From Hydrogenothermaceae bacterium (GTDB lineage Bacteria > Aquificota > Aquificia > Aquificales > Hydrogenothermaceae), in assembly GCA_026418535.1 (NCBI GenBank), contig JAOABC010000001.1, positions 62,001 through 126,000 of the forward strand: 64,000 bases of DNA, in the 5' to 3' direction. Positions 1-64,000 of the stretch are shown one piece after another. A model generated the notes under the pieces. The model was not told the DNA's origin. It searched no databases and saw only the letters and a list, made by a program, of their open reading frames with translations. Position 1 is the first letter of the stretch, and every line of letters begins with the position of its first letter. The translations under genes were made by a program, and so were the position numbers.

Positions 1-883
1 ATTTTAACTCTTTTTCTCCACAGTTGTAAATCCTGTCAACGTTTATATAGCTGTTTAGAACTATGCCTATAGATTCTAGGCTATCCCTATCAGAGGATGT
101 AATTATACCCACTTTTTTGTCTTCTGAGAATATGGTTGAGCCCTCCGGAATATAGTCAGACATCTTGAATTTAACCATACTCCTGGGTGGTTTTCCTCTA
201 TAGCGAATCCTAGCTATAACCTCCTGTCCTGTATAACAGCCCTTCGTAAAACTTATGGCGTACTTCCATATGTTTGTCTCTAATGGTATTATCCCTTCTT
301 TTAACTCCTTACCTATCTTTGGCACGCAGTTTTTAATCCTCAGACTTTCAAACTCTATCTCAGAAAAGTTCACATACTCTGAAAGGTCTGCCTTGGTAAA
401 GATATCATAACCATCAACCCCTATCCGGATAGGGTTCTTCCCTACTACGGTCTCATTTTCTGTAGAGCTAAACCTAAAGTTATCCAGAGGAGTTTCAAGG
501 TTCAACCTCTCTCTTAAAAACTCCACAGCTTCGTTTCCAAAGATGTAGTAGTGATTGAGCTCCAACACTTCAAAGAAAACCTTTAAGGAGAGTTTAAGTT
601 TACTAAACCTATCTACTCTTTCCTGCGCATCACCCTCAAAATCCAATATGAAACTATCATCCAGTCTGTACACAAAGAAATCATCTATAGGATAACCTTT
701 CTCATTTAACATCAGATTATAGTTAAAACTACCATTTTCCAGAGCCTTTATGTCATTTGTGAGTATACCATTCAAAAATACTGTCTGGTCATTACCAGCA
801 TTTGATAGTTTTGGATTTAGTAATTTAGACTGTTTACCAAAAACTTTTATCTTTGACCTACCTTTAAACTGAACTATATTCAT
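1..883 (-). CDS. ygfZ: YgfZ/GcvT-like folate-binding protein (partial, C-terminus beyond window)
   Basis: The frame is open from an ATG at 883 to the window edge, about 294 codons, so the stop lies outside. It carries the YgfZ signature KGCYTGQEV followed by ARIRYRGK, the cysteine-containing loop that separates this family from glycine-cleavage T-protein. In other bacteria YgfZ helps build or repair Fe-S clusters, including that of MiaB, using a folate. The N-terminal region (for example NDIKALENGSFNY and EKGYPIDDFFVYR) fits the family. It is divergent from the sulfide reductase gene. The family call is firm; the client proteins here are unknown. Confidence 0.88.
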   Translation of the reverse strand, partial: MNIVQFKGRSKIKVFGKQSKLLNPKLSNAGNDQTVFLNGILTNDIKALENGSFNYNLMLNEKGYPIDDFFVYRLDDSFILDFEGDAQERVDRFSKLKLSLKVFFEVLELNHYYIFGNEAVEFLRERLNLETPLDNFRFSSTENETVVGKNPIRIGVDGYDIFTKADLSEYVNFSEIEFESLRIKNCVPKIGKELKEGIIPLETNIWKYAISFTKGCYTGQEVIARIRYRGKPPRSMVKFKMSDYIPEGSTIFSEDKKVGIITSSDRDSLESIGIVLNSYINVDRIYNCGEKELK

Positions 884-982
884 GATAGATCCCTTTCCCG
901 TTAATTTCCATATATTTTACTACAAGAAAACTGTTCAGTCTGCTTTTAATATTCTGCTAAAATTTTTCAATGACTATTATCA

Positions 983-998
983 GTTAGTGATTGCTAAC
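983..998. promoter_or_regulatory. Inverted repeat upstream of the sqr promoter
   Basis: GTTAG and CTAAC arms flank TGATTG, about 20 bases upstream of a TATAAT box. The position suits an operator for the sulfide reductase gene, but the arms are only 5 bp and no regulator is identified. Confidence 0.3.
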
Positions 999-1018
999 AA
1001 CGATATATAGTAGTATCA

Positions 1019-1024
1019 TATAAT
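1019..1024 (+). promoter_or_regulatory. Putative -10 box for the sulfide reductase gene
   Basis: A perfect TATAAT lies 38 bases before the start codon. A strong ribosome site AAGGAGG at 1051-1057 stands 5 bases before the ATG at 1063. No clear TTGACA was found at the usual distance. Confidence 0.5.
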
Positions 1025-1062
1025 ATATATTAGTAAGAATTTAACAACAAAAGGAGGATACT

Positions 1063-2484
1063 ATGGCAAAGATAGTAATTGCCGGAAGTGGGTTTGCTGG
1101 ACACTATGCAGCCATGATACTGGCCGACAAGTTAAAGGGTAACCACGAAATAACAGTAGTAACCCCAAACGAGACTTTCAACTACATCCCTTCCCTCATC
1201 TGGGTCGGTATAGGTCAGATGCCTGTAGAGAAGACACAGTTCAAGCTAAAACCGGTTTACGACAAATTCGGGATTAAATACGAGAGAGCTTTCCTAACAG
1301 AAGTACATCCAGATGAGAACTACGTTATAGTAGAGAGCCACGATACGAGGACACCAAAGAGATTAGACTACGACTTTCTATTAGTTGCAACTGGACCAAG
1401 ACTAAACTTTGATGCGACCCCAGGACTTGGACCGGATAAAGGGTATACTTACTCAGTCTGTACGCCACCTCACGCTGCAGAGACTGCAAAAGCATACTTA
1501 GAGATGGTCAAGAGACTGGAGAAGGGAGACAAGCTAAAAGTGGTGATAGGAACTGGACATGGTGGTTGTACATGTCAAGGTGCAGCATTTGAATACATCA
1601 CAAACGTCCACAATGACTTAGTAGATAGAGGGTTAAGAGATAGAGTTGAACTTATCTGGTTATCAAACGAGCCAAGATTAGGAGACTTCGGTATAGATGG
1701 TCTTGAAGCTAAATGGGGTTCTCTGATATTTACATCTGAGATGATGGCAGAAGCCATATTCTATGACTATGGGATAAAGTATGAGATAAGAAGTCACGTC
1801 CACAAGGTAGACGATAAAAAGGTATACATTGAAAATGTAGATGGAGAGTTTAAAGAACTTGAGTATGACTTTGCGATGTTATTGCCACCTTTTACTGGAC
1901 AACCTATAAAGTGGATAGACAAGAATGGAAACGATATTAAAGACAAAATATGCAACCCTGCAGGGTTTGTTAAGGTAGACGCTGTTTACGGTAAACTTTA
2001 CGAGGAGTTAGATGGTCCAGATTGGCCACGGACATACCAGAACCCTCTCTATAAGAACATATTTGCAGCAGGAATAGCTTTTGCGCCACCTGGACCTCTC
2101 TCTAAACCAAGTAAGTCTCCTAACGGAACTGTCATATCCCCTGCTCCACCAAGAACTGGATATACAGCAGAGCTATCAGGAAAAGCTGCAGCACTGAACA
2201 TAGTTGATATGATCGAAGGAAGGGAACCTCAAAACACAGCATCTATGGCAGAGACCCCAGGGCTATGTGTTGCGTCTATGAAGAATGGTATATTTGGTGG
2301 TATGGCAGGGGCGATAGCAATATATCCGGTGGCAAGAAACAGAGCCAAGTATCCTGAATACGGAAGAGACCTAGATGTATGTGTTGCTGAACCTGGAAAA
2401 GCAGGAGCATGGTTTAAGTTAGGGCTACACTATGCTTTTCTGTGGAAATTGCAGGGTAAACCTTTCTGGAAACTAATACCTTAA
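1063..2484 (+). CDS. Sulfide:quinone reductase-like FAD oxidoreductase
   Basis: A 473-residue flavoprotein of the pyridine nucleotide-disulfide oxidoreductase fold. It opens with the Rossmann FAD motif IVIAGSGFAG (about 4-13) and has the second FAD-contact segment FLLVATGPR near 105. Cysteines C133, C169 and C171 (GGCTCQG) and a later GLCVASM are candidates for the redox-active pair used by sulfide:quinone reductases. Such enzymes sit on the cytoplasmic membrane, oxidise sulfide and reduce the quinone pool, which fits sulfur chemolithotrophy. The call rests on overall pattern; a flavocytochrome c-like or other SQR-type subclass is possible. It is followed after 12 bases by a 47-codon ORF with its own strong ribosome site. 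Confidence 0.8.
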   Translation: MAKIVIAGSGFAGHYAAMILADKLKGNHEITVVTPNETFNYIPSLIWVGIGQMPVEKTQFKLKPVYDKFGIKYERAFLTEVHPDENYVIVESHDTRTPKRLDYDFLLVATGPRLNFDATPGLGPDKGYTYSVCTPPHAAETAKAYLEMVKRLEKGDKLKVVIGTGHGGCTCQGAAFEYITNVHNDLVDRGLRDRVELIWLSNEPRLGDFGIDGLEAKWGSLIFTSEMMAEAIFYDYGIKYEIRSHVHKVDDKKVYIENVDGEFKELEYDFAMLLPPFTGQPIKWIDKNGNDIKDKICNPAGFVKVDAVYGKLYEELDGPDWPRTYQNPLYKNIFAAGIAFAPPGPLSKPSKSPNGTVISPAPPRTGYTAELSGKAAALNIVDMIEGREPQNTASMAETPGLCVASMKNGIFGGMAGAIAIYPVARNRAKYPEYGRDLDVCVAEPGKAGAWFKLGLHYAFLWKLQGKPFWKLIP

Positions 2485-2496
2485 GGAGGATTAAAG

Positions 2497-2640
2497 ATGG
2501 CACAGGCAAAGTTTAGATTCTCAGATTCAGACAGAAGAAAGATGCACTCTCTAATAGCTCAAGCTTTCAGAGCTATATTTCTAGCATTTCACTTCCTAAA
2601 GCTTGTTAAGAGAGCAGAGCAAGGATATAAAACTCACTAA
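2497..2640 (+). CDS. Small 47-residue basic protein downstream of sqr
   Basis: ATG at 2497 follows an AAGGAGG ribosome site (2483-2489) overlapping the sqr stop region, and the frame ends at TAA 2640 just before a terminator. The peptide is basic at both ends (begins MAQAKFRFSDSDRRK) with a central run rich in A, F, I and L (AQAFRAIFLAFHFLKL) that could form one amphipathic or membrane-bound helix. No family is recognised. The tight linkage and strong ribosome site make it a likely real gene, possibly a membrane-docking partner of the sulfide reductase (inference). Confidence 0.7.
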   Translation: MAQAKFRFSDSDRRKMHSLIAQAFRAIFLAFHFLKLVKRAEQGYKTH

Positions 2641-2653
2641 CGTAGATAGTATG

Positions 2654-2678
2654 AAAGGGGTTTAAGCCCCTTTGTTTT
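2654..2678. terminator. Rho-independent terminator between sqr operon and nadD
   Basis: AAAGGGG, loop TTTAAG, CCCCTTT, then GTTTT. The stem is symmetric with A and T flanks, so it can serve both converging transcription units. Confidence 0.8.
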
Positions 2679-3297
2679 AGACGCTGTACAATCCTTTATC
2701 TTTTATGTACTTTTCTACCTTTTCTGGAACGAGATATTTTATAGATAATCTTCTCTTAACTCTGTCCCTCACTTCAGTGGATGAGATATCCATTCTCCTC
2801 TGAGAGAAGAGGTAGATTCCGGACTTCTGTGGGTCTACAACACTACTGAAACTTACCTTCCTATTTAGATCTTTGGTAAACTCTAGTACTTTCTCAACAC
2901 CATCATCTCCTCTTACAACCACGATGAAATTAGTGTTGTTTAAAAGATTTTCAGGCTCTTTCCAACTTTTTAGTGTTAAAAATGCATCACTACCAACTAC
3001 AAACCCAGGGTTATATCCTAAATTTCCTTTAAAAAAGGATATAGTCTCTACTGTATAAGACTTCCCAACTTTTTTTATCTCATAATCGGATATCTCAAAG
3101 TGAGGATTATCCAAAGTGGCCAAATTCAACATCTGAAGTCTATCTTCTGGAGAAGCACTATGAGTATACTTCAGGGGTGAGAAGTGAGAAGGGACAAAAA
3201 CCACCTTCTCAAAAGAAAAATACTCCCTAACATCTTCAGCTATTCGAAGATGTCCTAAATGGATTGGATCAAAACTACCACCAAACAGAGTTATCAT
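2677..3297 (-). CDS. nadD: Nicotinate-nucleotide adenylyltransferase
   Basis: A 206-residue enzyme making deamido-NAD from nicotinate mononucleotide and ATP. It shows the nucleotidyltransferase signature GGSFDPIHLGH at the N-terminus (the HxGH catalytic motif) and the C-terminal ISSTEVRDRV motif that binds ATP phosphates. Length is normal for the family. The ATG at 3297 overlaps the stop of htrA by four bases (ATGA), suggesting translational coupling. It complements nadE (18.4-20.1 kb) and pncB (52.6-54.0 kb) in the same window. Confidence 0.95.
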   Translation of the reverse strand: MITLFGGSFDPIHLGHLRIAEDVREYFSFEKVVFVPSHFSPLKYTHSASPEDRLQMLNLATLDNPHFEISDYEIKKVGKSYTVETISFFKGNLGYNPGFVVGSDAFLTLKSWKEPENLLNNTNFIVVVRGDDGVEKVLEFTKDLNRKVSFSSVVDPQKSGIYLFSQRRMDISSTEVRDRVKRRLSIKYLVPEKVEKYIKDKGLYSV

Positions 3298-4757
3298 CTT
3301 AAAGGTAAGGAGATATAGTTTCTAAGCTCACCTCTATGAATGTACAGCAGTACACTGTTCCCACCACTCTTTAGGACATCTCTTATGATACTCCAAAACT
3401 CTGAAACAGTATTAACAGGTTTCCTATTAACAGATAAGATTATGTCTCCCGCCTTCAGTCCAGCACTGTCAGCATTGGAGCCACTCTTTACTCCGTACAC
3501 TAGAATGCCACCTTCTACCCTTGGTAGGCCATATCTCTGCATTATAGCAGGGGTTATATCTTTCAAAACTAAACCTACATTAACATTCTCCGGGCTATCT
3601 TTCTCATTTTGAATCTGTGCTGTTTCATCATCAAAGGATACAGTTTTTACGTTGAATGTATAGACCTTTCCATCTCTTAGAACCTTAACTTCTAGCTTAG
3701 TATTTGGAGGGTTTCTCATAATCTGGTTTTGTAAGTCAGATACATCAAGAATTTTTTTACCGTTTACCTCCACTATAACATCTCCAGCTTTTATACCAGC
3801 CACATCTGCTGGACCACCTGGCTGAACTGAAGAAACTATAGCACCGTAAGCTGTTCCAAAGTGTTCAGCAAGTTCTGGAGTTATAGGTTGAATTATCACG
3901 CCTATCTTGCCCCTCTTAACCTTTCCATATTGGAGTATCTGGTCCATAACCCACTTTGCCTGATTTATTGGAACTGCAAAGCCAAGACCCTGAGCTCCTT
4001 GTATTATTGCTGTGTTTATACCAACTACCTCTCCTCTAACATTAACTAGAGGACCTCCTGAGTTCCCAGGATTGATTGCAGCATCTGTCTGAATAAACCC
4101 CTCTCCCGGTCTATCTTCCATCTGTCTATTCTTAGCAGAAACAATACCTACAGTTATCGTGTCTGTTAAACCAAGTGGGCTACCTATAGCTATCACAGTG
4201 CTGCCTACTTTCAGAACATCAGAGTCTCCTAATTTCAGCATGTTCTCCGCAGCAAATTTTTCTATCCCTTTCTTAAAGGGAACTGATATTAACGCTATAT
4301 CACTCAGTCTGTCTCCACCCACTATCTTTCCTTCAACTGTCACCTTGTTTTTAAACATAACCTGGATGTTCTTTGAATTTTCTATAACGTGGTTGTTAGT
4401 TAATAGGTACACAACTTTCTTATCATAATCTATAGCGACTATAAACCCGGAACCAAGCCCCTGTTTCCTCTGTTTAAACTCCGGTTGATTTGGCATCCCA
4501 AAGAAATCTCCGAAGGGAATATCGAAGAACGGATTGACCACTTTTATTTCTTGGGTTGTGTATATAGTGGCTACACCGTTTGAGACTTTTTCTATAAGAG
4601 CTATCCTTTCTCTCTCGACTGCTTCTAAGTTAGGAGAAGCTTGAGAGGGTTGTTGATTAACTACAAAAGAACTATCTCCTCTCTTCAAGAACTGGCCAAA
4701 ACCTATGTAGGCAAAAGCCAATATGATAGTAAGAGGAACGATAAATTTTCCTATCAC
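3294..4757 (-). CDS. htrA: HtrA/DegP-family periplasmic serine protease with two PDZ domains
   Basis: The protein has a short basic N-terminus, one hydrophobic signal anchor, a trypsin-like domain and two PDZ domains. The catalytic triad is visible: His in LLTNNHVIENS (about 123), Asp in RLSDIALI (153) and Ser in NPGNSGGPL (233). The GTG at 4757 is chosen because an AAGGAGG site lies 8 bases upstream; a TTG at 4784 would precede that site. HtrA proteases degrade or refold damaged envelope proteins. It forms a two-gene unit with nadD and is divergent from the prenyltransferase gene. Confidence 0.93.
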   Translation of the reverse strand: MIGKFIVPLTIILAFAYIGFGQFLKRGDSSFVVNQQPSQASPNLEAVERERIALIEKVSNGVATIYTTQEIKVVNPFFDIPFGDFFGMPNQPEFKQRKQGLGSGFIVAIDYDKKVVYLLTNNHVIENSKNIQVMFKNKVTVEGKIVGGDRLSDIALISVPFKKGIEKFAAENMLKLGDSDVLKVGSTVIAIGSPLGLTDTITVGIVSAKNRQMEDRPGEGFIQTDAAINPGNSGGPLVNVRGEVVGINTAIIQGAQGLGFAVPINQAKWVMDQILQYGKVKRGKIGVIIQPITPELAEHFGTAYGAIVSSVQPGGPADVAGIKAGDVIVEVNGKKILDVSDLQNQIMRNPPNTKLEVKVLRDGKVYTFNVKTVSFDDETAQIQNEKDSPENVNVGLVLKDITPAIMQRYGLPRVEGGILVYGVKSGSNADSAGLKAGDIILSVNRKPVNTVSEFWSIIRDVLKSGGNSVLLYIHRGELRNYISLPLR

Positions 4758-4784
4758 TTTTATAACCTCCTTCTTTGTGATCAA

Positions 4785-4851
4785 TCTAAGAACCTCTATA
4801 AATGTTATAATTTATTATTATAATACTACCCCAAAAGAGGTTCTTAAACAA
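4785..4851. promoter_or_regulatory. AT-rich divergent promoter region between htrA and the UbiA-type gene
   Basis: The interval holds two plus-strand TATAAT matches (4806-4811 and 4819-4824) in a stretch that also reads TATAAT-like on the minus strand. Promoters in both directions are likely. No -35 box was recognised. Confidence 0.45.
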
Positions 4852-5712
4852 GTGTTAAATAAGATTGAAACCTATTTTGAACTTGTGAAATTTTCTCACA
4901 CAATCTTTGCTCTTCCTTTTGCCCTTGCAAGTCTATTTATGGTAGAGAAAGGTATCCCTCCTCTAGATAAGACTTTTTGGATAGTATTGGCTATAGTGTT
5001 TGCAAGAACAGCTGGGATGGCTTTCAACAGGTATATAGATCTACCCATAGACAGGCTAAACCCAAGGAGTAAGAAGTGGGTATCCGTATCCGGAAAGGTT
5101 AAACCATGGGAGATCCTTCTTCTTGGAGTGGTTTCTTCTGTAGCTTTTATATATACTACCTACAATCTAAATTTGTCAGCCTTCTACCTATCTCCTGTTG
5201 TCATCCTCCTGCTTCTTTTATATCCGATAGGTAAAAGGTTTACTAACTATGTTCATCTTATACTTGGTCTTGTGTACTTTTTTATACCTCTTGCAGTTAG
5301 TATAGCTCTCAAGGGTGAAATATATCTCTCTATGGTATCCCTCGGATTAGCTATGGCCTTCTGGGTTTCTGGGTTTGATATTCTGTATGCTCTACAAGAT
5401 TTAGAGTTTGATAGGAGATTCAATGTTCACTCTCTACCTGCAAAATTAGGTGTAGAAAAAAGTATAAAAGTAGCAAGACTGTTCCATACAGTTACATTTA
5501 TCTTTACAGTGGTCTCTGGGTTTCTATCGAATATGGGAGTTACATATTACATTGGAGTAACTGTTTTAGCAATCTTTCTAATCTATGAACACAGTCTAAT
5601 AAAAGAGAGTGACCTATCTAAGATAAACAAGGCCTTCTTTACAGTAAACGGATTTATAAGTATAATTTTTTTCGTTTTTGTTATTCTTGATGTTTTTCTC
5701 GGAGGAACTTGA
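4852..5712 (+). CDS. UbiA-family aromatic prenyltransferase (quinone biosynthesis)
   Basis: An integral membrane enzyme of about 286 residues. Both Asp-rich prenyl-diphosphate motifs are present: NRYIDLPIDRLNPRS and DILYALQDLEFDRR. It attaches a polyprenyl chain to an aromatic acid during quinone synthesis. In Aquificota, which make menaquinone-type quinones, the futalosine-pathway enzyme MqnP belongs to this family, so MqnP is the likely role, with UbiA the alternative. The GTG at 4852 is preferred since AAGAGG lies about 12 bases upstream; the longer open frame to 4723 runs back into the htrA start region. Its TGA overlaps the fabZ ATG (TGATG). Confidence 0.85.
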   Translation: MLNKIETYFELVKFSHTIFALPFALASLFMVEKGIPPLDKTFWIVLAIVFARTAGMAFNRYIDLPIDRLNPRSKKWVSVSGKVKPWEILLLGVVSSVAFIYTTYNLNLSAFYLSPVVILLLLLYPIGKRFTNYVHLILGLVYFFIPLAVSIALKGEIYLSMVSLGLAMAFWVSGFDILYALQDLEFDRRFNVHSLPAKLGVEKSIKVARLFHTVTFIFTVVSGFLSNMGVTYYIGVTVLAIFLIYEHSLIKESDLSKINKAFFTVNGFISIIFFVFVILDVFLGGT

Positions 5713-6146
5713 TGTATGCAGATGTTATGAAAGTAATGGAAGTATTGCCCCATAGATATCCATTCTTGTTGATAGACAGGATTATAGAGTTAGACTTAGA
5801 AAACCAGAGAATAGTCGCTCTGAAGAATGTAACGTACAACGAGCCTTTCTTCATAGGCCACTTTCCAGGTAATCCTGTTATGCCTGGGGTATTGGTCATA
5901 GAAGCAATGGCACAGGCAGGAGCTTACATGATGCTTAAGAAAGCTGGAATAGAGGATGGCACCGTTCTGTTTGCAAGTATAGAAGAGGCCAAATTCAGAA
6001 AGCCCATAATTCCTGGTGACCAGATCATCTTCGAGGTAGAAGGAATAAATCTGAAAAAATCTATGGGAAAGATAAAAGGTGTTGCAAAGGTAGATGGACA
6101 GGTTGTTTGTGAAGCTATACTCATGGCAGCTGTCAGAAAAAGCTAA
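5712..6146 (+). CDS. fabZ: 3-hydroxyacyl-[acyl-carrier-protein] dehydratase FabZ
   Basis: A 144-residue hot-dog enzyme that dehydrates 3-hydroxyacyl-ACP in type II fatty acid synthesis. HRYPFLLIDRI and GHFPGNPVMPGVLVIEAMAQ are diagnostic; the catalytic His is about residue 50 and the Glu about 64. The ATG at 5712 has GGAGGA five bases upstream and overlaps the preceding TGA by one base. An in-frame TTG at 5709 is too close to that site. Confidence 0.96.
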   Translation: MYADVMKVMEVLPHRYPFLLIDRIIELDLENQRIVALKNVTYNEPFFIGHFPGNPVMPGVLVIEAMAQAGAYMMLKKAGIEDGTVLFASIEEAKFRKPIIPGDQIIFEVEGINLKKSMGKIKGVAKVDGQVVCEAILMAAVRKS

Positions 6147-6149
6147 AGT

Positions 6150-6446
6150 ATGATTAATATAATCTTCATGTTTAGGAAACATCCGTTCAGCTCACTTATA
6201 AGTCTTCTTCTGTTGTTTACCAACTTTCTTACGATTACACATCACCACGACAATGATCAGCATACAGAGTGTCCTGTCTGTGTTGTCCAAGTAAATCAAC
6301 AGTCTGATGACCCAAACAGCTTAGCTTTTTTCTATTGTGTAGATATCAGCAGAGATTTCCAGAGTAATACCGTTATTAACTCTCATATACCTTCTAAAGA
6401 AGTTCCTCTAAACATCCTACCTAGAAGCCCACCTACTTTAGTTTAA
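6150..6446 (+). CDS. Small His/Cys-rich membrane or periplasmic protein
   Basis: A 98-residue ORF with a hydrophobic segment near the N-terminus (SSLISLLLLFTNFLTI), then HHHDNDQHTECPVC, a cluster of histidines followed by a CxxC pair that looks metal binding. Similar small HxH/CxxC proteins (DUF2946-like) often sit beside bacterial metal-transport genes; membership is not proven. ATG 6150 lies within a GATTA-ATA-TAATC palindrome, so ATG 6168 is an alternative start. Neither has a strong ribosome site. The gene precedes a metal-uptake cluster, and its last codons form one arm of a hairpin that covers the ribosome site of the next gene. Confidence 0.6.
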   Translation: MINIIFMFRKHPFSSLISLLLLFTNFLTITHHHDNDQHTECPVCVVQVNQQSDDPNSLAFFYCVDISRDFQSNTVINSHIPSKEVPLNILPRSPPTLV

Positions 6447-6487
6447 CATTCTTTTCTTACATCTATCATCTATAAAACTAAAGTAGG
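6432..6487 (+). promoter_or_regulatory. 13-bp perfect inverted repeat masking the porin ribosome-binding site
   Basis: CCTACTTTAGTTT (6432-6444) and AAACTAAAGTAGG (6475-6487) are exact complements separated by 30 bases. The left arm contains the last codons and first stop base of the small His/Cys ORF. The right arm includes the first part of the AGGAGG (6485-6490) serving the ATG at 6500. Ribosomes finishing the upstream ORF would open the stem, so translational coupling or attenuation is plausible. Confidence 0.6.
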
Positions 6488-6499
6488 AGGTATGTTTTC

Positions 6500-7933
6500 A
6501 TGAAAAAGCTAATTTTGATGGGACTGTTAACTCTATCTTTAACCACATATGCTTCAGAGATAGAACAGCTGAAGGAAGAGCTAAAAAGGCAACAGGAGAT
6601 AATCGATCAACTCCACCAGAAAGTAAAGCAACTCCAAGGTCAACAGGAGATCGCAGAGAAGGCAAGAGAGAAGTTAAAAAAACTTCATCAGTCCCCTATA
6701 GATAAGATACTTTCTAATCCATTCTCTCAACCAAAGTTCCTCCCGGATCTGTCTTTGATATTAGACTTCTCCTATGTAAGCAGAAATCTTACAGATAAGA
6801 CTTATAGAGAGGTTATGATACCTGGATTTAACCACGGTTTTTTCTACTCTCATGAAGATCATGGTCACTCCTCTCCCTATAACGCCGAGAGAGGTTTTAA
6901 CTTAAATTATGGAGAACTGTACCTAACCCATGCAGTTGACCCTTACTTTGACCTGGTTGGGATATTCCACCTCTCTGAAAGAGGTTTTGAGATAGAAGAG
7001 GGATACTTCCGGACAAGAGGAATGCCAGCAAATCTTCAAATCAAAGGAGGAAAGTTCTACAGTAAGTTTGGAAGGTTAAATCAGTTTCACCATCACTACT
7101 GGGACTTTGTAGATGCTCCACTGGTCTACAGGGCTGCATTCGGTGAGCATAACCTACTTGAGAAAGGAGCCCAGATAACCTGGCTTGCACCAACTCCTTT
7201 CTACCTGTTACTTGGAGTTGAAGCGTTCCAGGGAGACAACGAATATAACTTCAACAGAAACGGCTTTATAGTAAACACTAAGAAAGATGGAACCGGAACA
7301 GATATAGAAGTTCCGGATACAAAAAAACCAAACCTCTATACCTTCTTCGTAAAACCTTCTTTTGACATAGGTAGGACTTCTATTTTATGGGGTCTATCTT
7401 ATGCAGAAGGAAAAACCAGAATAAACCATTTGGAAGATCAAGATAGTCCTCATGCCTTTGCGGGAAATACCAAGATATACGGTTTAGACCTAACGGTGAG
7501 ATACACCTTAGACTCTTACAGACATATAACGTGGCAATCTGAGTATATCCAGAGGGATGTAAAGGGAACCGGATTTGGTTATAATAATTTAGATAACTTA
7601 GTCCGACCAAATCTACAGAGAGAACAGAGTGGTTTTTACTCCCAGGTAGTCTATAAGTTTGCTCCAAGATGGAGAGCTGGAGCCAGATACGACTTGATAA
7701 ATAAGAATGACACATTCATAAATGGTGTAAATAGAAATCTCCCAGACAACCTATACAGATATTCAGCCATGATAGACTTTTTACCTTCTGAGTTCTCAAG
7801 GATCAGAATACAGTATAACTACGATAAATCTCTTTTCTTACAGGACGGCACTTCCTTTGAAAGAAAGACGAACCATGAGATAATCTTACAGTTCAATATA
7901 GCAATAGGAGCACACGGGGCTCACAGTTTTTAG
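6500..7933 (+). CDS. Outer-membrane beta-barrel protein, probable metal-uptake porin
   Basis: A 477-residue precursor with a signal peptide ending near YAS, a coiled coil at about 20-60 (heptad-rich, E, Q, K and L), then a long region of alternating aromatic strands typical of a porin barrel. Asp/His/Gly-rich loops occur, for example HSHEDHG-type segments near 115 and HHHYWDF near 195. The trimeric porin-like layout, coiled coil plus barrel, together with the downstream ZnuA/ZnuB-type genes, suggests zinc or another divalent metal entering through the outer membrane. That substrate is inferred from context only. Confidence 0.7.
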   Translation: MKKLILMGLLTLSLTTYASEIEQLKEELKRQQEIIDQLHQKVKQLQGQQEIAEKAREKLKKLHQSPIDKILSNPFSQPKFLPDLSLILDFSYVSRNLTDKTYREVMIPGFNHGFFYSHEDHGHSSPYNAERGFNLNYGELYLTHAVDPYFDLVGIFHLSERGFEIEEGYFRTRGMPANLQIKGGKFYSKFGRLNQFHHHYWDFVDAPLVYRAAFGEHNLLEKGAQITWLAPTPFYLLLGVEAFQGDNEYNFNRNGFIVNTKKDGTGTDIEVPDTKKPNLYTFFVKPSFDIGRTSILWGLSYAEGKTRINHLEDQDSPHAFAGNTKIYGLDLTVRYTLDSYRHITWQSEYIQRDVKGTGFGYNNLDNLVRPNLQREQSGFYSQVVYKFAPRWRAGARYDLINKNDTFINGVNRNLPDNLYRYSAMIDFLPSEFSRIRIQYNYDKSLFLQDGTSFERKTNHEIILQFNIAIGAHGAHSF

Positions 7934-7943
7934 ATTTGACACA

Positions 7944-7960
7944 GGGGGCTTATAGCCCCC
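7944..7960. terminator. GC-rich hairpin between porin and znuA-like gene
   Basis: GGGGGCT, loop TAT, AGCCCCC forms a 7-bp perfect stem 10 bases after the porin stop. The downstream CTCTTGATATT is a weak U-tract, so it may be a partial terminator or an mRNA-stabilising hairpin that lowers expression of the ABC genes relative to the porin. Confidence 0.55.
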
Positions 7961-7988
7961 CTCTTGATATTACAGGAGGTGAACAACT

Positions 7989-8870
7989 ATGAGACTAATT
8001 ATTGGGCTGATGTTTTTATTTTTTACAGTTGCCAAAGGAGAGATAAAGGTTGTGACTACGTATCCGTACATAGCTAGTATAACGAAGGAGATAGTAAAAG
8101 AGAAGGGAAAGGTTGAAAGTTTAGCTGAAGGGATCTTCGACCCTCACTTTGTAGTTCCAAAACCTTCTTTAACTATCAAACTCAGGGATGCGGACTTGCT
8201 CGTAATAAATGGAGCAGGTCTTGAGGTGGGTTGGCTACCTCCACTATTGAATCAGGCTAACAATCTAAAGATAAACCCTTCTTCAGTAGGATTCTTAGAC
8301 TTATCTAATTTAGTCAATCTTATAGATAAGCCAGAGAATACATCAAGAGCTTATGGGGATATCCATCCAGAGGGTAATCCCCACTTCCACTTAAACCCAA
8401 ATAACATTCCAATCCTTGCAGATGCTATAACTCAGAAGCTTTGTAGATTAGACCAGTATAACTGTCAGTACTACAAAAATAATTATAGTTCATTCAAAGA
8501 AAGGTGGGACAGTAAGATAAAAGAGTGGGATGTTAGAATGTCTCCATTGAGAGGTAAAAAGTTTATACAATATCACAAGCTATTCGACTACTTCTTGCTT
8601 AGATATGGTTTAAAATCTGTAGGTACATTAGAACTTTTACCAGGTATACCTCCAAATGCAAAACACGTAGATAGTCTGATAGATCTAGTCAGGAATGAGA
8701 AAGTTGATAGGGTACTACAAGATGTTTACCACCCTCAGAAACCTGCTAATTTCATCTCAGAGAAGACTGGTGTAAGGATTACTATTCTGCCTCACGATGT
8801 AGGTGCTGTACCAGAGGCAAAGGATATATACTCCCTCTTTGATGAAATAGTCAAGAGATTTACACAATGA
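7989..8870 (+). CDS. ZnuA-like metal ABC transporter substrate-binding protein
   Basis: A 293-residue secreted protein of the cluster A-I metal-binding family (ZnuA, TroA, PsaA). It has an N-terminal signal, the VVTTYPYIASITKEI opening strand, ligand region DIHPEGNPHFHLNP (His ligands about 125-135), YHKLFDYF around 193 and the late DV...PQKPAN segment. The long His-rich loop of classic ZnuA is short here, so Zn and Mn both remain possible. A strong AGGAGGTGA lies upstream and its stop overlaps the permease start (ATGA). Confidence 0.87.
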   Translation: MRLIIGLMFLFFTVAKGEIKVVTTYPYIASITKEIVKEKGKVESLAEGIFDPHFVVPKPSLTIKLRDADLLVINGAGLEVGWLPPLLNQANNLKINPSSVGFLDLSNLVNLIDKPENTSRAYGDIHPEGNPHFHLNPNNIPILADAITQKLCRLDQYNCQYYKNNYSSFKERWDSKIKEWDVRMSPLRGKKFIQYHKLFDYFLLRYGLKSVGTLELLPGIPPNAKHVDSLIDLVRNEKVDRVLQDVYHPQKPANFISEKTGVRITILPHDVGAVPEAKDIYSLFDEIVKRFTQ

Positions 8871-9601
8871 TAGATATACTTTTACCCTCTCTAATTCTAT
8901 CCGTCATACTTCTGATAGTGCACAGTTATTTTGGTATACAGATAATAAGAAGAGGTGTGATATTTACTGACTTGGCAGTTGGTCAGATGGCAGCTCTTGG
9001 GGTTGCTATCTCCGTCTATCTATTTGAAGGTATGTACATCTACTTCTTCTCTCTCTCTCTCGCTCTTATCGCATCACTACTAATAGCTTACATCCAACAC
9101 AGAAAAGATGATACTCAAGAGGCTTTTATAGGTTTACTCTATGCCCTTGGTATATCCGGAGTTTTCATAGTTATGTCCCGCTCACCCCATGGCTTGGATG
9201 AGCTGAATAACCTTCTTGCCTACGATATCCTCTTTACAGGATACATTGAAATCTACAAAGTGGCAGTTCTATACCTTATAGTAGGTGCTCTGATATACTT
9301 TCTGGTTGAGAAGTCAGAGGGACTCAAAAGAGAGCTTGCTTTCTTCGCACTGTTTGCTATAACACTGACAAGTTCTGTCAAACTTGCTGGTGTTCTTGTG
9401 GTCTTTTCTATCCTTATAGCACCAACACTTGTATCACTGAAACTGTTTAAGAAAAACCACATCTTAAAATCTACCATTATAGGTTCTGGGTTAATCCTCT
9501 TTTCTCTCTTCCTGTCTTACAACTTCGACCTTCCAACTGGATACACCATAGTATTTATAAACGCCCTTACTGCTGTAATCATCAGTCTATATAAAAATTG
9601 A
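8867..9601 (+). CDS. ZnuB-like metal ABC transporter permease
   Basis: A 244-residue polytopic protein of the ABC-3 permease family with about 7-8 hydrophobic segments. It shows the family-typical FTDLAVGQMAALG stretch near 33-45 and TSSVKLAGVLVVFS-like sequence near 165-180. It overlaps the binding-protein gene by four bases. No ABC ATPase follows; the next gene is an unrelated sulfur carrier with its own promoter. The ATPase must be supplied from elsewhere if the transporter works. Confidence 0.88.
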   Translation: MIDILLPSLILSVILLIVHSYFGIQIIRRGVIFTDLAVGQMAALGVAISVYLFEGMYIYFFSLSLALIASLLIAYIQHRKDDTQEAFIGLLYALGISGVFIVMSRSPHGLDELNNLLAYDILFTGYIEIYKVAVLYLIVGALIYFLVEKSEGLKRELAFFALFAITLTSSVKLAGVLVVFSILIAPTLVSLKLFKKNHILKSTIIGSGLILFSLFLSYNFDLPTGYTIVFINALTAVIISLYKN

Positions 9602-9607
9602 TATAAT
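9602..9607 (+). promoter_or_regulatory. Putative -10 box for the ttuB-ttuA run
   Basis: TATAAT lies immediately after the permease stop and about 31 bases before the ttuB ATG, with CGGAG as the ribosome site. It would start the long housekeeping operon ttuB to truB. Confidence 0.45.
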
Positions 9608-9637
9608 TTATTTGAGTCGATACAGTCGGAGTAAAAA

Positions 9638-9847
9638 ATGCAGATAACGGTTGTATACAGAGGGCAGAAGAAAGTTTTAGAGTTTGAGAAAGCAAAGGTA
9701 AAATCCGGAGATATACTTAAAGCTTTAGACCTATCTAAGGACTTTGCCTTTGTTATTAAAAATGGAGAGATAGTTTCTGAGGATGAGATTATACGTCCTA
9801 GGGATGAGGTGAGAGTCATAAACGCAATCTCTGGAGGAGCCTTTTGA
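9638..9847 (+). CDS. TtuB-like ubiquitin-fold sulfur carrier ending in GGAF
   Basis: A 69-residue MoaD/ThiS-type protein with the beta-grasp pattern and a C-terminal NAISGGAF. Sulfur carriers of this class are activated as a C-terminal Gly-Gly thiocarboxylate. Here two residues, Ala-Phe, follow the Gly-Gly. The gene overlaps ttuA by four bases, so the natural partner is tRNA 2-thiolation (TtuB). ThiS or MoaD function is an alternative. The extra tail would need trimming before activation, as with Pseudomonas QbsE (GGCF), which is processed by a JAMM peptidase. Confidence 0.78.
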   Translation: MQITVVYRGQKKVLEFEKAKVKSGDILKALDLSKDFAFVIKNGEIVSEDEIIRPRDEVRVINAISGGAF

Positions 9848-10752
9848 GAAAGTGTATTAAATGTGGAGAAAAAGCTCAGATTTACTTACCTCAACATAGA
9901 CTATCCCTCTGTAAGACACACTACATAGAGTGGTTTGAGAACAGGGTAGAGAAGAGTATAAAAGAGTTCCAGATGTTCTCTAAAAAAGAGAAGATCTTGG
10001 TGGCTGTCTCAGGAGGTAAAGACAGTCTATCTCTGTGGCAGGCTCTTGTAAAGTTAGGATACGATGCAGATGGATTCTACATAGACCTTGGCATAGGAGA
10101 CTATTCGAAAAAGTCCTTTAATATCTCTATAGCCTTTTCAGAAAAACTGGACAGAACTCTCCACACTGTCTCCTTAGAAGATGAGGTTATGTCCATACCT
10201 CAGATAAAGAACTACGATAACAGACCTACCTGCTCTATATGTGGAACATTGAAGAGATACTACATGAATAAGGTTGCAAAACATTTAGGTTATCGGGTGG
10301 TGGCAACTGGACATAACTTAGATGATGAGTCTGCTGTGTTGTTTTCAAACACATTAAACTGGAGTGTAGATTATCTTAAGAGACAATATCCAGTTCTTCC
10401 TGAAGAGAATAGCTTTATCCGGAAAGTAAAGCCTCTGTGTAAGATATCAGAAAAAGAGAGTGCTATGTACGCGGTTTTATGTGGAATAGAGTACATAGAA
10501 GAAGAATGCCCTTTTTCAGAGGGAGCCACATCCATTGACTACAAGACATTCCTATCCAGACTAGAAGAAAAAAGTCCGGGAATAAAACTTAGGTTCTACA
10601 GTGAGTTTTTAAGGAAGATGTATCCTATACTACACATAGGAGAAGAAAAGCCTCACCTAAACAGATGTTCCATCTGTGGAGAGCCTACGACAGGGGAGAT
10701 TTGTTCAGTATGTAATCTCAAGAACAAACTGAAGTTAAAGGCAGGAGGATAG
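9844..10752 (+). CDS. ttuA: tRNA-5-methyluridine(54) 2-sulfurtransferase TtuA
   Basis: A 302-residue PP-loop enzyme that 2-thiolates position 54 of tRNA, stabilising tRNA at high temperature. Visible are an N-terminal zinc site (C4, C7, C23, H26), the ATP loop VSGGKDS (about 55-61), Fe-S ligands C130 and C133 (TCSIC) with C222 (EECPF), and a C-terminal zinc ribbon (CSIC...CSVC). The cysteine positions match those known for Thermus TtuA. The start is TTG 9844 in a TTGA overlap with ttuB; no other in-frame start keeps the first zinc motif. It supports a thermophilic host. Confidence 0.93.
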   Translation: MRKCIKCGEKAQIYLPQHRLSLCKTHYIEWFENRVEKSIKEFQMFSKKEKILVAVSGGKDSLSLWQALVKLGYDADGFYIDLGIGDYSKKSFNISIAFSEKLDRTLHTVSLEDEVMSIPQIKNYDNRPTCSICGTLKRYYMNKVAKHLGYRVVATGHNLDDESAVLFSNTLNWSVDYLKRQYPVLPEENSFIRKVKPLCKISEKESAMYAVLCGIEYIEEECPFSEGATSIDYKTFLSRLEEKSPGIKLRFYSEFLRKMYPILHIGEEKPHLNRCSICGEPTTGEICSVCNLKNKLKLKAGG

Positions 10753-10753
10753 A

Positions 10754-11416
10754 TTGAAGCTACTAGCACCTTCTATACTTTCAGCAGACTTTTCAAAACT
10801 TGGAGAGCAGATAAAAGAAGCAGAGATGGCAGGAGCAGACATAATCCACCTTGACATCATGGACGGGAGATACGTCCCAAACATCACTTTTGGTATTCCT
10901 GTTGTGGAGTGTATAAGGGGTATTACAGACCTACCCTTCGACGCACATCTTATGATAGTAGAGCCGGAGAAGTATGCTGTAGAATTTATAAAAGCTGGAG
11001 TGAATATGGTATCCTTCCACATGGATGCTACTATCCACTCCCACAAGTTAGTAGACCAGATTAAGAGCAGTGGGGCAAAGGCTGGGGTAGTACTGAACCC
11101 GGCAACACCTATAAACACCCTGGAGGAAATAATCTATTACATAGACTATGTGTTGATAATGTCTGTAAATCCAGGATTTGGTGGTCAAAGGTTTATACCT
11201 CAAACAGCCCAGAAGGTAACTAAACTGATTAAACTTATGGAAGAATCCGGAAGGACAGATATAATGATAGAGATAGATGGTGGAGTTAGTAGAGACAATA
11301 TCCGGTATCTCTCTGAGCTTGGAATAAACATATTCGTTGCAGGAAGCTCTGTGTTTAGAGGAGATATAGCTCAAAACATTAAGATCCTCAAAGAAGAGAT
11401 GACTATTTATACCTAG
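10754..11416 (+). CDS. rpe: Ribulose-phosphate 3-epimerase
   Basis: A 220-residue TIM barrel interconverting ribulose 5-phosphate and xylulose 5-phosphate. It carries LAPSILSADFSKL, HLDIMDGRYVPNITFG and MSVNPGFGGQRF, which include the metal-binding His and Asp and the phosphate loop, and the C-terminal FVAGSSVF. The start is TTG 10754 with AGGAGG five bases upstream. It lies one base after the ttuA stop, inside the same operon. Confidence 0.96.
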   Translation: MKLLAPSILSADFSKLGEQIKEAEMAGADIIHLDIMDGRYVPNITFGIPVVECIRGITDLPFDAHLMIVEPEKYAVEFIKAGVNMVSFHMDATIHSHKLVDQIKSSGAKAGVVLNPATPINTLEEIIYYIDYVLIMSVNPGFGGQRFIPQTAQKVTKLIKLMEESGRTDIMIEIDGGVSRDNIRYLSELGINIFVAGSSVFRGDIAQNIKILKEEMTIYT

Positions 11417-11429
11417 AAGGAGAAAAAAG

Positions 11430-11972
11430 ATGGAGTATAAGATAAGAACATGGCCAGATAAGATACTAAAAGAACCCGCGAAAGAGGTAGACTTTTTTGA
11501 TAGTCGTCTCAAAGAATATATAGATAAGATGTGGGAGTTTATGTATAAAGAGGAAGGGATTGGACTTGCCGCAAATCAGATAGGTATACCTTACCAGATT
11601 CTTGTGTTAGACACTACTTTAAGAGAGGAGAGGAGAAGAGAAGATGAGAAGGAGAAGCCAGTTAAGATAATCCTTATAAACCCAAAAATAGTTGAGAAAG
11701 AGGGTGAAATCCAGTCTACAGAAGGTTGTCTCAGTTTTCCTGGAGTCCAGATAACTATACCTAGAGCAAAGAGAGTGAAGGTGATAGGTAAGAACGAGAA
11801 AGGTGAGGATGTGGTAGTGGAGAGCCAAGAGTTCCTCTCCATCGTACTACAACATGAAATAGACCACCTAAATGGAGTGCCTTTCATAAACTATCTCTCA
11901 CCTCTAAAGAGGAAGTTAGTCTTGGATAAATATCTAAAGAGCTTGAAGGAAAGAGAGTTGGAGAAAGCATAG
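11430..11972 (+). CDS. def: Peptide deformylase
   Basis: A 180-residue metalloenzyme removing the formyl group from nascent proteins. All three motifs are present: GIGLAANQIG (44-53), EGCLSFPG with the metal ligand C100, and QHEIDHLNG with H142, E143 and H146. A charged insert (REERRREDEKEKP) lies around 65-77. It follows rpe by 13 bases with an AAGGAGA ribosome site. Confidence 0.96.
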   Translation: MEYKIRTWPDKILKEPAKEVDFFDSRLKEYIDKMWEFMYKEEGIGLAANQIGIPYQILVLDTTLREERRREDEKEKPVKIILINPKIVEKEGEIQSTEGCLSFPGVQITIPRAKRVKVIGKNEKGEDVVVESQEFLSIVLQHEIDHLNGVPFINYLSPLKRKLVLDKYLKSLKERELEKA

Positions 11973-11988
11973 ATGGAGGGGTATTCTG

Positions 11989-12777
11989 ATGTTTCCTGAC
12001 CTGATAACGATAGGTGGGTTTACTATCCACACCTATGGGGTTTTAACTGCTATTGGTCTGATTGTAGGGTTCTACGTAGGACTAAACTTTGCAAAGAGAG
12101 AAGGGGTAAACGAAAGAGACTATGAGAACATATTCCTCATAACCGTATTTTCCGGAATAGTGGGAGCAAGAGTGGCATACATTCTGGAACACAGAGAAGA
12201 TTTTAGCTCAGTTTTGGACTTCTTTGCTGTGTGGAATGGAGGCATAGACTGGTTCGGTGGATTCATTGGTGGAATGATCGGAGCTATAGTATACAAAGTA
12301 TATAAAAACCTACCAGCATTAAAACTGATGGACATAGCGGCTATTTCAATACCTATAGGCCACTTCTTCGGTAGGCTTGGATGCACATCTGCAGGCTGCT
12401 GTCATGGTAAGCCTGTCCCGGAGGACTCGCCTTTCAGAGATATAGCCATTATATTTCCAGATAACCCTCACTGTCAGGCACCCCCCGGCATACCTCTCTA
12501 CCCTACTCAACCTGCTGAGGCTGTAGGGAATCTCGCTATATTCTTTGTACTTTTTGCTTTGTACAGAAGGAAGTCCTTTGATGGTCAGATCTTCAGCCTA
12601 TACCTTATCCTCTACGGTGTTGAGAGATTCCTCTTAGAGTTCTGGAGGAGTGTAACACCTCCTATTCCTTGGCTTGGTCTTACTTGGAATCAGATGATAA
12701 CGATTATGATGGTATTAGCTGGGCTAACTCTCTTCTTCGTGAGAAAGAAAAGGAATGAAGCTCTACCAACTGTTTAA
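11989..12777 (+). CDS. lgt: Prolipoprotein diacylglyceryl transferase
   Basis: A 262-residue membrane enzyme transferring diacylglycerol to the lipobox cysteine of prolipoproteins. It contains the family regions GGIDWFGGFIGG, GHFFGRLGCTSAGCCHGKP and YPTQPAEAVGN, with about seven hydrophobic segments and the essential His and Arg residues in the middle motif. Its 3' end overlaps folC by 23 bases. Confidence 0.95.
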   Translation: MFPDLITIGGFTIHTYGVLTAIGLIVGFYVGLNFAKREGVNERDYENIFLITVFSGIVGARVAYILEHREDFSSVLDFFAVWNGGIDWFGGFIGGMIGAIVYKVYKNLPALKLMDIAAISIPIGHFFGRLGCTSAGCCHGKPVPEDSPFRDIAIIFPDNPHCQAPPGIPLYPTQPAEAVGNLAIFFVLFALYRRKSFDGQIFSLYLILYGVERFLLEFWRSVTPPIPWLGLTWNQMITIMMVLAGLTLFFVRKKRNEALPTV

Positions 12778-13987
12778 TCAAAAGGTTTTTAAGATAGAAC
12801 CTGGTCTTGAAAGAATAAAACAGGCTCTCAACATTTTGGGAAATCCTCAAGATAGTTTTCCATCTGTGTTGGTAGCTGGGACAAACGGTAAAGGTTCTAC
12901 CTGTGCTTATTTAGAGAGTCTCTTCAGACACCACGGGTTTAAGACAGGTCTCTTCACATCTCCCCACCTTATAGAGGAGAACGAAAGATGGCAGATCAAC
13001 AGAGTCTGTATTCCCAATCCTACTCTTGAGGGATACATAGAGGAGTTTAAGGATTTAATCCAAGAATTTCAGTTAACATACTTTGAAGCTTGTACTCTCA
13101 TAGCTTTCAAGTATTTCCATGATGAGAGTGTGGATGTAGCTGTTGTTGAAGTAGGTTTAGGGGGAAGATGGGACGCTACAAATGCTCTCTACCCAGATGT
13201 ATCTGTTATAACGAACGTCTCGTTTGACCATATGGATCTATTAGGGAACACTCTACGGGACATAGCTTTTGAAAAGACGGGAATAACGAGGAAAGATAGA
13301 CCTGTTGTTATAGGAAGAAATCAGGAAGAGATTGTTTACTGGCTACAAGAGAGGGATGTAAAAGAGTTTTACTTGATGGATGTAGACTTCTGGCTTAAAG
13401 CTAAAGGATTCAACCAGTTTGATTACAGTTTGAGAGGTGAGATATTTCCGGATTTGAGGTTATCTATGGTGGGAAGAAGGCAGATGGAGAATGCTTCTAC
13501 AGCTTTAACTGCCTTCTTAATATTTATGGAGAAGGAAGGAAAATATCCTGATAGAATAAAAGTCTATCAAGGACTGCTCTCTACTATCTGGCAAGGTAGA
13601 ATGCAGTTAATCTCCCAAGATCCCCTTATCTTAGTAGACGGTGGACACAACCAAGAAGGCTTAGAAAAGACTTTCAAAGAAGTAAGGGAGATATTCCCAG
13701 ATAAAAAAATCATCACAGTCTACTCCTTTCTGAAGGACAAAGACACAGATCGGATGTACAGAGTTATAAAAGAGAGTTCTTCAGAGACCATAGGAACAAA
13801 AGTCTCTATCTCGAGGGGAATGGATAGAGAGGATTTTTATAGGTTAGGTGAGGAAAACTTTCAGCCGGATATATGGTCTGCGGTAGATAGGGCAAAGAGT
13901 ATAGCTGATAAGAACTCTCTGATACTCATAACAGGTTCTTTATATCTTGTAGGAGAGCTTCTAGATGGATGGAATAGTATTAGTTGA
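12755..13987 (+). CDS. folC: Bifunctional folylpolyglutamate synthase/dihydrofolate synthase
   Basis: A 410-residue Mur-ligase-type enzyme that adds glutamate to dihydropteroate and reduced folates. It shows the P-loop VAGTNGKGSTCAYL (about 41-54), FTSPHLIEENER, VVEVGLGGRWDATN and LVDGGHNQEGLE. The ATG at 12755 lies within lgt, and the gene overlaps truB by 23 bases. These overlaps at both ends suggest coupled translation in the housekeeping run. Confidence 0.94.
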   Translation: MKLYQLFNQKVFKIEPGLERIKQALNILGNPQDSFPSVLVAGTNGKGSTCAYLESLFRHHGFKTGLFTSPHLIEENERWQINRVCIPNPTLEGYIEEFKDLIQEFQLTYFEACTLIAFKYFHDESVDVAVVEVGLGGRWDATNALYPDVSVITNVSFDHMDLLGNTLRDIAFEKTGITRKDRPVVIGRNQEEIVYWLQERDVKEFYLMDVDFWLKAKGFNQFDYSLRGEIFPDLRLSMVGRRQMENASTALTAFLIFMEKEGKYPDRIKVYQGLLSTIWQGRMQLISQDPLILVDGGHNQEGLEKTFKEVREIFPDKKIITVYSFLKDKDTDRMYRVIKESSSETIGTKVSISRGMDREDFYRLGEENFQPDIWSAVDRAKSIADKNSLILITGSLYLVGELLDGWNSIS

Positions 13988-14825
13988 TAAACCAATCTTT
14001 ATAACATCAAGCGACCTTGTCCAGAAAGTTAAAAAAGTCCTGAAGGAGAAAGTAGGACACACTGGAACTCTTGATTATGCAGCAAACGGCCTTATGATCC
14101 TAACTGTAGGAAAGGGAACCAGGTTAACCCAATTCTTCCAAAAACTGGATAAAGAGTACATAGCTACCGGAAAACTTGGAGAGATAACAGATACCTATGA
14201 TAGTCAAGGTAAAGTTGTCCAAACAACTTCTGTTGAAATACAACAAGAGGGATTAAAGAAGGTAGTAGCTTCCTTTGTTGGGAGTTATGACCAACTTCCT
14301 CCTCCCTATTCAGCTAAAAGGATACAAGGAAAGAGAGCTTACCAACTTGCTAAGAAAGGTATTAATCCAGATCTAAAACCCGTCAGGGTTCATATACACA
14401 ACATAGAGATACTAAAGGTGGATATACCCTTCTTTACCATAAAAGTGTCCTGCTCTACGGGGACATACATAAGGTCTCTGATAAAGGATATAGGAGATAA
14501 GGTAGGTTGTGGTGCTTATATGACTGAGCTAAGAAGAACGAAGGTAGGAGGGTTTAGAGTAGAGGAAGCTGTTGAGTTAGATAGATTACTGAAGATGGAG
14601 AGAGAAGAGATAGAGAGAGTTGTAATACCTTTAGAGAAAGCTCTCAGATTTATGGAGATTATAAACCTGACGGAAAATTACGCTAAGAGGTTTAAACACG
14701 GACAGAAGTTTGAGGTAAATATGAAATCTGTAGATGCTGTTAGGGTTCTAGACCAGCAGGATAATCTGATAGGTATAGGGAGATTAGAAGATGGTATGTT
14801 AAAACCTGTTGTTATTCTGGGTTAG
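13965..14825 (+). CDS. truB: tRNA pseudouridine(55) synthase TruB
   Basis: A 286-residue enzyme making pseudouridine 55 in the T-loop of tRNA. The catalytic Asp is in GHTGTLDYAANGLMIL (D37), a slightly unusual variant of the GTLDPLATG motif. GKLGEITDTYDSQGK, PPPYSAKRIQGKRAY and CSTGTYIRSLIKDIG follow as expected. A C-terminal PUA-like part is present. Together with TtuA (position 54), the operon carries two neighbouring T-loop modifications. Confidence 0.95.
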   Translation: MDGIVLVDKPIFITSSDLVQKVKKVLKEKVGHTGTLDYAANGLMILTVGKGTRLTQFFQKLDKEYIATGKLGEITDTYDSQGKVVQTTSVEIQQEGLKKVVASFVGSYDQLPPPYSAKRIQGKRAYQLAKKGINPDLKPVRVHIHNIEILKVDIPFFTIKVSCSTGTYIRSLIKDIGDKVGCGAYMTELRRTKVGGFRVEEAVELDRLLKMEREEIERVVIPLEKALRFMEIINLTENYAKRFKHGQKFEVNMKSVDAVRVLDQQDNLIGIGRLEDGMLKPVVILG

Positions 14826-14850
14826 CAATCTCTAACCTATACCAAACTGG

Positions 14851-14856
14851 TATAAT
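14851..14856 (+). promoter_or_regulatory. Putative -10 box for the cysteine synthase gene
   Basis: TATAAT lies 17 bases before ATG 14874 and 35 before ATG 14892. The first start would leave a leader of only about 10 bases, the second about 29. Confidence 0.45.
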
Positions 14857-14873
14857 AGTCTCAAAATTCGCAG

Positions 14874-15839
14874 ATGAGGTTGACTAGTCTTATGTGGATA
14901 CTGGGACAGCATGACGAAGGATACAGAAAGACAAGGAAGTCTATTCTTGAGTTAGTTGGGAATACACCTCTTATAAGGTTATATAGATCTCTTCCGGATG
15001 ATATAAAGTCTAAGAATGTAGAGATATACGCTAAGTTAGAGAGTTATAATCCGGGAGGTTCTGTAAAAGATAGACCTGCTACAAGAATGATAGTTGATGG
15101 TATACAGTCTGGTAAACTCACCAAAGATAAGATCATCGTAGATGCAACATCCGGAAACACGGGTATAGCCCTTGCCATGGTTGGAACTGCTCTGGGTTTT
15201 CAGGTAGAACTTGCCATGCCATCAAATGTTAGCGGAGAGAGAAAGAAGATAATCAAAGCCTTTGGAGCAAAGATCCATTATACCAATCCTTTAGAGAGTA
15301 CTGATGGGGCTATAATCTTCGTTAGGAAGTTGGTTGAAAAAAATCCAGATAGGTACTTCTACATAGACCAGTACAACAACGACTCTAACTGGAAAGCTCA
15401 CTTTGAGTCAACTGCTGTTGAAATATGGAACCAGACGGAGGGCAGGATAACACACTTTGTTGCAGGTATCGGAACTGGTGGGACTGTGATGGGAACAGGT
15501 AGGAGACTGAAGATATACAACCAGAATATACAGGTTATAGGGGTTCAGCCAGATAGTCCGTTTCACGGTATAGAGGGCCTGAAACATATAGAGACTTCCA
15601 TAAAACCGGGTATATTCGATGAGAATAGGTTGGACAGGACTATGTTCATAGGGACTGATATAGCCTATCAGCGAGCCAGAGAGCTGTCAAGGATGGAGGG
15701 AGTATTCGTAGGTCAGTCTTCTGGAGCGGCTTACGAGGCAGCTATAAGGATCGCAAAAGAGATAGAGGAAGGTGTTATAGTTTTCATATGTCCGGATGGT
15801 GGAGAGAAATACCTCACTACAGCCTTGTACGACTACTAA
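14874..15839 (+). CDS. Cysteine synthase (O-acetylserine sulfhydrylase family)
   Basis: A PLP enzyme of up to 321 residues making cysteine from an activated serine and sulfide. The lysine that binds PLP is in NPGGSVKDRPA, the substrate-carboxylate loop is TSGNTGIALAM, and GIGTGGTVMGTGR binds the cofactor phosphate. The core starts at SILELVGNTPLIRL, so the first 18-25 residues are extra and ATG 14892 may be the real start. CysM-like and CysK-like roles cannot be separated by eye; substrates of cystathionine beta-synthase relatives are less likely. Confidence 0.88.
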   Translation: MRLTSLMWILGQHDEGYRKTRKSILELVGNTPLIRLYRSLPDDIKSKNVEIYAKLESYNPGGSVKDRPATRMIVDGIQSGKLTKDKIIVDATSGNTGIALAMVGTALGFQVELAMPSNVSGERKKIIKAFGAKIHYTNPLESTDGAIIFVRKLVEKNPDRYFYIDQYNNDSNWKAHFESTAVEIWNQTEGRITHFVAGIGTGGTVMGTGRRLKIYNQNIQVIGVQPDSPFHGIEGLKHIETSIKPGIFDENRLDRTMFIGTDIAYQRARELSRMEGVFVGQSSGAAYEAAIRIAKEIEEGVIVFICPDGGEKYLTTALYDY

Positions 15840-15852
15840 AGGAAGTTAGCTC

Positions 15853-16452
15853 ATGGAGAGAAGTCTGTCTTGTATTATCCTCGCCGGGGGGAAGAGTAAG
15901 AGGATGGGTGAGGACAAGGCTTTCCTTAACTTTAACGGGAAGAGTTTTATAAGGGTTATAGGGGAGAAGTTGTCCAAAAAGTGCTCTCAACTTATAGTTT
16001 CAGCCAACAGGGAAGAGGAGTTGTACAGAGAGGGGCTTAAAGGGTTAGAGTTTGAGTTTATTGGAGACTTAAATCCTTACCAAGGACCTTTGAACGGTAT
16101 AGTCTCGACTGTGGAGAAGATAAAAGGAGAGTATGTTTTTATAGCAACCTGTGACACTCCACAACTAGAAGAAGAGCTCATAGAACTCTATCTGAACATG
16201 ATAGATAGTTTCGACGCTGTTATACCGGAGATAGATGGTAAACTACAGCCTTTAAACACACTTTACCGTAAAACCGCTATAGAGAAAGCTAAAGAGTCTT
16301 TCAAGGATAGTAGATCTCTCTTAAGCTGGGTAGATAGACTGAACTTCTTTATCCCTCCGATAGAAGAGATAAAGAAGGTAGACAAAGAGCTTGGCTCCTA
16401 TAGAAGTATAAACACAAAACATGACTATCTAAACTTACTCAGAAAAACCTAA
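15853..16452 (+). CDS. mobA: Molybdenum cofactor guanylyltransferase
   Basis: A 199-residue nucleotidyltransferase transferring GMP to molybdopterin. The N-terminal CIILAGGKSKRMGEDKAFL is the classic nucleotide-binding loop, and CDTPQLEEELI and the QPLNTLYRK region follow. It implies molybdenum or tungsten bis-MGD enzymes in the cell. Its last 14 bases overlap the end of the convergent barrel-protein gene. Confidence 0.92.
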   Translation: MERSLSCIILAGGKSKRMGEDKAFLNFNGKSFIRVIGEKLSKKCSQLIVSANREEELYREGLKGLEFEFIGDLNPYQGPLNGIVSTVEKIKGEYVFIATCDTPQLEEELIELYLNMIDSFDAVIPEIDGKLQPLNTLYRKTAIEKAKESFKDSRSLLSWVDRLNFFIPPIEEIKKVDKELGSYRSINTKHDYLNLLRKT

Positions 16453-17152
16453 AGGTAACACCACCATAGAGAGAGTAGTCGTTATCCGAACTAAACACTT
16501 TTCCTATTCCAATGGCCATCTCAAGCTTTCTCCAGCTGTAGGATATACCGATCAATCCACCTTTCCTTAACTCTTCATAGTAGCTCAGGTAGAGGGATGA
16601 TACTAGATTAAAGTTTGAATTTAGCCTGCAGTCTATAGAGAGAGACTGGAAAATTTCGTTTTCCTCTACTTTTTCTTTGTGAACCATGTAAGTAGAGTTT
16701 CCATACAGAGTAAACCTATCAAAGTTCAGTTGGGATACCAATGTTAAGGCGTAGCTAAAGTGAGACTCACTGAAGTTGCTCTCTCTCTTTACCGGTATAC
16801 CGACGAAAGGTTTTATGGCTAACTTCAGACTATTTTTCTCGTAGAACCTGTACTTTACTTCAAAGAAAGGGTCTCCCATATCTGAATATGTATTCTCAAA
16901 GCTTTTTAAGTAGCCAAATGGTATGTTCATAGCTATATCTGTCTTATCATTGTATCCGTATGTGAAGTTAAAGATATAGCTACCATCTATTTCAGAGAGG
17001 TTCTTCGTATAGAAAAAGTAGTTTTCGTTTTGGGAGTTTGAGGTTCCAAGGGTCTCTGTATCATCCCAGATGAGAGCTTTCTTCCCTGCCTTCACAGGAT
17101 AGAATACTGTCAGTAGGCATAAGAAAGAAAGTATAATCCTCTTTGCTAGCAT
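16439..17152 (-). CDS. Predicted outer-membrane barrel protein
   Basis: A 237-residue protein with a cleavable signal (basic start, hydrophobic run, cleavage near VKAG) and a mature part built of alternating strands rich in Tyr, Phe and Ser, ending in Phe as many outer-membrane barrels do. No specific family is recognised. Phrases such as GYNDKTDIAMNIPFGY resemble transporter-like MetA-pathway phenol-degradation or generic DUF barrels, but this is weak. It lies 4 bases downstream of the antiporter gene, probably in the nadE operon. Confidence 0.6.
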   Translation of the reverse strand: MLAKRIILSFLCLLTVFYPVKAGKKALIWDDTETLGTSNSQNENYFFYTKNLSEIDGSYIFNFTYGYNDKTDIAMNIPFGYLKSFENTYSDMGDPFFEVKYRFYEKNSLKLAIKPFVGIPVKRESNFSESHFSYALTLVSQLNFDRFTLYGNSTYMVHKEKVEENEIFQSLSIDCRLNSNFNLVSSLYLSYYEELRKGGLIGISYSWRKLEMAIGIGKVFSSDNDYSLYGGVTFRFF

Positions 17153-17156
17153 ATGA

Positions 17157-18359
17157 CTATTCCCTAGATGCCAGATACTTTAATGTCAAGGGTGCCATCA
17201 GTGTGGTAAATGCTACTACGAATATTATCACTGCGTATACAATGTCATCAAAGAGCTTAGACTGTTTGCCTATCTCTGCGAATATAAGACCAACCTCTCC
17301 TCTTGGAAGCATAGAGAATCCTATTAAAAGCTTCTCCTTAAAGGATGATGTCTTTATAAACAAACCGGACAACACTTTACCAACTATCCCTATGAAAAGT
17401 AAAACTATAGACATCTTCCAAAATTCCAAAGAGCTAAAATCTATAACCTTCAGGTTCAGGCTCAAACCTATGGATACAAAGAAGATGGGAGTCAGAACAT
17501 AGACTAAAGGATGAATTGAGTGCTCTATCTTATCCACCATTTTTTCTTTCTCTTCTATCCGGAGGAAAGCTGCAAAGGGTAATATAAATCTCCTTGAGAG
17601 AGCAAGCCCAACTGTGAATGCTCCAAGTATCTCTGGGGAACCAACCTCATAGGAGAGGTATGCAAATAGAAATATCATGGACATTATGGCTACAGGTATA
17701 AACTCTTCACTCCTTAGCTTTAGGGAGAATATATTTATCATCTTGGCTATTATCTTTGCCAACAGCGGTGAAATTAGGAAAAAGGTGGCTATGTAAAATA
17801 CCAGCGTTAGAGTATGGTTTAGATCTACACTCCCCTGTTTTGTGAACTCATACAGAACAGCAAGGACTATAACTCCAAATATATCATCTAAAACAGCAGC
17901 TGCAAGAACGATCTGGGCAAACCTATAATGCATCTTTCCAAGGTCAGAAAGGACTTTTACAGTTATACCTATACTTGTAGCTGTCAGAGTCCCGCCTATG
18001 AATAGGGATGTGGCGACCGGAAGATTAAACAGGTAAAAACTGGCCAAAAAACCAAGGAACATAGGTAAGATAGCACCTACAGAGGCTACCGCAAATGCTG
18101 GAACTCCAACTTTTTTAAGCTGATGGATGTCGGCCTCAAGGCCTACCTGGAACAGTAGGAGTATTATACCTATCTCTGCCAGCACTTTTATGGCGTAGTT
18201 AAGCTCTACAATACCGAGCACACTACTACCGAGTATAACTCCTGCGAGGATCTCCCCCAAGACTGACGGAAGTCCAAACCTGTTGAAAATGTCGCCAAAT
18301 ATCCTGCCAACGAATATTATAACCGCAAGGTATAGAAATAGAGAGTGTAAATCCATCAA
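17157..18359 (-). CDS. CPA2-family cation/proton antiporter
   Basis: A 400-residue membrane protein with about 12 hydrophobic segments. It has the KefB/NapA-type signatures GLPSVLGEILAGVILG near the start and AAAVLDDIFGVIVLA with the ion-binding Asp pair near 155, and MLPRGEVGLIFAEIG near 350. There is no C-terminal TrkA domain, so it is likely a Na+ or K+/H+ exchanger of the NapA type. It overlaps nadE by four bases. Confidence 0.9.
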   Translation of the reverse strand: MMDLHSLFLYLAVIIFVGRIFGDIFNRFGLPSVLGEILAGVILGSSVLGIVELNYAIKVLAEIGIILLLFQVGLEADIHQLKKVGVPAFAVASVGAILPMFLGFLASFYLFNLPVATSLFIGGTLTATSIGITVKVLSDLGKMHYRFAQIVLAAAVLDDIFGVIVLAVLYEFTKQGSVDLNHTLTLVFYIATFFLISPLLAKIIAKMINIFSLKLRSEEFIPVAIMSMIFLFAYLSYEVGSPEILGAFTVGLALSRRFILPFAAFLRIEEKEKMVDKIEHSIHPLVYVLTPIFFVSIGLSLNLKVIDFSSLEFWKMSIVLLFIGIVGKVLSGLFIKTSSFKEKLLIGFSMLPRGEVGLIFAEIGKQSKLFDDIVYAVIIFVVAFTTLMAPLTLKYLASRE

Positions 18360-20080
18360 AACTCCTTGAACTTGTTTACTATCGGCATTCTTCTGTCTTT
18401 ACCAAAGGCTTTCTCTGTTATCTTTATCCCTATCGGAGCCTGCCTTCTCTTATACTCATTTACATCTATCAGTCTGATGACCTTTTTTACCAAAGACTCT
18501 TCAAAGCCCACCTTTACTATCTCCTCAACTGGGTAATCTTCTTCTATATACATCCTTATAATCTCATCCAGTATAGCATAAGGTGCTAATTCATCCTCAT
18601 CTGTCTGATTTGGCCGAAGCTCTGCAGAAGGTGGTTTAGTCAAAACCCTATCTGGAATAACCTTAGATATACCGTTTCTATATCTACACAATTCGTATAC
18701 TCTTGTTTTCAGTATATCCTTTATGACTGCAAATCCTCCAACCATGTCTCCATAGAGCGTTGAATATCCAACACTCATCTCACTCTTATTCCCTGTAGCT
18801 AAGACTATCCAGCCGAATTTGTTGGATAGAGCCATAAGGATATTTCCTCTTATTCTTGCCTGTAGGTTCTCTTCTGTTGTATCTGGGTTTAATCCGGAGA
18901 AAACTTCTTCTAGGTTTTTCAAGTATAGACTAAAAAGGTCACTTATAGGAATGGTAAAAGTCTCTATACCAAGGTTTTTAGCAAGCTCTAAAGCATCTTC
19001 TATAGATTCTTTTGAAGTGTACTCTGAAGGCATTAGAACACCTTTCACATTCTCAGCACTGAGAGCATCCACAGCTATCGTAGCTACAATTGAGCTGTCT
19101 ACTCCCCCACTCAAACCTATAACTACTCTGCTAAATCCACTTTTCTTTATATAGTCTCTTAGGCCCAACACAAGAGCCTTGTAAACCTGCTGGATTTGGC
19201 TTTCTTCCAGTGATATGTTCTGATGTATTCTCTCCTTTTTTTTTCGTAGAGAGTGGTCTACCATTACTTCCTGAACATTTCTTTTCCTCTGATACTCATA
19301 CCTTAAGTTCTTTAATCTGTTATCTTTCAGCTGGTACCTGAAAATCTCATCTAAATCTAAGTCGGCAACTATAAGTTCCTCTTCAAAAGACGAGCCTTTA
19401 GCTATGAACTCCCCGTTTGGGTTTACTATGAAACTGTTTCCATCAAATACAAGCTCATCCTGACCGCCTACAAGGTTTACATAAGCTATAGCAACTAAGT
19501 TATCTCTAGACCTTACTTTTACCAACTCATGCCTTTTTTCCACCTTTCCAATACTGAAAGGTGATGCGTTTATGTTTACTATTAATTCGCACCCTTCAAC
19601 AGCATACGTGTTTATAGGGTTCTCTGGATACCATATATCTTCACATATAGAAATACCTATCTTGCAGCCATCTATATCAAGGATAGTTAGATTGTTTCCT
19701 CTCTGGAAGTACCTGTTTTCGTCAAATACACCGTAGTTTGGTAAAAAATGCTTGTAATATTTGGCTATGATTCTACCTTTGTGAAAGATAAAGGCGGTGT
19801 TGTACAGATCTTCTTGTCTATCTATAGAACCTAATACAACTATAATATTTTCCACTTGCTTAGATAGCCTATCTATGTACTCTTGGTTCTTCTGGATAAA
19901 ACTAGGTTTTAATAGTAAGTCTTCTAGAGGGTACCCTGTTAGAGCCAACTCCGGAAAAACTACTAGATCAACCTCTAAACTCTTAGCTTTCTCGATAAAC
20001 TCAACAATCTTCTGGTAGTTTCCTACTAAGTCACCTACAACTGGATTGATCTGGGCTAAAGCAACTCTTATCTTCTTCAA
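18356..20080 (-). CDS. nadE: Glutamine-dependent NAD+ synthetase
   Basis: A 574-residue two-domain enzyme. The N-terminal nitrilase domain (about 1-260) supplies ammonia from glutamine: Glu in DLVVFPELALTGYP, Lys in AKYYKHFLPN and Cys in GISICEDIWYP. The C-terminal NAD synthase domain has the ATP pyrophosphatase loop GLSGGVDSSIVAT (about 315-327). It finishes NAD synthesis after NadD. It follows the broken gene at 20.1-20.5 kb by one base. Confidence 0.95.
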   Translation of the reverse strand: MKKIRVALAQINPVVGDLVGNYQKIVEFIEKAKSLEVDLVVFPELALTGYPLEDLLLKPSFIQKNQEYIDRLSKQVENIIVVLGSIDRQEDLYNTAFIFHKGRIIAKYYKHFLPNYGVFDENRYFQRGNNLTILDIDGCKIGISICEDIWYPENPINTYAVEGCELIVNINASPFSIGKVEKRHELVKVRSRDNLVAIAYVNLVGGQDELVFDGNSFIVNPNGEFIAKGSSFEEELIVADLDLDEIFRYQLKDNRLKNLRYEYQRKRNVQEVMVDHSLRKKKERIHQNISLEESQIQQVYKALVLGLRDYIKKSGFSRVVIGLSGGVDSSIVATIAVDALSAENVKGVLMPSEYTSKESIEDALELAKNLGIETFTIPISDLFSLYLKNLEEVFSGLNPDTTEENLQARIRGNILMALSNKFGWIVLATGNKSEMSVGYSTLYGDMVGGFAVIKDILKTRVYELCRYRNGISKVIPDRVLTKPPSAELRPNQTDEDELAPYAILDEIIRMYIEEDYPVEEIVKVGFEESLVKKVIRLIDVNEYKRRQAPIGIKITEKAFGKDRRMPIVNKFKEF

Positions 20081-20081
20081 T

Positions 20082-20523
20082 TTAGAGATCCACCTCTTTG
20101 AAGTTCAGTATATATATCTCATCTCCTTTCATTGCAAAGGTATAAACTCCGTTCTTTGTCAGGTAGTTTAAAATATCCTCCAGCATGTAGAGAGTGGAGA
20201 ATATAGGTAAAAACTTTCTATCTCTGTACTCCGGAAAGTGGTTCCAGAATTCACCACTCTTTACAAACTCCACAAAATCCTTGGCATACTCAGGCTTTAT
20301 TACACACGAGTATAAAGTCAAACTCTCTAATCCTACCTTTTTCAGATATATGTCTCTTTTTAACTCTCAGTGCATCAAACTCCACATCCACTCTTGACTC
20401 GTAGATTAGGTTGCAGAGTTTGTTAAACTCTTTTCCTATACTCTCGGAGAATTCCTCCACTATTCTCTCTAGCCTATCTATCCTATCCTCAGCTTTAGAT
20501 ATTCTCTCTTCTATGTAAGGCAT
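20082..20523 (-). pseudogene. Frameshifted coiled-coil protein of a DUF3782/PDDEXK-like type
   Basis: Two overlapping frames look like halves of one gene. The first (20523 to 20290, AGGAGG ribosome site) gives an N-terminal coiled coil (EERISKAEDRIDRLERIV) and ends REFDFILVCNKA. The second (open to 20082) continues KPEYAKDFVEFVKSG and ends NGVYTFAMKGDEIYILN. A one-base shift near 20296-20306 restores a protein of about 145 residues. The layout, coiled coil followed by a compact alpha/beta domain, recalls PDDEXK-like DUF3782 proteins. Decay, programmed shift or assembly error are all open. Confidence 0.6.
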
Positions 20524-20553
20524 AGATAAACCTCCTGATCTAATACCCTAAAT

Positions 20554-22473
<1,920 letters not shown>

Positions 22474-22517
22474 TTAAAACTCTATATTTTGATGGTATGA
22501 TCTTGTAGGATATTTAA

Positions 22518-23896
22518 ATGGTCTTAAAGAAAAAAATGTTTTATTTTAGGATAGGTTTCTTCCTTATCCTTCTTCTTAGTGTTATCAGCTACGGACAGAT
22601 AAAGGTAAAACCTGGAGAGGTTAGTGTACTAGAGATAGATTACGATAAAGTGATGGTAACAGGTCAGGAGTACACTTTGAAACTAAGGGCAACAGACAAA
22701 TTTGGAAACCCATCTAATAACTTTCGCTCTGCAGGAAGTCTAAAGCTAAAATCAAACAGTCTAAACATAGACAGAACAACCATATCTCCAAAGGATCTGT
22801 TGGATGGCCAGTTCAGTGTAAAGGTATATCCTTCAAAAGTTGGAGAGTACTCCATAGAGGCATACCTGAACGAAAAACCTATCTACTTTAGGCTAAAAGG
22901 TAAAGATGAAACCACGTCTTCTTTAAAGGTAACTGGTAGGATTGAAAACGTGGTGATCCAATCTCCAGACTATTTTCTCTCTAACTATCCTTACACTGTA
23001 AAACTATCATTCTACGACATAGAAGGTAATGCTGTAGTTGAAAAGTCTCATATAAACCAAGTCCTTACACTAATAGCAGAGAAGTTATCTAAAGCAGTTA
23101 TAGACAATAGCCTTCAAAAAGCTCTCTTTAAAGGTAGTAAAACCGGAGATACAGAGCATAGGTAAATTTGAGATAGAGATAACACAGGAGATAGAGGCAG
23201 GACAACCTTTCAAGTTGAGGATAAAGGCAGTAGATAACTTAGGTAGAGTTATAAAAGTGTACGACAAGATAGGTAAGGATGTAAAACTGACTTACACCGG
23301 AACAGGGCAACTAATACCAAACACCATACCCAGAGAGTACTTTAAGGATGGATTAGCAAAAGTTGAAGTGATCTACACCGAGAGTGAGGTTATCTACATA
23401 GATGCAGCTGTTGTGGACACAAAAGATCTAAAACCAGTCCAAACACAGTTATTCAACACCTGTACTCCACAAGAAAAACCTCAAAAAACCAGAACCTAAG
23501 CCGGAAGTCTTAAAAGAGGAAAAGTCTCAGGAGAAGAAAGAAGATAAAGTACAACTACAGCAGAGAGGAGAACAGGCGGAGGCTCAAAAGCAACAGAAAA
23601 CATCCATAAAGCTCAAGTTTCCTATAGAAGTGGGAAAGCTCTCTAAAGTAGTGGAGATAAACAGAGATAAAACCTCCTTAACTATAAAAGGCGTCTTTGA
23701 AAACAGAAATCCGGAGTATGACATAAATAAGTTTGAAAACGACATACAGATAAACAAGCAGAAAGTAGGAAAGATATCCTTCTATGAAGACCAGGATAAG
23801 AGCATAATTATCTCACTTAAGATGAAAGAAGAAAGTTTTAAGATTACCTATGAATTTGGTCTAAAAAACCAGTTAGAGATAAAGATCTCTAAGTAG
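22518..23896 (+). pseudogene. Secreted protein with repeated Ig-like segments, broken by two frameshifts
   Basis: Three consecutive frames read as one secreted protein of about 460 residues. It has a signal peptide (to about 28), two related segments beginning GQEYTLKLRATDKFG and GQPFKLRIKAVDNLG, a Lys/Glu/Gln-rich linker (about 23490-23600), and a C-terminal beta domain (SIKLKFPIEVGKLSKVV) that faintly resembles AMIN domains. The first shift lies near 23131-23136 (AAAGGTAGTA), the second in an A6 run at 23483-23488. No function is recognised. Either a decayed gene or two sequencing slips. Confidence 0.6.
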
Positions 23897-23931
23897 ATCA
23901 AGGGTGACTTTTGCCACCCTTGATATTTTAT
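23897..23931. terminator. Bidirectional terminator
   Basis: ATCAAGGGTG and CACCCTTGAT form a 10-bp perfect stem around ACTTTTGC, followed by ATTTTATTT. It lies between two converging genes and can end both. Confidence 0.85.
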
Positions 23932-25164
23932 TTAGACTGTTGAAGTTTCTCTCTTACCTACCATCTCAGATGGATCAACTTCCTGCATAAGGTACACCTT
24001 GTCTCCTTCTCTAACTCTCTCTACGGTCTTTAGACCCACTATCATACCCCTTTCAGCCAGTTCTATGTTCTGCCTGTCTACTTGCATAGACTCTACCTTC
24101 TGCCTTACTACACCTGTTGTCTTACCGATTATATGTATAGTATCTCCTATCTTCATAGGACTGTTTACTACTCTAACTTCAGCGACACTTATCTTTGGAT
24201 AAAACTTCACAACCTCTCCTATGTATACCTTTTTCTCTTTTGCCACAGATGCATTTAGTCCAAATAGACCTTGTCCGAAGTAAAAACCACTATCCCATTC
24301 TCTATGGTAGGCTCTTTCCAGCAAGTCCCATAAATCCTGGTATCCTTTGGTTTGCCACTCTTCGTTCAGTATTCTGTCCCTTGCTTCTCTGTAAGCGTAG
24401 GTTACAAGGTAGGCATAATCTGGGTTTTTGTTTCTTCCTTCTATCTTCCAACTATCTGCCCACATCAACCTGTCTATGAAGTCGAGAGTAACTAAGTCTC
24501 TTGCAGATAGTATGTAGTCAGATCCTAGTATGAAGTCTGTTCCTGTGTTCTTTGATGTTATCTTAACCTCAAACTCGTGTCTACACACCTGATAACACTC
24601 TCCTCTGTTTCCGGACGTCTCAAAAACATCATGACTTAGAAAACACCTTCCGGATACAGCCATACACATAGCACCGTGAACGAATATCTCTATCTCTAAG
24701 CCTGTCTTCTCCTTCAAGGCTAGTAAACCCTCAAGCTTCACCTCCCTTGCAGAAACAATTCTTTTAACTCCAAGTTGCTGGTAGAAGAGTGCTGACTGAG
24801 AGTTAGATACAGAAGCCATAGTAGATAGATGAGTTATTATTCCCCTTTGGATGGATCCGGATAGAACAGCCATATCCCATCCTATTACAGCGTCTACACC
24901 TATCTCCTTTAACTGGTCTAACGTTTCGTTAAGCCAAGGGATGTCTTCCTCAAATACTATTGAATTTAAGACTATATACTGCTTTATTCCTTTATCCTGT
25001 GTAATCTTTCTAATCTCCTTAACATCATTAATATCAAACTCACTTTTCAGGGCCCTCTGGTTTAACTTACCACAGCCCATGTATATAGCATCAGCTCCAG
25101 CTTTTATCACTGCAGCAAGGCCTTCATAGTGCCCTACTGGTGCAAGGATCTCCGGTTTGTTCAT
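23932..25164 (-). CDS. U32 peptidase-family protein (TrhP/YegQ-like)
   Basis: A 410-residue protein with an N-terminal TIM-barrel start (EILAPVGHYEGLAAVIKAGADAIYMG) and the U32 signature EIFVHGAMCMAVSGRCFLS followed by NRGECYQVCRHEF, with four conserved cysteines that bind an Fe-S cluster in this family. A C-terminal beta-barrel part (YIGEVVKFYPKISVAEVRV) is present. Family members such as TrhP and RlhA hydroxylate RNA bases using prephenate, so a tRNA or rRNA role is more likely than proteolysis. AGGTGAT precedes the ATG. Confidence 0.88.
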   Translation of the reverse strand: MNKPEILAPVGHYEGLAAVIKAGADAIYMGCGKLNQRALKSEFDINDVKEIRKITQDKGIKQYIVLNSIVFEEDIPWLNETLDQLKEIGVDAVIGWDMAVLSGSIQRGIITHLSTMASVSNSQSALFYQQLGVKRIVSAREVKLEGLLALKEKTGLEIEIFVHGAMCMAVSGRCFLSHDVFETSGNRGECYQVCRHEFEVKITSKNTGTDFILGSDYILSARDLVTLDFIDRLMWADSWKIEGRNKNPDYAYLVTYAYREARDRILNEEWQTKGYQDLWDLLERAYHREWDSGFYFGQGLFGLNASVAKEKKVYIGEVVKFYPKISVAEVRVVNSPMKIGDTIHIIGKTTGVVRQKVESMQVDRQNIELAERGMIVGLKTVERVREGDKVYLMQEVDPSEMVGKRETSTV

Positions 25165-25222
25165 ACAATCACCTCATCAACGGATTTTTTAGAGATTTTA
25201 ATATATACAGGTTTTATAAAGT

Positions 25223-25238
25223 AATGATGGTTATCATT
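25223..25238. promoter_or_regulatory. Fur/Zur-like inverted repeat at the copA end
   Basis: AATGAT and ATCATT flank GGTT, similar to half-sites of Fur-family boxes but with a 4-base rather than 1-base centre. It covers the copA stop and lies about 60 bases before the U32 peptidase start. Confidence 0.25.
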
Positions 25239-27168
25239 TTTCGATGTTCAGCTTTTTGAGCCTCAGACTATTTAAGACTACAGAGATAGAACTTATGGAC
25301 ATAGCAAAAGCTCCGTACATAGGATTTAGGAGTACACCAAAAGCAGGATAGAGAAGTCCTGCAGCGATAGGTATACCGAGTATGTTGTAGAGATAAGCCC
25401 ATAACAGGTTCTGTTTTATCACATTTAGCCCGATCTTCGATAAGTTTATAGATTTTATAACTCCCTTCAAGTCAGAGTTTAGAAGAACTATGTCTCCACT
25501 GTTCTTAGCCAGCTCTGTAGCATTACTGACAGCTATAGATATATCGGATGTGGTCATTGCAACTGAATCGTTTATACCATCTCCCACGTACACAACCCTT
25601 TTGCCTTCTTTCTTCAGATTAAGGATTATTCTATACTTATCAACAGGGTTTAGACCCCAGTAGAAAAAATCTACCCCTATCTTATCTGCCACATCCTTGG
25701 CAACTTTCTCCTCATCTCCAGTTAGGATAGCGGTTTTTACACCTCTCCTTTTGAGCTTTTCGACCACCTCAAAGCTTTCCTTTCTTATCTTATCAGAAAG
25801 AGCAAACATAGCCACTATCTTATGGTTCATCCCTGCAAAGACTACTGTATGTCCCAGTTGGTTGTATTTCTTGAAAAACTCCTCACACTCTTTTTGTATC
25901 TCTACAGACATCTTATCGATCATTTTCCTATTCCCAGCGAATACCACCCTGTCTCCTAATTTGCCTACAACTCCCTCTCCAGGAATCACACTTTTACTAT
26001 CAAAACTCTCAGAACCTTTTACATATGCATACCCGAACCTGTAGATAGATTCTGAAATAGGATGGTTAACATCTTTCTCTAAGGAGAAGACAGTTCCTAA
26101 GAAATCCCTATCTAGTATTAGACTGTCCACAACCTCCATCTTTCCGGTAGTTATGGTCCCGGTTTTATCAAACACTACTAAATCCACATCCTCAGCTGTC
26201 TCTATCACCTCTGGATTCCTAAAGAGGATACCCTCCTTTGCACCCCTACCTACTATGGAAACTATCGCTATAGGTGTAGCTAAGCCAAGGGCACATGGAC
26301 AGGCTATGACCAAAACAGACACCATGCTCACAAACCCATAATCTAAAGAACCCATCAAGAGATACCAAAGGTCAAAAGTCAAAATAGCTATTACCAAAAC
26401 GGTAGGGACAAAGTAGTAAGTTATCCTGTCTGCCAATTTTCCTATCTTAGGCTTCTTACTTTGAGCAGTTAAGAGTAGGTTTATAACTTGGTTTATGGTA
26501 CTCTCTTTAGCATTCTTTAATGCTCTAACCTTGAGCACTCCAAGCTGGTTTAGACTTCCGGATAACACTAAACTCCCCTCTGAAATAAACTCCGGCTTAG
26601 ACTCTCCGGTTATAGAGGATCTATCGATCTCAGAAGAACCTTCCAAAACTAAACCATCTGCTGGAATAACCTCTCCTGGCTTCACTATGAAAACATCTCC
26701 TTTTACTAAACTATCAGCATCCACAGTGTGCTCCTTCCCCTCAACTATAACTGTTGTTTTCTTGGGTTTTAGGGAGATAAGTTCTACCATAAACTGTGTT
26801 GCCTTTAGCTTCGTCTTTGCTTCGATATACCTACCTATCAAGAGGAAGGTTATGACGGAGGCTGACGCTTCAAAGTACAGATGCCTTGCCTCTTCAGGGA
26901 TAACATCCGGGATAAGTAAGACAAGTAAAGAGTAGATATAGGCTGAGAGTGTTCCTATAGACACTAGTAGGTTCATATCCCCTAGTCTGTTTTTCAAGGA
27001 TAAGATAGAGGACCTTAAAAACTCAATACCACCGTAGAATTGAACTACAGAAGCAAGTACAAACTGAAAAAAAGCTCCATATGGTGCAAACATAGACGAA
27101 AACAAGAGGAGGAGAGCAGCCAGAGATAAGGACAGTTTCTTTCTCAGAAATAAAAGCTCATCTAACTT
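25234..27168 (-). CDS. copA: Copper-type P1B ATPase, transport and ATPase part (read after a -1 shift)
   Basis: About 640 residues carrying the full P1B core: TM region, actuator loop SSITGESKPE, metal site ACPCALGLATP, phosphorylation motif VFDKTGTITTGK, NHPISES with the P1B His, TAILTGDEEK and YVGDGINDSVAM. The CPC site suggests Cu+ or Ag+ export. There is no good start of its own: the first usable codon is a TTG at 27105 with no ribosome site, while the open frame continues upstream (KLDELLFLRKKLSLSLAALL) to an A9 run. There it joins the metal-binding domain gene by a single -1 shift. Confidence 0.9.
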   Translation of the reverse strand, partial: KLDELLFLRKKLSLSLAALLLLFSSMFAPYGAFFQFVLASVVQFYGGIEFLRSSILSLKNRLGDMNLLVSIGTLSAYIYSLLVLLIPDVIPEEARHLYFEASASVITFLLIGRYIEAKTKLKATQFMVELISLKPKKTTVIVEGKEHTVDADSLVKGDVFIVKPGEVIPADGLVLEGSSEIDRSSITGESKPEFISEGSLVLSGSLNQLGVLKVRALKNAKESTINQVINLLLTAQSKKPKIGKLADRITYYFVPTVLVIAILTFDLWYLLMGSLDYGFVSMVSVLVIACPCALGLATPIAIVSIVGRGAKEGILFRNPEVIETAEDVDLVVFDKTGTITTGKMEVVDSLILDRDFLGTVFSLEKDVNHPISESIYRFGYAYVKGSESFDSKSVIPGEGVVGKLGDRVVFAGNRKMIDKMSVEIQKECEEFFKKYNQLGHTVVFAGMNHKIVAMFALSDKIRKESFEVVEKLKRRGVKTAILTGDEEKVAKDVADKIGVDFFYWGLNPVDKYRIILNLKKEGKRVVYVGDGINDSVAMTTSDISIAVSNATELAKNSGDIVLLNSDLKGVIKSINLSKIGLNVIKQNLLWAYLYNILGIPIAAGLLYPAFGVLLNPMYGAFAMSISSISVVLNSLRLKKLNIEK

Positions 27169-27177
27169 TTTTTTTCA
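27162..27177 (-). other. A9 slippery run with immediate stop (candidate programmed frameshift site)
   Basis: On the minus strand the codons are GAA AAA AAA AGT TAG. A -1 slip on A-AAA-AAA, or an extra A added by RNA polymerase, leads into AAG TTA GAT GAG and the ATPase. The run is exactly 9 A (27175 to 27167). It could equally be a homopolymer miscount in the assembly. Confidence 0.6.
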
Positions 27178-27512
27178 AGATCCTCTAAACTTAGACTAAC
27201 ATCGTACCCAAGCTCTCTTATCTTGTTTATTATATCCTCTCTCTTTACCTTTAGAGGGTCAAAGGTGAATATACCTTTAGATGTTCCGAAGTTTACAGAG
27301 GCCGTCTTTATACCGTCCATCATCTTTATGGTAGCTTCTATCCCAGCCGCACAACCTGCACAGTGCATTCCGGTTATATTGAACTCTGCTATCTCTGTCT
27401 GGGAATCTTCCCCTGAAAAACTTTCATTCTTCTTCTTACCGCCGAAGAAAAACCAACTTATACCACCTATGAGAGTTACAGAAGACAATAAAACTAAAAT
27501 CTCAGATTTCAT
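27162..27512 (-). CDS. Membrane-anchored heavy-metal-associated (HMA) domain, N-terminal part of copA
   Basis: A 116-residue product with an N-terminal hydrophobic anchor (ILVLLSSVTLIGGISWFFFG), a short charged linker, and one HMA domain of about 65 residues with the copper-binding GMHCAGC motif near 52-58. Read without a frameshift it ends two codons after the A-rich run and would be a membrane-tethered copper-binding domain. With the shift it becomes the metal-binding domain of the ATPase. It has AAGGTGA as ribosome site and follows the UPF0114 gene by 13 bases. Confidence 0.82.
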   Translation of the reverse strand: MKSEILVLLSSVTLIGGISWFFFGGKKKNESFSGEDSQTEIAEFNITGMHCAGCAAGIEATIKMMDGIKTASVNFGTSKGIFTFDPLKVKREDIINKIRELGYDVSLSLEDLEKKS

Positions 27513-27525
27513 CTTTCACCTTCGA

Positions 27526-28068
27526 TCAATGCTCTTTAGCCTTTAAATCATGTTTTCCGTGAGACTTCCCAATGAAGTATATGGCTAAGGAAACTAGTAT
27601 TATACCAGCTGCAAGGTACAATAGGCTAAGTATATCTTCATATTTAAAAGAAACAGCATATTTAAAAAAGGTTACGATCAACACCATAACAATAACTTTA
27701 GCTAACTTTTCCTTAAGCTGGTCAAGGGAGTGGATTATCAGAACTCTGGAAGACTTCGCATCTTCCTCCGCATAGTCTATCTTACTTACAAATAGTTCGT
27801 ATATACCAACACCAAATATGAGAAGAACTGTAGCTATAAGATATGCATCTATAGCACTTATGATATGTATGACTGCCTCCTTGTGGTACTTCTCATAGGT
27901 CTCAATATCTGTAAAAGCGTGAAATAGCTCCATAAAAACAAGAATTATATCGTATGTCCCTATTATAGTAAGAGTTAAAGCAGCGAATATAGAGGCTATT
28001 ACCGCCAAGATAACCATCAACCTACTTTCCCAAAGTAACCTCTCAAAAATCTTCTCCAGTTTAGACAC
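27526..28068 (-). CDS. UPF0114 (YqhA-like) membrane protein
   Basis: A 180-residue protein with four hydrophobic segments, starting KIFERLLWESRLMVILAVIA and containing HIISAIDAYLIATVLLIFG and GIYELFVSKID, typical of UPF0114/YqhA. The molecular function of the family is unsettled. The start is GTG 28068 with AGGAGG upstream. It heads the unit with copA; the C-terminus has a His/Lys-rich tail. Confidence 0.85.
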   Translation of the reverse strand: MSKLEKIFERLLWESRLMVILAVIASIFAALTLTIIGTYDIILVFMELFHAFTDIETYEKYHKEAVIHIISAIDAYLIATVLLIFGVGIYELFVSKIDYAEEDAKSSRVLIIHSLDQLKEKLAKVIVMVLIVTFFKYAVSFKYEDILSLLYLAAGIILVSLAIYFIGKSHGKHDLKAKEH

Positions 28069-28090
28069 TTTTGTCCTCCTTTTGGTATGG

Positions 28091-28096
28091 TATAAT
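28091..28096 (+). promoter_or_regulatory. Putative -10 box for nurA
   Basis: TATAAT about 40 bases before the preferred ATG, in the 50-base divergent interval after the UPF0114 gene. Confidence 0.45.
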
Positions 28097-28131
28097 ACAT
28101 TTTATCATACATATTTTTTTTGGAATTTGGT

Positions 28132-29283
28132 ATGCATGAAGAACTCTACAGAATCTTAAAGAGGAAAAGAGAGTTTTTAAGGATGTTGGTATTTTCAGAT
28201 CTTGACACGGGGCTAACAAGGGAGTTTGTGGAGAGCAAATGGGCTGAGTATAGTCCAAAAAAGAGAGATGACTTCTCTGTAGCTGTGGCTGATGGTTCTC
28301 AGATATTCCAGTCATTTATTGGGTTTAACTTTGGACTTGTTGGTGGATACGGCTACTTCTATGATCTCAGATACAAGGATAGAAAGAATTACATTATCGG
28401 AGATGTTGTTATCTCTTTCTCTAAAAAGCCAGAGTTTATGAAGTCATACCTATCTCTTTTGATGTTTCTCTCAGAGCTAAAAGCCCTCTACAGGATCAGT
28501 TTAGAGAAAAAACCAGATTTGATAGTATTTGATGGGACTATAACAAGTAGACTTATAACACCATTTCCAAGATCTGACTGGTTCGTCAAGTCAGAGGACA
28601 TGGAAGTCACGTTAAACACCGTATGTTTGTCTATCCTCCGGAAGATAGACAAAACCGTTTTCACTGACTATGATGGTATATACTCTACTTCCTTAGAGCT
28701 GATGAATGATATTGTAATACCAACACTTAGCGAAAGTGGAATAAACCCAAGGAAAGATGTGGTTGAAGCTATTTTGGCAAAGATAGCTTACTATGAGATG
28801 ATGTATATTTTGTTTAAACTCACAAACATAAAAGACTCTCTTATAGTTGGTATAGCAAAAACTAGCTCTGGAGTCGATATTTTTAAGTCATCTGTTCCGG
28901 ATATAAAGATACTATCCTCTTCTCTGAATAAACTTGGATACTCGAAGGAGTTGATACCCCAAGACATACAGAAGTTAAAGTCATCTTTTGGAGAGATAAT
29001 ATCAGACATATCAAGCTTTCTGTCTGATCTACAGGTGTTCTCTTTCTACTCAAAGTACTCAACCCCTAGATACATAAACCTGATAGAGTTCATACAACAT
29101 CCGGAGAAGGATACAGTTAAAGTAGAAGAGTTGTTAGACATGATAAGCTCTATATCTTTAGATGGTTATCCTTTCTTACTGAAGAAAGTAGACAACGAAG
29201 TTAGAATAACTAAGGAAGATCTAGAGTTTGCCATCAAGGAAGTCAGATTAGAGCAGGAGATAACAGGGAGAGATTTACTTTGA
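28132..29283 (+). CDS. NurA-domain nuclease
   Basis: A protein of about 383 residues with the NurA pattern: VAVADGSQIF (first acidic site, about 50) and DLIVFDGTITSRL near 130, plus late LKKVDNEVRI. NurA is a 5'-3' nuclease that in archaea and some thermophilic bacteria works with the HerA helicase in DNA-end processing. HerA is not in this window. Start choice is uncertain: TTG 28120 or ATG 28132, neither with a strong ribosome site. The end overlaps the next gene by four bases. Confidence 0.8.
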   Translation: MHEELYRILKRKREFLRMLVFSDLDTGLTREFVESKWAEYSPKKRDDFSVAVADGSQIFQSFIGFNFGLVGGYGYFYDLRYKDRKNYIIGDVVISFSKKPEFMKSYLSLLMFLSELKALYRISLEKKPDLIVFDGTITSRLITPFPRSDWFVKSEDMEVTLNTVCLSILRKIDKTVFTDYDGIYSTSLELMNDIVIPTLSESGINPRKDVVEAILAKIAYYEMMYILFKLTNIKDSLIVGIAKTSSGVDIFKSSVPDIKILSSSLNKLGYSKELIPQDIQKLKSSFGEIISDISSFLSDLQVFSFYSKYSTPRYINLIEFIQHPEKDTVKVEELLDMISSISLDGYPFLLKKVDNEVRITKEDLEFAIKEVRLEQEITGRDLL

Positions 29284-29603
29284 AGCTTATAGACTTAATT
29301 ACACTAAACAAACAGTTACTAACTGTCCAGTCAAGAGTGATATTTATAATCTTGATAGCTATGACTCTGATAGCTTCAATACCTTTAAACCCTCATAGAC
29401 AGACTGTAGAGAAGAAACAGCTTAAGATAAACATAAACAAGGCTAACATAGAAACTCTAAAGACACTACCCTATATTGGAGAGGAAAGGGCTAAGTTAAT
29501 CATACAAATTAGAGAGTCAAAGGGTTATTTTATCTCCTTTGAAGAGTTAAAATTTATACCTAACTTTGATAGGGTTGAACCTTACATCAAACTGGAGGAT
29601 TGA
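29280..29603 (+). CDS. ComEA-like helix-hairpin-helix protein
   Basis: A 107-residue protein with one N-terminal hydrophobic segment and a C-terminal HhH domain, ININKANIETLKTLPYIGEE then LIIQIRESKGYF. ComEA proteins bind DNA in the periplasm or at the membrane during uptake, which fits the membrane anchor. The start is TTG 29280 overlapping the nurA TGA. It is shorter than typical ComEA and has no SLBB domain. Confidence 0.82.
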   Translation: MKLIDLITLNKQLLTVQSRVIFIILIAMTLIASIPLNPHRQTVEKKQLKININKANIETLKTLPYIGEERAKLIIQIRESKGYFISFEELKFIPNFDRVEPYIKLED

Positions 29604-29607
29604 AGAG

Positions 29608-29925
29608 TTGAACAGGATAGAAGAGTTAAAGAAAGCTCTAGAAAAAAACCCCAACAACCCATTAGGTCTATATGGACTCGGTTTGGAACTTTACAGAGCA
29701 GGAAGGTATGAAGAAGCCATCGTAGAGCTGAAGAAGTATCTCAGTATATACGACGACCAAGGAGCAGCCTACAGAACTTTAGCTCAATGTTATATGAACC
29801 TTGGAGATATAGAACAAGCCATAGAGAGTTACGAGAGAGGAATAGAGAAGGCTATGAAGTACAACCATCCAACCATGGTTCAGGAGTTTAGAGAGGAGAT
29901 AGAGAGATTAAGACAGATGCTGTAA
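29608..29925 (+). CDS. Small TPR-repeat protein
   Basis: About 105 residues with two to three tetratricopeptide repeats (NPLGLYGLGLELYRAGRYEE, GAAYRTLAQCYMNLGDIEQA). The TTG at 29608 is chosen because GGAGG (29594-29598) lies nine bases upstream and sits in the last codons of the ComEA-like gene. No signal peptide is seen, so it is probably a cytoplasmic scaffold. Its partner is unknown. Confidence 0.8.
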   Translation: MNRIEELKKALEKNPNNPLGLYGLGLELYRAGRYEEAIVELKKYLSIYDDQGAAYRTLAQCYMNLGDIEQAIESYERGIEKAMKYNHPTMVQEFREEIERLRQML

Positions 29926-30878
29926 AGAGCGTTCTTGTTATTAGACTCTCATCCCTGGGGGATGTGATACTCTCAAGTGTGGTACTACAACCTCTTTGGG
30001 AATCAGGTTGTAGGGTAGACTTTCTCACCTTAAAACCTTTCCACCAACTGTTCCAAGAGGACTATAGGTTAAGTAGAGTAATAGGTGTAGATAGAAATCA
30101 GCTGAAGGGTTTAGGAGACATAGTCAGATTTGCTAAAACATTAGGGAAGTACGACTACGTATTAGACCTACACAAGAACCTCCGGAGTTTTATAATGTCC
30201 ATCTTCATAGATGGTAAAGTTTTCAGGTACAAGAAAAACTCTATAAAAAGGAGGTTTGGGAGACTAAGCAGAGAGTTTAACATAGTCAGAGCTTACCTTA
30301 AACCTTTAGAGAAATTAAACATTAAAGACTTAGAAAAGTATAGACCAAAGTTGGTTCTTTCAGAGAAAGAGGTAAAGAAGTTTGAGAAAGAGCTTCCAAA
30401 GAGATTTATATCTATAGGAACTGGTGCAAGATACAAAAACAAAGTTTATCCTCTTTACCACAAAGTTGCTGAGATTTTAGTAAAACAGGATTATAATATA
30501 GTTTTGGTAGGCTCAGATAGAGATAAAGAGATGGACAGAGGAAGTTACAGTAAGGGTATATTAGACCTGAGAGGAAAACTATCTATCAGGGAGAGTTTGG
30601 CAGTTATCTCTAAAGGTGTCTTAACTATAAGCAACGATTCGGCCGTAGCCCATATGTCAAGAGCAGTGGGGGTTCCTGTTTTGATGGTGTACGGAGCTAC
30701 TCATCCTTACCTTGGGTTTTCGCCTTTAGAGGACGAGGGAGGTTACATCTTCAAAAACCTATCCTGCCAACCTTGTGATATCCACGGTAAAGGTGAATGT
30801 AAGAGGGGAGATTTAGCCTGTCTAACCAGTATAGCACCTACAGAGATAGCGGAGAGAGCCCTAAGCTTGATAGGATGA
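29907..30878 (+). CDS. Family 9 glycosyltransferase (heptosyltransferase-like), probable ATT start
   Basis: A GT-B transferase of about 323 residues. The diagnostic N-terminal strand VLVIRLSSLGDVILSS is present, but in-frame between it and the upstream TAG there is no ATG, GTG or TTG. ATT 29907 has AGAGGAG eight bases upstream, so it is proposed as the start, as in infC. The GTG at 29964 would lose the RLSSLGD motif. The C-terminal half has FISIGTGARYKNKVYP and SNDSAVAHMSRAVGVPVLMVYG, the donor-binding region. It probably adds a sugar to lipopolysaccharide core. Confidence 0.82.
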   Translation: MKTDAVKSVLVIRLSSLGDVILSSVVLQPLWESGCRVDFLTLKPFHQLFQEDYRLSRVIGVDRNQLKGLGDIVRFAKTLGKYDYVLDLHKNLRSFIMSIFIDGKVFRYKKNSIKRRFGRLSREFNIVRAYLKPLEKLNIKDLEKYRPKLVLSEKEVKKFEKELPKRFISIGTGARYKNKVYPLYHKVAEILVKQDYNIVLVGSDRDKEMDRGSYSKGILDLRGKLSIRESLAVISKGVLTISNDSAVAHMSRAVGVPVLMVYGATHPYLGFSPLEDEGGYIFKNLSCQPCDIHGKGECKRGDLACLTSIAPTEIAERALSLIG

Positions 30879-31846
30879 AGAATCTAAACTGTGAAGAGCT
30901 TCTAGAAGGGGTAGCAGAGCCTATACTTGTAGTTTCTAAAGAGGGTGATATCTTCTACAAAAACCAAGAGATGGAGAGTCTAAAATCCATCATAGGGATT
31001 AACGACTTTAGAGAGATAATAAACTACATACTTGGATTAAAGTATGTTAGGGACGGCCTGAATGTAAAAGGGATACAGAAAGAGCTAAAGGGTAGAGTTT
31101 TCCAGATAGACTGTTATAACTATAGAGACAAAGTCTTAATATTCTTGAGGGATATAACCAGGGTTGTAAAGCTGGAGGAAGAGATAAAGAAAGAGGGTAG
31201 TATATCTTCCTTCTCTAAACTACTGGCAGAACTTTTTCATGACCTCAAAGGTCCCATAGCCGGACTGAAGGCGGCAACTCAGTATATAAAAGAAAATCCA
31301 AATGAGACCGACTTGTTAGAAGATATGCTCTCTGACATTGAAAGGATCGAAAAGTTCTTAAAGGATGTGATGGATATTACAAAACCTATAAACCTTTCTT
31401 TAAAGAAAGAGAACATCCATATAGTTATTGAAAAGGTTTTAAACAGGATAAAAATCATATATCCCAACTTGAATACAGTCAGGAACTACGACCCAAGTAT
31501 TCCAGATTTGATGATAGACCCAGACTACATCCAGAGAGTTATTTATAATATAATTCAGAATGGTGTCGAAGAGGCAGGAGAGGATGGAACCATCTGGGTT
31601 GAAACTGGAGTATCCTCTGACCCAATATACTCACCAAAGATGGATAAGGTATACCTGAGAATAAAAGACTCTGGAAGGGGAGTTCCACAGGAGATAGAGG
31701 ACAAAATTTTCTTACCCTTCTTCTCTACAAAACCATCCGGAACTGGAGTGGGGCTTGCCAACGCTTACAATATAGTAAAGTCTCACAGCGGAATTTTAAG
31801 GTATGTTAAGAATTCTACTTTTGAGATACTACTTCCAATAAGGTGA
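30875..31846 (+). CDS. NtrB-like PAS sensor histidine kinase
   Basis: A 323-residue soluble kinase: a PAS-like N-terminus (about 8-100, ILVVSKEGDIFYKN), a dimerisation domain with the phospho-acceptor in LLAELFHDLKGPIAGLKAA (H about 127), and a catalytic domain with N-box IIQNGVEEAG, DSGRGVP and FFSTKPSGTGVGLANAYNIV. No membrane segment is seen. It overlaps the response regulator gene by four bases, so the two form a pair. Confidence 0.92.
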   Translation: MKNLNCEELLEGVAEPILVVSKEGDIFYKNQEMESLKSIIGINDFREIINYILGLKYVRDGLNVKGIQKELKGRVFQIDCYNYRDKVLIFLRDITRVVKLEEEIKKEGSISSFSKLLAELFHDLKGPIAGLKAATQYIKENPNETDLLEDMLSDIERIEKFLKDVMDITKPINLSLKKENIHIVIEKVLNRIKIIYPNLNTVRNYDPSIPDLMIDPDYIQRVIYNIIQNGVEEAGEDGTIWVETGVSSDPIYSPKMDKVYLRIKDSGRGVPQEIEDKIFLPFFSTKPSGTGVGLANAYNIVKSHSGILRYVKNSTFEILLPIR

Positions 31847-33234
31847 ATGATATGAAAGGATTAATATTTGAAGATGAGAAAACTGTAAGGAATGTCCTTA
31901 AGAGAATACTGCAGAAGGAGTCTATCGAGGTTCTTGACTTTGAAAGTGGAGAGAACGCCACTGAGACCATAAAGAGGGAGAGGCCGGAGTTGATTTTCCT
32001 GGATATAGGGTTAAAGAACTCTAATGGGTTTGATATTCTTAGATACACGAACGGAATGGAAGACCGTCCATACGTAGTAATCATATCCGGACATTCTGAG
32101 CATAGGTATCTCATAGAAGCTATGAAGCTAGGAGCCTACGACTACATCACAAAGCCTTTTGATATAGAGAAGATAAAGTCGGTAGTAAATGAGATAAAGC
32201 AGAGCCTAAGGCTGAAGATTGTATCATCTGTACCAAAAGAAGAAGTCATAGGGAACAGCCAGTCTATGAAGGAGGTCTTTAAATTAGTTGGAAGGGCTGG
32301 TGCCAGTAAAGAACCTGTCCTTATAACTGGAGAGAGTGGAACAGGTAAAGAGATAATAGCAAACCTGATCCATAGATTTTCAGATAGGTCAGATAAACCC
32401 TTTATACCCATAAATATGGCAGCTATACCTATTGGACTTGTAGAGAGTGAACTCTTTGGGTATGAAAAGGGTGCTTTCACAGGTGCAGATAAAGCTAAAG
32501 AGGGTAAGTTTTTACAGGCAAACAATGGAACACTTTTTTTAGATGAGATAGGAGAGATGCCTTTAGAAGCTCAAGCAAAGCTACTTAGAGCTATACAGGA
32601 GATGGAGATAGTCCCTATAGGAGGAAGAAAACCTATAAAGGTGGACGTTAGGATAATAGCTGCAACAAACAAGGACCTGATTAAGCTTGTGGCAGAGGGT
32701 AAATTCAGAGAGGACCTCTTCTACCGGATATCTGTTTTTGAGATTCATCTACCAACTTTAAAGGAAAGAAAGGAGGATATCCCAGAGCTTGTAAACCTCT
32801 TTACTAAACAGGCTCTATCCCAACTTGGCCTAAAATCTGGAGGTTTTACTCCAGAGTCTATAAAATTTCTCACAAACTACTCTTTTCCGGGTAATGTGAG
32901 AGAGCTGAAAAACCTCGTATTTAAGCTTATAACCACTTACAGAGACAGACCGATAACTCCAGACCTGCTACCTGTAAACATAAAAGGAGAAGAGGAGAAA
33001 AACTTTGACTGGAAGAAGGGTTTAGAGATAGAGGTTAGGAAGTTACTAACGAGAAAAAGAAAAAACATATACATAAAACTGATAGAAGACGCGGAATATA
33101 TACTCATCAAGGAGGCTATAAAGCACACAGAAGGTAATATAACAGAGGCAGCTAAACTCCTTGGTCTACACCGGAATACAATAAGCAGGAAGATAAAAGA
33201 GCTTGAGATAGTTCTTAAGGTAGAAGAAATCTGA
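31843..33234 (+). CDS. NtrC-family sigma-54-dependent response regulator
   Basis: A 463-residue activator. The receiver domain (about 1-120) has the acidic pair in FEDEK and the phospho-Asp in IFLDIGLKN. The AAA+ domain (about 140-375) has GESGTGKE, the sigma-54 contact GAFTGADK, and Walker B LFLDEIGEMP. The Fis-type helix-turn-helix is at the end (GNITEAAKLLGLHRNTISRK). It must act with sigma-54 at remote promoters; its targets are not evident here. The start is GTG 31843 or ATG 31852. Confidence 0.93.
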   Translation: MNDMKGLIFEDEKTVRNVLKRILQKESIEVLDFESGENATETIKRERPELIFLDIGLKNSNGFDILRYTNGMEDRPYVVIISGHSEHRYLIEAMKLGAYDYITKPFDIEKIKSVVNEIKQSLRLKIVSSVPKEEVIGNSQSMKEVFKLVGRAGASKEPVLITGESGTGKEIIANLIHRFSDRSDKPFIPINMAAIPIGLVESELFGYEKGAFTGADKAKEGKFLQANNGTLFLDEIGEMPLEAQAKLLRAIQEMEIVPIGGRKPIKVDVRIIAATNKDLIKLVAEGKFREDLFYRISVFEIHLPTLKERKEDIPELVNLFTKQALSQLGLKSGGFTPESIKFLTNYSFPGNVRELKNLVFKLITTYRDRPITPDLLPVNIKGEEEKNFDWKKGLEIEVRKLLTRKRKNIYIKLIEDAEYILIKEAIKHTEGNITEAAKLLGLHRNTISRKIKELEIVLKVEEI

Positions 33235-33240
33235 TATAAT
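33235..33240 (+). promoter_or_regulatory. Putative -10 box giving a leaderless mRNA
   Basis: TATAAT ends seven bases before the ATG at 33247 and begins within the stop of the response regulator. A start site at the usual distance would fall on the A of the ATG, and no ribosome site is seen. Confidence 0.45.
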
Positions 33241-33246
33241 ACGATT

Positions 33247-34044
33247 ATGTATATTAGAAAGTTTATCTTCTTTTTGGTCAGCTTTTTAGCTTTTTCCTGT
33301 GTATCAAAGCAGGACAACATCTCAAAGAGTCCTGCTGACGGGAAGTTTTACTACGAGATGGGTGTGTCATCTCTTAACGCTGGGAATAACGCTCAAGCAA
33401 TTCATTATCTACTGCAAGCTGTACAGACCTATAGAAAGCCGGAGGTTTATAATGTTCTTGCTTTAGCCTACCAGTTCTCTGGAGAGTACACTAAAGCTGA
33501 AGAAGCCTTTAAGGAAGGTATCAGTAGGTTTAGTGATAATCCGGAGTTGATAACGAACTTAGGAGTTCTCTATGCTCTAACAAACAGAGAGAAGGAAGCC
33601 ATATCTCTGTTGGAGCAGTCGGCAACTCATCCCACCTACCAAGGTAAAGATAAAGCCTATTACAACTTGGCTCTGATATACAGAAATTCAGGTAACGACA
33701 CTTTATTTTTAGAGAATATAAACAGATCTCTCCTTTATAACTCAAACTTTGCAAGCTCCTACATAGCTCTTGGAGATTACTACTACGAGATATATCTTAA
33801 ATCAAAAGACAGAGACTCTCTTAAACAGAGTCTCTCAAACTATCTTAAGGTAACTGGATTTGGTCTAAGCTCCCCAGAGTTGTTTTACAAGATCGGTAGG
33901 ATATACATAGTTATGAAGGAGAAAGAACTTGCAAAGTACTATCTTGAGAAAGCTTTAAAGGTAACAGAGGATAAAGACCCAATGAAAAATCAGATAAAAC
34001 AACTTCTAATTGACTTGACAGAAGATAAGTTCAAAGAATTTTGA
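33247..34044 (+). CDS. TPR lipoprotein (PilW/PilF-like)
   Basis: A 265-residue protein with a lipoprotein signal (hydrophobic run then LAFSC, lipidated Cys at 18) and about five TPR repeats (KFYYEMGVSSLNAGNNAQA, PEVYNVLALAYQFSGEYTKA and others). The layout matches the outer-membrane pilotins PilF/PilW of type IV pili, but no pilus gene lies nearby. It may instead serve another envelope assembly. Confidence 0.78.
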   Translation: MYIRKFIFFLVSFLAFSCVSKQDNISKSPADGKFYYEMGVSSLNAGNNAQAIHYLLQAVQTYRKPEVYNVLALAYQFSGEYTKAEEAFKEGISRFSDNPELITNLGVLYALTNREKEAISLLEQSATHPTYQGKDKAYYNLALIYRNSGNDTLFLENINRSLLYNSNFASSYIALGDYYYEIYLKSKDRDSLKQSLSNYLKVTGFGLSSPELFYKIGRIYIVMKEKELAKYYLEKALKVTEDKDPMKNQIKQLLIDLTEDKFKEF

Positions 34045-34057
34045 GAGGTTTAGTGTT

Positions 34058-35029
34058 TTGGTAGAGAAGATAGACATATCAGTGGTCATACCGATCTACA
34101 ACGAAGAAGAGAATCTACCTATCCTGTACAAAAAATTAAAATCTGTCCTTGAGAGGCTCTACAACTCCGGAAAAAGATACGAGATAATCTTTGTAAACGA
34201 TGGAAGTAGAGATAGATCTTGGGAGATAATAAGTGAGATAGGATGGAAAGATAAAGATATTGTTGGTGTGAACTTTCGGAGGAATTTCGGTCAGACTGCT
34301 GCTATGTCAGCTGGGTTCGAGGTTGCAAGGGGAGATGTGATTATCACTATGGATGGAGACCTTCAGAACGACCCAGAAGATATTCCAAGACTCCTTGAAA
34401 AGATAGAGGAAGGATACGACATTGTAAGTGGATGGAGAAAGGATAGGAAAGATGCTTTTATAAGTAGGACACTGCCTTCCAGGATAGCAAACTGGCTCAT
34501 CTCCAAGGTTACGGGAGTGTACCTACACGACTACGGCTGTTCTCTTAAAGCTTACAAGTCTGATATAGCAAAGAATTTAGACTTTTATGGAGAGATGCAC
34601 AGGTTTTTACCAGCTCTTTCAAAGCCTCTTGGTGCAAAGATAATAGAGATACCGGTAAAACACCATCCAAGGATATATGGAAAATCAAAGTATGGGATAT
34701 CCAGAACCTTTAAGGTCATTTTAGACCTTATACTTGTTAAGTTCCTGCTAGACTATAGAACAAAACCTCTGAGAGTGTTTGGTGGAGCTGGATTTTTACT
34801 TTCCCTACTTGGGTTTTTTGTAATGTTATACCTCTCCTGCCAAAAGATCTGTTTTAACAAACCTATAGGAGACAGGCCTCTATTAACCTTCGGTATGCTT
34901 TTATTTATCACCGGTATACAGCTCATATCAACGGGAATAATAGCAGAGTTAATAACAAGGACATACTACGAATCCCAAGGGAAGAGACCCTACATCATAA
35001 AAGAAATCCTAAATGCTAAAGATAGATAG
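34058..35029 (+). CDS. Family 2 glycosyltransferase of the polyprenyl-phosphate type
   Basis: A 323-residue enzyme of the dolichol/undecaprenyl-phosphate sugar transferase group (ArnC, GtrB, DPM-like). The cytosolic GT-A domain has VVIPIYNEEENLP, FVNDGSRDRSWEI, TMDGDLQNDPEDIP and an R-rich RIYGKSKYG segment. Two C-terminal hydrophobic helices follow (about 235-305). It loads a sugar on a lipid carrier for periplasmic glycosylation. The start is TTG 34058 behind GAGAGG. It overlaps the next membrane protein by 17 bases. Confidence 0.9.
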   Translation: MVEKIDISVVIPIYNEEENLPILYKKLKSVLERLYNSGKRYEIIFVNDGSRDRSWEIISEIGWKDKDIVGVNFRRNFGQTAAMSAGFEVARGDVIITMDGDLQNDPEDIPRLLEKIEEGYDIVSGWRKDRKDAFISRTLPSRIANWLISKVTGVYLHDYGCSLKAYKSDIAKNLDFYGEMHRFLPALSKPLGAKIIEIPVKHHPRIYGKSKYGISRTFKVILDLILVKFLLDYRTKPLRVFGGAGFLLSLLGFFVMLYLSCQKICFNKPIGDRPLLTFGMLLFITGIQLISTGIIAELITRTYYESQGKRPYIIKEILNAKDR

Positions 35030-35882
35030 GAAGAGAACTGTTCAGCTTTTAATCTCCGGAGTTATAACCATTGGATTTCTGTACTTTTTTGATAGGTTTA
35101 TTGGCTTTGATAGGCTGATAACTCTGTTCCGGAACATAACTCTCCAACAGTTTCTCCTTGCCTTTGCCCTGTATCTAGCAAGTTACCTTATCAGGACTTT
35201 AAGGTGGAGTCTAAGTTTAGACTTAAAAGACTTAAAAAAACTGTTTAAGTTAACCGTTTTTAATACATTCTTCAACATAATATTACCTTTCCGAGTAGGA
35301 GAGCTATCTTTCTTTTATATGTTAAAAAAAGAGGGCTTAAGCTTAGGTCATACAACTATAAGTTTTATAACAACAAGGTTGTTTGACGGCATAGGAATAG
35401 TGTCCATCTTCCTGTTCTTCTATTTCTTATACCTGGATAATCTTCTGTTAGGTTTATCCACTCTTATTCTTTCTCCTTTGTTTTTCTTTCCAGTTGCCAC
35501 TATTATGAAGAAGATAAAACACCACGAAGTTTTAAATTATCAAAGTAAGTTAACATTCAAGAATACGATAGGCATCTATATCTTGACCATTATGACCTTA
35601 GCTTTTAAATTTTTGGCTTTTTATATCATCCTTTTCCCTTTAACAGGTCTGTCTGTGAGTCTATCTTTTCTTGCATTTTCAATTGCTGATTTAACCACAG
35701 TCCTTCCAATCCATGGAATTGCTGGAATAGGAACTTATGAGTCTGGTTTTTCAGGGATAGCTGTAATCCTTGGAGCTGAAAAAGATTTAGCTTTTCTGTC
35801 AGCAACACTAGTTCATATATTTATAATTTTTTCCTCCTCCTTAATCGCTCTGATTACCTATCTAACAACTAAAAACTCCTAA
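35013..35882 (+). CDS. LPG synthase/AglD-type membrane protein (UPF0104 flippase-like)
   Basis: A 289-residue protein with about eight hydrophobic segments and the family features LIRTLRWSLSL, FNIILPFRVGELSFFYML and PIHGIAGIGTYESGFSG. It corresponds to the transmembrane half of lysylphosphatidylglycerol synthases. Stand-alone versions are often next to polyprenyl-sugar transferases and are thought to help lipid-linked sugars cross the membrane. It lacks the aminoacyl-transfer domain. Confidence 0.82.
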   Translation: MLKIDRKRTVQLLISGVITIGFLYFFDRFIGFDRLITLFRNITLQQFLLAFALYLASYLIRTLRWSLSLDLKDLKKLFKLTVFNTFFNIILPFRVGELSFFYMLKKEGLSLGHTTISFITTRLFDGIGIVSIFLFFYFLYLDNLLLGLSTLILSPLFFFPVATIMKKIKHHEVLNYQSKLTFKNTIGIYILTIMTLAFKFLAFYIILFPLTGLSVSLSFLAFSIADLTTVLPIHGIAGIGTYESGFSGIAVILGAEKDLAFLSATLVHIFIIFSSSLIALITYLTTKNS

Positions 35883-37092
35883 ATACTCGATCTATTTTCT
35901 CTTTTACTATCCTTGCGGTTATCTCTGCAACAAAGTCTTTTAACTCCTCTTTTATTAATCTCTCTATCTCTGAAGACATTTTCTCCTGAAATTCTTTTCT
36001 TAACTGCTCTTTTAGATCTTGTTTTAATTTGTCTAACTCTTTTCTTGTCTCCTCTTGGAAGTCTATCTGAAGATAGTCTACTATCTTTTCCATCGCACGG
36101 TCTTTTTCTAAGAAGTTTCTTGCTATCTGTAGAGCCAAGTTCTTTAGCTCTTGGTCTGTGATTTGAATGTTGAAGTTTGCTACCATAATCTCTACTCCTT
36201 TGCTTAGTTCTTCCTGTTTTCTCTTTTGGAAGTACTCTTTAAAGAATTCAGATGTTTTTTTAATCTGAGGAGTTTCTTTAATCTCTACTACTTGATTAGC
36301 AGGTTCTACTTTGGGAGTTAAAGTCTCCTTTAGGGATTGGAGTTCTGTAGAGCTATACCCTATTCTTTGAGTGTTTTTTATTTTTGGGATTTCTATAACC
36401 TCTTGTTTAGTTTCTTTAGGTATCTCTGGCATTTCCAAAGAAGAGAACTCTATTTCCAAAGGAGTTTCTATCTTTACCGCTTCTTTTGGTTTTTCCATCT
36501 CGTATCCATAATCAAAGTCTATACTCTGAAACTCTTCCTCTTTAAGCTCTATCTCCTGGAAAGCTGGTTCCAGTTGTGGGGACTGCTCTATCTTAACACT
36601 TTTCTCAATTTCTTGAATATCAAGGTCTATAGGTTCTATTTCAAACTCAGGTGTAACATCAGAGGTTACAATCTCGTAAACCTCCTCTCTATGTTCCGGA
36701 ATGACTTTCTGCTTTCCAATTTTATCTTCCTGAATCTGTGTAGGCTTCACATCTACCATACTGTTTATGAAAGATACAACCTCATCTATCTGTTTGAATT
36801 TATCAAAGAATATTACCCTACTTTGAAAATATTCTGTGTCTATTGGATTCTCCGGAGATGTTAGACCCATAATCCTTTTATTATCTATTACACCTCTCGT
36901 AAGGAGATACTTAATATCGTCTTCTGCAAATATTCCAGAGGTGGTGTCATAGATTATTAGGTCTGGCTTTGAAGCTTCAAATTCTTTCAGGAAAGATATC
37001 GTATCCCTGTAAGGTATTATCTCTACCTGCTTTATAATATTCTTAAGGTTCTCAATATACTTAACATCAAAAGATATGACAGCTACCTTCAT
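35869..37092 (-). CDS. Receiver-like protein with acidic linker and C-terminal coiled coil
   Basis: About 407 residues in three parts. Residues 1-115 resemble a response-regulator receiver (KVAVISFDVKYIENL, LIIYDTTSG) but the acidic pocket is incomplete. Residues 120-300 are low-complexity, rich in Glu, Ile, Pro and Gln. Residues 300-407 form a long coiled coil (KELDKLKQDLKEQLRKEFQE) with amphipathic ends. No full family match is recognised. ATG 37092 is preferred to ATG 37095 because AGGAGG then has normal spacing. It converges on the flippase gene with 14 shared bases. Confidence 0.7.
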   Translation of the reverse strand: MKVAVISFDVKYIENLKNIIKQVEIIPYRDTISFLKEFEASKPDLIIYDTTSGIFAEDDIKYLLTRGVIDNKRIMGLTSPENPIDTEYFQSRVIFFDKFKQIDEVVSFINSMVDVKPTQIQEDKIGKQKVIPEHREEVYEIVTSDVTPEFEIEPIDLDIQEIEKSVKIEQSPQLEPAFQEIELKEEEFQSIDFDYGYEMEKPKEAVKIETPLEIEFSSLEMPEIPKETKQEVIEIPKIKNTQRIGYSSTELQSLKETLTPKVEPANQVVEIKETPQIKKTSEFFKEYFQKRKQEELSKGVEIMVANFNIQITDQELKNLALQIARNFLEKDRAMEKIVDYLQIDFQEETRKELDKLKQDLKEQLRKEFQEKMSSEIERLIKEELKDFVAEITARIVKEKIDRVFRSF

Positions 37093-37142
37093 CATAACCT
37101 CCTACAGGTTTACGGATATTTTACTCTTCGTCAGAATTTTTA

Positions 37143-37148
37143 TATAAT
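37143..37148 (+). promoter_or_regulatory. Putative -10 box for khtT-khtU
   Basis: TATAAT about 32 bases before the khtT ATG, in an 88-base divergent interval. Confidence 0.45.
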
Positions 37149-37180
37149 TTAACCATAAAAAGAATTTCTGAGGTTATAAA

Positions 37181-37678
37181 ATGAAGTTTAGAGAGACAGA
37201 TCTACCAGGGATAGGAAAGAAGTTCTCAGTGATCACAGCAAACAAGGAAAAAGTGAGCGTCATCATCCACATCTCCGGTAAGAGAGAGATCTACCTTTTC
37301 AGTAAGGATGACTTTGACGAACCTGCTTGCTCCTTTGTCCTCAGTGATGAAGAGGCAAATCAACTTGGCTCTATCCTAATGGGAGCTTACTTTAAACCAG
37401 AAGGGGAAGAAGAAAAAGAGATGTTTATGAAAAACCTTGTGATCGAGTGGGTAAATGTTGAGAAGAACCTTCCCATAACAAATAGATCTATAAGAGAGCT
37501 ACAGATAAGAAAACATACAGGAGTAAATGTAGTCTCTATCATCAGAGGTAACCAAACGATAACGAATCCGTCTCCAGATGAAGTTATAAAGGAAGGGGAT
37601 ACCCTCGTAATAATAGGTAACAAAGAACAGATAGAGAGGTTTTTTCAGACATTCTACCCTCACTGTGAGTTGGGATGA
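37181..37678 (+). CDS. khtT: KhtT-like regulatory subunit of a K+/H+ antiporter
   Basis: A 165-residue cytosolic protein. The C-terminal TrkA-C (RCK_C) domain spans about 85-165 (IRELQIRKHTGVNVVSIIRG, IKEGDTLVIIGNKEQIERF). The N-terminal part matches the KhtT type (ETDLPGIGKKFSVITANK). In Bacillus, KhtT gates the KhtU antiporter. Its stop overlaps the khtU start (ATGA), which supports the pairing. Confidence 0.88.
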   Translation: MKFRETDLPGIGKKFSVITANKEKVSVIIHISGKREIYLFSKDDFDEPACSFVLSDEEANQLGSILMGAYFKPEGEEEKEMFMKNLVIEWVNVEKNLPITNRSIRELQIRKHTGVNVVSIIRGNQTITNPSPDEVIKEGDTLVIIGNKEQIERFFQTFYPHCELG

Positions 37679-38850
37679 TAGAAGGTTTCAATATGCCCTT
37701 CTTACTGGAGTTTGGACTAATAAACATAACACTCTTCTTAGCTGGATATCTAGGAAAGGTTTTAAGGCTTCCATCTGTAATATTCTACATTCTTATAGGT
37801 CTGTTCTTGGGTAAAGTCGTCCATGAAGATGAGACTATAGAAAGGTTCAGTGAGCTTGGTATAGTTCTCCTGTTTTTCTATCTGGGTTTGGAGTTTAACA
37901 TAGCCAGGGCGACGTCCACTGCAAGAAGAATATGGGTCGTTGGGCTTCTAGATGTGTTTTTCAACTTCTTTCTCATACTTTTAGCTCTTAAGATCATTGG
38001 ATTTTCTTGGTTAATATCCTTACTTGGAGGAGCAGTAGCCTATGCATCATCCTCAGCTATAACTACAAAGGCAATAGCAGATAATAGGAGGATAGCAAAC
38101 CCAGAAACTGAGATGATTCTTGGTCTGATGGTGTTTGAGGATATAGTTGCCCCGCTCCTCCTCGCTGTTTTAGCAGGTGTTATGGCAGGGGGCGAGTTGA
38201 CACCAACCCTCTTTGGTATAATTGCTTTAAAGGTTATCGCAGTATTCTCGTTTGTATACCTGATAATAATGATTTTCAGGGAGAGGCTATCTAACTTTAT
38301 AGACAAATTCATAAACGAAGATCTGTTCATACTCTTTGCATTTGGTGGTCTGATAGTTTTTGCAGGGTTAACTCAGTTTATAGGGTTATCTGAAGCCATA
38401 GGAGCCTTCCTTATGGGAATGATAATATCTGAGACTGGCAAGTCACACGAAGTTGAAAAAAGCATGTTCTCTATAAAAGAGTTGGCTGTTGCAATATTCT
38501 TCTTCCTATTTGGTGCTAATATCGTTATAGATAGAAGTATGTTGGAGTTTAAGTTTCTCTTGACTCTCTTCATAATAGTGGTTCTATCCATACTGGGTAA
38601 GTTCTTAACTGGTTACTTTGGAGGTCTGTACTATGGCTTATCTAAAAGAACTTCCATAACGGCAGGTTTCTCAATCATAAACAGAGGAGAGTTTTCAATT
38701 GTAATCTCAAAGATATCTCCTACCAACTTTTTGCCTCTCTTTGGAAGTTACATACTGATAATGTCTATAGTTGGGATACTGTTTGCTCAGTACGCTCCAA
38801 AGTTATCAAAGTTTATAATAAAGCCTCAAAAGGCTCCAAACCTTGATTGA
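37675..38850 (+). CDS. khtU: KhtU-like CPA2 K+/H+ antiporter
   Basis: A 391-residue membrane protein with about 12 hydrophobic segments and CPA2 motifs: [17 protein letters not shown], a long segment ending [15 protein letters not shown] with the ion-site residues near 155, and [15 protein letters not shown] near 330. It follows khtT with four shared bases. The pair would export K+ under alkaline or electrophilic stress. A second CPA2 antiporter without a TrkA domain lies at 17.2-18.4 kb. Confidence 0.9.
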
Positions 38851-38893
38851 TGCTTTGTGTTATCATATTTTTAAAGCCAAAAAGGAGGTCTTA

Positions 38894-40177
38894 ATGAGAT
38901 TAGACAGATCTAAAGCTCTGTTTATAGAAGCTCAAAAGTTTTTAGTTGGGGGAGTTAACTCTCCTGTAAGAGCTTTTAAGTCAGTAGGAGCAGACCCTGT
39001 CTTCATAAGCAGAGGTAAGGGAAGTAGGATATGGGATGAGGACGGTAATGAGTATATAGACTATGTTTTATCTTGGGGACCCCTTATATTCGGACATGCC
39101 CACGACCAGATACTAAACGCTATGAAGCAGATCTCAAACTTCGGGACAAGTTTTGGAGCTCCCACTAAGATAGAGGTAGAGATGGCAAAAGCTGTTGTGG
39201 AAGGGGTAAAGTCTGTCCAGATGGTGAGGTTCGTAAACTCCGGAACGGAAGCAACGATGAGTGCCATAAGGCTTGCTCGTGGCTACACAGGAAGAAAGTA
39301 CATAGTGAAGTTCGAAGGTTGTTATCATGGTCATGGAGATAGTCTTCTTGTTTCTGCAGGCTCCGGAGTGGCCACGTTACGTATTCCTGGGACCCCTGGT
39401 ATTCCGGAAGAACTAGCCAACTTAACTATAGTTTTACCCTACAATAATACAGAAGCCTTAGAAGAGGCATTTAGAAAGCACGGAGAAAACATAGCATGTG
39501 TCATTATCGAGCCAGTTGCTGGCAATATGGGAGTGGTAGCTCCACCTAAAGAATACCATCAGAGATTAAGAGAACTGACAAGAGAGTATGGGGCATTACT
39601 GATATTCGATGAGGTTATGACGGGTTTTAGACTGGCCTACGGCGGAGCTCAAGAACTATACGGAATAGAGCCTGATTTAACTACATTTGGTAAAGTTATC
39701 GGGGGAGGCTTACCTGTTGGAGCTTACGGTGGGAGAAGAGAGATTATGGAGTACGTGTCTCCAGTGGGACCTGTTTACCAAGCAGGTACCCTTTCTGGAA
39801 ACCCACTTGCAATGGCAGCAGGACTGGCACAACTAAACCTATTAAAAGAGACAAACCCTTATCCTGAACTTAATAAGAAGGGTGAGTTCTTAGAAAGAGG
39901 TATAAAGGAAATATCAAAGATTACTGGAAAACCTATAACAGTAAACAGAGTGGGTTCTATGATAACCGCTTTCTTTACAGAGAAGGAGGTGGTGGACTTT
40001 CAGACGGCAAAGACCTCAGACGCCCAGCTCTTTTCAAAGTTCTTCAGAGGTTTACTCCAAGAGGGAGTTTACCTTCCTGCATCCCAGTTTGAAGCATTCT
40101 TCTTAAGCACTGCCCACTCTCAGGCAGACTTAGAGATAACCTTACAGAAAATGGAAAAGGTGATAAAAGGTATATAA
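38894..40177 (+). CDS. hemL: Glutamate-1-semialdehyde 2,1-aminomutase
   Basis: A 427-residue PLP aminomutase making 5-aminolevulinate in the C5 haem pathway. It has [16 protein letters not shown], the substrate-site [28 protein letters not shown] and the PLP lysine in [21 protein letters not shown] 38894 follows AAAGGAGG with normal spacing; the longer frame from 38843 overlaps khtU and adds unrelated residues. Confidence 0.96.
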
Positions 40178-40178
40178 G

Positions 40179-40631
40179 ATGAAGTGTCCGAAGTGTGGAA
40201 GCTTAGAGGATAAAGTCTTGGAAACGAGACAGTCAAAAGATGGGATGGTTATAAAGAGAAGAAGGGAATGTTTAGCCTGTGGATACAGGTATACCACCTA
40301 TGAGAGGATAGAAGAAGAGACAATAAAAGTCATAAAGAAAGATGGGAGGACCGAACCGTTTAATAAAGATAAAATAGCAAATGGAATAAAACTCGCCTCT
40401 AAAAGCAGACCAATACTAGAGGAACAGATAAGGAACATAGCTGAAGAGATAGAGAGGTACCTTTTAGATGAGGGAAAGCTTACCACAACAAGCTACGAGA
40501 TAGGAGAGTTTGTTAAGGAAAGGCTTAAAAAGCTTGATAAAGTAGCCTATCTTAGATTTCTATCAGTCTATGAAGATTTTAAGGATGTAGAAGACTTTGA
40601 AGAAAAAATCCGGCAGATAAAGAAGGAGTGA
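40179..40631 (+). CDS. nrdR: Transcriptional repressor NrdR
   Basis: A 150-residue regulator of ribonucleotide reductase genes. The N-terminal zinc ribbon has C3, C6, C31 and C34 (MKCPKCGS, RECLACGYRYTTYER), followed by an ATP-cone domain (KKDGRTEPFNKDKIANGI). It starts right after the hemL stop. No obvious NrdR box was spotted in the window. Confidence 0.97.
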   Translation: MKCPKCGSLEDKVLETRQSKDGMVIKRRRECLACGYRYTTYERIEEETIKVIKKDGRTEPFNKDKIANGIKLASKSRPILEEQIRNIAEEIERYLLDEGKLTTTSYEIGEFVKERLKKLDKVAYLRFLSVYEDFKDVEDFEEKIRQIKKE

Positions 40632-40635
40632 TGGT

Positions 40636-41400
40636 TTGAGCAGTTTAGAGGCTTTTATACTTGGAGTAATAGAGGGTCTGACAGAGTTCTTACCTGTATC
40701 TTCAACGGGACATCTCATTCTGGTGTCTCATCTCTTAGGTGTAGAGCAGACAGAAACCCACAAAGCCTTTGAGGTTTCTATACAACTAGGCTCTATAATG
40801 GCTGTTCTTTTTCTATACTGGAAGAGGTTCTTTGAGGTACAGGTTATGAAGAGGCTCGTTTTAGCCTTTATACCAACTGGAATACTTGGTTTTTTGCTGT
40901 ACAAGCTTATAAAGTCTCTGTTTAGTCCCTATGTTGTAGTGTTTATGTTGATCTTTGGAGGTGTTGTGCTTATAGTCATAGAATATTACCATAAAGAAAA
41001 AGGGTATGGTATAAAACAAATTGAGGATGTAAACTACAGTAGGTCCTTTTTACTTGGAGTATTTCAGTCACTGGCTATGATTCCAGGTACATCAAGGTCT
41101 GGAGCTACTATAATAGGAGGACTTCTCCTGAACTTGGACAGAAAGACGGCTGCTGAGTTTTCTTTTCTCCTTGCAGTTCCTACTATGTTCATGGCTACAT
41201 TCTATGATATATACAAAAACCATGCAAGTTTTAACCTCTCGGACTGGAACAATCTTTTAATAGGTTTTTTCACTGCTTTTGTGTTTGGAATGTTGGCTAT
41301 AAAACTGCTTTTGAGATTCGTTTCTACCCATAACTTTATACCTTTTGGTATGTACAGAATATTTATCGGTATAGTCTACCTCTTAGTGGTGTTGAGGTAA
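40636..41400 (+). CDS. uppP: Undecaprenyl-diphosphate phosphatase (UppP/BacA)
   Basis: A 254-residue membrane phosphatase recycling the lipid carrier of cell-wall synthesis. It shows GVIEGLTEFLPVSSTGHLIL (Glu-rich motif and PxSSxGH) and MIPGTSRSGATIIGGLLL (the arginine motif). The start is TTG 40636, five bases after nrdR. It serves the same carrier cycle as murE, murC and the polyprenyl glycosyltransferase in this window. Confidence 0.96.
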   Translation: MSSLEAFILGVIEGLTEFLPVSSTGHLILVSHLLGVEQTETHKAFEVSIQLGSIMAVLFLYWKRFFEVQVMKRLVLAFIPTGILGFLLYKLIKSLFSPYVVVFMLIFGGVVLIVIEYYHKEKGYGIKQIEDVNYSRSFLLGVFQSLAMIPGTSRSGATIIGGLLLNLDRKTAAEFSFLLAVPTMFMATFYDIYKNHASFNLSDWNNLLIGFFTAFVFGMLAIKLLLRFVSTHNFIPFGMYRIFIGIVYLLVVLR

Positions 41401-41404
41401 GTAG

Positions 41405-42187
41405 ATGAACATACTACAGAAGATTATCCAGACAAAGTATGAAGAGCTTACAAGCTATACCACAGATTATTTGAAAATCCTGGAAAAATTGGCTCTAGAT
41501 AGAAAGAAGAAGGTGTCGAACTTTAAAAAGGCTCTAAAAGGTAAGGGAATAAACATCATCGCAGAAGTTAAGAAGGCATCTCCTTCAAAAGGAGTGATAA
41601 GGCATGTTTTTGACCCTGTAAAAATAGCTGTAGAATATGAAGAGAACGGAGCAAGGGCTATTTCTGTTCTGACAGATAGACAGTATTTCCAGGGTTCTAT
41701 AGAGTATTTGGCCGAGATTTCAAAGGTCGTTAAGATGCCTCTACTTAGGAAGGACTTTATCATAGATGAAAGACAGATCCTGGAAGCATACGCCTATGGA
41801 GCTGATAGCTATCTTTTAATAGCAAAGGTGTTAAACAAAGAAAGACTCAAAGAGCTCATCTCCTCCGGGAGGGAGATAGATCTAGAGCCTTTAGTTGAGG
41901 TCCACTCTGAAGAAGAAGCTATTAAGTCTGTGGAAGCAGGTGCCAAGATAGTAGGGATAAACAATAGGAACTTAGAAGACTTCACTGTAGATATAAACCT
42001 CTCTAAGACCTTAGCGCCTAAATTGAAAGAGATGGGGGTAGAAGTAGTAATAGCAGAAAGTGGTATATCCACAAGGGAAGAAATAGAAGAGTTAAGAAAG
42101 TGTGGAGTTGATGGATTTTTGATAGGAGAGTCTCTCATGAGAGAGCCAGATATAGGTAAGAAGTTAAGGGAATTGACAGGACCATAA
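41405..42187 (+). CDS. trpC: Indole-3-glycerol phosphate synthase
   Basis: A 260-residue TIM barrel of tryptophan synthesis. It contains NIIAEVKKASPSKGVI, ISVLTDRQYFQGS, LRKDFIIDERQI with the catalytic Lys, LVEVHSEEEA, GINNRNLEDF and IAESGISTREEI. It starts five bases after uppP. No other trp gene is nearby, as is common in Aquificota. Confidence 0.97.
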   Translation: MNILQKIIQTKYEELTSYTTDYLKILEKLALDRKKKVSNFKKALKGKGINIIAEVKKASPSKGVIRHVFDPVKIAVEYEENGARAISVLTDRQYFQGSIEYLAEISKVVKMPLLRKDFIIDERQILEAYAYGADSYLLIAKVLNKERLKELISSGREIDLEPLVEVHSEEEAIKSVEAGAKIVGINNRNLEDFTVDINLSKTLAPKLKEMGVEVVIAESGISTREEIEELRKCGVDGFLIGESLMREPDIGKKLRELTGP

Positions 42188-42238
42188 GAAATATCTACCT
42201 TTTATATAGAAACTCTCGAGAATAGAGGGTGGTAAGAT

Positions 42239-43990
42239 ATGTATCAGAACATAAACAAAAAACTAGCTGGTATATTTAGAAATATGTCCCACATATACGA
42301 CTTCCTAGATGATAAGTTCCGGAGTCTTGCCTATCAGAGAGCCTCTCAGATATTAGATGACCTGCCCGATGATATCAGAAACTACATTCAATCCGGAGAA
42401 ACACACCATCTTAGAGGGATAGGTAGCGGTATAGAGGAAAAGATAGAAGAGTTCATAAAAACTGGAAAGATCAACAAGTACGAAGAACTCAAAAAACTGA
42501 TCCCAACTGATTTTATAGAACTGATGAAAGTCCAAGGGTTTGGACCAAAAACCTTAAAGAAGATAAACCAAGAACTTGGCATAAACACTAAAGAAGAGCT
42601 TATAAAAGCTCTAAAAGATGGTAGAGTAACATCTCTAAAAGGATTTGGGGAAAAGAAAGTTCAGAGTTTGCTAAAAGCCTTAGAAGTATACGAAAGTAGT
42701 CAAAAGAGACTACTTTTATGGGATGCACTGAATATAGGAAAAAGACTGGTAGAAAACCTAAAGACCTTAAAGGAAATAAAACAGATAGAGCTTGCAGGAA
42801 GCCTCCGGAGGAAGAAAGAAACAGTAGGAGATATAGACATACTTGTAGCCTGTGAAGGTAAGGATAGAGAGAAAGTATTAAACTACTTTACTACACTGGA
42901 GGATGTGAAAGAGGTAATAGCAAAAGGAGACACAAAAGCAAGCGTTATCATATACGAAAAAGATAGACAGGTAGACCTTAGGGTTCTAGACCCCCAGGAG
43001 TGGGGTAGTGGACTTCAGTACTTCACCGGTTCAAAGGAACACAACGTCCGCTTTAGAGATATAGCAAAATCAAAAGGACTTAAAGTTAGTGAGTATGGCG
43101 TCTTCGACGCAAAGACAGGAAGTAAGATTGCCGGAGACAGGGAAGAGGATGTTTACAGAGTGGTTGGGCTACAGTGGATACCTCCGGAGATGAGAGAAGA
43201 TAGAGGAGAGATAGAGCTGGCCTTAGAAGGTAAAATCCACACCTTAGTAAAACTTTCAGACATAAAAGGAGACCTACACATCCATTCGACTTGGACAGAT
43301 GGGATGAACACTATCCAGGAGATAGTAGGCCACCTATTAAAACACTATAACTACCAGTACATATCCATAACAGATCACTCAAAGGCTGTGAGGGTAGCTC
43401 ACGGTTTAGATGAAGAGGACATACTTAGATACATAGAAGAGATAGATGGTATAAACAAAAAATTAGGGTTTAATTTTATAAAGAAGGGTATAGAGGTAGA
43501 TATAATGCTGGATGGTAGTTTAGACCTTCCGGATGAGATACTATCCAGGTTAGACTGGGTAGTTGCCTCGATTCATACCCACTTCAACAGAGACAACACA
43601 GACAGGGTATTAAAAGCCATGGAAAACCCTTATGTGTGTGTCATAGGACATCCAACAGGGAAGACTTTTGGCAGTAGGGAGGGATATCCCCTCTCTGAAG
43701 AGATAATAAAGTTAGCTAAAGAGACTAATACAGCTCTAGAGATAAACGCCCAACCAACAAGGATGGACCTACCAGATGTATGGATAAGGAAATGTGTGAA
43801 GAACGATGTGAAACTTGTTATCTCAACAGATAGTCACAGTCTGTCAAATTTTGCCTACATAGATATAGGGGTAGCCCTCGCAAGAAGAGGATGGGCAAAA
43901 AAAGAAGATATCCTAAACACAAGAAGCTGGGAAGATATAGAGAACTTTAAACAGATCAAAAGAAGGAGACTTGGAGCAAAGGTAAAGTAG
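42239..43990 (+). CDS. polX: PolX-family DNA polymerase/3'-5' exonuclease
   Basis: A 583-residue repair enzyme with two catalytic modules. The N-terminal X-family polymerase has HhH segments (HLRGIGSGIEEKIEEFI, LMKVQGFGPKTLKKINQ) and nucleotidyltransferase site ELAGSLRRKKETVGDIDILV, with further Asp in RQVDLRV. The C-terminal PHP domain (about 340-575) has DLHIHSTWTDGMNT, ITDHSKAVRV, IHTHFN and STDSHS, which bind the exonuclease metals. It acts in base-excision repair. Confidence 0.95.
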   Translation: MYQNINKKLAGIFRNMSHIYDFLDDKFRSLAYQRASQILDDLPDDIRNYIQSGETHHLRGIGSGIEEKIEEFIKTGKINKYEELKKLIPTDFIELMKVQGFGPKTLKKINQELGINTKEELIKALKDGRVTSLKGFGEKKVQSLLKALEVYESSQKRLLLWDALNIGKRLVENLKTLKEIKQIELAGSLRRKKETVGDIDILVACEGKDREKVLNYFTTLEDVKEVIAKGDTKASVIIYEKDRQVDLRVLDPQEWGSGLQYFTGSKEHNVRFRDIAKSKGLKVSEYGVFDAKTGSKIAGDREEDVYRVVGLQWIPPEMREDRGEIELALEGKIHTLVKLSDIKGDLHIHSTWTDGMNTIQEIVGHLLKHYNYQYISITDHSKAVRVAHGLDEEDILRYIEEIDGINKKLGFNFIKKGIEVDIMLDGSLDLPDEILSRLDWVVASIHTHFNRDNTDRVLKAMENPYVCVIGHPTGKTFGSREGYPLSEEIIKLAKETNTALEINAQPTRMDLPDVWIRKCVKNDVKLVISTDSHSLSNFAYIDIGVALARRGWAKKEDILNTRSWEDIENFKQIKRRRLGAKVK

Positions 43991-44008
43991 TTTTTCATCT
44001 CCTTCATT

Positions 44009-44014
44009 TATAAT
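44009..44014 (+). promoter_or_regulatory. Putative -10 box for gltX
   Basis: TATAAT 38 bases before the TTG start of gltX, with AGGAGG at 44037-44042. Confidence 0.45.
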
Positions 44015-44051
44015 AAAATAGGTAGTTTAAAAATGTAGGAGGTTTTTCCTT

Positions 44052-45488
44052 TTGAAGAGAGTTAGATTCGCGCCAAGCCCGACTGGATATCTGCACCTTG
44101 GCAACGCAAGGACAGCACTGTTTAACTATCTCTTTGCAAAGCACGAAAGGGCTATACTCATCCTCCGGATAGAGGATACAGACTTGGAGAGGTCAAAGAA
44201 AGAGTACGAAGATATGCTGATAGAGGACCTAAAGTGGCTTGGGATAAGTTGGGAAGAGGGTCCGGATGTAAGTGGTAATTTTGGACCTTACAGACAGTCT
44301 GAAAGAGTGGATATCTACAAAAAATATGTTCAAAAGCTAATAGAAGAAGGACACGCTTACTACTGCTACTGTTCAGAAGAAGAGCTTGAGCTGGAAAGGG
44401 AGAAAGCAATATCAGAAGGTAGAGCCTACAGATACTCCGGAAAGTGTAGGAACTTAACTCCTGAAGATAGAAAAGTTTACGAAGAGAAAAGAATAAAACC
44501 TACAGTAAGGTTCAAAGTTCCGGATAAAATAGTTGTATTCGAAGATATAATAAGAGGTGTAGTAGAGATAGATACCAAAGAGTTTGGAGACTTTGTGATA
44601 GTCCGGAAGGACGGTATACCAGTATACAACTTTGTAGTAGTGATAGACGATGCTCTCATGAATATCAGTCATGTGATAAGAGGAGAAGACCATCTATCTA
44701 ACACACCAAAACAGATAGTTATCTATGAAGCCCTGGGTTTTGATATCCCAAAATTCGCACACCTTCCTATAATTTTGGGAGAGGACAGGACAAAACTATC
44801 AAAAAGACACGGGGCTGTCTCTGTCCGAGCTCTAAAAGATGAAGGCTATCTACCTGAAGCAGTGTTTAACGCCCTCTCTCTCCTTGGTTGGCATCCAAAA
44901 GAGGAAAAAGAGATACTATCTAAAGAAGAGATTTTCAACCAGTTTAGACTGGAAGACGTGAATAGCTCTCCAGCTATTTTTGATAGGACTAAATTAAGAT
45001 GGATGAACGGTGTATACATTAGAGAGATAATATCCTTAGATGATCTAACAAAGAGAGCAACCGAGTTTTTCGAAGGTTTTGGATACATAGCAAACTTTGA
45101 GTACTACAGAAAAGTGATGGAAGCTATAAGAGATAGTATAGAAACATTACTAGATATAAAAGAGAGAGGGAGAGTCTTCTTCGTTGATGAGACTATATTC
45201 AGCGAAGAGGTGATCAAAGAAGTCCGCTTAGAGGAGAATTTCTACAGAGTAGTTCAAACATTCTACGAAAAAGTCAAAGATAGAGAAACCTTATCCAAAG
45301 AAGAATTTAAGAGTATAACTAAGGAGATACAGAAGGAGTTAAACATAAAAGGAAAAGCCTTATTCCATCCGTTAAGGATAGCCTTAACCGGAGAGTCTTC
45401 TGGAGTAGGATTAGACTTACTTGTGGATGTGATAGGAGCTGAAAGAACTAAGTTAAGACTAAGAAGGTTTTTGGAATATTTTGGATGA
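44052..45488 (+). CDS. gltX: Glutamyl-tRNA synthetase
   Basis: A 478-residue class I synthetase. RFAPSPTGYLHLGNARTAL holds the HIGH-like motif and RTKLSKRHGAVS the KMSKS-like loop. HVIRGEDHLSNTPKQI and the C-terminal helical anticodon domain (HPLRIALTGESSGVGL) are typical. The start is TTG behind AGGAGG. In many Aquificota GltX can charge both tRNA-Glu and tRNA-Gln, relying on an amidotransferase; specificity cannot be read here. Confidence 0.96.
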   Translation: MKRVRFAPSPTGYLHLGNARTALFNYLFAKHERAILILRIEDTDLERSKKEYEDMLIEDLKWLGISWEEGPDVSGNFGPYRQSERVDIYKKYVQKLIEEGHAYYCYCSEEELELEREKAISEGRAYRYSGKCRNLTPEDRKVYEEKRIKPTVRFKVPDKIVVFEDIIRGVVEIDTKEFGDFVIVRKDGIPVYNFVVVIDDALMNISHVIRGEDHLSNTPKQIVIYEALGFDIPKFAHLPIILGEDRTKLSKRHGAVSVRALKDEGYLPEAVFNALSLLGWHPKEEKEILSKEEIFNQFRLEDVNSSPAIFDRTKLRWMNGVYIREIISLDDLTKRATEFFEGFGYIANFEYYRKVMEAIRDSIETLLDIKERGRVFFVDETIFSEEVIKEVRLEENFYRVVQTFYEKVKDRETLSKEEFKSITKEIQKELNIKGKALFHPLRIALTGESSGVGLDLLVDVIGAERTKLRLRRFLEYFG

Positions 45489-45862
45489 TAGAGATAAAGG
45501 ACTTTAGAAAACTAAAGATAGTCTTTAAGAGAGAGGATGGTTCTTTTCTAACTATAGAGGATGTGGATAAACTCATAAACAGTACTATCGACCAGAGATC
45601 AATCTGGTTTTTGAGAGGGATCAAACATATCCTTGAGAACCACTACACAGAAGCTATAAAGAGATTCCAACTGGTAGATTCCCCAGATGCAGATCTACTG
45701 ATCCTCATGTGTAGCTATAAACTCCAGGACAGTTTTATACTGAACGAGTACAAGGATAAAAAAACAGAGGGTGGGGAGTTCTTTAAGTCTCTAAAAGTAT
45801 CTCCTTACTTTTACTACGAAGATGAAATTGTGGAAAAGAGTCAACCGTTGAAGATGTTGTAG
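45485..45862 (+). CDS. Hypothetical 125-residue protein, C-terminus possibly frameshifted
   Basis: ATG 45485 overlaps the gltX stop (ATGA). The protein has no signal or membrane segment and reads as a helical cytosolic protein (SIWFLRGIKHILENHYTEA). No family is recognised. After EIVEK the encoded tail is SQPLKML, but the other frame continues [18 protein letters not shown] to a stop at 45894, which looks like a more natural ending. A one-base slip at the A4 run near 45835 would explain it. Confidence 0.6.
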   Translation: MIEIKDFRKLKIVFKREDGSFLTIEDVDKLINSTIDQRSIWFLRGIKHILENHYTEAIKRFQLVDSPDADLLILMCSYKLQDSFILNEYKDKKTEGGEFFKSLKVSPYFYYEDEIVEKSQPLKML

Positions 45863-45879
45863 AGGCTCTAAAGGAGTTG

Positions 45880-46386
45880 TCACATCTGACCTAGATACTC
45901 TCTGTAGCCTATCTGCTCTAATCTCCCTGCTTTTTCCTCCACCATATCCCTTAAACTTTCTTTGTAACTCTTTAGCTTTTGAGCTATTTCTTTATCTGAG
46001 GTTCCAAGGATGGATAAGGCAAGTAAGGCTGCATTCTCAGCGTTATTTATAGCAACTGTTGCTACCGGGATGCCTGCAGGCATCTGGACTATAGAGAGTA
46101 AAGAGTCTAAACCGTTGAGAGAAGATGTCTTTATAGGAACTCCTATTACTGGAATGTGAGTAAGAGATGCTACCATTCCGGGAAGGTGTGCAGCTCCTCC
46201 AGCTCCGGCTATTATAACCTTTATTCCCCTTTCCTCTGCCTCTTTAGCGAACTTATACATCCTATCCGGAGTTCTATGAGCAGAAACTATGGTTAGATGG
46301 TACTTTACCTCAAATCTATTTAAAATCTCTGCAGCCTTACTCATAACCGGGAGGTCTGAATCACTACCCATTATTATTCCTATCAT
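45880..46386 (-). CDS. purE: N5-carboxyaminoimidazole ribonucleotide mutase
   Basis: A 168-residue class I PurE of purine synthesis. It has [16 protein letters not shown] at the N-terminus, SAHRTPDRM with the catalytic His, and [16 protein letters not shown], then [13 protein letters not shown]. Its start lies inside purK (23-base overlap). Confidence 0.97.
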
Positions 46387-47521
46387 CTTTTATCTCTCCT
46401 TTCACTCTTATAAGACTTCTAACTTTGGCCATCTTCTCTAAAAGTCTACTCTTATTAAAATCCAGTATAGTTATATGTCCCATCTTCCTGTAAGGAAAAG
46501 TCTCCCTTTTTCCGTAAATGTGAACATAAACCCCGTCTATTTCCATTACTCTATCCAAGTTTTCGTAGACAACTTTTCCTCTGTATCCTGGTTCTCCAAG
46601 AAGGTTTATCATAACAGCTGGGATATACTGATAGGTAGAGCCAAGAGGTAAGCCGGTAAGAACTCTTACCATCTGCTCAAACTGACTTGTCTCGCAGGCT
46701 TCTATCGTGTAGTGGCCAGAGTTATGAACCCGTGGAGCTATCTCGTTAAGTAAGATTCTATATCTCTTATCCAGAAATAGCTCTACACCAAACACCCCAA
46801 CTCCACCAAGGACCTCAACAGCTGATACAGCTATGTCTTGTGCTTCCTTTACTTTTTCGCCTTCAAGGTCTGCAGGAACTTTTAGATAGTCTAAGAGATT
46901 CCCTTCCTGCTTAAATACCATCTCAACAACCGGGTAAACCTTAACATTTCCATTCCTATCCCTAACAACTATAACTCCCAACTCTTTTTCTATATCAACA
47001 TACTCCTCAACGTAGGAGGGTTCTTTTATAGCTTTAACCAAGTCTTCCTTACTCTTTATAAGGACAACACCTCTTCCGTCATATCCTCCCCTTTTTGCCT
47101 TCTGAACACAGGGTATACATCCTTTTAAGTCTCTGTAATCTTCCAACTCCTTAAACACAGGCACAGGAATGCCTCTCTTTTGAAAGAAAGTTCTCTGTCT
47201 GTACTTATCTTGGACTATCTCAAGTAAGTTAACAGAGGGTAAAACTTTGTCTGTATCCAGAACTTCTCTTAGAATCTGTGTGTCTATATGCTCTATTTCG
47301 AAGGTCATAATATCAGAAAGACTGTTCATCTCAGATAGTTTTTCTCTATCAGACATCTGACCCACTATAAGACTGCTAACCGTAGATGCCACCGCATCTT
47401 TAGAGGGGTCAAGGACTAATACGTTAAAACCAATCTTTCTAGCCTCCATTCCTATCATCTTCGCAAGCTGACCGCCACCTAGTATTCCTATAGTAAAATC
47501 TGTGGGGTTTCTAAACTTCAT
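46364..47521 (-). CDS. purK: 5-(carboxyamino)imidazole ribonucleotide synthase
   Basis: A 385-residue ATP-grasp enzyme carboxylating aminoimidazole ribonucleotide for PurE. It shows [32 protein letters not shown] and the ATP-grasp metal site [23 protein letters not shown] 47521 is used because AAGGAG lies just upstream; a TTG at 47536 precedes that site. The purK-purE pair indicates the bacterial two-step route. Confidence 0.96.
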
Positions 47522-47567
47522 TTTACTCCTTTTCAAATATTTTCACCAAATATTTTATTACGAAACC

Positions 47568-48175
47568 CTAATTTATTGCTGAAGTTAGAAAGCTTACCCC
47601 TAGGAAGATAAAGGCAAATCCAACTAACTTTATTATGGTAGTGTATACTTTCTCCTTCAAGAATTTCCTTGTTTTTGATATTAAAATAATAATGTAGAGC
47701 TGTGTAACCAGAAAAGCTACAAAGAATGAGATAAAGAAGAGTAGAGTTCTGAAGAACTCCTCTGAGAAGAAGTTTATGGCTATAAAAAACCAAAAACCGT
47801 AAGTGTATGGATTAAATAGATTTACAGTTAAACCCTTAAAGGGGGAATAAAAAATCCTCTTTTTGTGTTTGAGTACTCCATAGTTCTGTATCTGTATCTC
47901 AAATTCTTATACTCAATGTATACGAGTAAAACACCTCCTGCTACGTAGAAGAATTTTGGGATGTTGTCAGTGTAAAATATGCCTCTGTACAGCAGGAGGT
48001 AAGATATCAGGAATATCAGTATATCTGTTATTAAAGGTGATAGGGCAACAGCAAAGCCTTCTTTCTTACCATACTTAAGAGTTTCAGAGACCATGAGAGC
48101 TAAAATAGGTCCTGGAGAGATAGCAGCTCCAACTCCTAAAAATAACGCCTTTACAATGATTTCTATCTCTTCCAT
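47568..48175 (-). pseudogene. LysE/RhtB-family exporter broken by one frameshift
   Basis: The first 115 codons from ATG 48175 give a LysE-type start (LGVGAAISPGPILALMVSET) and end at IPPLRV. In the next frame the protein continues FKGLTVNLFNPYTYGFWFF through two or three more helices to TAG 47568. The shift is at a C5 run (ATTCCCCCTTT on the minus strand, near 47838); one more C would restore a normal protein of about 202 residues. Either a recent loss or a miscounted homopolymer. The ATG overlaps the TGA of the upp remnant. Confidence 0.75.
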
Positions 48176-48802
48176 CAGTCTTCTGTGTTAAAGGCTCTAT
48201 CCCCTGCATCACCTATTCCGGGAATTATGTACCCTCTACTGCTTAGTCCCCTGTCGATCTATCCTACGAAGAACTCTACATCTGGATATTTATCTAACTT
48301 CTTCAATCCCTCCGGAGAGGCTATGATGTGAAGAGACTTTATTTTTCTTGGATTACCTTCCTTTATAGAGTCTATAGCCAGGGATATAGAGCCGGAAGTA
48401 GCCACCATCGGGTCTACTAAGATAATAGTCTTCCTTCAACTTCCGGAGCTCTCCTGTAGTATACCTTACTTTTCAGTGTGTTTTCGTCTCTCTTTATTCC
48501 AAGGAACCAAGACCTGGCCATGGGTAATAACTCTAAACAACTTTCTAACATCGGAAGACCGGCCCTCAAACGGCAACTATAACAAAGTCTTCTTCTTTTA
48601 ATCTCTGGTATACAGTGTTCTCAAGAGATGTCTCTACCCTCTCTAATACTACTTCCTCATGCTTCAGAGCTTCAAGGAGTAGAATCTTTGCTAAGACGGA
48701 TAATGTCTCTCTAAAAAGGTTAGGAGGTGTACTATTATTCCTGAGTTTAAAGATTAAATTCTTCACAACCGGATGTTCCAACTTCTGGATGTTAGACAAC
48801 AA
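48175..48802 (-). pseudogene. upp: Uracil phosphoribosyltransferase remnant
   Basis: The gene can be read from HPVVKNLIFKLRN through FVIVAV, then LRAGLPMLESCLELL, ILVDPMVATSGSIS, SLHIIASPEG and GYIIPGIGDAGDRAF, matching UPRTase end to end, but in three pieces. Lesions are a one-base loss near 48565 (after VAV), another near 48430 (before the PRPP loop), and an in-frame TAG at 48259-48261. Three independent lesions argue for true decay of uracil salvage. The start is TTG near 48802. Confidence 0.85.
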
Positions 48803-48860
48803 AACTTCTTCAAAGTTTTTGGTAAAATTTTATCATTAAAAAATCCCAAGGTTTTCTACC

Positions 48861-49781
48861 ATGAGAAGAGTTGGCTACATCTACGACGATATATGTCTAA
48901 AACATGATACAGGGAAAGGTCATCCAGAGTCTCCGGATAGGTTAGTATCTATAAACGAGCATATCAAAAATTTAAAGGATAGTTTAGTTCTTATCCCTGC
49001 TATAAGAGCATCTGCCAGAAATATATCTATGGTCCATGACACCTATTATCCCCAGGAGATAATGGATTTTTGCTCTGCAGGAGGCGGCTATTTAGACCCG
49101 GATACATATGTAGGTAGATTCTCTTATGATGCAGCTGTTACGGCTGTTGGGGCAGGTTTAGAAGCAGTAAACAGGATCAAGGCAGGAGAAGTAGAAAGGG
49201 TCTTCTGTGCTGTTAGACCTCCAGGACATCATGCGGAACATGCAAAAGCTATGGGGTTCTGTCTGTTTAACAACGTAGCCATCACGGCAAGATACGCTCA
49301 GAGTAATGGTTATCCTAGAGTTTTCATCATAGACTTTGATGCTCACCATGGAAACGGTACTCAAGAGGCTTTTTACGAAGATGACACCGTGTTCTACTTC
49401 TCAACTCACCAGTACCCATTCTATCCAGGAACTGGTTCAAAAGAGGAGAGAGGAAAAGGAAAAGGATACGGATATACCTACAACGTTACCATTCCTGCTG
49501 GAACAGGGGATGATATTTTTGTAGAGATATATTCAAACATATTACCAAAACTGGTAGAAAGTTTTAATCCAGATATCATCTTAGTATCTGCAGGATACGA
49601 CTTACACAAAGATGATCCCCTAACTTACCTTGAAGTGTCCACAGAAGGAATAGGAGAAATAGTTGAGAACATTCTCAGGTCTAAAAACGTGCCATTTATA
49701 TTCATGCTTGAGGGAGGATACAATCTTGAAGTTTTAGGAGAGAGTGTTGAACTGACAATCCGGAAGATGTTAGAGGTTTAG
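48861..49781 (+). CDS. Histone deacetylase/AcuC-family amidohydrolase
   Basis: A 306-residue zinc hydrolase. It has HPESPDRL, RPPGHHAEHAKAMGFC with the tandem His of the charge relay, IDFDAHHGNGTQEAF with the zinc Asp and His, SAGYDLHKDDPL with a zinc Asp, and MLEGGYN. Bacterial relatives deacetylate polyamines or acetyl-CoA synthetase (AcuC). The substrate is unknown; the next gene, murE, starts right after its stop, which suggests shared transcription rather than shared function. Confidence 0.9.
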   Translation: MRRVGYIYDDICLKHDTGKGHPESPDRLVSINEHIKNLKDSLVLIPAIRASARNISMVHDTYYPQEIMDFCSAGGGYLDPDTYVGRFSYDAAVTAVGAGLEAVNRIKAGEVERVFCAVRPPGHHAEHAKAMGFCLFNNVAITARYAQSNGYPRVFIIDFDAHHGNGTQEAFYEDDTVFYFSTHQYPFYPGTGSKEERGKGKGYGYTYNVTIPAGTGDDIFVEIYSNILPKLVESFNPDIILVSAGYDLHKDDPLTYLEVSTEGIGEIVENILRSKNVPFIFMLEGGYNLEVLGESVELTIRKMLEV

Positions 49782-51245
49782 ATGAAGAGACTGCTTGAGG
49801 TTGTAGATGGAAAACTCCTATATGGTAGCGACGTTCCAATTACAGATATAACCAATAGCTCTAAGGATATAAAGAAAGGGTCTGTATTCTTTGCTATAAA
49901 GGGGAAAACCTATGACGGACACATCTTCTTAGAAGATGTTATAAGTTTTGGAGCATCAGCGGTAGTTATACAGGATCTGGAGTATGCTTCAAAACTCAGA
50001 GGAATGGGTGTTTCAGTGATCTACTCCCCAGATACTAGGAAATCTCTGGCTGTGGCATCAAATAGATTCTTTGACAATCCTTCCTCCCATCTAAAAGTTG
50101 TAGGAGCTACAGGAACAAACGGTAAAACATCTGTATCTAACATCCTTCAGCAGTTTTTTAGGTTTGCAGGTTACAAGACCGGACTTATAGGGACAATAAA
50201 CTATAGGATCGATGATGAGATAATATCAGAGGGGCATACAACACCAGACCCTATAGAGTGGTTCAGAACTCTAAAGTTGATGAAAGATAGAGGAGTTACC
50301 GTTGTAGTGGCGGAAGTGTCCTCCCATGGTTTAGACCAGAGTAGAGTGTACAGCACAAGGTTTGATGGAGCAATCTTCACAAACCTAACTCAAGACCATT
50401 TAGATTACCATAAGGATATGGAGGACTACTTCAGAGCGAAAGAAAAACTTTTCTACCAAACTTTAGAATTCAATCCAAAGCCGAAAGGATCTGTTAGCTT
50501 TGATGATATTTATGGAAGAAGGATATACAAAAATTTCAAAGATAGATTCCTGATGACAAGCTTTGGGGTAAGCTCTCCGGATTTTAAAATTGAGGAGATA
50601 CACTTATCCTTAGATGAGACAGTGTTCAGTTATACTACAAACACTGGCAGAGAGGTTATATCCGCTCCTCTCCTTGGAGAGTTCAACGTTTACAACCTGT
50701 CAGCTGCCCTATCCTACCTTATACTTGATGGGTTTGATGAAAGGTTTTTAGTGGAGAAATCAAAAGAGTTGAAACCTGTTAGAGGTAGGTTTGAGGTAGT
50801 AAAGAGAAAGGGAGTAACGGTTGTAGTGGACTATGCCCATACTCCTGATGGCCTTGAAAAGATACTAAACTCTCTAAATAAAATAAAGAAAAACCGGATA
50901 ATTACTGTTTTTGGAGCAGGAGGAAACAGGGACAGGTCCAAAAGACCACTAATGGGCAAGGTAGCTGAGAGCTTTTCTGATTTAGTAGTTATAACGTCAG
51001 ATAACCCAAGGGATGAAGATCCTAGAGATATAATGGAAGATATACTAAGTGGAGTATCTGATAAAAGTAAGGTAATCCTTGAGGTCGACAGAGAAAAGGC
51101 TATAAAACTCTCGATAGAGTTAGCAAAGGAAGGAGATATTGTCCTGATAGCCGGCAAAGGCCATGAGACTTATCAGATAGTGAAAGGGAATAAATATCAG
51201 TTTGACGACAGAAAAGTCGCAGAAAAATATCTCAAAGAGGAGTAA
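49782..51245 (+). CDS. murE: UDP-N-acetylmuramoyl-tripeptide synthetase MurE
   Basis: A 487-residue Mur ligase adding the third residue of the peptidoglycan stem. N-terminal SSKDIKKGSVFFAIKG, P-loop GATGTNGKTSVSNIL (about 108-122), GTINYRI, EVSSHGLDQSR and DYAHTPDGLEK are present. The specificity loop reads DNPRDEDP, which fits the DNPR motif of meso-diaminopimelate enzymes. It starts directly after the HDAC-like gene and is followed by murC. Confidence 0.95.
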   Translation: MKRLLEVVDGKLLYGSDVPITDITNSSKDIKKGSVFFAIKGKTYDGHIFLEDVISFGASAVVIQDLEYASKLRGMGVSVIYSPDTRKSLAVASNRFFDNPSSHLKVVGATGTNGKTSVSNILQQFFRFAGYKTGLIGTINYRIDDEIISEGHTTPDPIEWFRTLKLMKDRGVTVVVAEVSSHGLDQSRVYSTRFDGAIFTNLTQDHLDYHKDMEDYFRAKEKLFYQTLEFNPKPKGSVSFDDIYGRRIYKNFKDRFLMTSFGVSSPDFKIEEIHLSLDETVFSYTTNTGREVISAPLLGEFNVYNLSAALSYLILDGFDERFLVEKSKELKPVRGRFEVVKRKGVTVVVDYAHTPDGLEKILNSLNKIKKNRIITVFGAGGNRDRSKRPLMGKVAESFSDLVVITSDNPRDEDPRDIMEDILSGVSDKSKVILEVDREKAIKLSIELAKEGDIVLIAGKGHETYQIVKGNKYQFDDRKVAEKYLKEE

Positions 51246-51247
51246 TT

Positions 51248-52618
51248 ATGTTTAGAGGAAAAGTGAGGAAAGTTCACTTTATAGGAATCGGCGGGTCTGG
51301 TATGAACGGGATAGCCGAGCTTCTCCTAAACCAAGGTTACACCATAACAGGCTCAGATATAAAAGAAAATCAAGCAATCCAGAGACTCAAAGAACTTGGA
51401 GCAAAGATATATATAGGGCACTCTGAAGAAAATGTGAAGGATGTAGATGTGGTAGTCTACTCTTCAGCCGTAAAGATGGATAATCCGGAGATTCTAAAAG
51501 CCAAAAATCTTGGGATTCCAACGATTCCTAGAGGAGAGATGTTGGCAGAACTTATGAGGTTCAAGTATGGGATTGCTGTGGGGGGAAGTCATGGAAAAAC
51601 AACCACTACCTCAATGATAGGAACTATCTTAGGGATGACAGGTTTAGACCCTACGGTAGTTATAGGAGGTAAACTTTCTACTTTCGGAAGCAACGCAAAG
51701 CTCGGAAGAGGAGAGTTCTTGGTGGCAGAGTCAGACGAAAGTGATGGCTCATTCTTAAGGCTAACCCCGACCATAGTCACCATAAACAACATAGATCTAG
51801 AACACATAGGCTTTTACAGAGATTTAGAGGAGATCAAAGAGGCGTTCGTTTCTTTTGCTAATAAGGTTCCGTTCTATGGAGCTGTTGCTCTTAACATAGA
51901 TGACCCTAATGTAAGGTCCATTCTAGGTAGGATAGAGAAGAAGGTTATAAAGTTTGGTCTTTCAGAGGAAGCTACCGTAAGAGCTGTGGGGTTAGAAGTT
52001 AGGGACGGAAGGTACAAATTCAGGGTTGATGGATACTCAGAGGTCCATCTCTCTGTTCCAGGAAAGCATAATGTGTACAACGCTTTAGCTTCCATATCTG
52101 TAGCTCTTGAGCTTGGTATACCTTTCTGTGTGGTGAAAGAGGCTCTAGAGAGCTTCAAAAATGCAAGTAGAAGGTTTGAAATAAAACGCAGTGGAGCTAT
52201 AACGGTTATAGATGATTACGCTCATCATCCAACGGAACTTAGGGCTACACTATCAGCCGCAAGGGATTATTATCCAGATAGAAGATTGATCGCTGTTTTC
52301 CAGCCTCACAGGTACTCAAGGCTTAAAACACTCTTCGATGAGTTCTCAGAATCCTTCAGTGTTCCGGATATGGTGGTCATAACAGAAGTTTACTCTGCAG
52401 GAGAGCAGTTTATAGAGAACATCTCTGGAGAACTACTTGCAGAGTGTATAAGTAGTAAAAGAGATCGAGTATATTACGTTAGAAATTTAGAAGAGGCAAA
52501 AAACCTTCTACTCAACATACTTAAGAAAGGAGATGTTATCCTAACTTTAGGAGCAGGTAATATCACATTCCTCTCTGACACCATATCAAACTATTTAGCA
52601 GAAAGAGAAAATGTATAG
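51248..52618 (+). CDS. murC: UDP-N-acetylmuramate--L-alanine ligase
   Basis: A 456-residue Mur ligase attaching L-alanine to UDP-MurNAc. It has the Rossmann start HFIGIGGSGMNGIAELLL, the P-loop GSHGKTTTTSMIG (about 115-127), AESDESDGSFL, and VIDDYAHHPTELRATL with FQPHRYSRLKTL. Its ribosome site AGGAG lies at the murE stop, and it overlaps pncB by eight bases. Confidence 0.96.
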   Translation: MFRGKVRKVHFIGIGGSGMNGIAELLLNQGYTITGSDIKENQAIQRLKELGAKIYIGHSEENVKDVDVVVYSSAVKMDNPEILKAKNLGIPTIPRGEMLAELMRFKYGIAVGGSHGKTTTTSMIGTILGMTGLDPTVVIGGKLSTFGSNAKLGRGEFLVAESDESDGSFLRLTPTIVTINNIDLEHIGFYRDLEEIKEAFVSFANKVPFYGAVALNIDDPNVRSILGRIEKKVIKFGLSEEATVRAVGLEVRDGRYKFRVDGYSEVHLSVPGKHNVYNALASISVALELGIPFCVVKEALESFKNASRRFEIKRSGAITVIDDYAHHPTELRATLSAARDYYPDRRLIAVFQPHRYSRLKTLFDEFSESFSVPDMVVITEVYSAGEQFIENISGELLAECISSKRDRVYYVRNLEEAKNLLLNILKKGDVILTLGAGNITFLSDTISNYLAERENV

Positions 52619-53951
52619 GTTCGTAAACAGCTCAAATATGGCTCTGCTAACAGACCTGTATGAACTTACGATGGCACAGGTCTATTTTGAGAAGGGTTTG
52701 AACGGAGCAGCTGTCTTTAACTTCTTCATAAGACCAAACAAAAATAGAAACTACTTCCTAAATGCAGGTCTTGAGCTACTCATAGACTATCTCTTAAATA
52801 TCCGGTTCTCTAAAGAAGATATAGACTTTCTGCAGAGTACAGAGAAGTTTTCTACGGAGTTTTTAGATTACCTTCGGAATTTTAGGTTCAGTGGTAACCT
52901 ATACGGGGTAGAAGAGGGAGAGATAGTCTTTGCAAATGAGCCGATCATCCAAGTAGAAGCACCCATCATAGAGGCCCAGATCATAGAGACCTTCCTCATA
53001 AACACGGTTCAGATATCTATTTTAATAGCCACAAAAGCATTGAGATGCTACTCAGTGGCAAAAGGTAGTATGCTTGTAGACTTTGGACTTCGAAGAGCTC
53101 ACGGGACAGATGCAGGGATGATAGCTGCAAGGAGTAGTTACATAGGTGGTTTTAGTGGCACATCAAACGTCTTGGCAGGAAAAAACTTTGGTATACCGAT
53201 ATACGGAACGATGGCTCATTCTTTCATAATGGCTCACAACTCAGAAGAAGAAGCTTTTGAGAACTTCGCCAGTGTCTACCCAGAAAACACGATATTCCTG
53301 GTGGACACGTACGATACGATCAATGGGGTAAAGAACGCCATAAGAGTGGCAAAAAAAATAGGCACAAGGATAAAAGGTATAAGGATAGATAGTGGAGATT
53401 TGTACATACTTTCTAAGGAAGCCAGGAGAATACTTGATGAGAATGGCTTTAGGGATGCCATCATATTCGTAAGTGGTGGCATAAATGAGTTCAAGATAAA
53501 AGATCTTATGGAAAAAAACGCACCTATAAACGGGTTTGGGGTAGGAACAGAACTTGATACAAGCAGTGATGTTCCATACCTTGACTGTGCCTATAAATTG
53601 GTCGAGTACGACGGTAGGCCAACTATAAAACTAAGTAGGAAGAAAGTTACAGTTCCCTACAAAAAGCAGATCTACCGGTTATACAGGAATAGTAAGATTC
53701 ATAAAGATGTGATCACCTACTTTGATGAGAAGGTAGAAAACGGTGTTGCACTTTTAAAGTTATATATAGAAAACGGAGAGCTTGTGAGAAGATTACCGTC
53801 TCTAAAAGAGATAAGAGAGCTTTCCCTATTTAACTTTGAAAGAATACCAGAGACTTTCAAATCGTTAAATCAACATATGACCCTGTCTCCGGAGATATCC
53901 CAAGGCTTAGTAAAAACCACAGAAGAGTTAAAAAGTAAGTTTAAAATCTGA
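52611..53951 (+). CDS. pncB: Nicotinate phosphoribosyltransferase
   Basis: A 446-residue enzyme making nicotinate mononucleotide for NAD salvage. Typical segments are LLTDLYELTMAQVYFEKG, VDFGLRRAHGTDAGM (the functional His loop), GTMAHSFIMAH, GIRIDSGDL and FVSGGINEFKI with GFGVGTELDTS. With nadD and nadE it completes the Preiss-Handler route in this window. ATG 52611 lies in the murC end; ATG 52638 is an alternative. Confidence 0.95.
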   Translation: MYRFVNSSNMALLTDLYELTMAQVYFEKGLNGAAVFNFFIRPNKNRNYFLNAGLELLIDYLLNIRFSKEDIDFLQSTEKFSTEFLDYLRNFRFSGNLYGVEEGEIVFANEPIIQVEAPIIEAQIIETFLINTVQISILIATKALRCYSVAKGSMLVDFGLRRAHGTDAGMIAARSSYIGGFSGTSNVLAGKNFGIPIYGTMAHSFIMAHNSEEEAFENFASVYPENTIFLVDTYDTINGVKNAIRVAKKIGTRIKGIRIDSGDLYILSKEARRILDENGFRDAIIFVSGGINEFKIKDLMEKNAPINGFGVGTELDTSSDVPYLDCAYKLVEYDGRPTIKLSRKKVTVPYKKQIYRLYRNSKIHKDVITYFDEKVENGVALLKLYIENGELVRRLPSLKEIRELSLFNFERIPETFKSLNQHMTLSPEISQGLVKTTEELKSKFKI

Positions 53952-54016
53952 TAAATGTTATTTTAATTTCAGATGTTTTATGTTAACCTAAAAAAAACAA
54001 CACATATGGTGGAGAA

Positions 54017-54859
54017 ATGAGATTTATAATCCTTTTACTCACAGTTTTGACTTTGACCTTCCAATCAAGAGGAGAGATAAAGATAACAACCACAGTCAAA
54101 CCACTCTCAGACATAGTAAGAGAGGTCGGTGGTGATAGAGTGGAGGTATCTTATATCATTCCATCAAACGTAAACCATCATCTCTACGAGTACAAAACTA
54201 CAGATATAAAGAAAATATACGACAGTGACTTATTTATCTACATAGGATCTTCAGATCATGGTATAAAAAGTGTAGTTAAAAGCCTACCGAAAGAGAAGAT
54301 TTTTCCGCTAATCTCTTTAAATGGCTTATTCCTAGTAAAAGACAGAGATCACGAAGATATCCACCCAGCACTTTGGTTAGACCTTTTAAACGGTAAAACA
54401 ATCGCAAAGTTCATACTGGACTATCTATCCCAAAAAGACCCTAAAAACAAAGCTTACTACGAAGCTAACTATAACAGGTTTTCTAAAGAGCTGGATGAGC
54501 TTACAAGTTATGGAATGGAAAAGTTTTCAAAGTTAAAAAACAGAAACTTCGTTTCATACCACTACGAGTTCCCATACTTTGTAGGTAGGTTTAAGCTTAT
54601 CTACCTAGCTGATATAGAGATGGGACATGGTAGAGAGCCAACACCGAAGCACATACTCAATGTGATAGAGAAGATGAAAGCTAACAATGTAAAATCTGTA
54701 TTTACTTCAAAACAGTTATACAACAAAAAAGTTCTTGATCTTGTCCTTTCTAAGACTAATGCAAAAGTAATTTTCTTAGATACGCAGGGAGAAAATCCTT
54801 CTTACTTAGATATGATCAGATTTAATATAGATAGAGTCTACGAGGGGTTAAACTACTAG
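54017..54859 (+). CDS. Second ZnuA-like metal-binding protein, no permease nearby
   Basis: A 280-residue secreted protein of the cluster A-I family: signal to about 20, KITTTVKPLSDIVREVGGD with VSYIIPSNVNHHLYEYK (first His ligands near 52), DHEDIHPALWLDL (His near 113), SYHYEFPYFVGRF (His near 175) and the late Asp. The first His site is HH rather than the usual DPH context. No permease or ATPase lies beside it, so it may share the ZnuB-like protein at 8.9-9.6 kb. A GGTGGAG ribosome site precedes the ATG. Confidence 0.83.
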   Translation: MRFIILLLTVLTLTFQSRGEIKITTTVKPLSDIVREVGGDRVEVSYIIPSNVNHHLYEYKTTDIKKIYDSDLFIYIGSSDHGIKSVVKSLPKEKIFPLISLNGLFLVKDRDHEDIHPALWLDLLNGKTIAKFILDYLSQKDPKNKAYYEANYNRFSKELDELTSYGMEKFSKLKNRNFVSYHYEFPYFVGRFKLIYLADIEMGHGREPTPKHILNVIEKMKANNVKSVFTSKQLYNKKVLDLVLSKTNAKVIFLDTQGENPSYLDMIRFNIDRVYEGLNY

Positions 54860-54860
54860 T

Positions 54861-55599
54861 ATGGAAAGATTCTTAGAGGTACAGATAAAGGAGAGATACT
54901 TCGTAGTAGGAGACATACACGGCTGTCTAGAAGACTTTAGAGAACTTTTGAGGCTGATAGAGGAAAAATACGGTAAGGACTATTTAGTTATAAGTGTAGG
55001 AGATACAATAGACAGAAGAGCTTACAACATCCAAACTTTGCTTTTTACATTACAGATGTACAAGAAAGATAGGTTTTTTAGAGGTTAAGAGTAACCATCT
55101 AGATAGATTCGTTAGGTGACTAAAGGGCTCCAACGTAACTGTGTCTCATAGGATGCAGAAGACTGTAGATGAATTTCTCTCTCTAAGCAAAGATCTTCAG
55201 GAGAAGATAAAATAAGAGGTGACAAGCTACTACGAGAATCTTCCATTGTACATAGTCATAAATGGAAAAGTGGTTGTTACCCATGCGGGGATAAAGGATG
55301 AGTTTTTATACAGAACTGACAAACAAGTTAGAAGTTTTGTCCTGTATGGAGAAGCTACTGGTAGATACACAGAAAAAGGTTTTCCGGAGAGAGTAGACTG
55401 GACTAAAAGTAGAAAGGTAAGGAAGAACCATATGAAGATTGTGTATGGTCATGTTGTTTACGACGAAGTGTACATAAACAATGGATGTTATGGTATAGAC
55501 ACTGGGGCTGTCCTTGGAAATAAACTAACAGCTTACAATCCAGAAATAGAGGAATTTATACAGGTAAAATCAAAGAAAGCATACTATATATTCGAATAA
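54861..55599 (+). pseudogene. ApaH/PrpE-like metallophosphoesterase, decayed
   Basis: The N-terminal part has the calcineurin-like YFVVGDIHGCLEDFRELL and VISVGDTIDRR, where GDTVDRG is usual. The frame shifts at a T6 run (55074-55079), after which VKSNHLDRFVR is followed by TGA at 55117-55119 and, after KDLQEKIK, by TAA at 55213-55215. The C-terminal part VVVTHAGI and KIVYGHVVY is intact. Three lesions indicate a real pseudogene of the diadenosine tetraphosphatase or PP2A-like phosphatase type. Confidence 0.82.
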
Positions 55600-55612
55600 C
55601 CGAATATATAGT
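55583..55612. repeat. 12-bp perfect inverted repeat
   Basis: ACTATATATTCG and CGAATATATAGT flank AATAAC. The loop includes the stop codon region of the decayed phosphatase, and the right arm ends three bases before a TATAAT box. It has no U-tract after it, so an operator is as likely as a terminator. Confidence 0.6.
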
Positions 55613-55614
55613 GG

Positions 55615-55620
55615 TATAAT
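55615..55620 (+). promoter_or_regulatory. Putative -10 box of a short transcription unit
   Basis: TATAAT just after the 12-bp inverted repeat; transcription would begin near 55627. Confidence 0.45.
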
Positions 55621-55626
55621 ATACAT

Positions 55627-55683
55627 GGAGTTTTCATGATACTAACCTCTACTCTCCCGTAGATTTTCTACGGGAGCCTTTTT
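55627..55683 (+). ncRNA. Candidate short RNA or leader-peptide transcript
   Basis: From the predicted start near 55627 to the terminator is about 57 bases. It includes GGAG, then ATG 55637 encoding an eight-residue peptide MILTSTLP whose TAG lies within the left terminator arm. No plus-strand gene follows within a kilobase. It may be a small RNA, an orphan attenuator, or antisense to the end of the phosphoesterase gene. Expression is unproven. Confidence 0.35.
55654..55683. terminator. Strong rho-independent terminator
   Basis: CTCCCGTAGA, loop TTT, TCTACGGGAG (10-bp perfect stem) then CCTTTTTAT. It overlaps the last codons of the minus-strand phosphoesterase gene. Confidence 0.85.
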
Positions 55684-56786
55684 ATACTGAATACAGCAAC
55701 ATCTGGAGGAGCTCCTATCCTCATCGGTGGCCCACCTGTTCCCACACCTCTACTAACGAATAAGTAGCTGTTACCATAGTTCACCAGACCAGCATCTGTT
55801 ATAAATATCCTTTTAAGGATATACCTGATCAGATAAAAAACTCCTCCATGAGTGTGTCCACAGAGGGCAAGGTCAAACATCCGGAACATATCCCTATCTA
55901 CCCTTGGCTGATGTTTAAGAAATACAACAAACCTACTTCTATCTACTTCCTGCAGTAAAGAAACATCATTCCTCTTCCTAAGAACACCAAACCTTATTGC
56001 CTCATCGTCATCTACACCAGCTATAACTAAGTTGTTAGGAAGATAGATGTAATCATCCCTTAACAACCTGAACCCAGACTTTTGAGTAAACTCAATAGCC
56101 TGCTCTACACCATTGTAGTACTCATGGTTACCAAGGATGGCATACTTGCCTAAAGGTGGGTCTATCTGTTTCAAGAGGTGTACGTAGCTCTCCTTTTCTT
56201 TTAGGTTACCATCAACAAGGTCTCCCGTGGAGATGACTATATCTGGCTTTTCCTTATTGTATATCGATAGAATTAACTTTATCTTGTTCTCTCTCATCAC
56301 CTGGTTTAGGTGAAGGTCTGATATATGTAGTATCTTTAGGTCTCTATCCACCTTCCTGGAGAAGATAATAAATTTATACTCTCTTATGTTTAGAGTTTCG
56401 TAGTATCCATAGACTGTAGAGAAGAAGCTCAGGATGAAAACCAAGACAAATCCTAGTTTTACCGGAATGTGAGGTAACGGGTTATGACCAAATAGTTTGT
56501 CAGAAAGCCTTAAAATTCCATGGTATATATCTAAAAGAAGATGGTAGAAGACAAACAAGACAAGAAAACCCATCCAGATAAGGATAGAGAAGCTTAAGTA
56601 ACTGTTCTCATAGCCAACTCTATCATAAAACCTGTATAAAACCGGAGAAAGGGTAAATAAAAAGGCCAGGTAGAGTAGCCACCAGCCAGAGTTTATAAAC
56701 CTCTTTAACTTGTAGAAAAAGTAAAAGTTCATCCCAAAGTAAACCACTAAAAAAACTAAAAGGAAAACCATCCAGTCTCCTAACAA
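55668..56786 (-). CDS. YkuE-like membrane metallophosphoesterase
   Basis: A 372-residue protein with four N-terminal hydrophobic segments (about 1-140), then a calcineurin-like domain: ILHISDLHLNQ, DIVISTGDLVDG, YAILGNHEYY and LALCGHTHGG, giving the full two-metal site. Relatives such as YkuE and LpxG/LpxH-like proteins act at the membrane on lipid or nucleotide phosphoesters. The substrate is unknown. Its 3' end reaches into the terminator that ends the facing transcript. Confidence 0.88.
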   Translation of the reverse strand: MLGDWMVFLLVFLVVYFGMNFYFFYKLKRFINSGWWLLYLAFLFTLSPVLYRFYDRVGYENSYLSFSILIWMGFLVLFVFYHLLLDIYHGILRLSDKLFGHNPLPHIPVKLGFVLVFILSFFSTVYGYYETLNIREYKFIIFSRKVDRDLKILHISDLHLNQVMRENKIKLILSIYNKEKPDIVISTGDLVDGNLKEKESYVHLLKQIDPPLGKYAILGNHEYYNGVEQAIEFTQKSGFRLLRDDYIYLPNNLVIAGVDDDEAIRFGVLRKRNDVSLLQEVDRSRFVVFLKHQPRVDRDMFRMFDLALCGHTHGGVFYLIRYILKRIFITDAGLVNYGNSYLFVSRGVGTGGPPMRIGAPPDVAVFSIKRLP

Positions 56787-56807
56787 AAATTAAACTTTAA
56801 AGTATAC

Positions 56808-56813
56808 TATAAT
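56808..56813 (+). promoter_or_regulatory. Putative -10 box for the 76-residue membrane protein
   Basis: TATAAT 28 bases before the ATG at 56842; AGAGGTTAGAG gives the ribosome site. Confidence 0.45.
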
Positions 56814-56841
56814 AGTTAATGAAAAAAACAAGAGGTTAGAG

Positions 56842-57072
56842 ATGATTGGGAAGATAGTTTGGGAATCTTTCTCTATACTCCTAGTTCTATATGGGCTGTA
56901 TCTCGCCTATGTTTTTCTATGGTTCAGTATGTATAGGATAGGCTTTCTGGAAATACAGACTGCAAAAGTCTTGTCAGCATTAGTAGTATTGGTTATACTT
57001 ATAGTGTCCTCTGTTAAATGGTTCATAAAAAAGCACATGGAACTAAAGAGTAAGAGTGAAGAGGGTGTTTAG
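56842..57072 (+). CDS. Small membrane protein with two hydrophobic helices
   Basis: A 76-residue protein with helices at about 8-29 and 42-61, a short loop between them, and a basic cytosolic-type tail (KKHMELKSKSEE). No family is recognised. It precedes two broken genes and has a good promoter and ribosome site, so it is probably expressed. Confidence 0.65.
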   Translation: MIGKIVWESFSILLVLYGLYLAYVFLWFSMYRIGFLEIQTAKVLSALVVLVILIVSSVKWFIKKHMELKSKSEEGV

Positions 57073-57074
57073 GC

Positions 57075-57286
57075 ATGTTCTTTGAGATAGATGCAAATAG
57101 GTAATCTATATAGAGAGTGTATCAGCTGTATCTTTGGAAGAGGAGGATGGTAAATACTTCTGGTTGTTTTATACAAACCATCCACAGCCTATAAAATCTA
57201 TGTATTTCCAGAGTAAAGAGGAAGCTGTAATCTGGTTTAGGAATCTAAAGTACAACGTCCACAGAGAAAAAAATGAGAACTTCTGA
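57075..57286 (+). pseudogene. Small hypothetical gene with one frameshift
   Basis: ATG 57075 gives MFFEIDANR then a stop. One base shift at AGGTAA (about 57099-57104) leads into VIYIESVSAVSLEEEDGKY and on to NVHREKNENF, a plausible 70-residue protein with a Tyr/Phe-rich beta pattern. It overlaps the start of the PAS gene. No family is recognised. Confidence 0.5.
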
Positions 57287-59239
57287 AAGGCCATTCCCTC
57301 CTGTAGATGTAGACCTTGTGTGTAAGATTATAGAAAAGTTTCCGGATACGGTGTTTACTATAACTCCGGATGGTGTTATTCAGTATGTTAATGAATCTTT
57401 TTCTAATATTCTCGGCTACTTAAAAGAAGAAGTCATAGGAAGAAACATACTAGAGATAGCCGTAGAAGAGTCTATATACAACACTTGAATGATAAGTGTT
57501 CGAAACACAGGCAGGTGTGTAGATCAAGAAACATACTTCCGGACTAAGGATGGTGGAGTTTTATCCATGTTATCAAGAGTGTTAATGCTCTATACGATGA
57601 GAAAAGAAAAATATCTGCCATTATTGTGAACGCAAGAGACCTAACTGAAACAGACAGACTAAGCAGCGAACTAAAAGCAGTAAAAAAGAAACTGGAATCT
57701 AAACTGAGAGTTGTCCAAGAGGTATTTTTAAACACAAATTAGGCTGTAGTTATACTAGACATGGAAGGGTATATCTTGGAGCACAACAAAGCCTTTGAGC
57801 GTCTGGTTGGATGTTCTTAGGAAGAGCTCAAAGGAAAAAAGAGCAGATATCTACATAGAAATAAACTACTAGGTAGCATGCTAAAAAGAGCTTTGGAAAA
57901 AGGCCTCTTTGTCAAATATCTCTATAGAAAAGAACGGTAGTGAGAAGAATATAGAAATCACACGGACGAGAATGGTATTTTTAAAAACTTTATCTGTCTA
58001 AACAGGGATATAACTCAAAAGAGAAAGAGATTCTTCACAGACTATCTAACAGGTCTTCCAAACAGGATTAAACTTATAGAAGATATCTAAAAATCCACAA
58101 ACCCAAGGATAGTAATAATTAATATAGACTCTTTCAAAGAGATAAACGATGTTTATGGTTTTAATGTAGGAGATGAGGTTTTAAAAGAGTTTTCTGTCAG
58201 ACTGTCCAACTTTGTAGATATCCATCGATTCACAGTATATAGAGTAAGTGGGGATGAGTTTGCGGTTTTGATAGATAACCATCTGTCTCTTAGAGAGTTA
58301 GAGCTGTTTGTAAATAGCCTTATCTTCTATATTCAGTCAAATCCTTTCCAGATTGGGGAGTACGAGATTAATTTAGACATAACAGTTGGTGTAGCATTCT
58401 CCAAGGATTTTAGTTCAAAGAACATCTTAGAGAAAGCTGATATGGCTCTAAAGTATGCAAAAGATAACAGGAAACCTTACTTTGTATACGATGAAGGGAT
58501 AGAAATTCAAAGGCAGTTTCAAGAAAACAGAAGATGGGTAAAAACAATAAAAAATGCTATGGAGCACAATAACTTCATAGTGTTTTTCCAACCAATCATA
58601 AGTAATCTTGATGGCTCTAGAGAGAAGTACGAAGCCCTGGTAAGGATTAAGGAGGGAGAAAACTACATATCTCCCTTCTACTTCCTGGAAGTTGCAAAGA
58701 AAGCAAAACTTTATCACTACATAACACAGGTAGTGATATTCAAAGCCTTTGAGGTATCAAGAAAACATAGAGTAGAGATATCCATAAACCTGTCTATAAA
58801 AGACATACTCAACGAAAATATAACTAACCAGATATTCGCCCAGCTTAGTAAAAGCTCAGCTAAGATAACTTTCGAGCTCTTAGAGTCTGAGGGTTTAGAG
58901 AACTTTGAAGAGGTTTTAGAGTTTATAAAAGAAATAAAGAGATACGGAGTTAAGATTGCCATAGACGATTTTGGCTCCGGGTACTCAAACTTTGAGTACC
59001 TTTTAAAGATGAAAGTAGACTATTTGAAAATAGACTCATCCTTGATAAAGGAGATAGATAGGAACTACGAGTTGAGGATTATAGTAGAGACCATAACCAA
59101 CTTCTCAAAAAAGCTTGGTATAAAGACTATTGCGGAGTTTGTTCACTCTAAAGAAGTTCTTGATATTGTTAGAGATATTGGGGTAGACTACTCTCAAGGC
59201 TTTTACTTAGGTAAACCAGAACCAAACATATCTATCTAA
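57273..59239 (+). pseudogene. PAS-GGDEF-EAL cyclic-di-GMP protein, broken
   Basis: The first PAS domain (DTVFTITPDGVIQYVNESF) ends at TGA 57486-57488. A second PAS piece (VVILDMEGYILEHNKAFE) is flanked by stops near 57740 and 57818. GGDEF sequence DYLTGLPNRIKLIEDI is cut by TAA at 58088-58090 and has SGDEF in place of GGDEF. The EAL domain (YEALVRI, INLSIKDI, IAIDDFGSGYSNFEYLL) is unbroken from about 58093 to 59239. An EAL-only product from TTG 58268 might still be made, but as a whole the gene is decayed. Confidence 0.85.
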
Positions 59240-59810
59240 AACTGGCAGATACACTCTCTACAAGTAATCTCTTTAACTCCTCCAAGTTAATCTTAACATC
59301 CTCTCTTATTAGAGAAGTAGTCTGATAACCCTCAAGGCCACAGGGACTGATCTTATTGAACTTTTCTAGATCAACATCGTAGTTTATAGCCACCCCATGA
59401 AGGGAGTAACCATCTTTGTACCTAAACCCTAAAAACCCAAGCTTCCGGTTTCCCACATAAAACCCTGGAATTCGGTGGATGTACTCTATCTGAGGATTTA
59501 GAGATTTAAGAGGTCTGTAAAAAGAGTTTACAACTTTCCGATAGAAAGACATGGGAGACTTTACTTTAAAGACGAAGTAGAATATCTGCTGTCCTGGAGT
59601 ATGGAAGATAACGGAACCACCTCTGTCTGTCCTTATAGTTCTCACAGGGAAGACCTTACTCTCATGCTTTCCAACTGTATAAACATCGTAGTGTTGACAG
59701 AGTATAAGGTAGTTCTTATCTCCTCTCTTTACAGCTCCTGAATGAACCTCTCTCATAAAGGCCACTCCTTCTTTATAATCTACTAATCCTATGTCTATAA
59801 CCTCTATCAT
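59232..59810 (-). CDS. lipB: Octanoyltransferase LipB
   Basis: A 192-residue enzyme moving octanoate from acyl carrier protein to lipoyl domains. RGGSVIFHTPGQQIFYF matches the RGGxxTYHGPGQ motif, RKLGFLGFR holds the catalytic Lys and SPCGLEGYQTTSL the catalytic Cys. ATG 59810 follows GAGGTGAT; the frame stays open to 59972 but that extension is implausible and would cross the acnB start. It ends just beyond the EAL pseudogene stop, convergent with eight shared bases. Confidence 0.92.
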   Translation of the reverse strand: MIEVIDIGLVDYKEGVAFMREVHSGAVKRGDKNYLILCQHYDVYTVGKHESKVFPVRTIRTDRGGSVIFHTPGQQIFYFVFKVKSPMSFYRKVVNSFYRPLKSLNPQIEYIHRIPGFYVGNRKLGFLGFRYKDGYSLHGVAINYDVDLEKFNKISPCGLEGYQTTSLIREDVKINLEELKRLLVESVSASFR

Positions 59811-59893
59811 CCGGATCACCTCAATAAAACAATGTTTGATTAGGGACCTTTTTAGGTTAAAATATTTTAAAATCTTTTTATAGAGGTGATGAT

Positions 59894-62464
59894 ATGGAAT
59901 TTTTAGCTGATTATAGAAAACATGTAGAAGAAAGGGAGAAACTTGGAGTCCCTCCTCTACCTCTAACTGCAAAACAGGTAGAGAGTGTTATAGAGCTACT
60001 GAAAGAGGTTCCTATCATAGAAGAAGAATTTTTGATGGATCTACTGATAAACAGGGTAAGTCCTGGTGTAGATGAGGGAGCTTACGTAAAAGCCAAATTC
60101 TTGGACGATATAGTAAAAGAGAGAGTCCACTCTCCGGCTATAACTCCTAAAAAGGCCGTAGAGATACTTGGGACTATGCTTGGTGGTTACAATGTAGGAC
60201 CATTAGTGGATGCCCTATCCCACAGATACCCGGAAGTGGCTCAAGCAGCAGCCAACACTTTAAAAAACACTCTCCTTGTATACGATATATTTAACTATGT
60301 GGTAGAGTTATCAAAAACCAATACATACGCAAAACAGGTTGTAGAGTCCTGGGCTAATGCTGAGTGGTTTTTAAACAGAAGGCCGCTAGAAGAGAAAATA
60401 GTAGCTATAGTGTTTAAAGTACCTGGAGAGACGAACACAGACGACTTTTCCCCAGCTACAGAAGCATCTACAAGAAGTGACATTCCTCTCCACGCTATGA
60501 GTATGCTAAGAACAAAAATGCCTGATGCTATAGAGAAGATAGGTGAACTTAAAAAATCTGGTTATCCGGTAGCTTTTGTAGGGGATGTGGTAGGAACTGG
60601 CTCAAGTAGAAAATCAGCGGCAAACTCCCTAATATGGCATATAGGTAAGGATATACCTTTCGTACCAAACAAAAGAACCGGAGGTATAGTTATAGGAGGG
60701 ATAATAGCACCTATATTCTTCAACACCCTTGAAGACTCAGGAGCTCTGCCGATAGAAGTAGACGTTACAAAGTTAGAGACGGGGGACGTAATAGAGATAT
60801 ACCCTTACGAAGGTAAGATAGTAAAGAACGGTGAAGTTGTATCTGAATTTAAGCTAAGACCAAACACCCTTCCAGATGAAGTTAGAGCCGGTGGTAGGAT
60901 ACCGCTCATTATAGGAAGAGGTCTAACAAGGAAAGCAAGACAGGTTCTTGGATTACCAGAGGAAAACATCTTCACTAGACCAGAACAACCACAAGAAAAA
61001 GAGGGAGTAGGCTACACGTTAGCCCAGAAGATAGTTGGAAAGGCCTGTGGCATGCCAGGAGTTAGACCAGGTATGTATGTAGAGCCGGAAGTTCTGACAG
61101 TAGGCTCTCAGGACACCACAGGACCTATGACCAGAGACGAGATAAAGGAGCTTGCCGCTCTAAGTTTTGGTTGTGATTTTGTTATACAGAGCTTCTGCCA
61201 CACAGCAGCCTATCCAAAGCCAGCAGATATAAAGCTACACCACACCTTACCCCAGTTTATAGTAAGTAGGGGAGGAGTATCTCTTAGACCAGGAGATGGG
61301 ATAATACACTCCTGGCTAAACAGGATGGTACTGCCAGACACAGTAGGAACTGGAGGAGACAGTCATACGAGGTTTCCAATAGGTATATCCTTCCCGGCAG
61401 GCTCAGGTCTGGTCGCCTTTGCTGCAGTTACAGGAACAATGCCCCTAGTGATGCCAGAGTCTGTTTTAGTAAGATTCAAAGGAACCATACAGCCAGGCAT
61501 AACCATCAGAGACCTTGTAAACGCAATCCCATACTACGCAATAAAACAAGGTCTACTGACTGTAGAGAAGAAGAACAAAAAAAACATCTTTGCCGGAAGG
61601 ATACTGGAGATAGAAGGATTGCCGTACCTTAAAGTAGAACAGGCTTTTGAATTTGCTGACGCCTCCGCAGAGAGAAGTGCTGCCGCTTGCACAGTAAGGC
61701 TTGACAAAGAACCTATCATCGAATATATAGAGTCTAATATAAAACTTATAGAAGCTATGATAGAAGCAGGTTACCAGGATGCAAGAACCTTAAGAAGAAG
61801 AGCAGACAAGATGAGATTGTGGCTTGAAAACCCAACCCTCCTAGAACCAGATGAAAACGCAGAGTATGCAGCAGTTATAGAGATAGATCTATCAGAGATA
61901 AAAGAGCCAATAGTAGCTTGCCCTAACGACCCAGACGATGTAGCCACTATATCAGAAGTCTTAGCAGATGAGAGAAGACCTAAAAAGATAGACGAAGTAT
62001 TTGTAGGAAGCTGCATGACAAACATAGGACACTACAGAGCCCTCGGAGAAGTCTTAAGAGGAGAAGGGCAAGTCCCAACAAGACTCTGGATAGTTCCACC
62101 TACGAAGATGGATGAAAGACAGTTAAGAGAAGAAGGATATTACGCAGTATACGGACAAGCAGGAGCAAGGTTAGAAGTTCCAGGCTGTAGTCTCTGTATG
62201 GGCAATCAGGCAAGGGTGAAAGATGGAGCTGTGGTCTTCTCTACATCTACAAGGAACTTTGACAACAGAATGGGTAAAGACGCTAAAGTCTACCTTGGTT
62301 CTGCAGAGCTCGCAGCAGTCTGTGCTATACTTGGAAGATTGCCAACAGTGGAAGAGTATATGAGTATAGTTCCTAAGAAACTTGCCGGAAAGGAAGATGA
62401 GGTATACAGATACCTAAACTTCCATCAAGTAGGAAAAGAAGAACTTCTATACTTAACTGTATAA
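59894..62464 (+). CDS. acnB: Aconitate hydratase B
   Basis: An 856-residue Fe-S enzyme interconverting citrate and isocitrate. The AcnB order is seen: N-terminal HEAT-like helical domain (about 1-160), swivel domain with [12 protein letters not shown] and [16 protein letters not shown], then the catalytic domains with [24 protein letters not shown] and the cluster ligands in [10 protein letters not shown] and [12 protein letters not shown]. In Aquificota it runs in the reductive citric acid cycle. It is divergent from lipB with AGAGGTGAT as ribosome site. Confidence 0.97.
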
Positions 62465-62470
62465 TGTACG

Positions 62471-62489
62471 AAGCCCCCGTAGGGGGCTT
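62471..62489. terminator. Hairpin after acnB
   Basis: AAGCCCCC, loop GTA, GGGGGCTT gives an 8-bp perfect stem six bases after the stop. The following AGATAG lacks a U-tract, so it may act as a 3' stabiliser or weak terminator. Confidence 0.6.
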
Positions 62490-62813
62490 AGATAGCTTAA
62501 AAATTCTACGGTGCAGTTCTGACTTTGCTGAGATAAGAAACTGTTTTAAAATCTAAGAAACAAGGACAGATGAAGTTGAATTTATTTTAGACCTAATCCA
62601 AAAACTAACTAAGGCAGTACAGATCCAAACATAATAATCTACCAAAAAGAGAGGTAGATCACCTGTTTACAGTGACTAAATCATACTCCTAGTACTACGA
62701 TGATATTGGAATTAATATTTTTGGTATTTTTAGATATACTTATTATCTTTATGTATCAATGGTTTCTATTTTTAAAAATAGTTTCTTTCGCATATTGATT
62801 TTAACTTTAAATT
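62490..62813. other. Non-coding interval with possible gene remnant
   Basis: About 320 bases with no credible ORF. One frame near 62573-62620 reads TDEVEFILDLIQKLTKAV, similar to the C-terminal helix of many cytosolic enzymes (for example cysteine desulfurases), but stops surround it. A 32-codon ORF near 62700 has no ribosome site and only hydrophobic residues. The right half is very AT-rich and likely contains promoter sequence for the SCO1 gene. Confidence 0.35.
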
Positions 62814-62835
62814 AAAGTAGAATTTAAACTACTTT
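62814..62835. promoter_or_regulatory. Inverted repeat AAAGTAG/CTACTTT before the SCO1 gene
   Basis: AAAGTAG and CTACTTT flank AATTTAAA, 20 bases before the SCO1 start. The same heptamers occur in the porin hairpin at 6435-6487, so a shared metal regulator is conceivable, though chance is not excluded. Confidence 0.35.
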
Positions 62836-62855
62836 CGTTATAGGAGGAAGTATAT

Positions 62856-63464
62856 ATGATTAGAGTTTTGTCTGCCCTTGTACTGTTGATGTCTTTTACT
62901 TTTGCTGGTGCTGGGTTTGGTTTGGAGGGAAGTACTAAGGGGTTTCCAAAACCTCTAGTGGAAGTGGAGAATTTAGTTAATGAAGAAGGGAAACCAACAA
63001 AGCTATCAGACTTTAAAGGTAAGGTAGTTATACTTTATTTTGGGTTCACTTCCTGTAAGCATGTCTGTCCTACTGTTACAGCTGCATTAAAACAGGCATC
63101 CGAGAAGCTCAAGGAAAAGGGTTTAGCTGGGAAGTATCAGATAATACTAGTTACAGTTGATCCTAGCGATACTCCAGATAGACTTAAAGAGTACAAAAAA
63201 ACTAGAGTTTTAGATGAGTTTGTTTTTTTAACTGGAAAATTAGAAGATCTAAGGAAAGTCTGGGACGCTTACGGGATAGAGGTCAAAGAGAAGATAATGG
63301 AGATGGACCACGGTGGCCATATAATGAAACATAAGATGATTTCTCATACTCCTGTAAGAACTCTAATTATAGATAAAAATGGTGTTATGGTTGAGGAGTG
63401 GCTTGGTATATACCTTCCAGTTGACAAGATCGCAAAAGACATAGAAGAGCTGATCAAAGACTGA
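62856..63464 (+). CDS. SCO1/SenC-family copper chaperone
   Basis: A 202-residue thioredoxin-fold protein with a signal peptide (to about 19). The copper-binding TSCKHVCPT gives C67 and C71, and the partner His is H164 in MISHTPVRTL. A His-rich insert (DHGGHIMKHKM, about 151-161) precedes it. SCO proteins deliver copper to the CuA site of cytochrome oxidases. AGGAGG stands before the ATG. No oxidase gene is in the window. Confidence 0.92.
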   Translation: MIRVLSALVLLMSFTFAGAGFGLEGSTKGFPKPLVEVENLVNEEGKPTKLSDFKGKVVILYFGFTSCKHVCPTVTAALKQASEKLKEKGLAGKYQIILVTVDPSDTPDRLKEYKKTRVLDEFVFLTGKLEDLRKVWDAYGIEVKEKIMEMDHGGHIMKHKMISHTPVRTLIIDKNGVMVEEWLGIYLPVDKIAKDIEELIKD

Positions 63465-63479
63465 TATATGCTGTTCAAA

Positions 63480-63510
63480 CTATCCCTCCCAGGGGGTAGC
63501 GATTTCTTTA
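63480..63510. terminator. Probable terminator after the SCO1 gene
   Basis: CTATCCC and GGGGTAG pair (one G-T) around a short loop, followed by CGATTTCTTT. Stem strength is moderate. Confidence 0.5.
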
Positions 63511-63569
63511 CACAACCTCCGATTCTTTGTATAATTACCTTCTAACTATTCTAACGAGGAAGCAATACA

Positions 63570-64000
63570 GTGATAGATAATTTAGAACAACTAAAACGAG
63601 ATTATGAATTTAATCAAGATGATATTGAGAGAATAAAAAAACTTAGACCTCTGATGGAGAAGTATCAGGATGAGTTTATTGATAGATTTTACAGATTCAT
63701 ATTCAGATTTCCGGAAACCTATAGGTTTTTAAATGAAGAGTCTATAATGAAGAATCACAAACAAAAGTTGAGACAGTGGTTTTTGGAACTGTTTAGTGGT
63801 AATTATAATGTTGATTACTTTTTGCGTCTTATGAAGATGGGTCAAGTTCACGTTAGTATCGGACTACCCACTCACTATGTAAACGCAAGTTTTAACTTTG
63901 TCCGTAGGTTTATAATAGAGAAGATAGATCTAGAGTTGGGAGACAGAAGTGAGAGAAACAAGTACGTCGTTTCGATAGGAAAACTTTTGGATATAAACCT
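63570..64000 (+). CDS. Globin-coupled sensor protein (partial, runs off the window)
   Basis: GTG 63570 (GAGGA upstream) opens a frame of 143 codons to the window end. The sequence matches the protoglobin/globin-coupled sensor domain: helical start, KYQDEFIDRFYRFI, KQKLRQWFLELFSGN, and MGQVHVSIGLPTHYVNASF with the proximal haem His near 103. Such domains sense oxygen and are usually fused to a GGDEF or methyl-accepting module, which would lie beyond the edge. Confidence 0.82.
   Translation, partial: MIDNLEQLKRDYEFNQDDIERIKKLRPLMEKYQDEFIDRFYRFIFRFPETYRFLNEESIMKNHKQKLRQWFLELFSGNYNVDYFLRLMKMGQVHVSIGLPTHYVNASFNFVRRFIIEKIDLELGDRSERNKYVVSIGKLLDIN

Follow-up and report, generated by a model that had tools for sequence, protein, structure and literature searches.

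In this Hydrogenothermaceae genome copA, a copper-exporter gene, appears to give two products under the control of slippage at a run of nine adenines, a reading to which we assign, from sequence evidence, a probability of roughly 0.78. Within the window (the whole stretch of DNA analysed, 64 000 nucleotides), the gene lies on the minus strand and the run (GAAAAAAAAAG) occupies positions 27167–27175, reading T9 on the plus strand and A9 on the minus strand. An earlier sequence-only reading had proposed that copA is split at this A9, with the metal-binding frame ending GAA AAA AAA AGT TAG, and that a programmed frameshift might yield an HMA protein and a full copper ATPase. The split is confirmed, and programmed slippage is supported by conservation of the site across the family.

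The zero frame is an ORF of 116 amino acids with an ATG start (27162–27512, minus strand; Pfam HMA, 60.1 bits). Its 3′ end reads ...CTT GAA AAA AAA AGT TAG, the protein ends ...EKKS and the TAG stop (27162–27164, minus strand) stands right behind AGT. In the sequence, a Shine-Dalgarno-like AAGGTGA (27516–27522, minus strand) is found 3 bases before the ATG, and the HMA starts of most relatives are also preceded by SD-like purine stretches. The encoded protein consists of an N-terminal transmembrane anchor (residues 3–23, ILVLLSSVTLIGGISWFFF then GGKKK; 27444–27506, minus strand) and an HMA domain with the metal-binding motif GMHCAGC (Pfam PF00403, residues 44–104; 27201–27383, minus strand). 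In an AlphaFold2 model of the short product the anchor forms a helix from residue 3 to 23, and the HMA domain has the β-α-β-β-α-β order of a ferredoxin-like fold (block pLDDT about 90). The anchor is hydrophobic in 28 of 28 relatives as well (hydropathy 1.7–2.3), and the suggestion that the short form would be membrane-anchored is supported. The lysine-rich flank of a membrane helix lies on the cytosolic side (positive-inside rule); as lysines follow the anchor, the HMA domain is predicted to be cytosolic, where CopA takes up Cu(I).

The ATPase body is encoded in the −1 frame (25234–27174, minus strand; 646 codons stop to stop) and scores 527.5 bits against the TIGR01511 model of copper-translocating P-type ATPases, above the cut-off of 397. 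Its nearest solved relative is CopA of A. fulgidus (3j08/3j09, E about 1e-131). The first ATPase-frame residue to align with 3j09 is residue 7, opposite 3j09 residue 84, just past the metal-binding domain of that protein; because the alignment starts right behind the HMA domain, joining the frames gives the usual CopA architecture plus an additional helix at the N-terminus. The translation carries IACPCALG (the CPC transport motif), DKTGT, and AYLYN (YN) and MSISS (MxxSS) of the last helices, a set of motifs that is associated with Cu(I). By sequence the ATPase is thus a P1B-1 Cu(I) pump (CopA), with transport predicted. The claim that a −1 slip leads into an ATPase with no usable start of its own is borne out: the earliest in-frame starts, TTG and ATG, lie 23 and 27 codons past the run, within the first transmembrane helix (MA; 27088–27135, minus strand), which is lost or truncated from any in-frame start. 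Upstream of copA is a gene for a UPF0114 (YqhA-like) membrane protein (27526–28068, minus strand; Pfam PF03350, 116.6 bits). The stop codon of this gene precedes the HMA ATG by 13 bases, a comparable upstream ORF is present at orthologous loci L007–L016 and L032, and the two genes probably form one operon.

Among 112 genomes searched within the order, 28 copA orthologues were found, all belonging to the host family (L006–L033, own genome included). In each of the 28, exactly nine adenines stand between G's, the ATPase occupies the −1 frame, and the zero frame meets TAG or TAA 1–4 codons (2–8 bases) past the run. The ATPase match starts at or near the junction in most of them, and the ATPase-frame residues just past the run vary (KL, KQL, KERI, KLL, KI). 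With two further A9 junctions found by pattern search, G-A9-G occurs in 30 of the 31 family members with a readable site. These represent about nine genera, with protein identity down to 46%, and include single- and two-contig genomes (G097, G099, G079, G082); the counts ignore shared ancestry, and the independent unit is nearer to about nine genera than to 30 genomes. A phylum-wide HMA search identified separate short HMA frames (115–197 aa) in 31 of 31 family orthologues; in the sister family (f2) HMA and ATPase are mostly fused in one frame of about 670–765 aa. The sole exception in length is an A8 (L182, G067:C196) in a 320-contig MAG with 7% contamination, whose close relative G066 has A9. 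Another genome (G093, 55% complete) keeps the A9 junction, and its ATPase is broken further. Run length and stop in related genomes, which had been named among the checks to make, came out as A9 in 30 of 31 with a nearby zero-frame stop and no A10. The 16-mer GAAAAAAAAAGYTAGA gave 25 matches in 136 genomes of the phylum, one per genome, all at copA and all in the host family; its reversed control matched once among the 136 genomes, and the site is thus more than a chance run. A single scan of genome contigs yielded only a Clostridia relative.

The junction is under selection, and almost certainly marks a frame transition that is both conserved and functional. In 30 aligned junctions nothing varies from position −1 to +9 of the run, both flanking G's included, and each of the 28 orthologues uses the junction codons GAA-AAA-AAA-AAG. 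Codon-invariant columns are rare among the fully conserved degenerate columns (9 of 122), and four of the nine are the junction codons; nearly all other conserved Lys and Glu columns are mixed (AAA/AAG or GAA/GAG), and the median identity at four-fold third positions is 0.42. The third junction lysine is always AAG, the minority codon (AAA 1591 vs AAG 491 in these ORFs), and the run is therefore capped at nine and never becomes A10. Elsewhere in the 65 kb of these copA ORFs there is no run of at least nine A's. The position of the stop is by itself modest evidence, because a stop within four codons in the zero phase has a chance of about 40% per site in so AT-rich a gene.

We infer that both proteins are made, and likewise which machine is responsible and what the short form does. 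Unslipped expression would end just past the metal-binding domain and give the 116-residue anchored protein with its cytosolic Cu(I)-binding HMA domain. In a fraction of events the −1 frame would be restored, through an mRNA that has gained one A or lost two, or through ribosomes slipping by −1 on A_AAA_AAA, and the product would be anchor, HMA, linker and ATPase, a complete P1B-1 pump. Transcripts with A10 or A7 bring the ATPase back into frame; those with A8 or A11 terminate within about 5–12 codons. Slippage of RNA polymerase, of the Thermus dnaX type, is probably the main route, with ribosomal slippage possibly contributing. The conserved homopolymer expected for transcriptional slippage, at least about 8–9 A/T at the junction, is present as A9 in 30 of 31 members, and RNA polymerase is favoured because neither a conserved SD-like element nor an RNA structure was found. 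Upstream of the run, pairing with an SD-like stimulator is weaker than background (−3.7 vs −4.8). Predicted downstream structure is at the level of shuffled sequence (mean z −0.47 and −0.11), and upstream, downstream and spanning folds are all at or below background in a folding test of pseudoknot-free structures. The run length would set the ratio of short to long product. The short form probably serves, tethered next to the pump, as a copper donor or buffer; made together with CopA, the HMA protein could load the pump or hold copper nearby. Alternatively, the slip may merely limit pump production.

The same two products could instead arise by −1 ribosomal frameshifting on A_AAA_AAA, with a tandem slip of tRNA-Lys, which we regard as a serious though rather unlikely alternative to RNA polymerase slippage. 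The heptamer is present in the proper register, in the zero frame within GAA AAA AAA, and tRNA-Lys(UUU) is the only tRNA-Lys found in the genome; a search for a second one (CUU) gave none, the leftover 73-base tRNA being Pro, with individual typing covering all but a few long tRNAs. In E. coli, A-run cassettes also give efficient frameshifting, 40% with 9 As and 10% with 7 As (PMC3711429). However, the SD-like element or hairpin that would stimulate ribosomes is not conserved at the copA junction, exactly nine adenines are retained where a ribosome needs seven, and the classical A_AAA_AAG heptamer falls in the other register. It is less likely still that the break is simply tolerated, slippage rescuing full-length CopA and the short product having no role. 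Rescue of A-run indels by slippage is known in bacteria, and a poly(A)-polymerase-like gene of the same family, in which both A9 and A10 occur, behaves like a tolerated indel. In copA, on the other hand, codon choice holds the run at A9 in both directions, the run has never reverted to A10, and the short frame ends cleanly past an intact, conserved HMA domain.

A miscounted homopolymer had been put forward as the main alternative. Homopolymers are a classic site of error, and a LysE gene in the window (47568–48187) that three relatives have intact is broken in this genome, but an identical A9 with the same frame relation is found in genomes of 30 species, single- and two-contig ones among them, and the ATPase frame runs from end to end without a stop, under codon-level constraint. 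We therefore reject an error of sequencing or assembly, and likewise a pseudogene confined to this genome, as most improbable. Phase variation, in which the DNA would switch between A9 and A10 and turn the pump on and off, is very unlikely: A-runs are typical contingency tracts and the poly(A)-polymerase-like gene does show both lengths among relatives, yet a switch should show both states, and at copA we find A9 in 30 genomes, A8 in one and A10 in none. About as improbable are two separate proteins, the ATPase being translated from an internal start or by re-initiation. In many relatives the stop is overlapped by a purine-rich GTTAGAGGA that might serve as an SD, but no ATPase-frame start is near. 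The first candidates lie 14 to 82 codons past the run, their position is not conserved among orthologues, and they mostly remove the first transmembrane helix; the alignment to A. fulgidus CopA, which covers the ATPase frame from its seventh residue on, speaks against them as well. For want of a conserved start codon this possibility was rejected.

Slippage as the source of both copA products has precedents, and the parallels drawn beforehand with E. coli copA (PMC9548414, PMC5009743) and Thermus dnaX (PMC5009743) hold in the literature, the former with opposite polarity. In E. coli, copA undergoes programmed −1 ribosomal frameshifting (Meydan et al. 2017, as treated in PMC9548414 and PMC5009743): ribosomes that stay in frame make the full pump, and those that shift make a 70-residue putative copper chaperone. 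Both genes would yield a small copper-binding protein and a pump, with the shift just past a metal-binding domain. The E. coli arrangement, a full pump in the zero frame and a short form by shifting, is not the one found here, however. Without slippage the short product is made, and the polarity is therefore reversed: the zero frame stops after the HMA domain and its product is short and membrane-anchored. The site here is also an A9, and no conserved structure was found. In Thermus thermophilus dnaX, RNA polymerase slips on nine A/T (PMC5009743). Common features are the nine-base A run, near stops in the unproductive frames and no need for ribosomal stimulators (PMC5009743); the gene differs, and dnaX makes its long product without slippage. 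Among experimentally studied cases the nearest is tssM1 of Citrobacter rodentium, where transcriptional slippage on A11 was shown by RNA analysis and two length variants are required (PMC4256274). It shares a stop after the A-run, the lack of an SD or structure, and short and full-length forms, but the run is A11 rather than A9, the gene is another one, and the case is known from two species only and not from a whole family. In the chlD/chelatase group, too, one gene yields a short and a long subunit through a −1 shift that is conserved and lies at an A-run or an AT-rich site (PMC3711429, PMC9227772); that enzyme is a different one, and its shifts are usually reported with downstream RNA structures. 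No earlier report of this copA break was found in the open literature, subscription papers lying mostly outside that coverage. The main text of GeneTack makes no mention of copper or P-type ATPases.

E. coli and this family of thermophiles would thus have one solution in common: a single gene that, through a frame shift, supplies both the pump and a small copper-binding protein. The two distant lineages appear to have arrived at it with opposite polarity and probably with different machinery. The copA break is among the few frame breaks in cellular genes that are conserved over a whole family, and for that reason the rule it suggests, an A9 with no helper structure, lends itself to direct testing. 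Automated annotation will probably label such genes pseudogenes or two fragments and so miss a complete copper exporter.

Sequence searches of the own genome and of its genus mate (G078) were used for a census of A9 runs. The own genome has 21 distinct runs of at least nine A's in 1.47 Mb and the genus mate 16, and the two share only two orthologous A9 sites, copA and the poly(A)-polymerase-like gene. The latter, a poly(A)-polymerase/CCA-type nucleotidyltransferase (G000:C22:251411–252828; L047, L161, relatives L162–L198), has an A9/−1 break between a core ORF of about 300–340 aa and a tail ORF of about 180–250 aa. The break with both halves was seen in 26 genomes. The gene is a single frame with A10 in four (G099, G066, G087, G071) and a single frame without any run in G074–G076; in G104 it consists of two same-frame ORFs (TAA-ATG). 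We raise tentatively, at somewhat less than even odds, the idea that RNA-polymerase slippage on A9 may be a standing device of the whole family for making pairs of short and long proteins, with run length under selection, in copA and the nucleotidyltransferase at least. If so, the pairs would be a core and a tail-extended enzyme, and a tethered copper-binding protein and a pump. dnaX was ruled out as a further slippage gene, being one uninterrupted frame with no slippage break in the host family.

It had also been noted that other genes in the window show similar breaks. This is partly right. The one case compared with relatives is the LysE-type translocator (47568–48187, minus strand), which is split between two frames near TTTTTTATTCCCCC. 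The gene is unbroken in G078, G079 and G082, so the break is private or an error; since copA is conserved and LysE is not, conserved and private breaks can be told apart. Elsewhere in the window, three consecutive ORFs of 215, 131 and 154 aa with shifting frames (22518–23896, plus strand) resemble one secreted protein broken twice, at junctions with no long homopolymer. In-frame A9 runs lie inside unbroken NadE-like and IleS genes (window 19236–19244, minus strand; also L052), where A9 slippage must therefore be tolerable. A glycosyltransferase (G000:C25:29675, L053) is broken at an A9 in a +1 relation, into 275 and 135 aa, and is not on the A9 list of the genus mate. The genus mate itself holds a possible further case (L206, G078:C3:302234), an A9 in −1 relation between ORFs of 156 and 201 aa.
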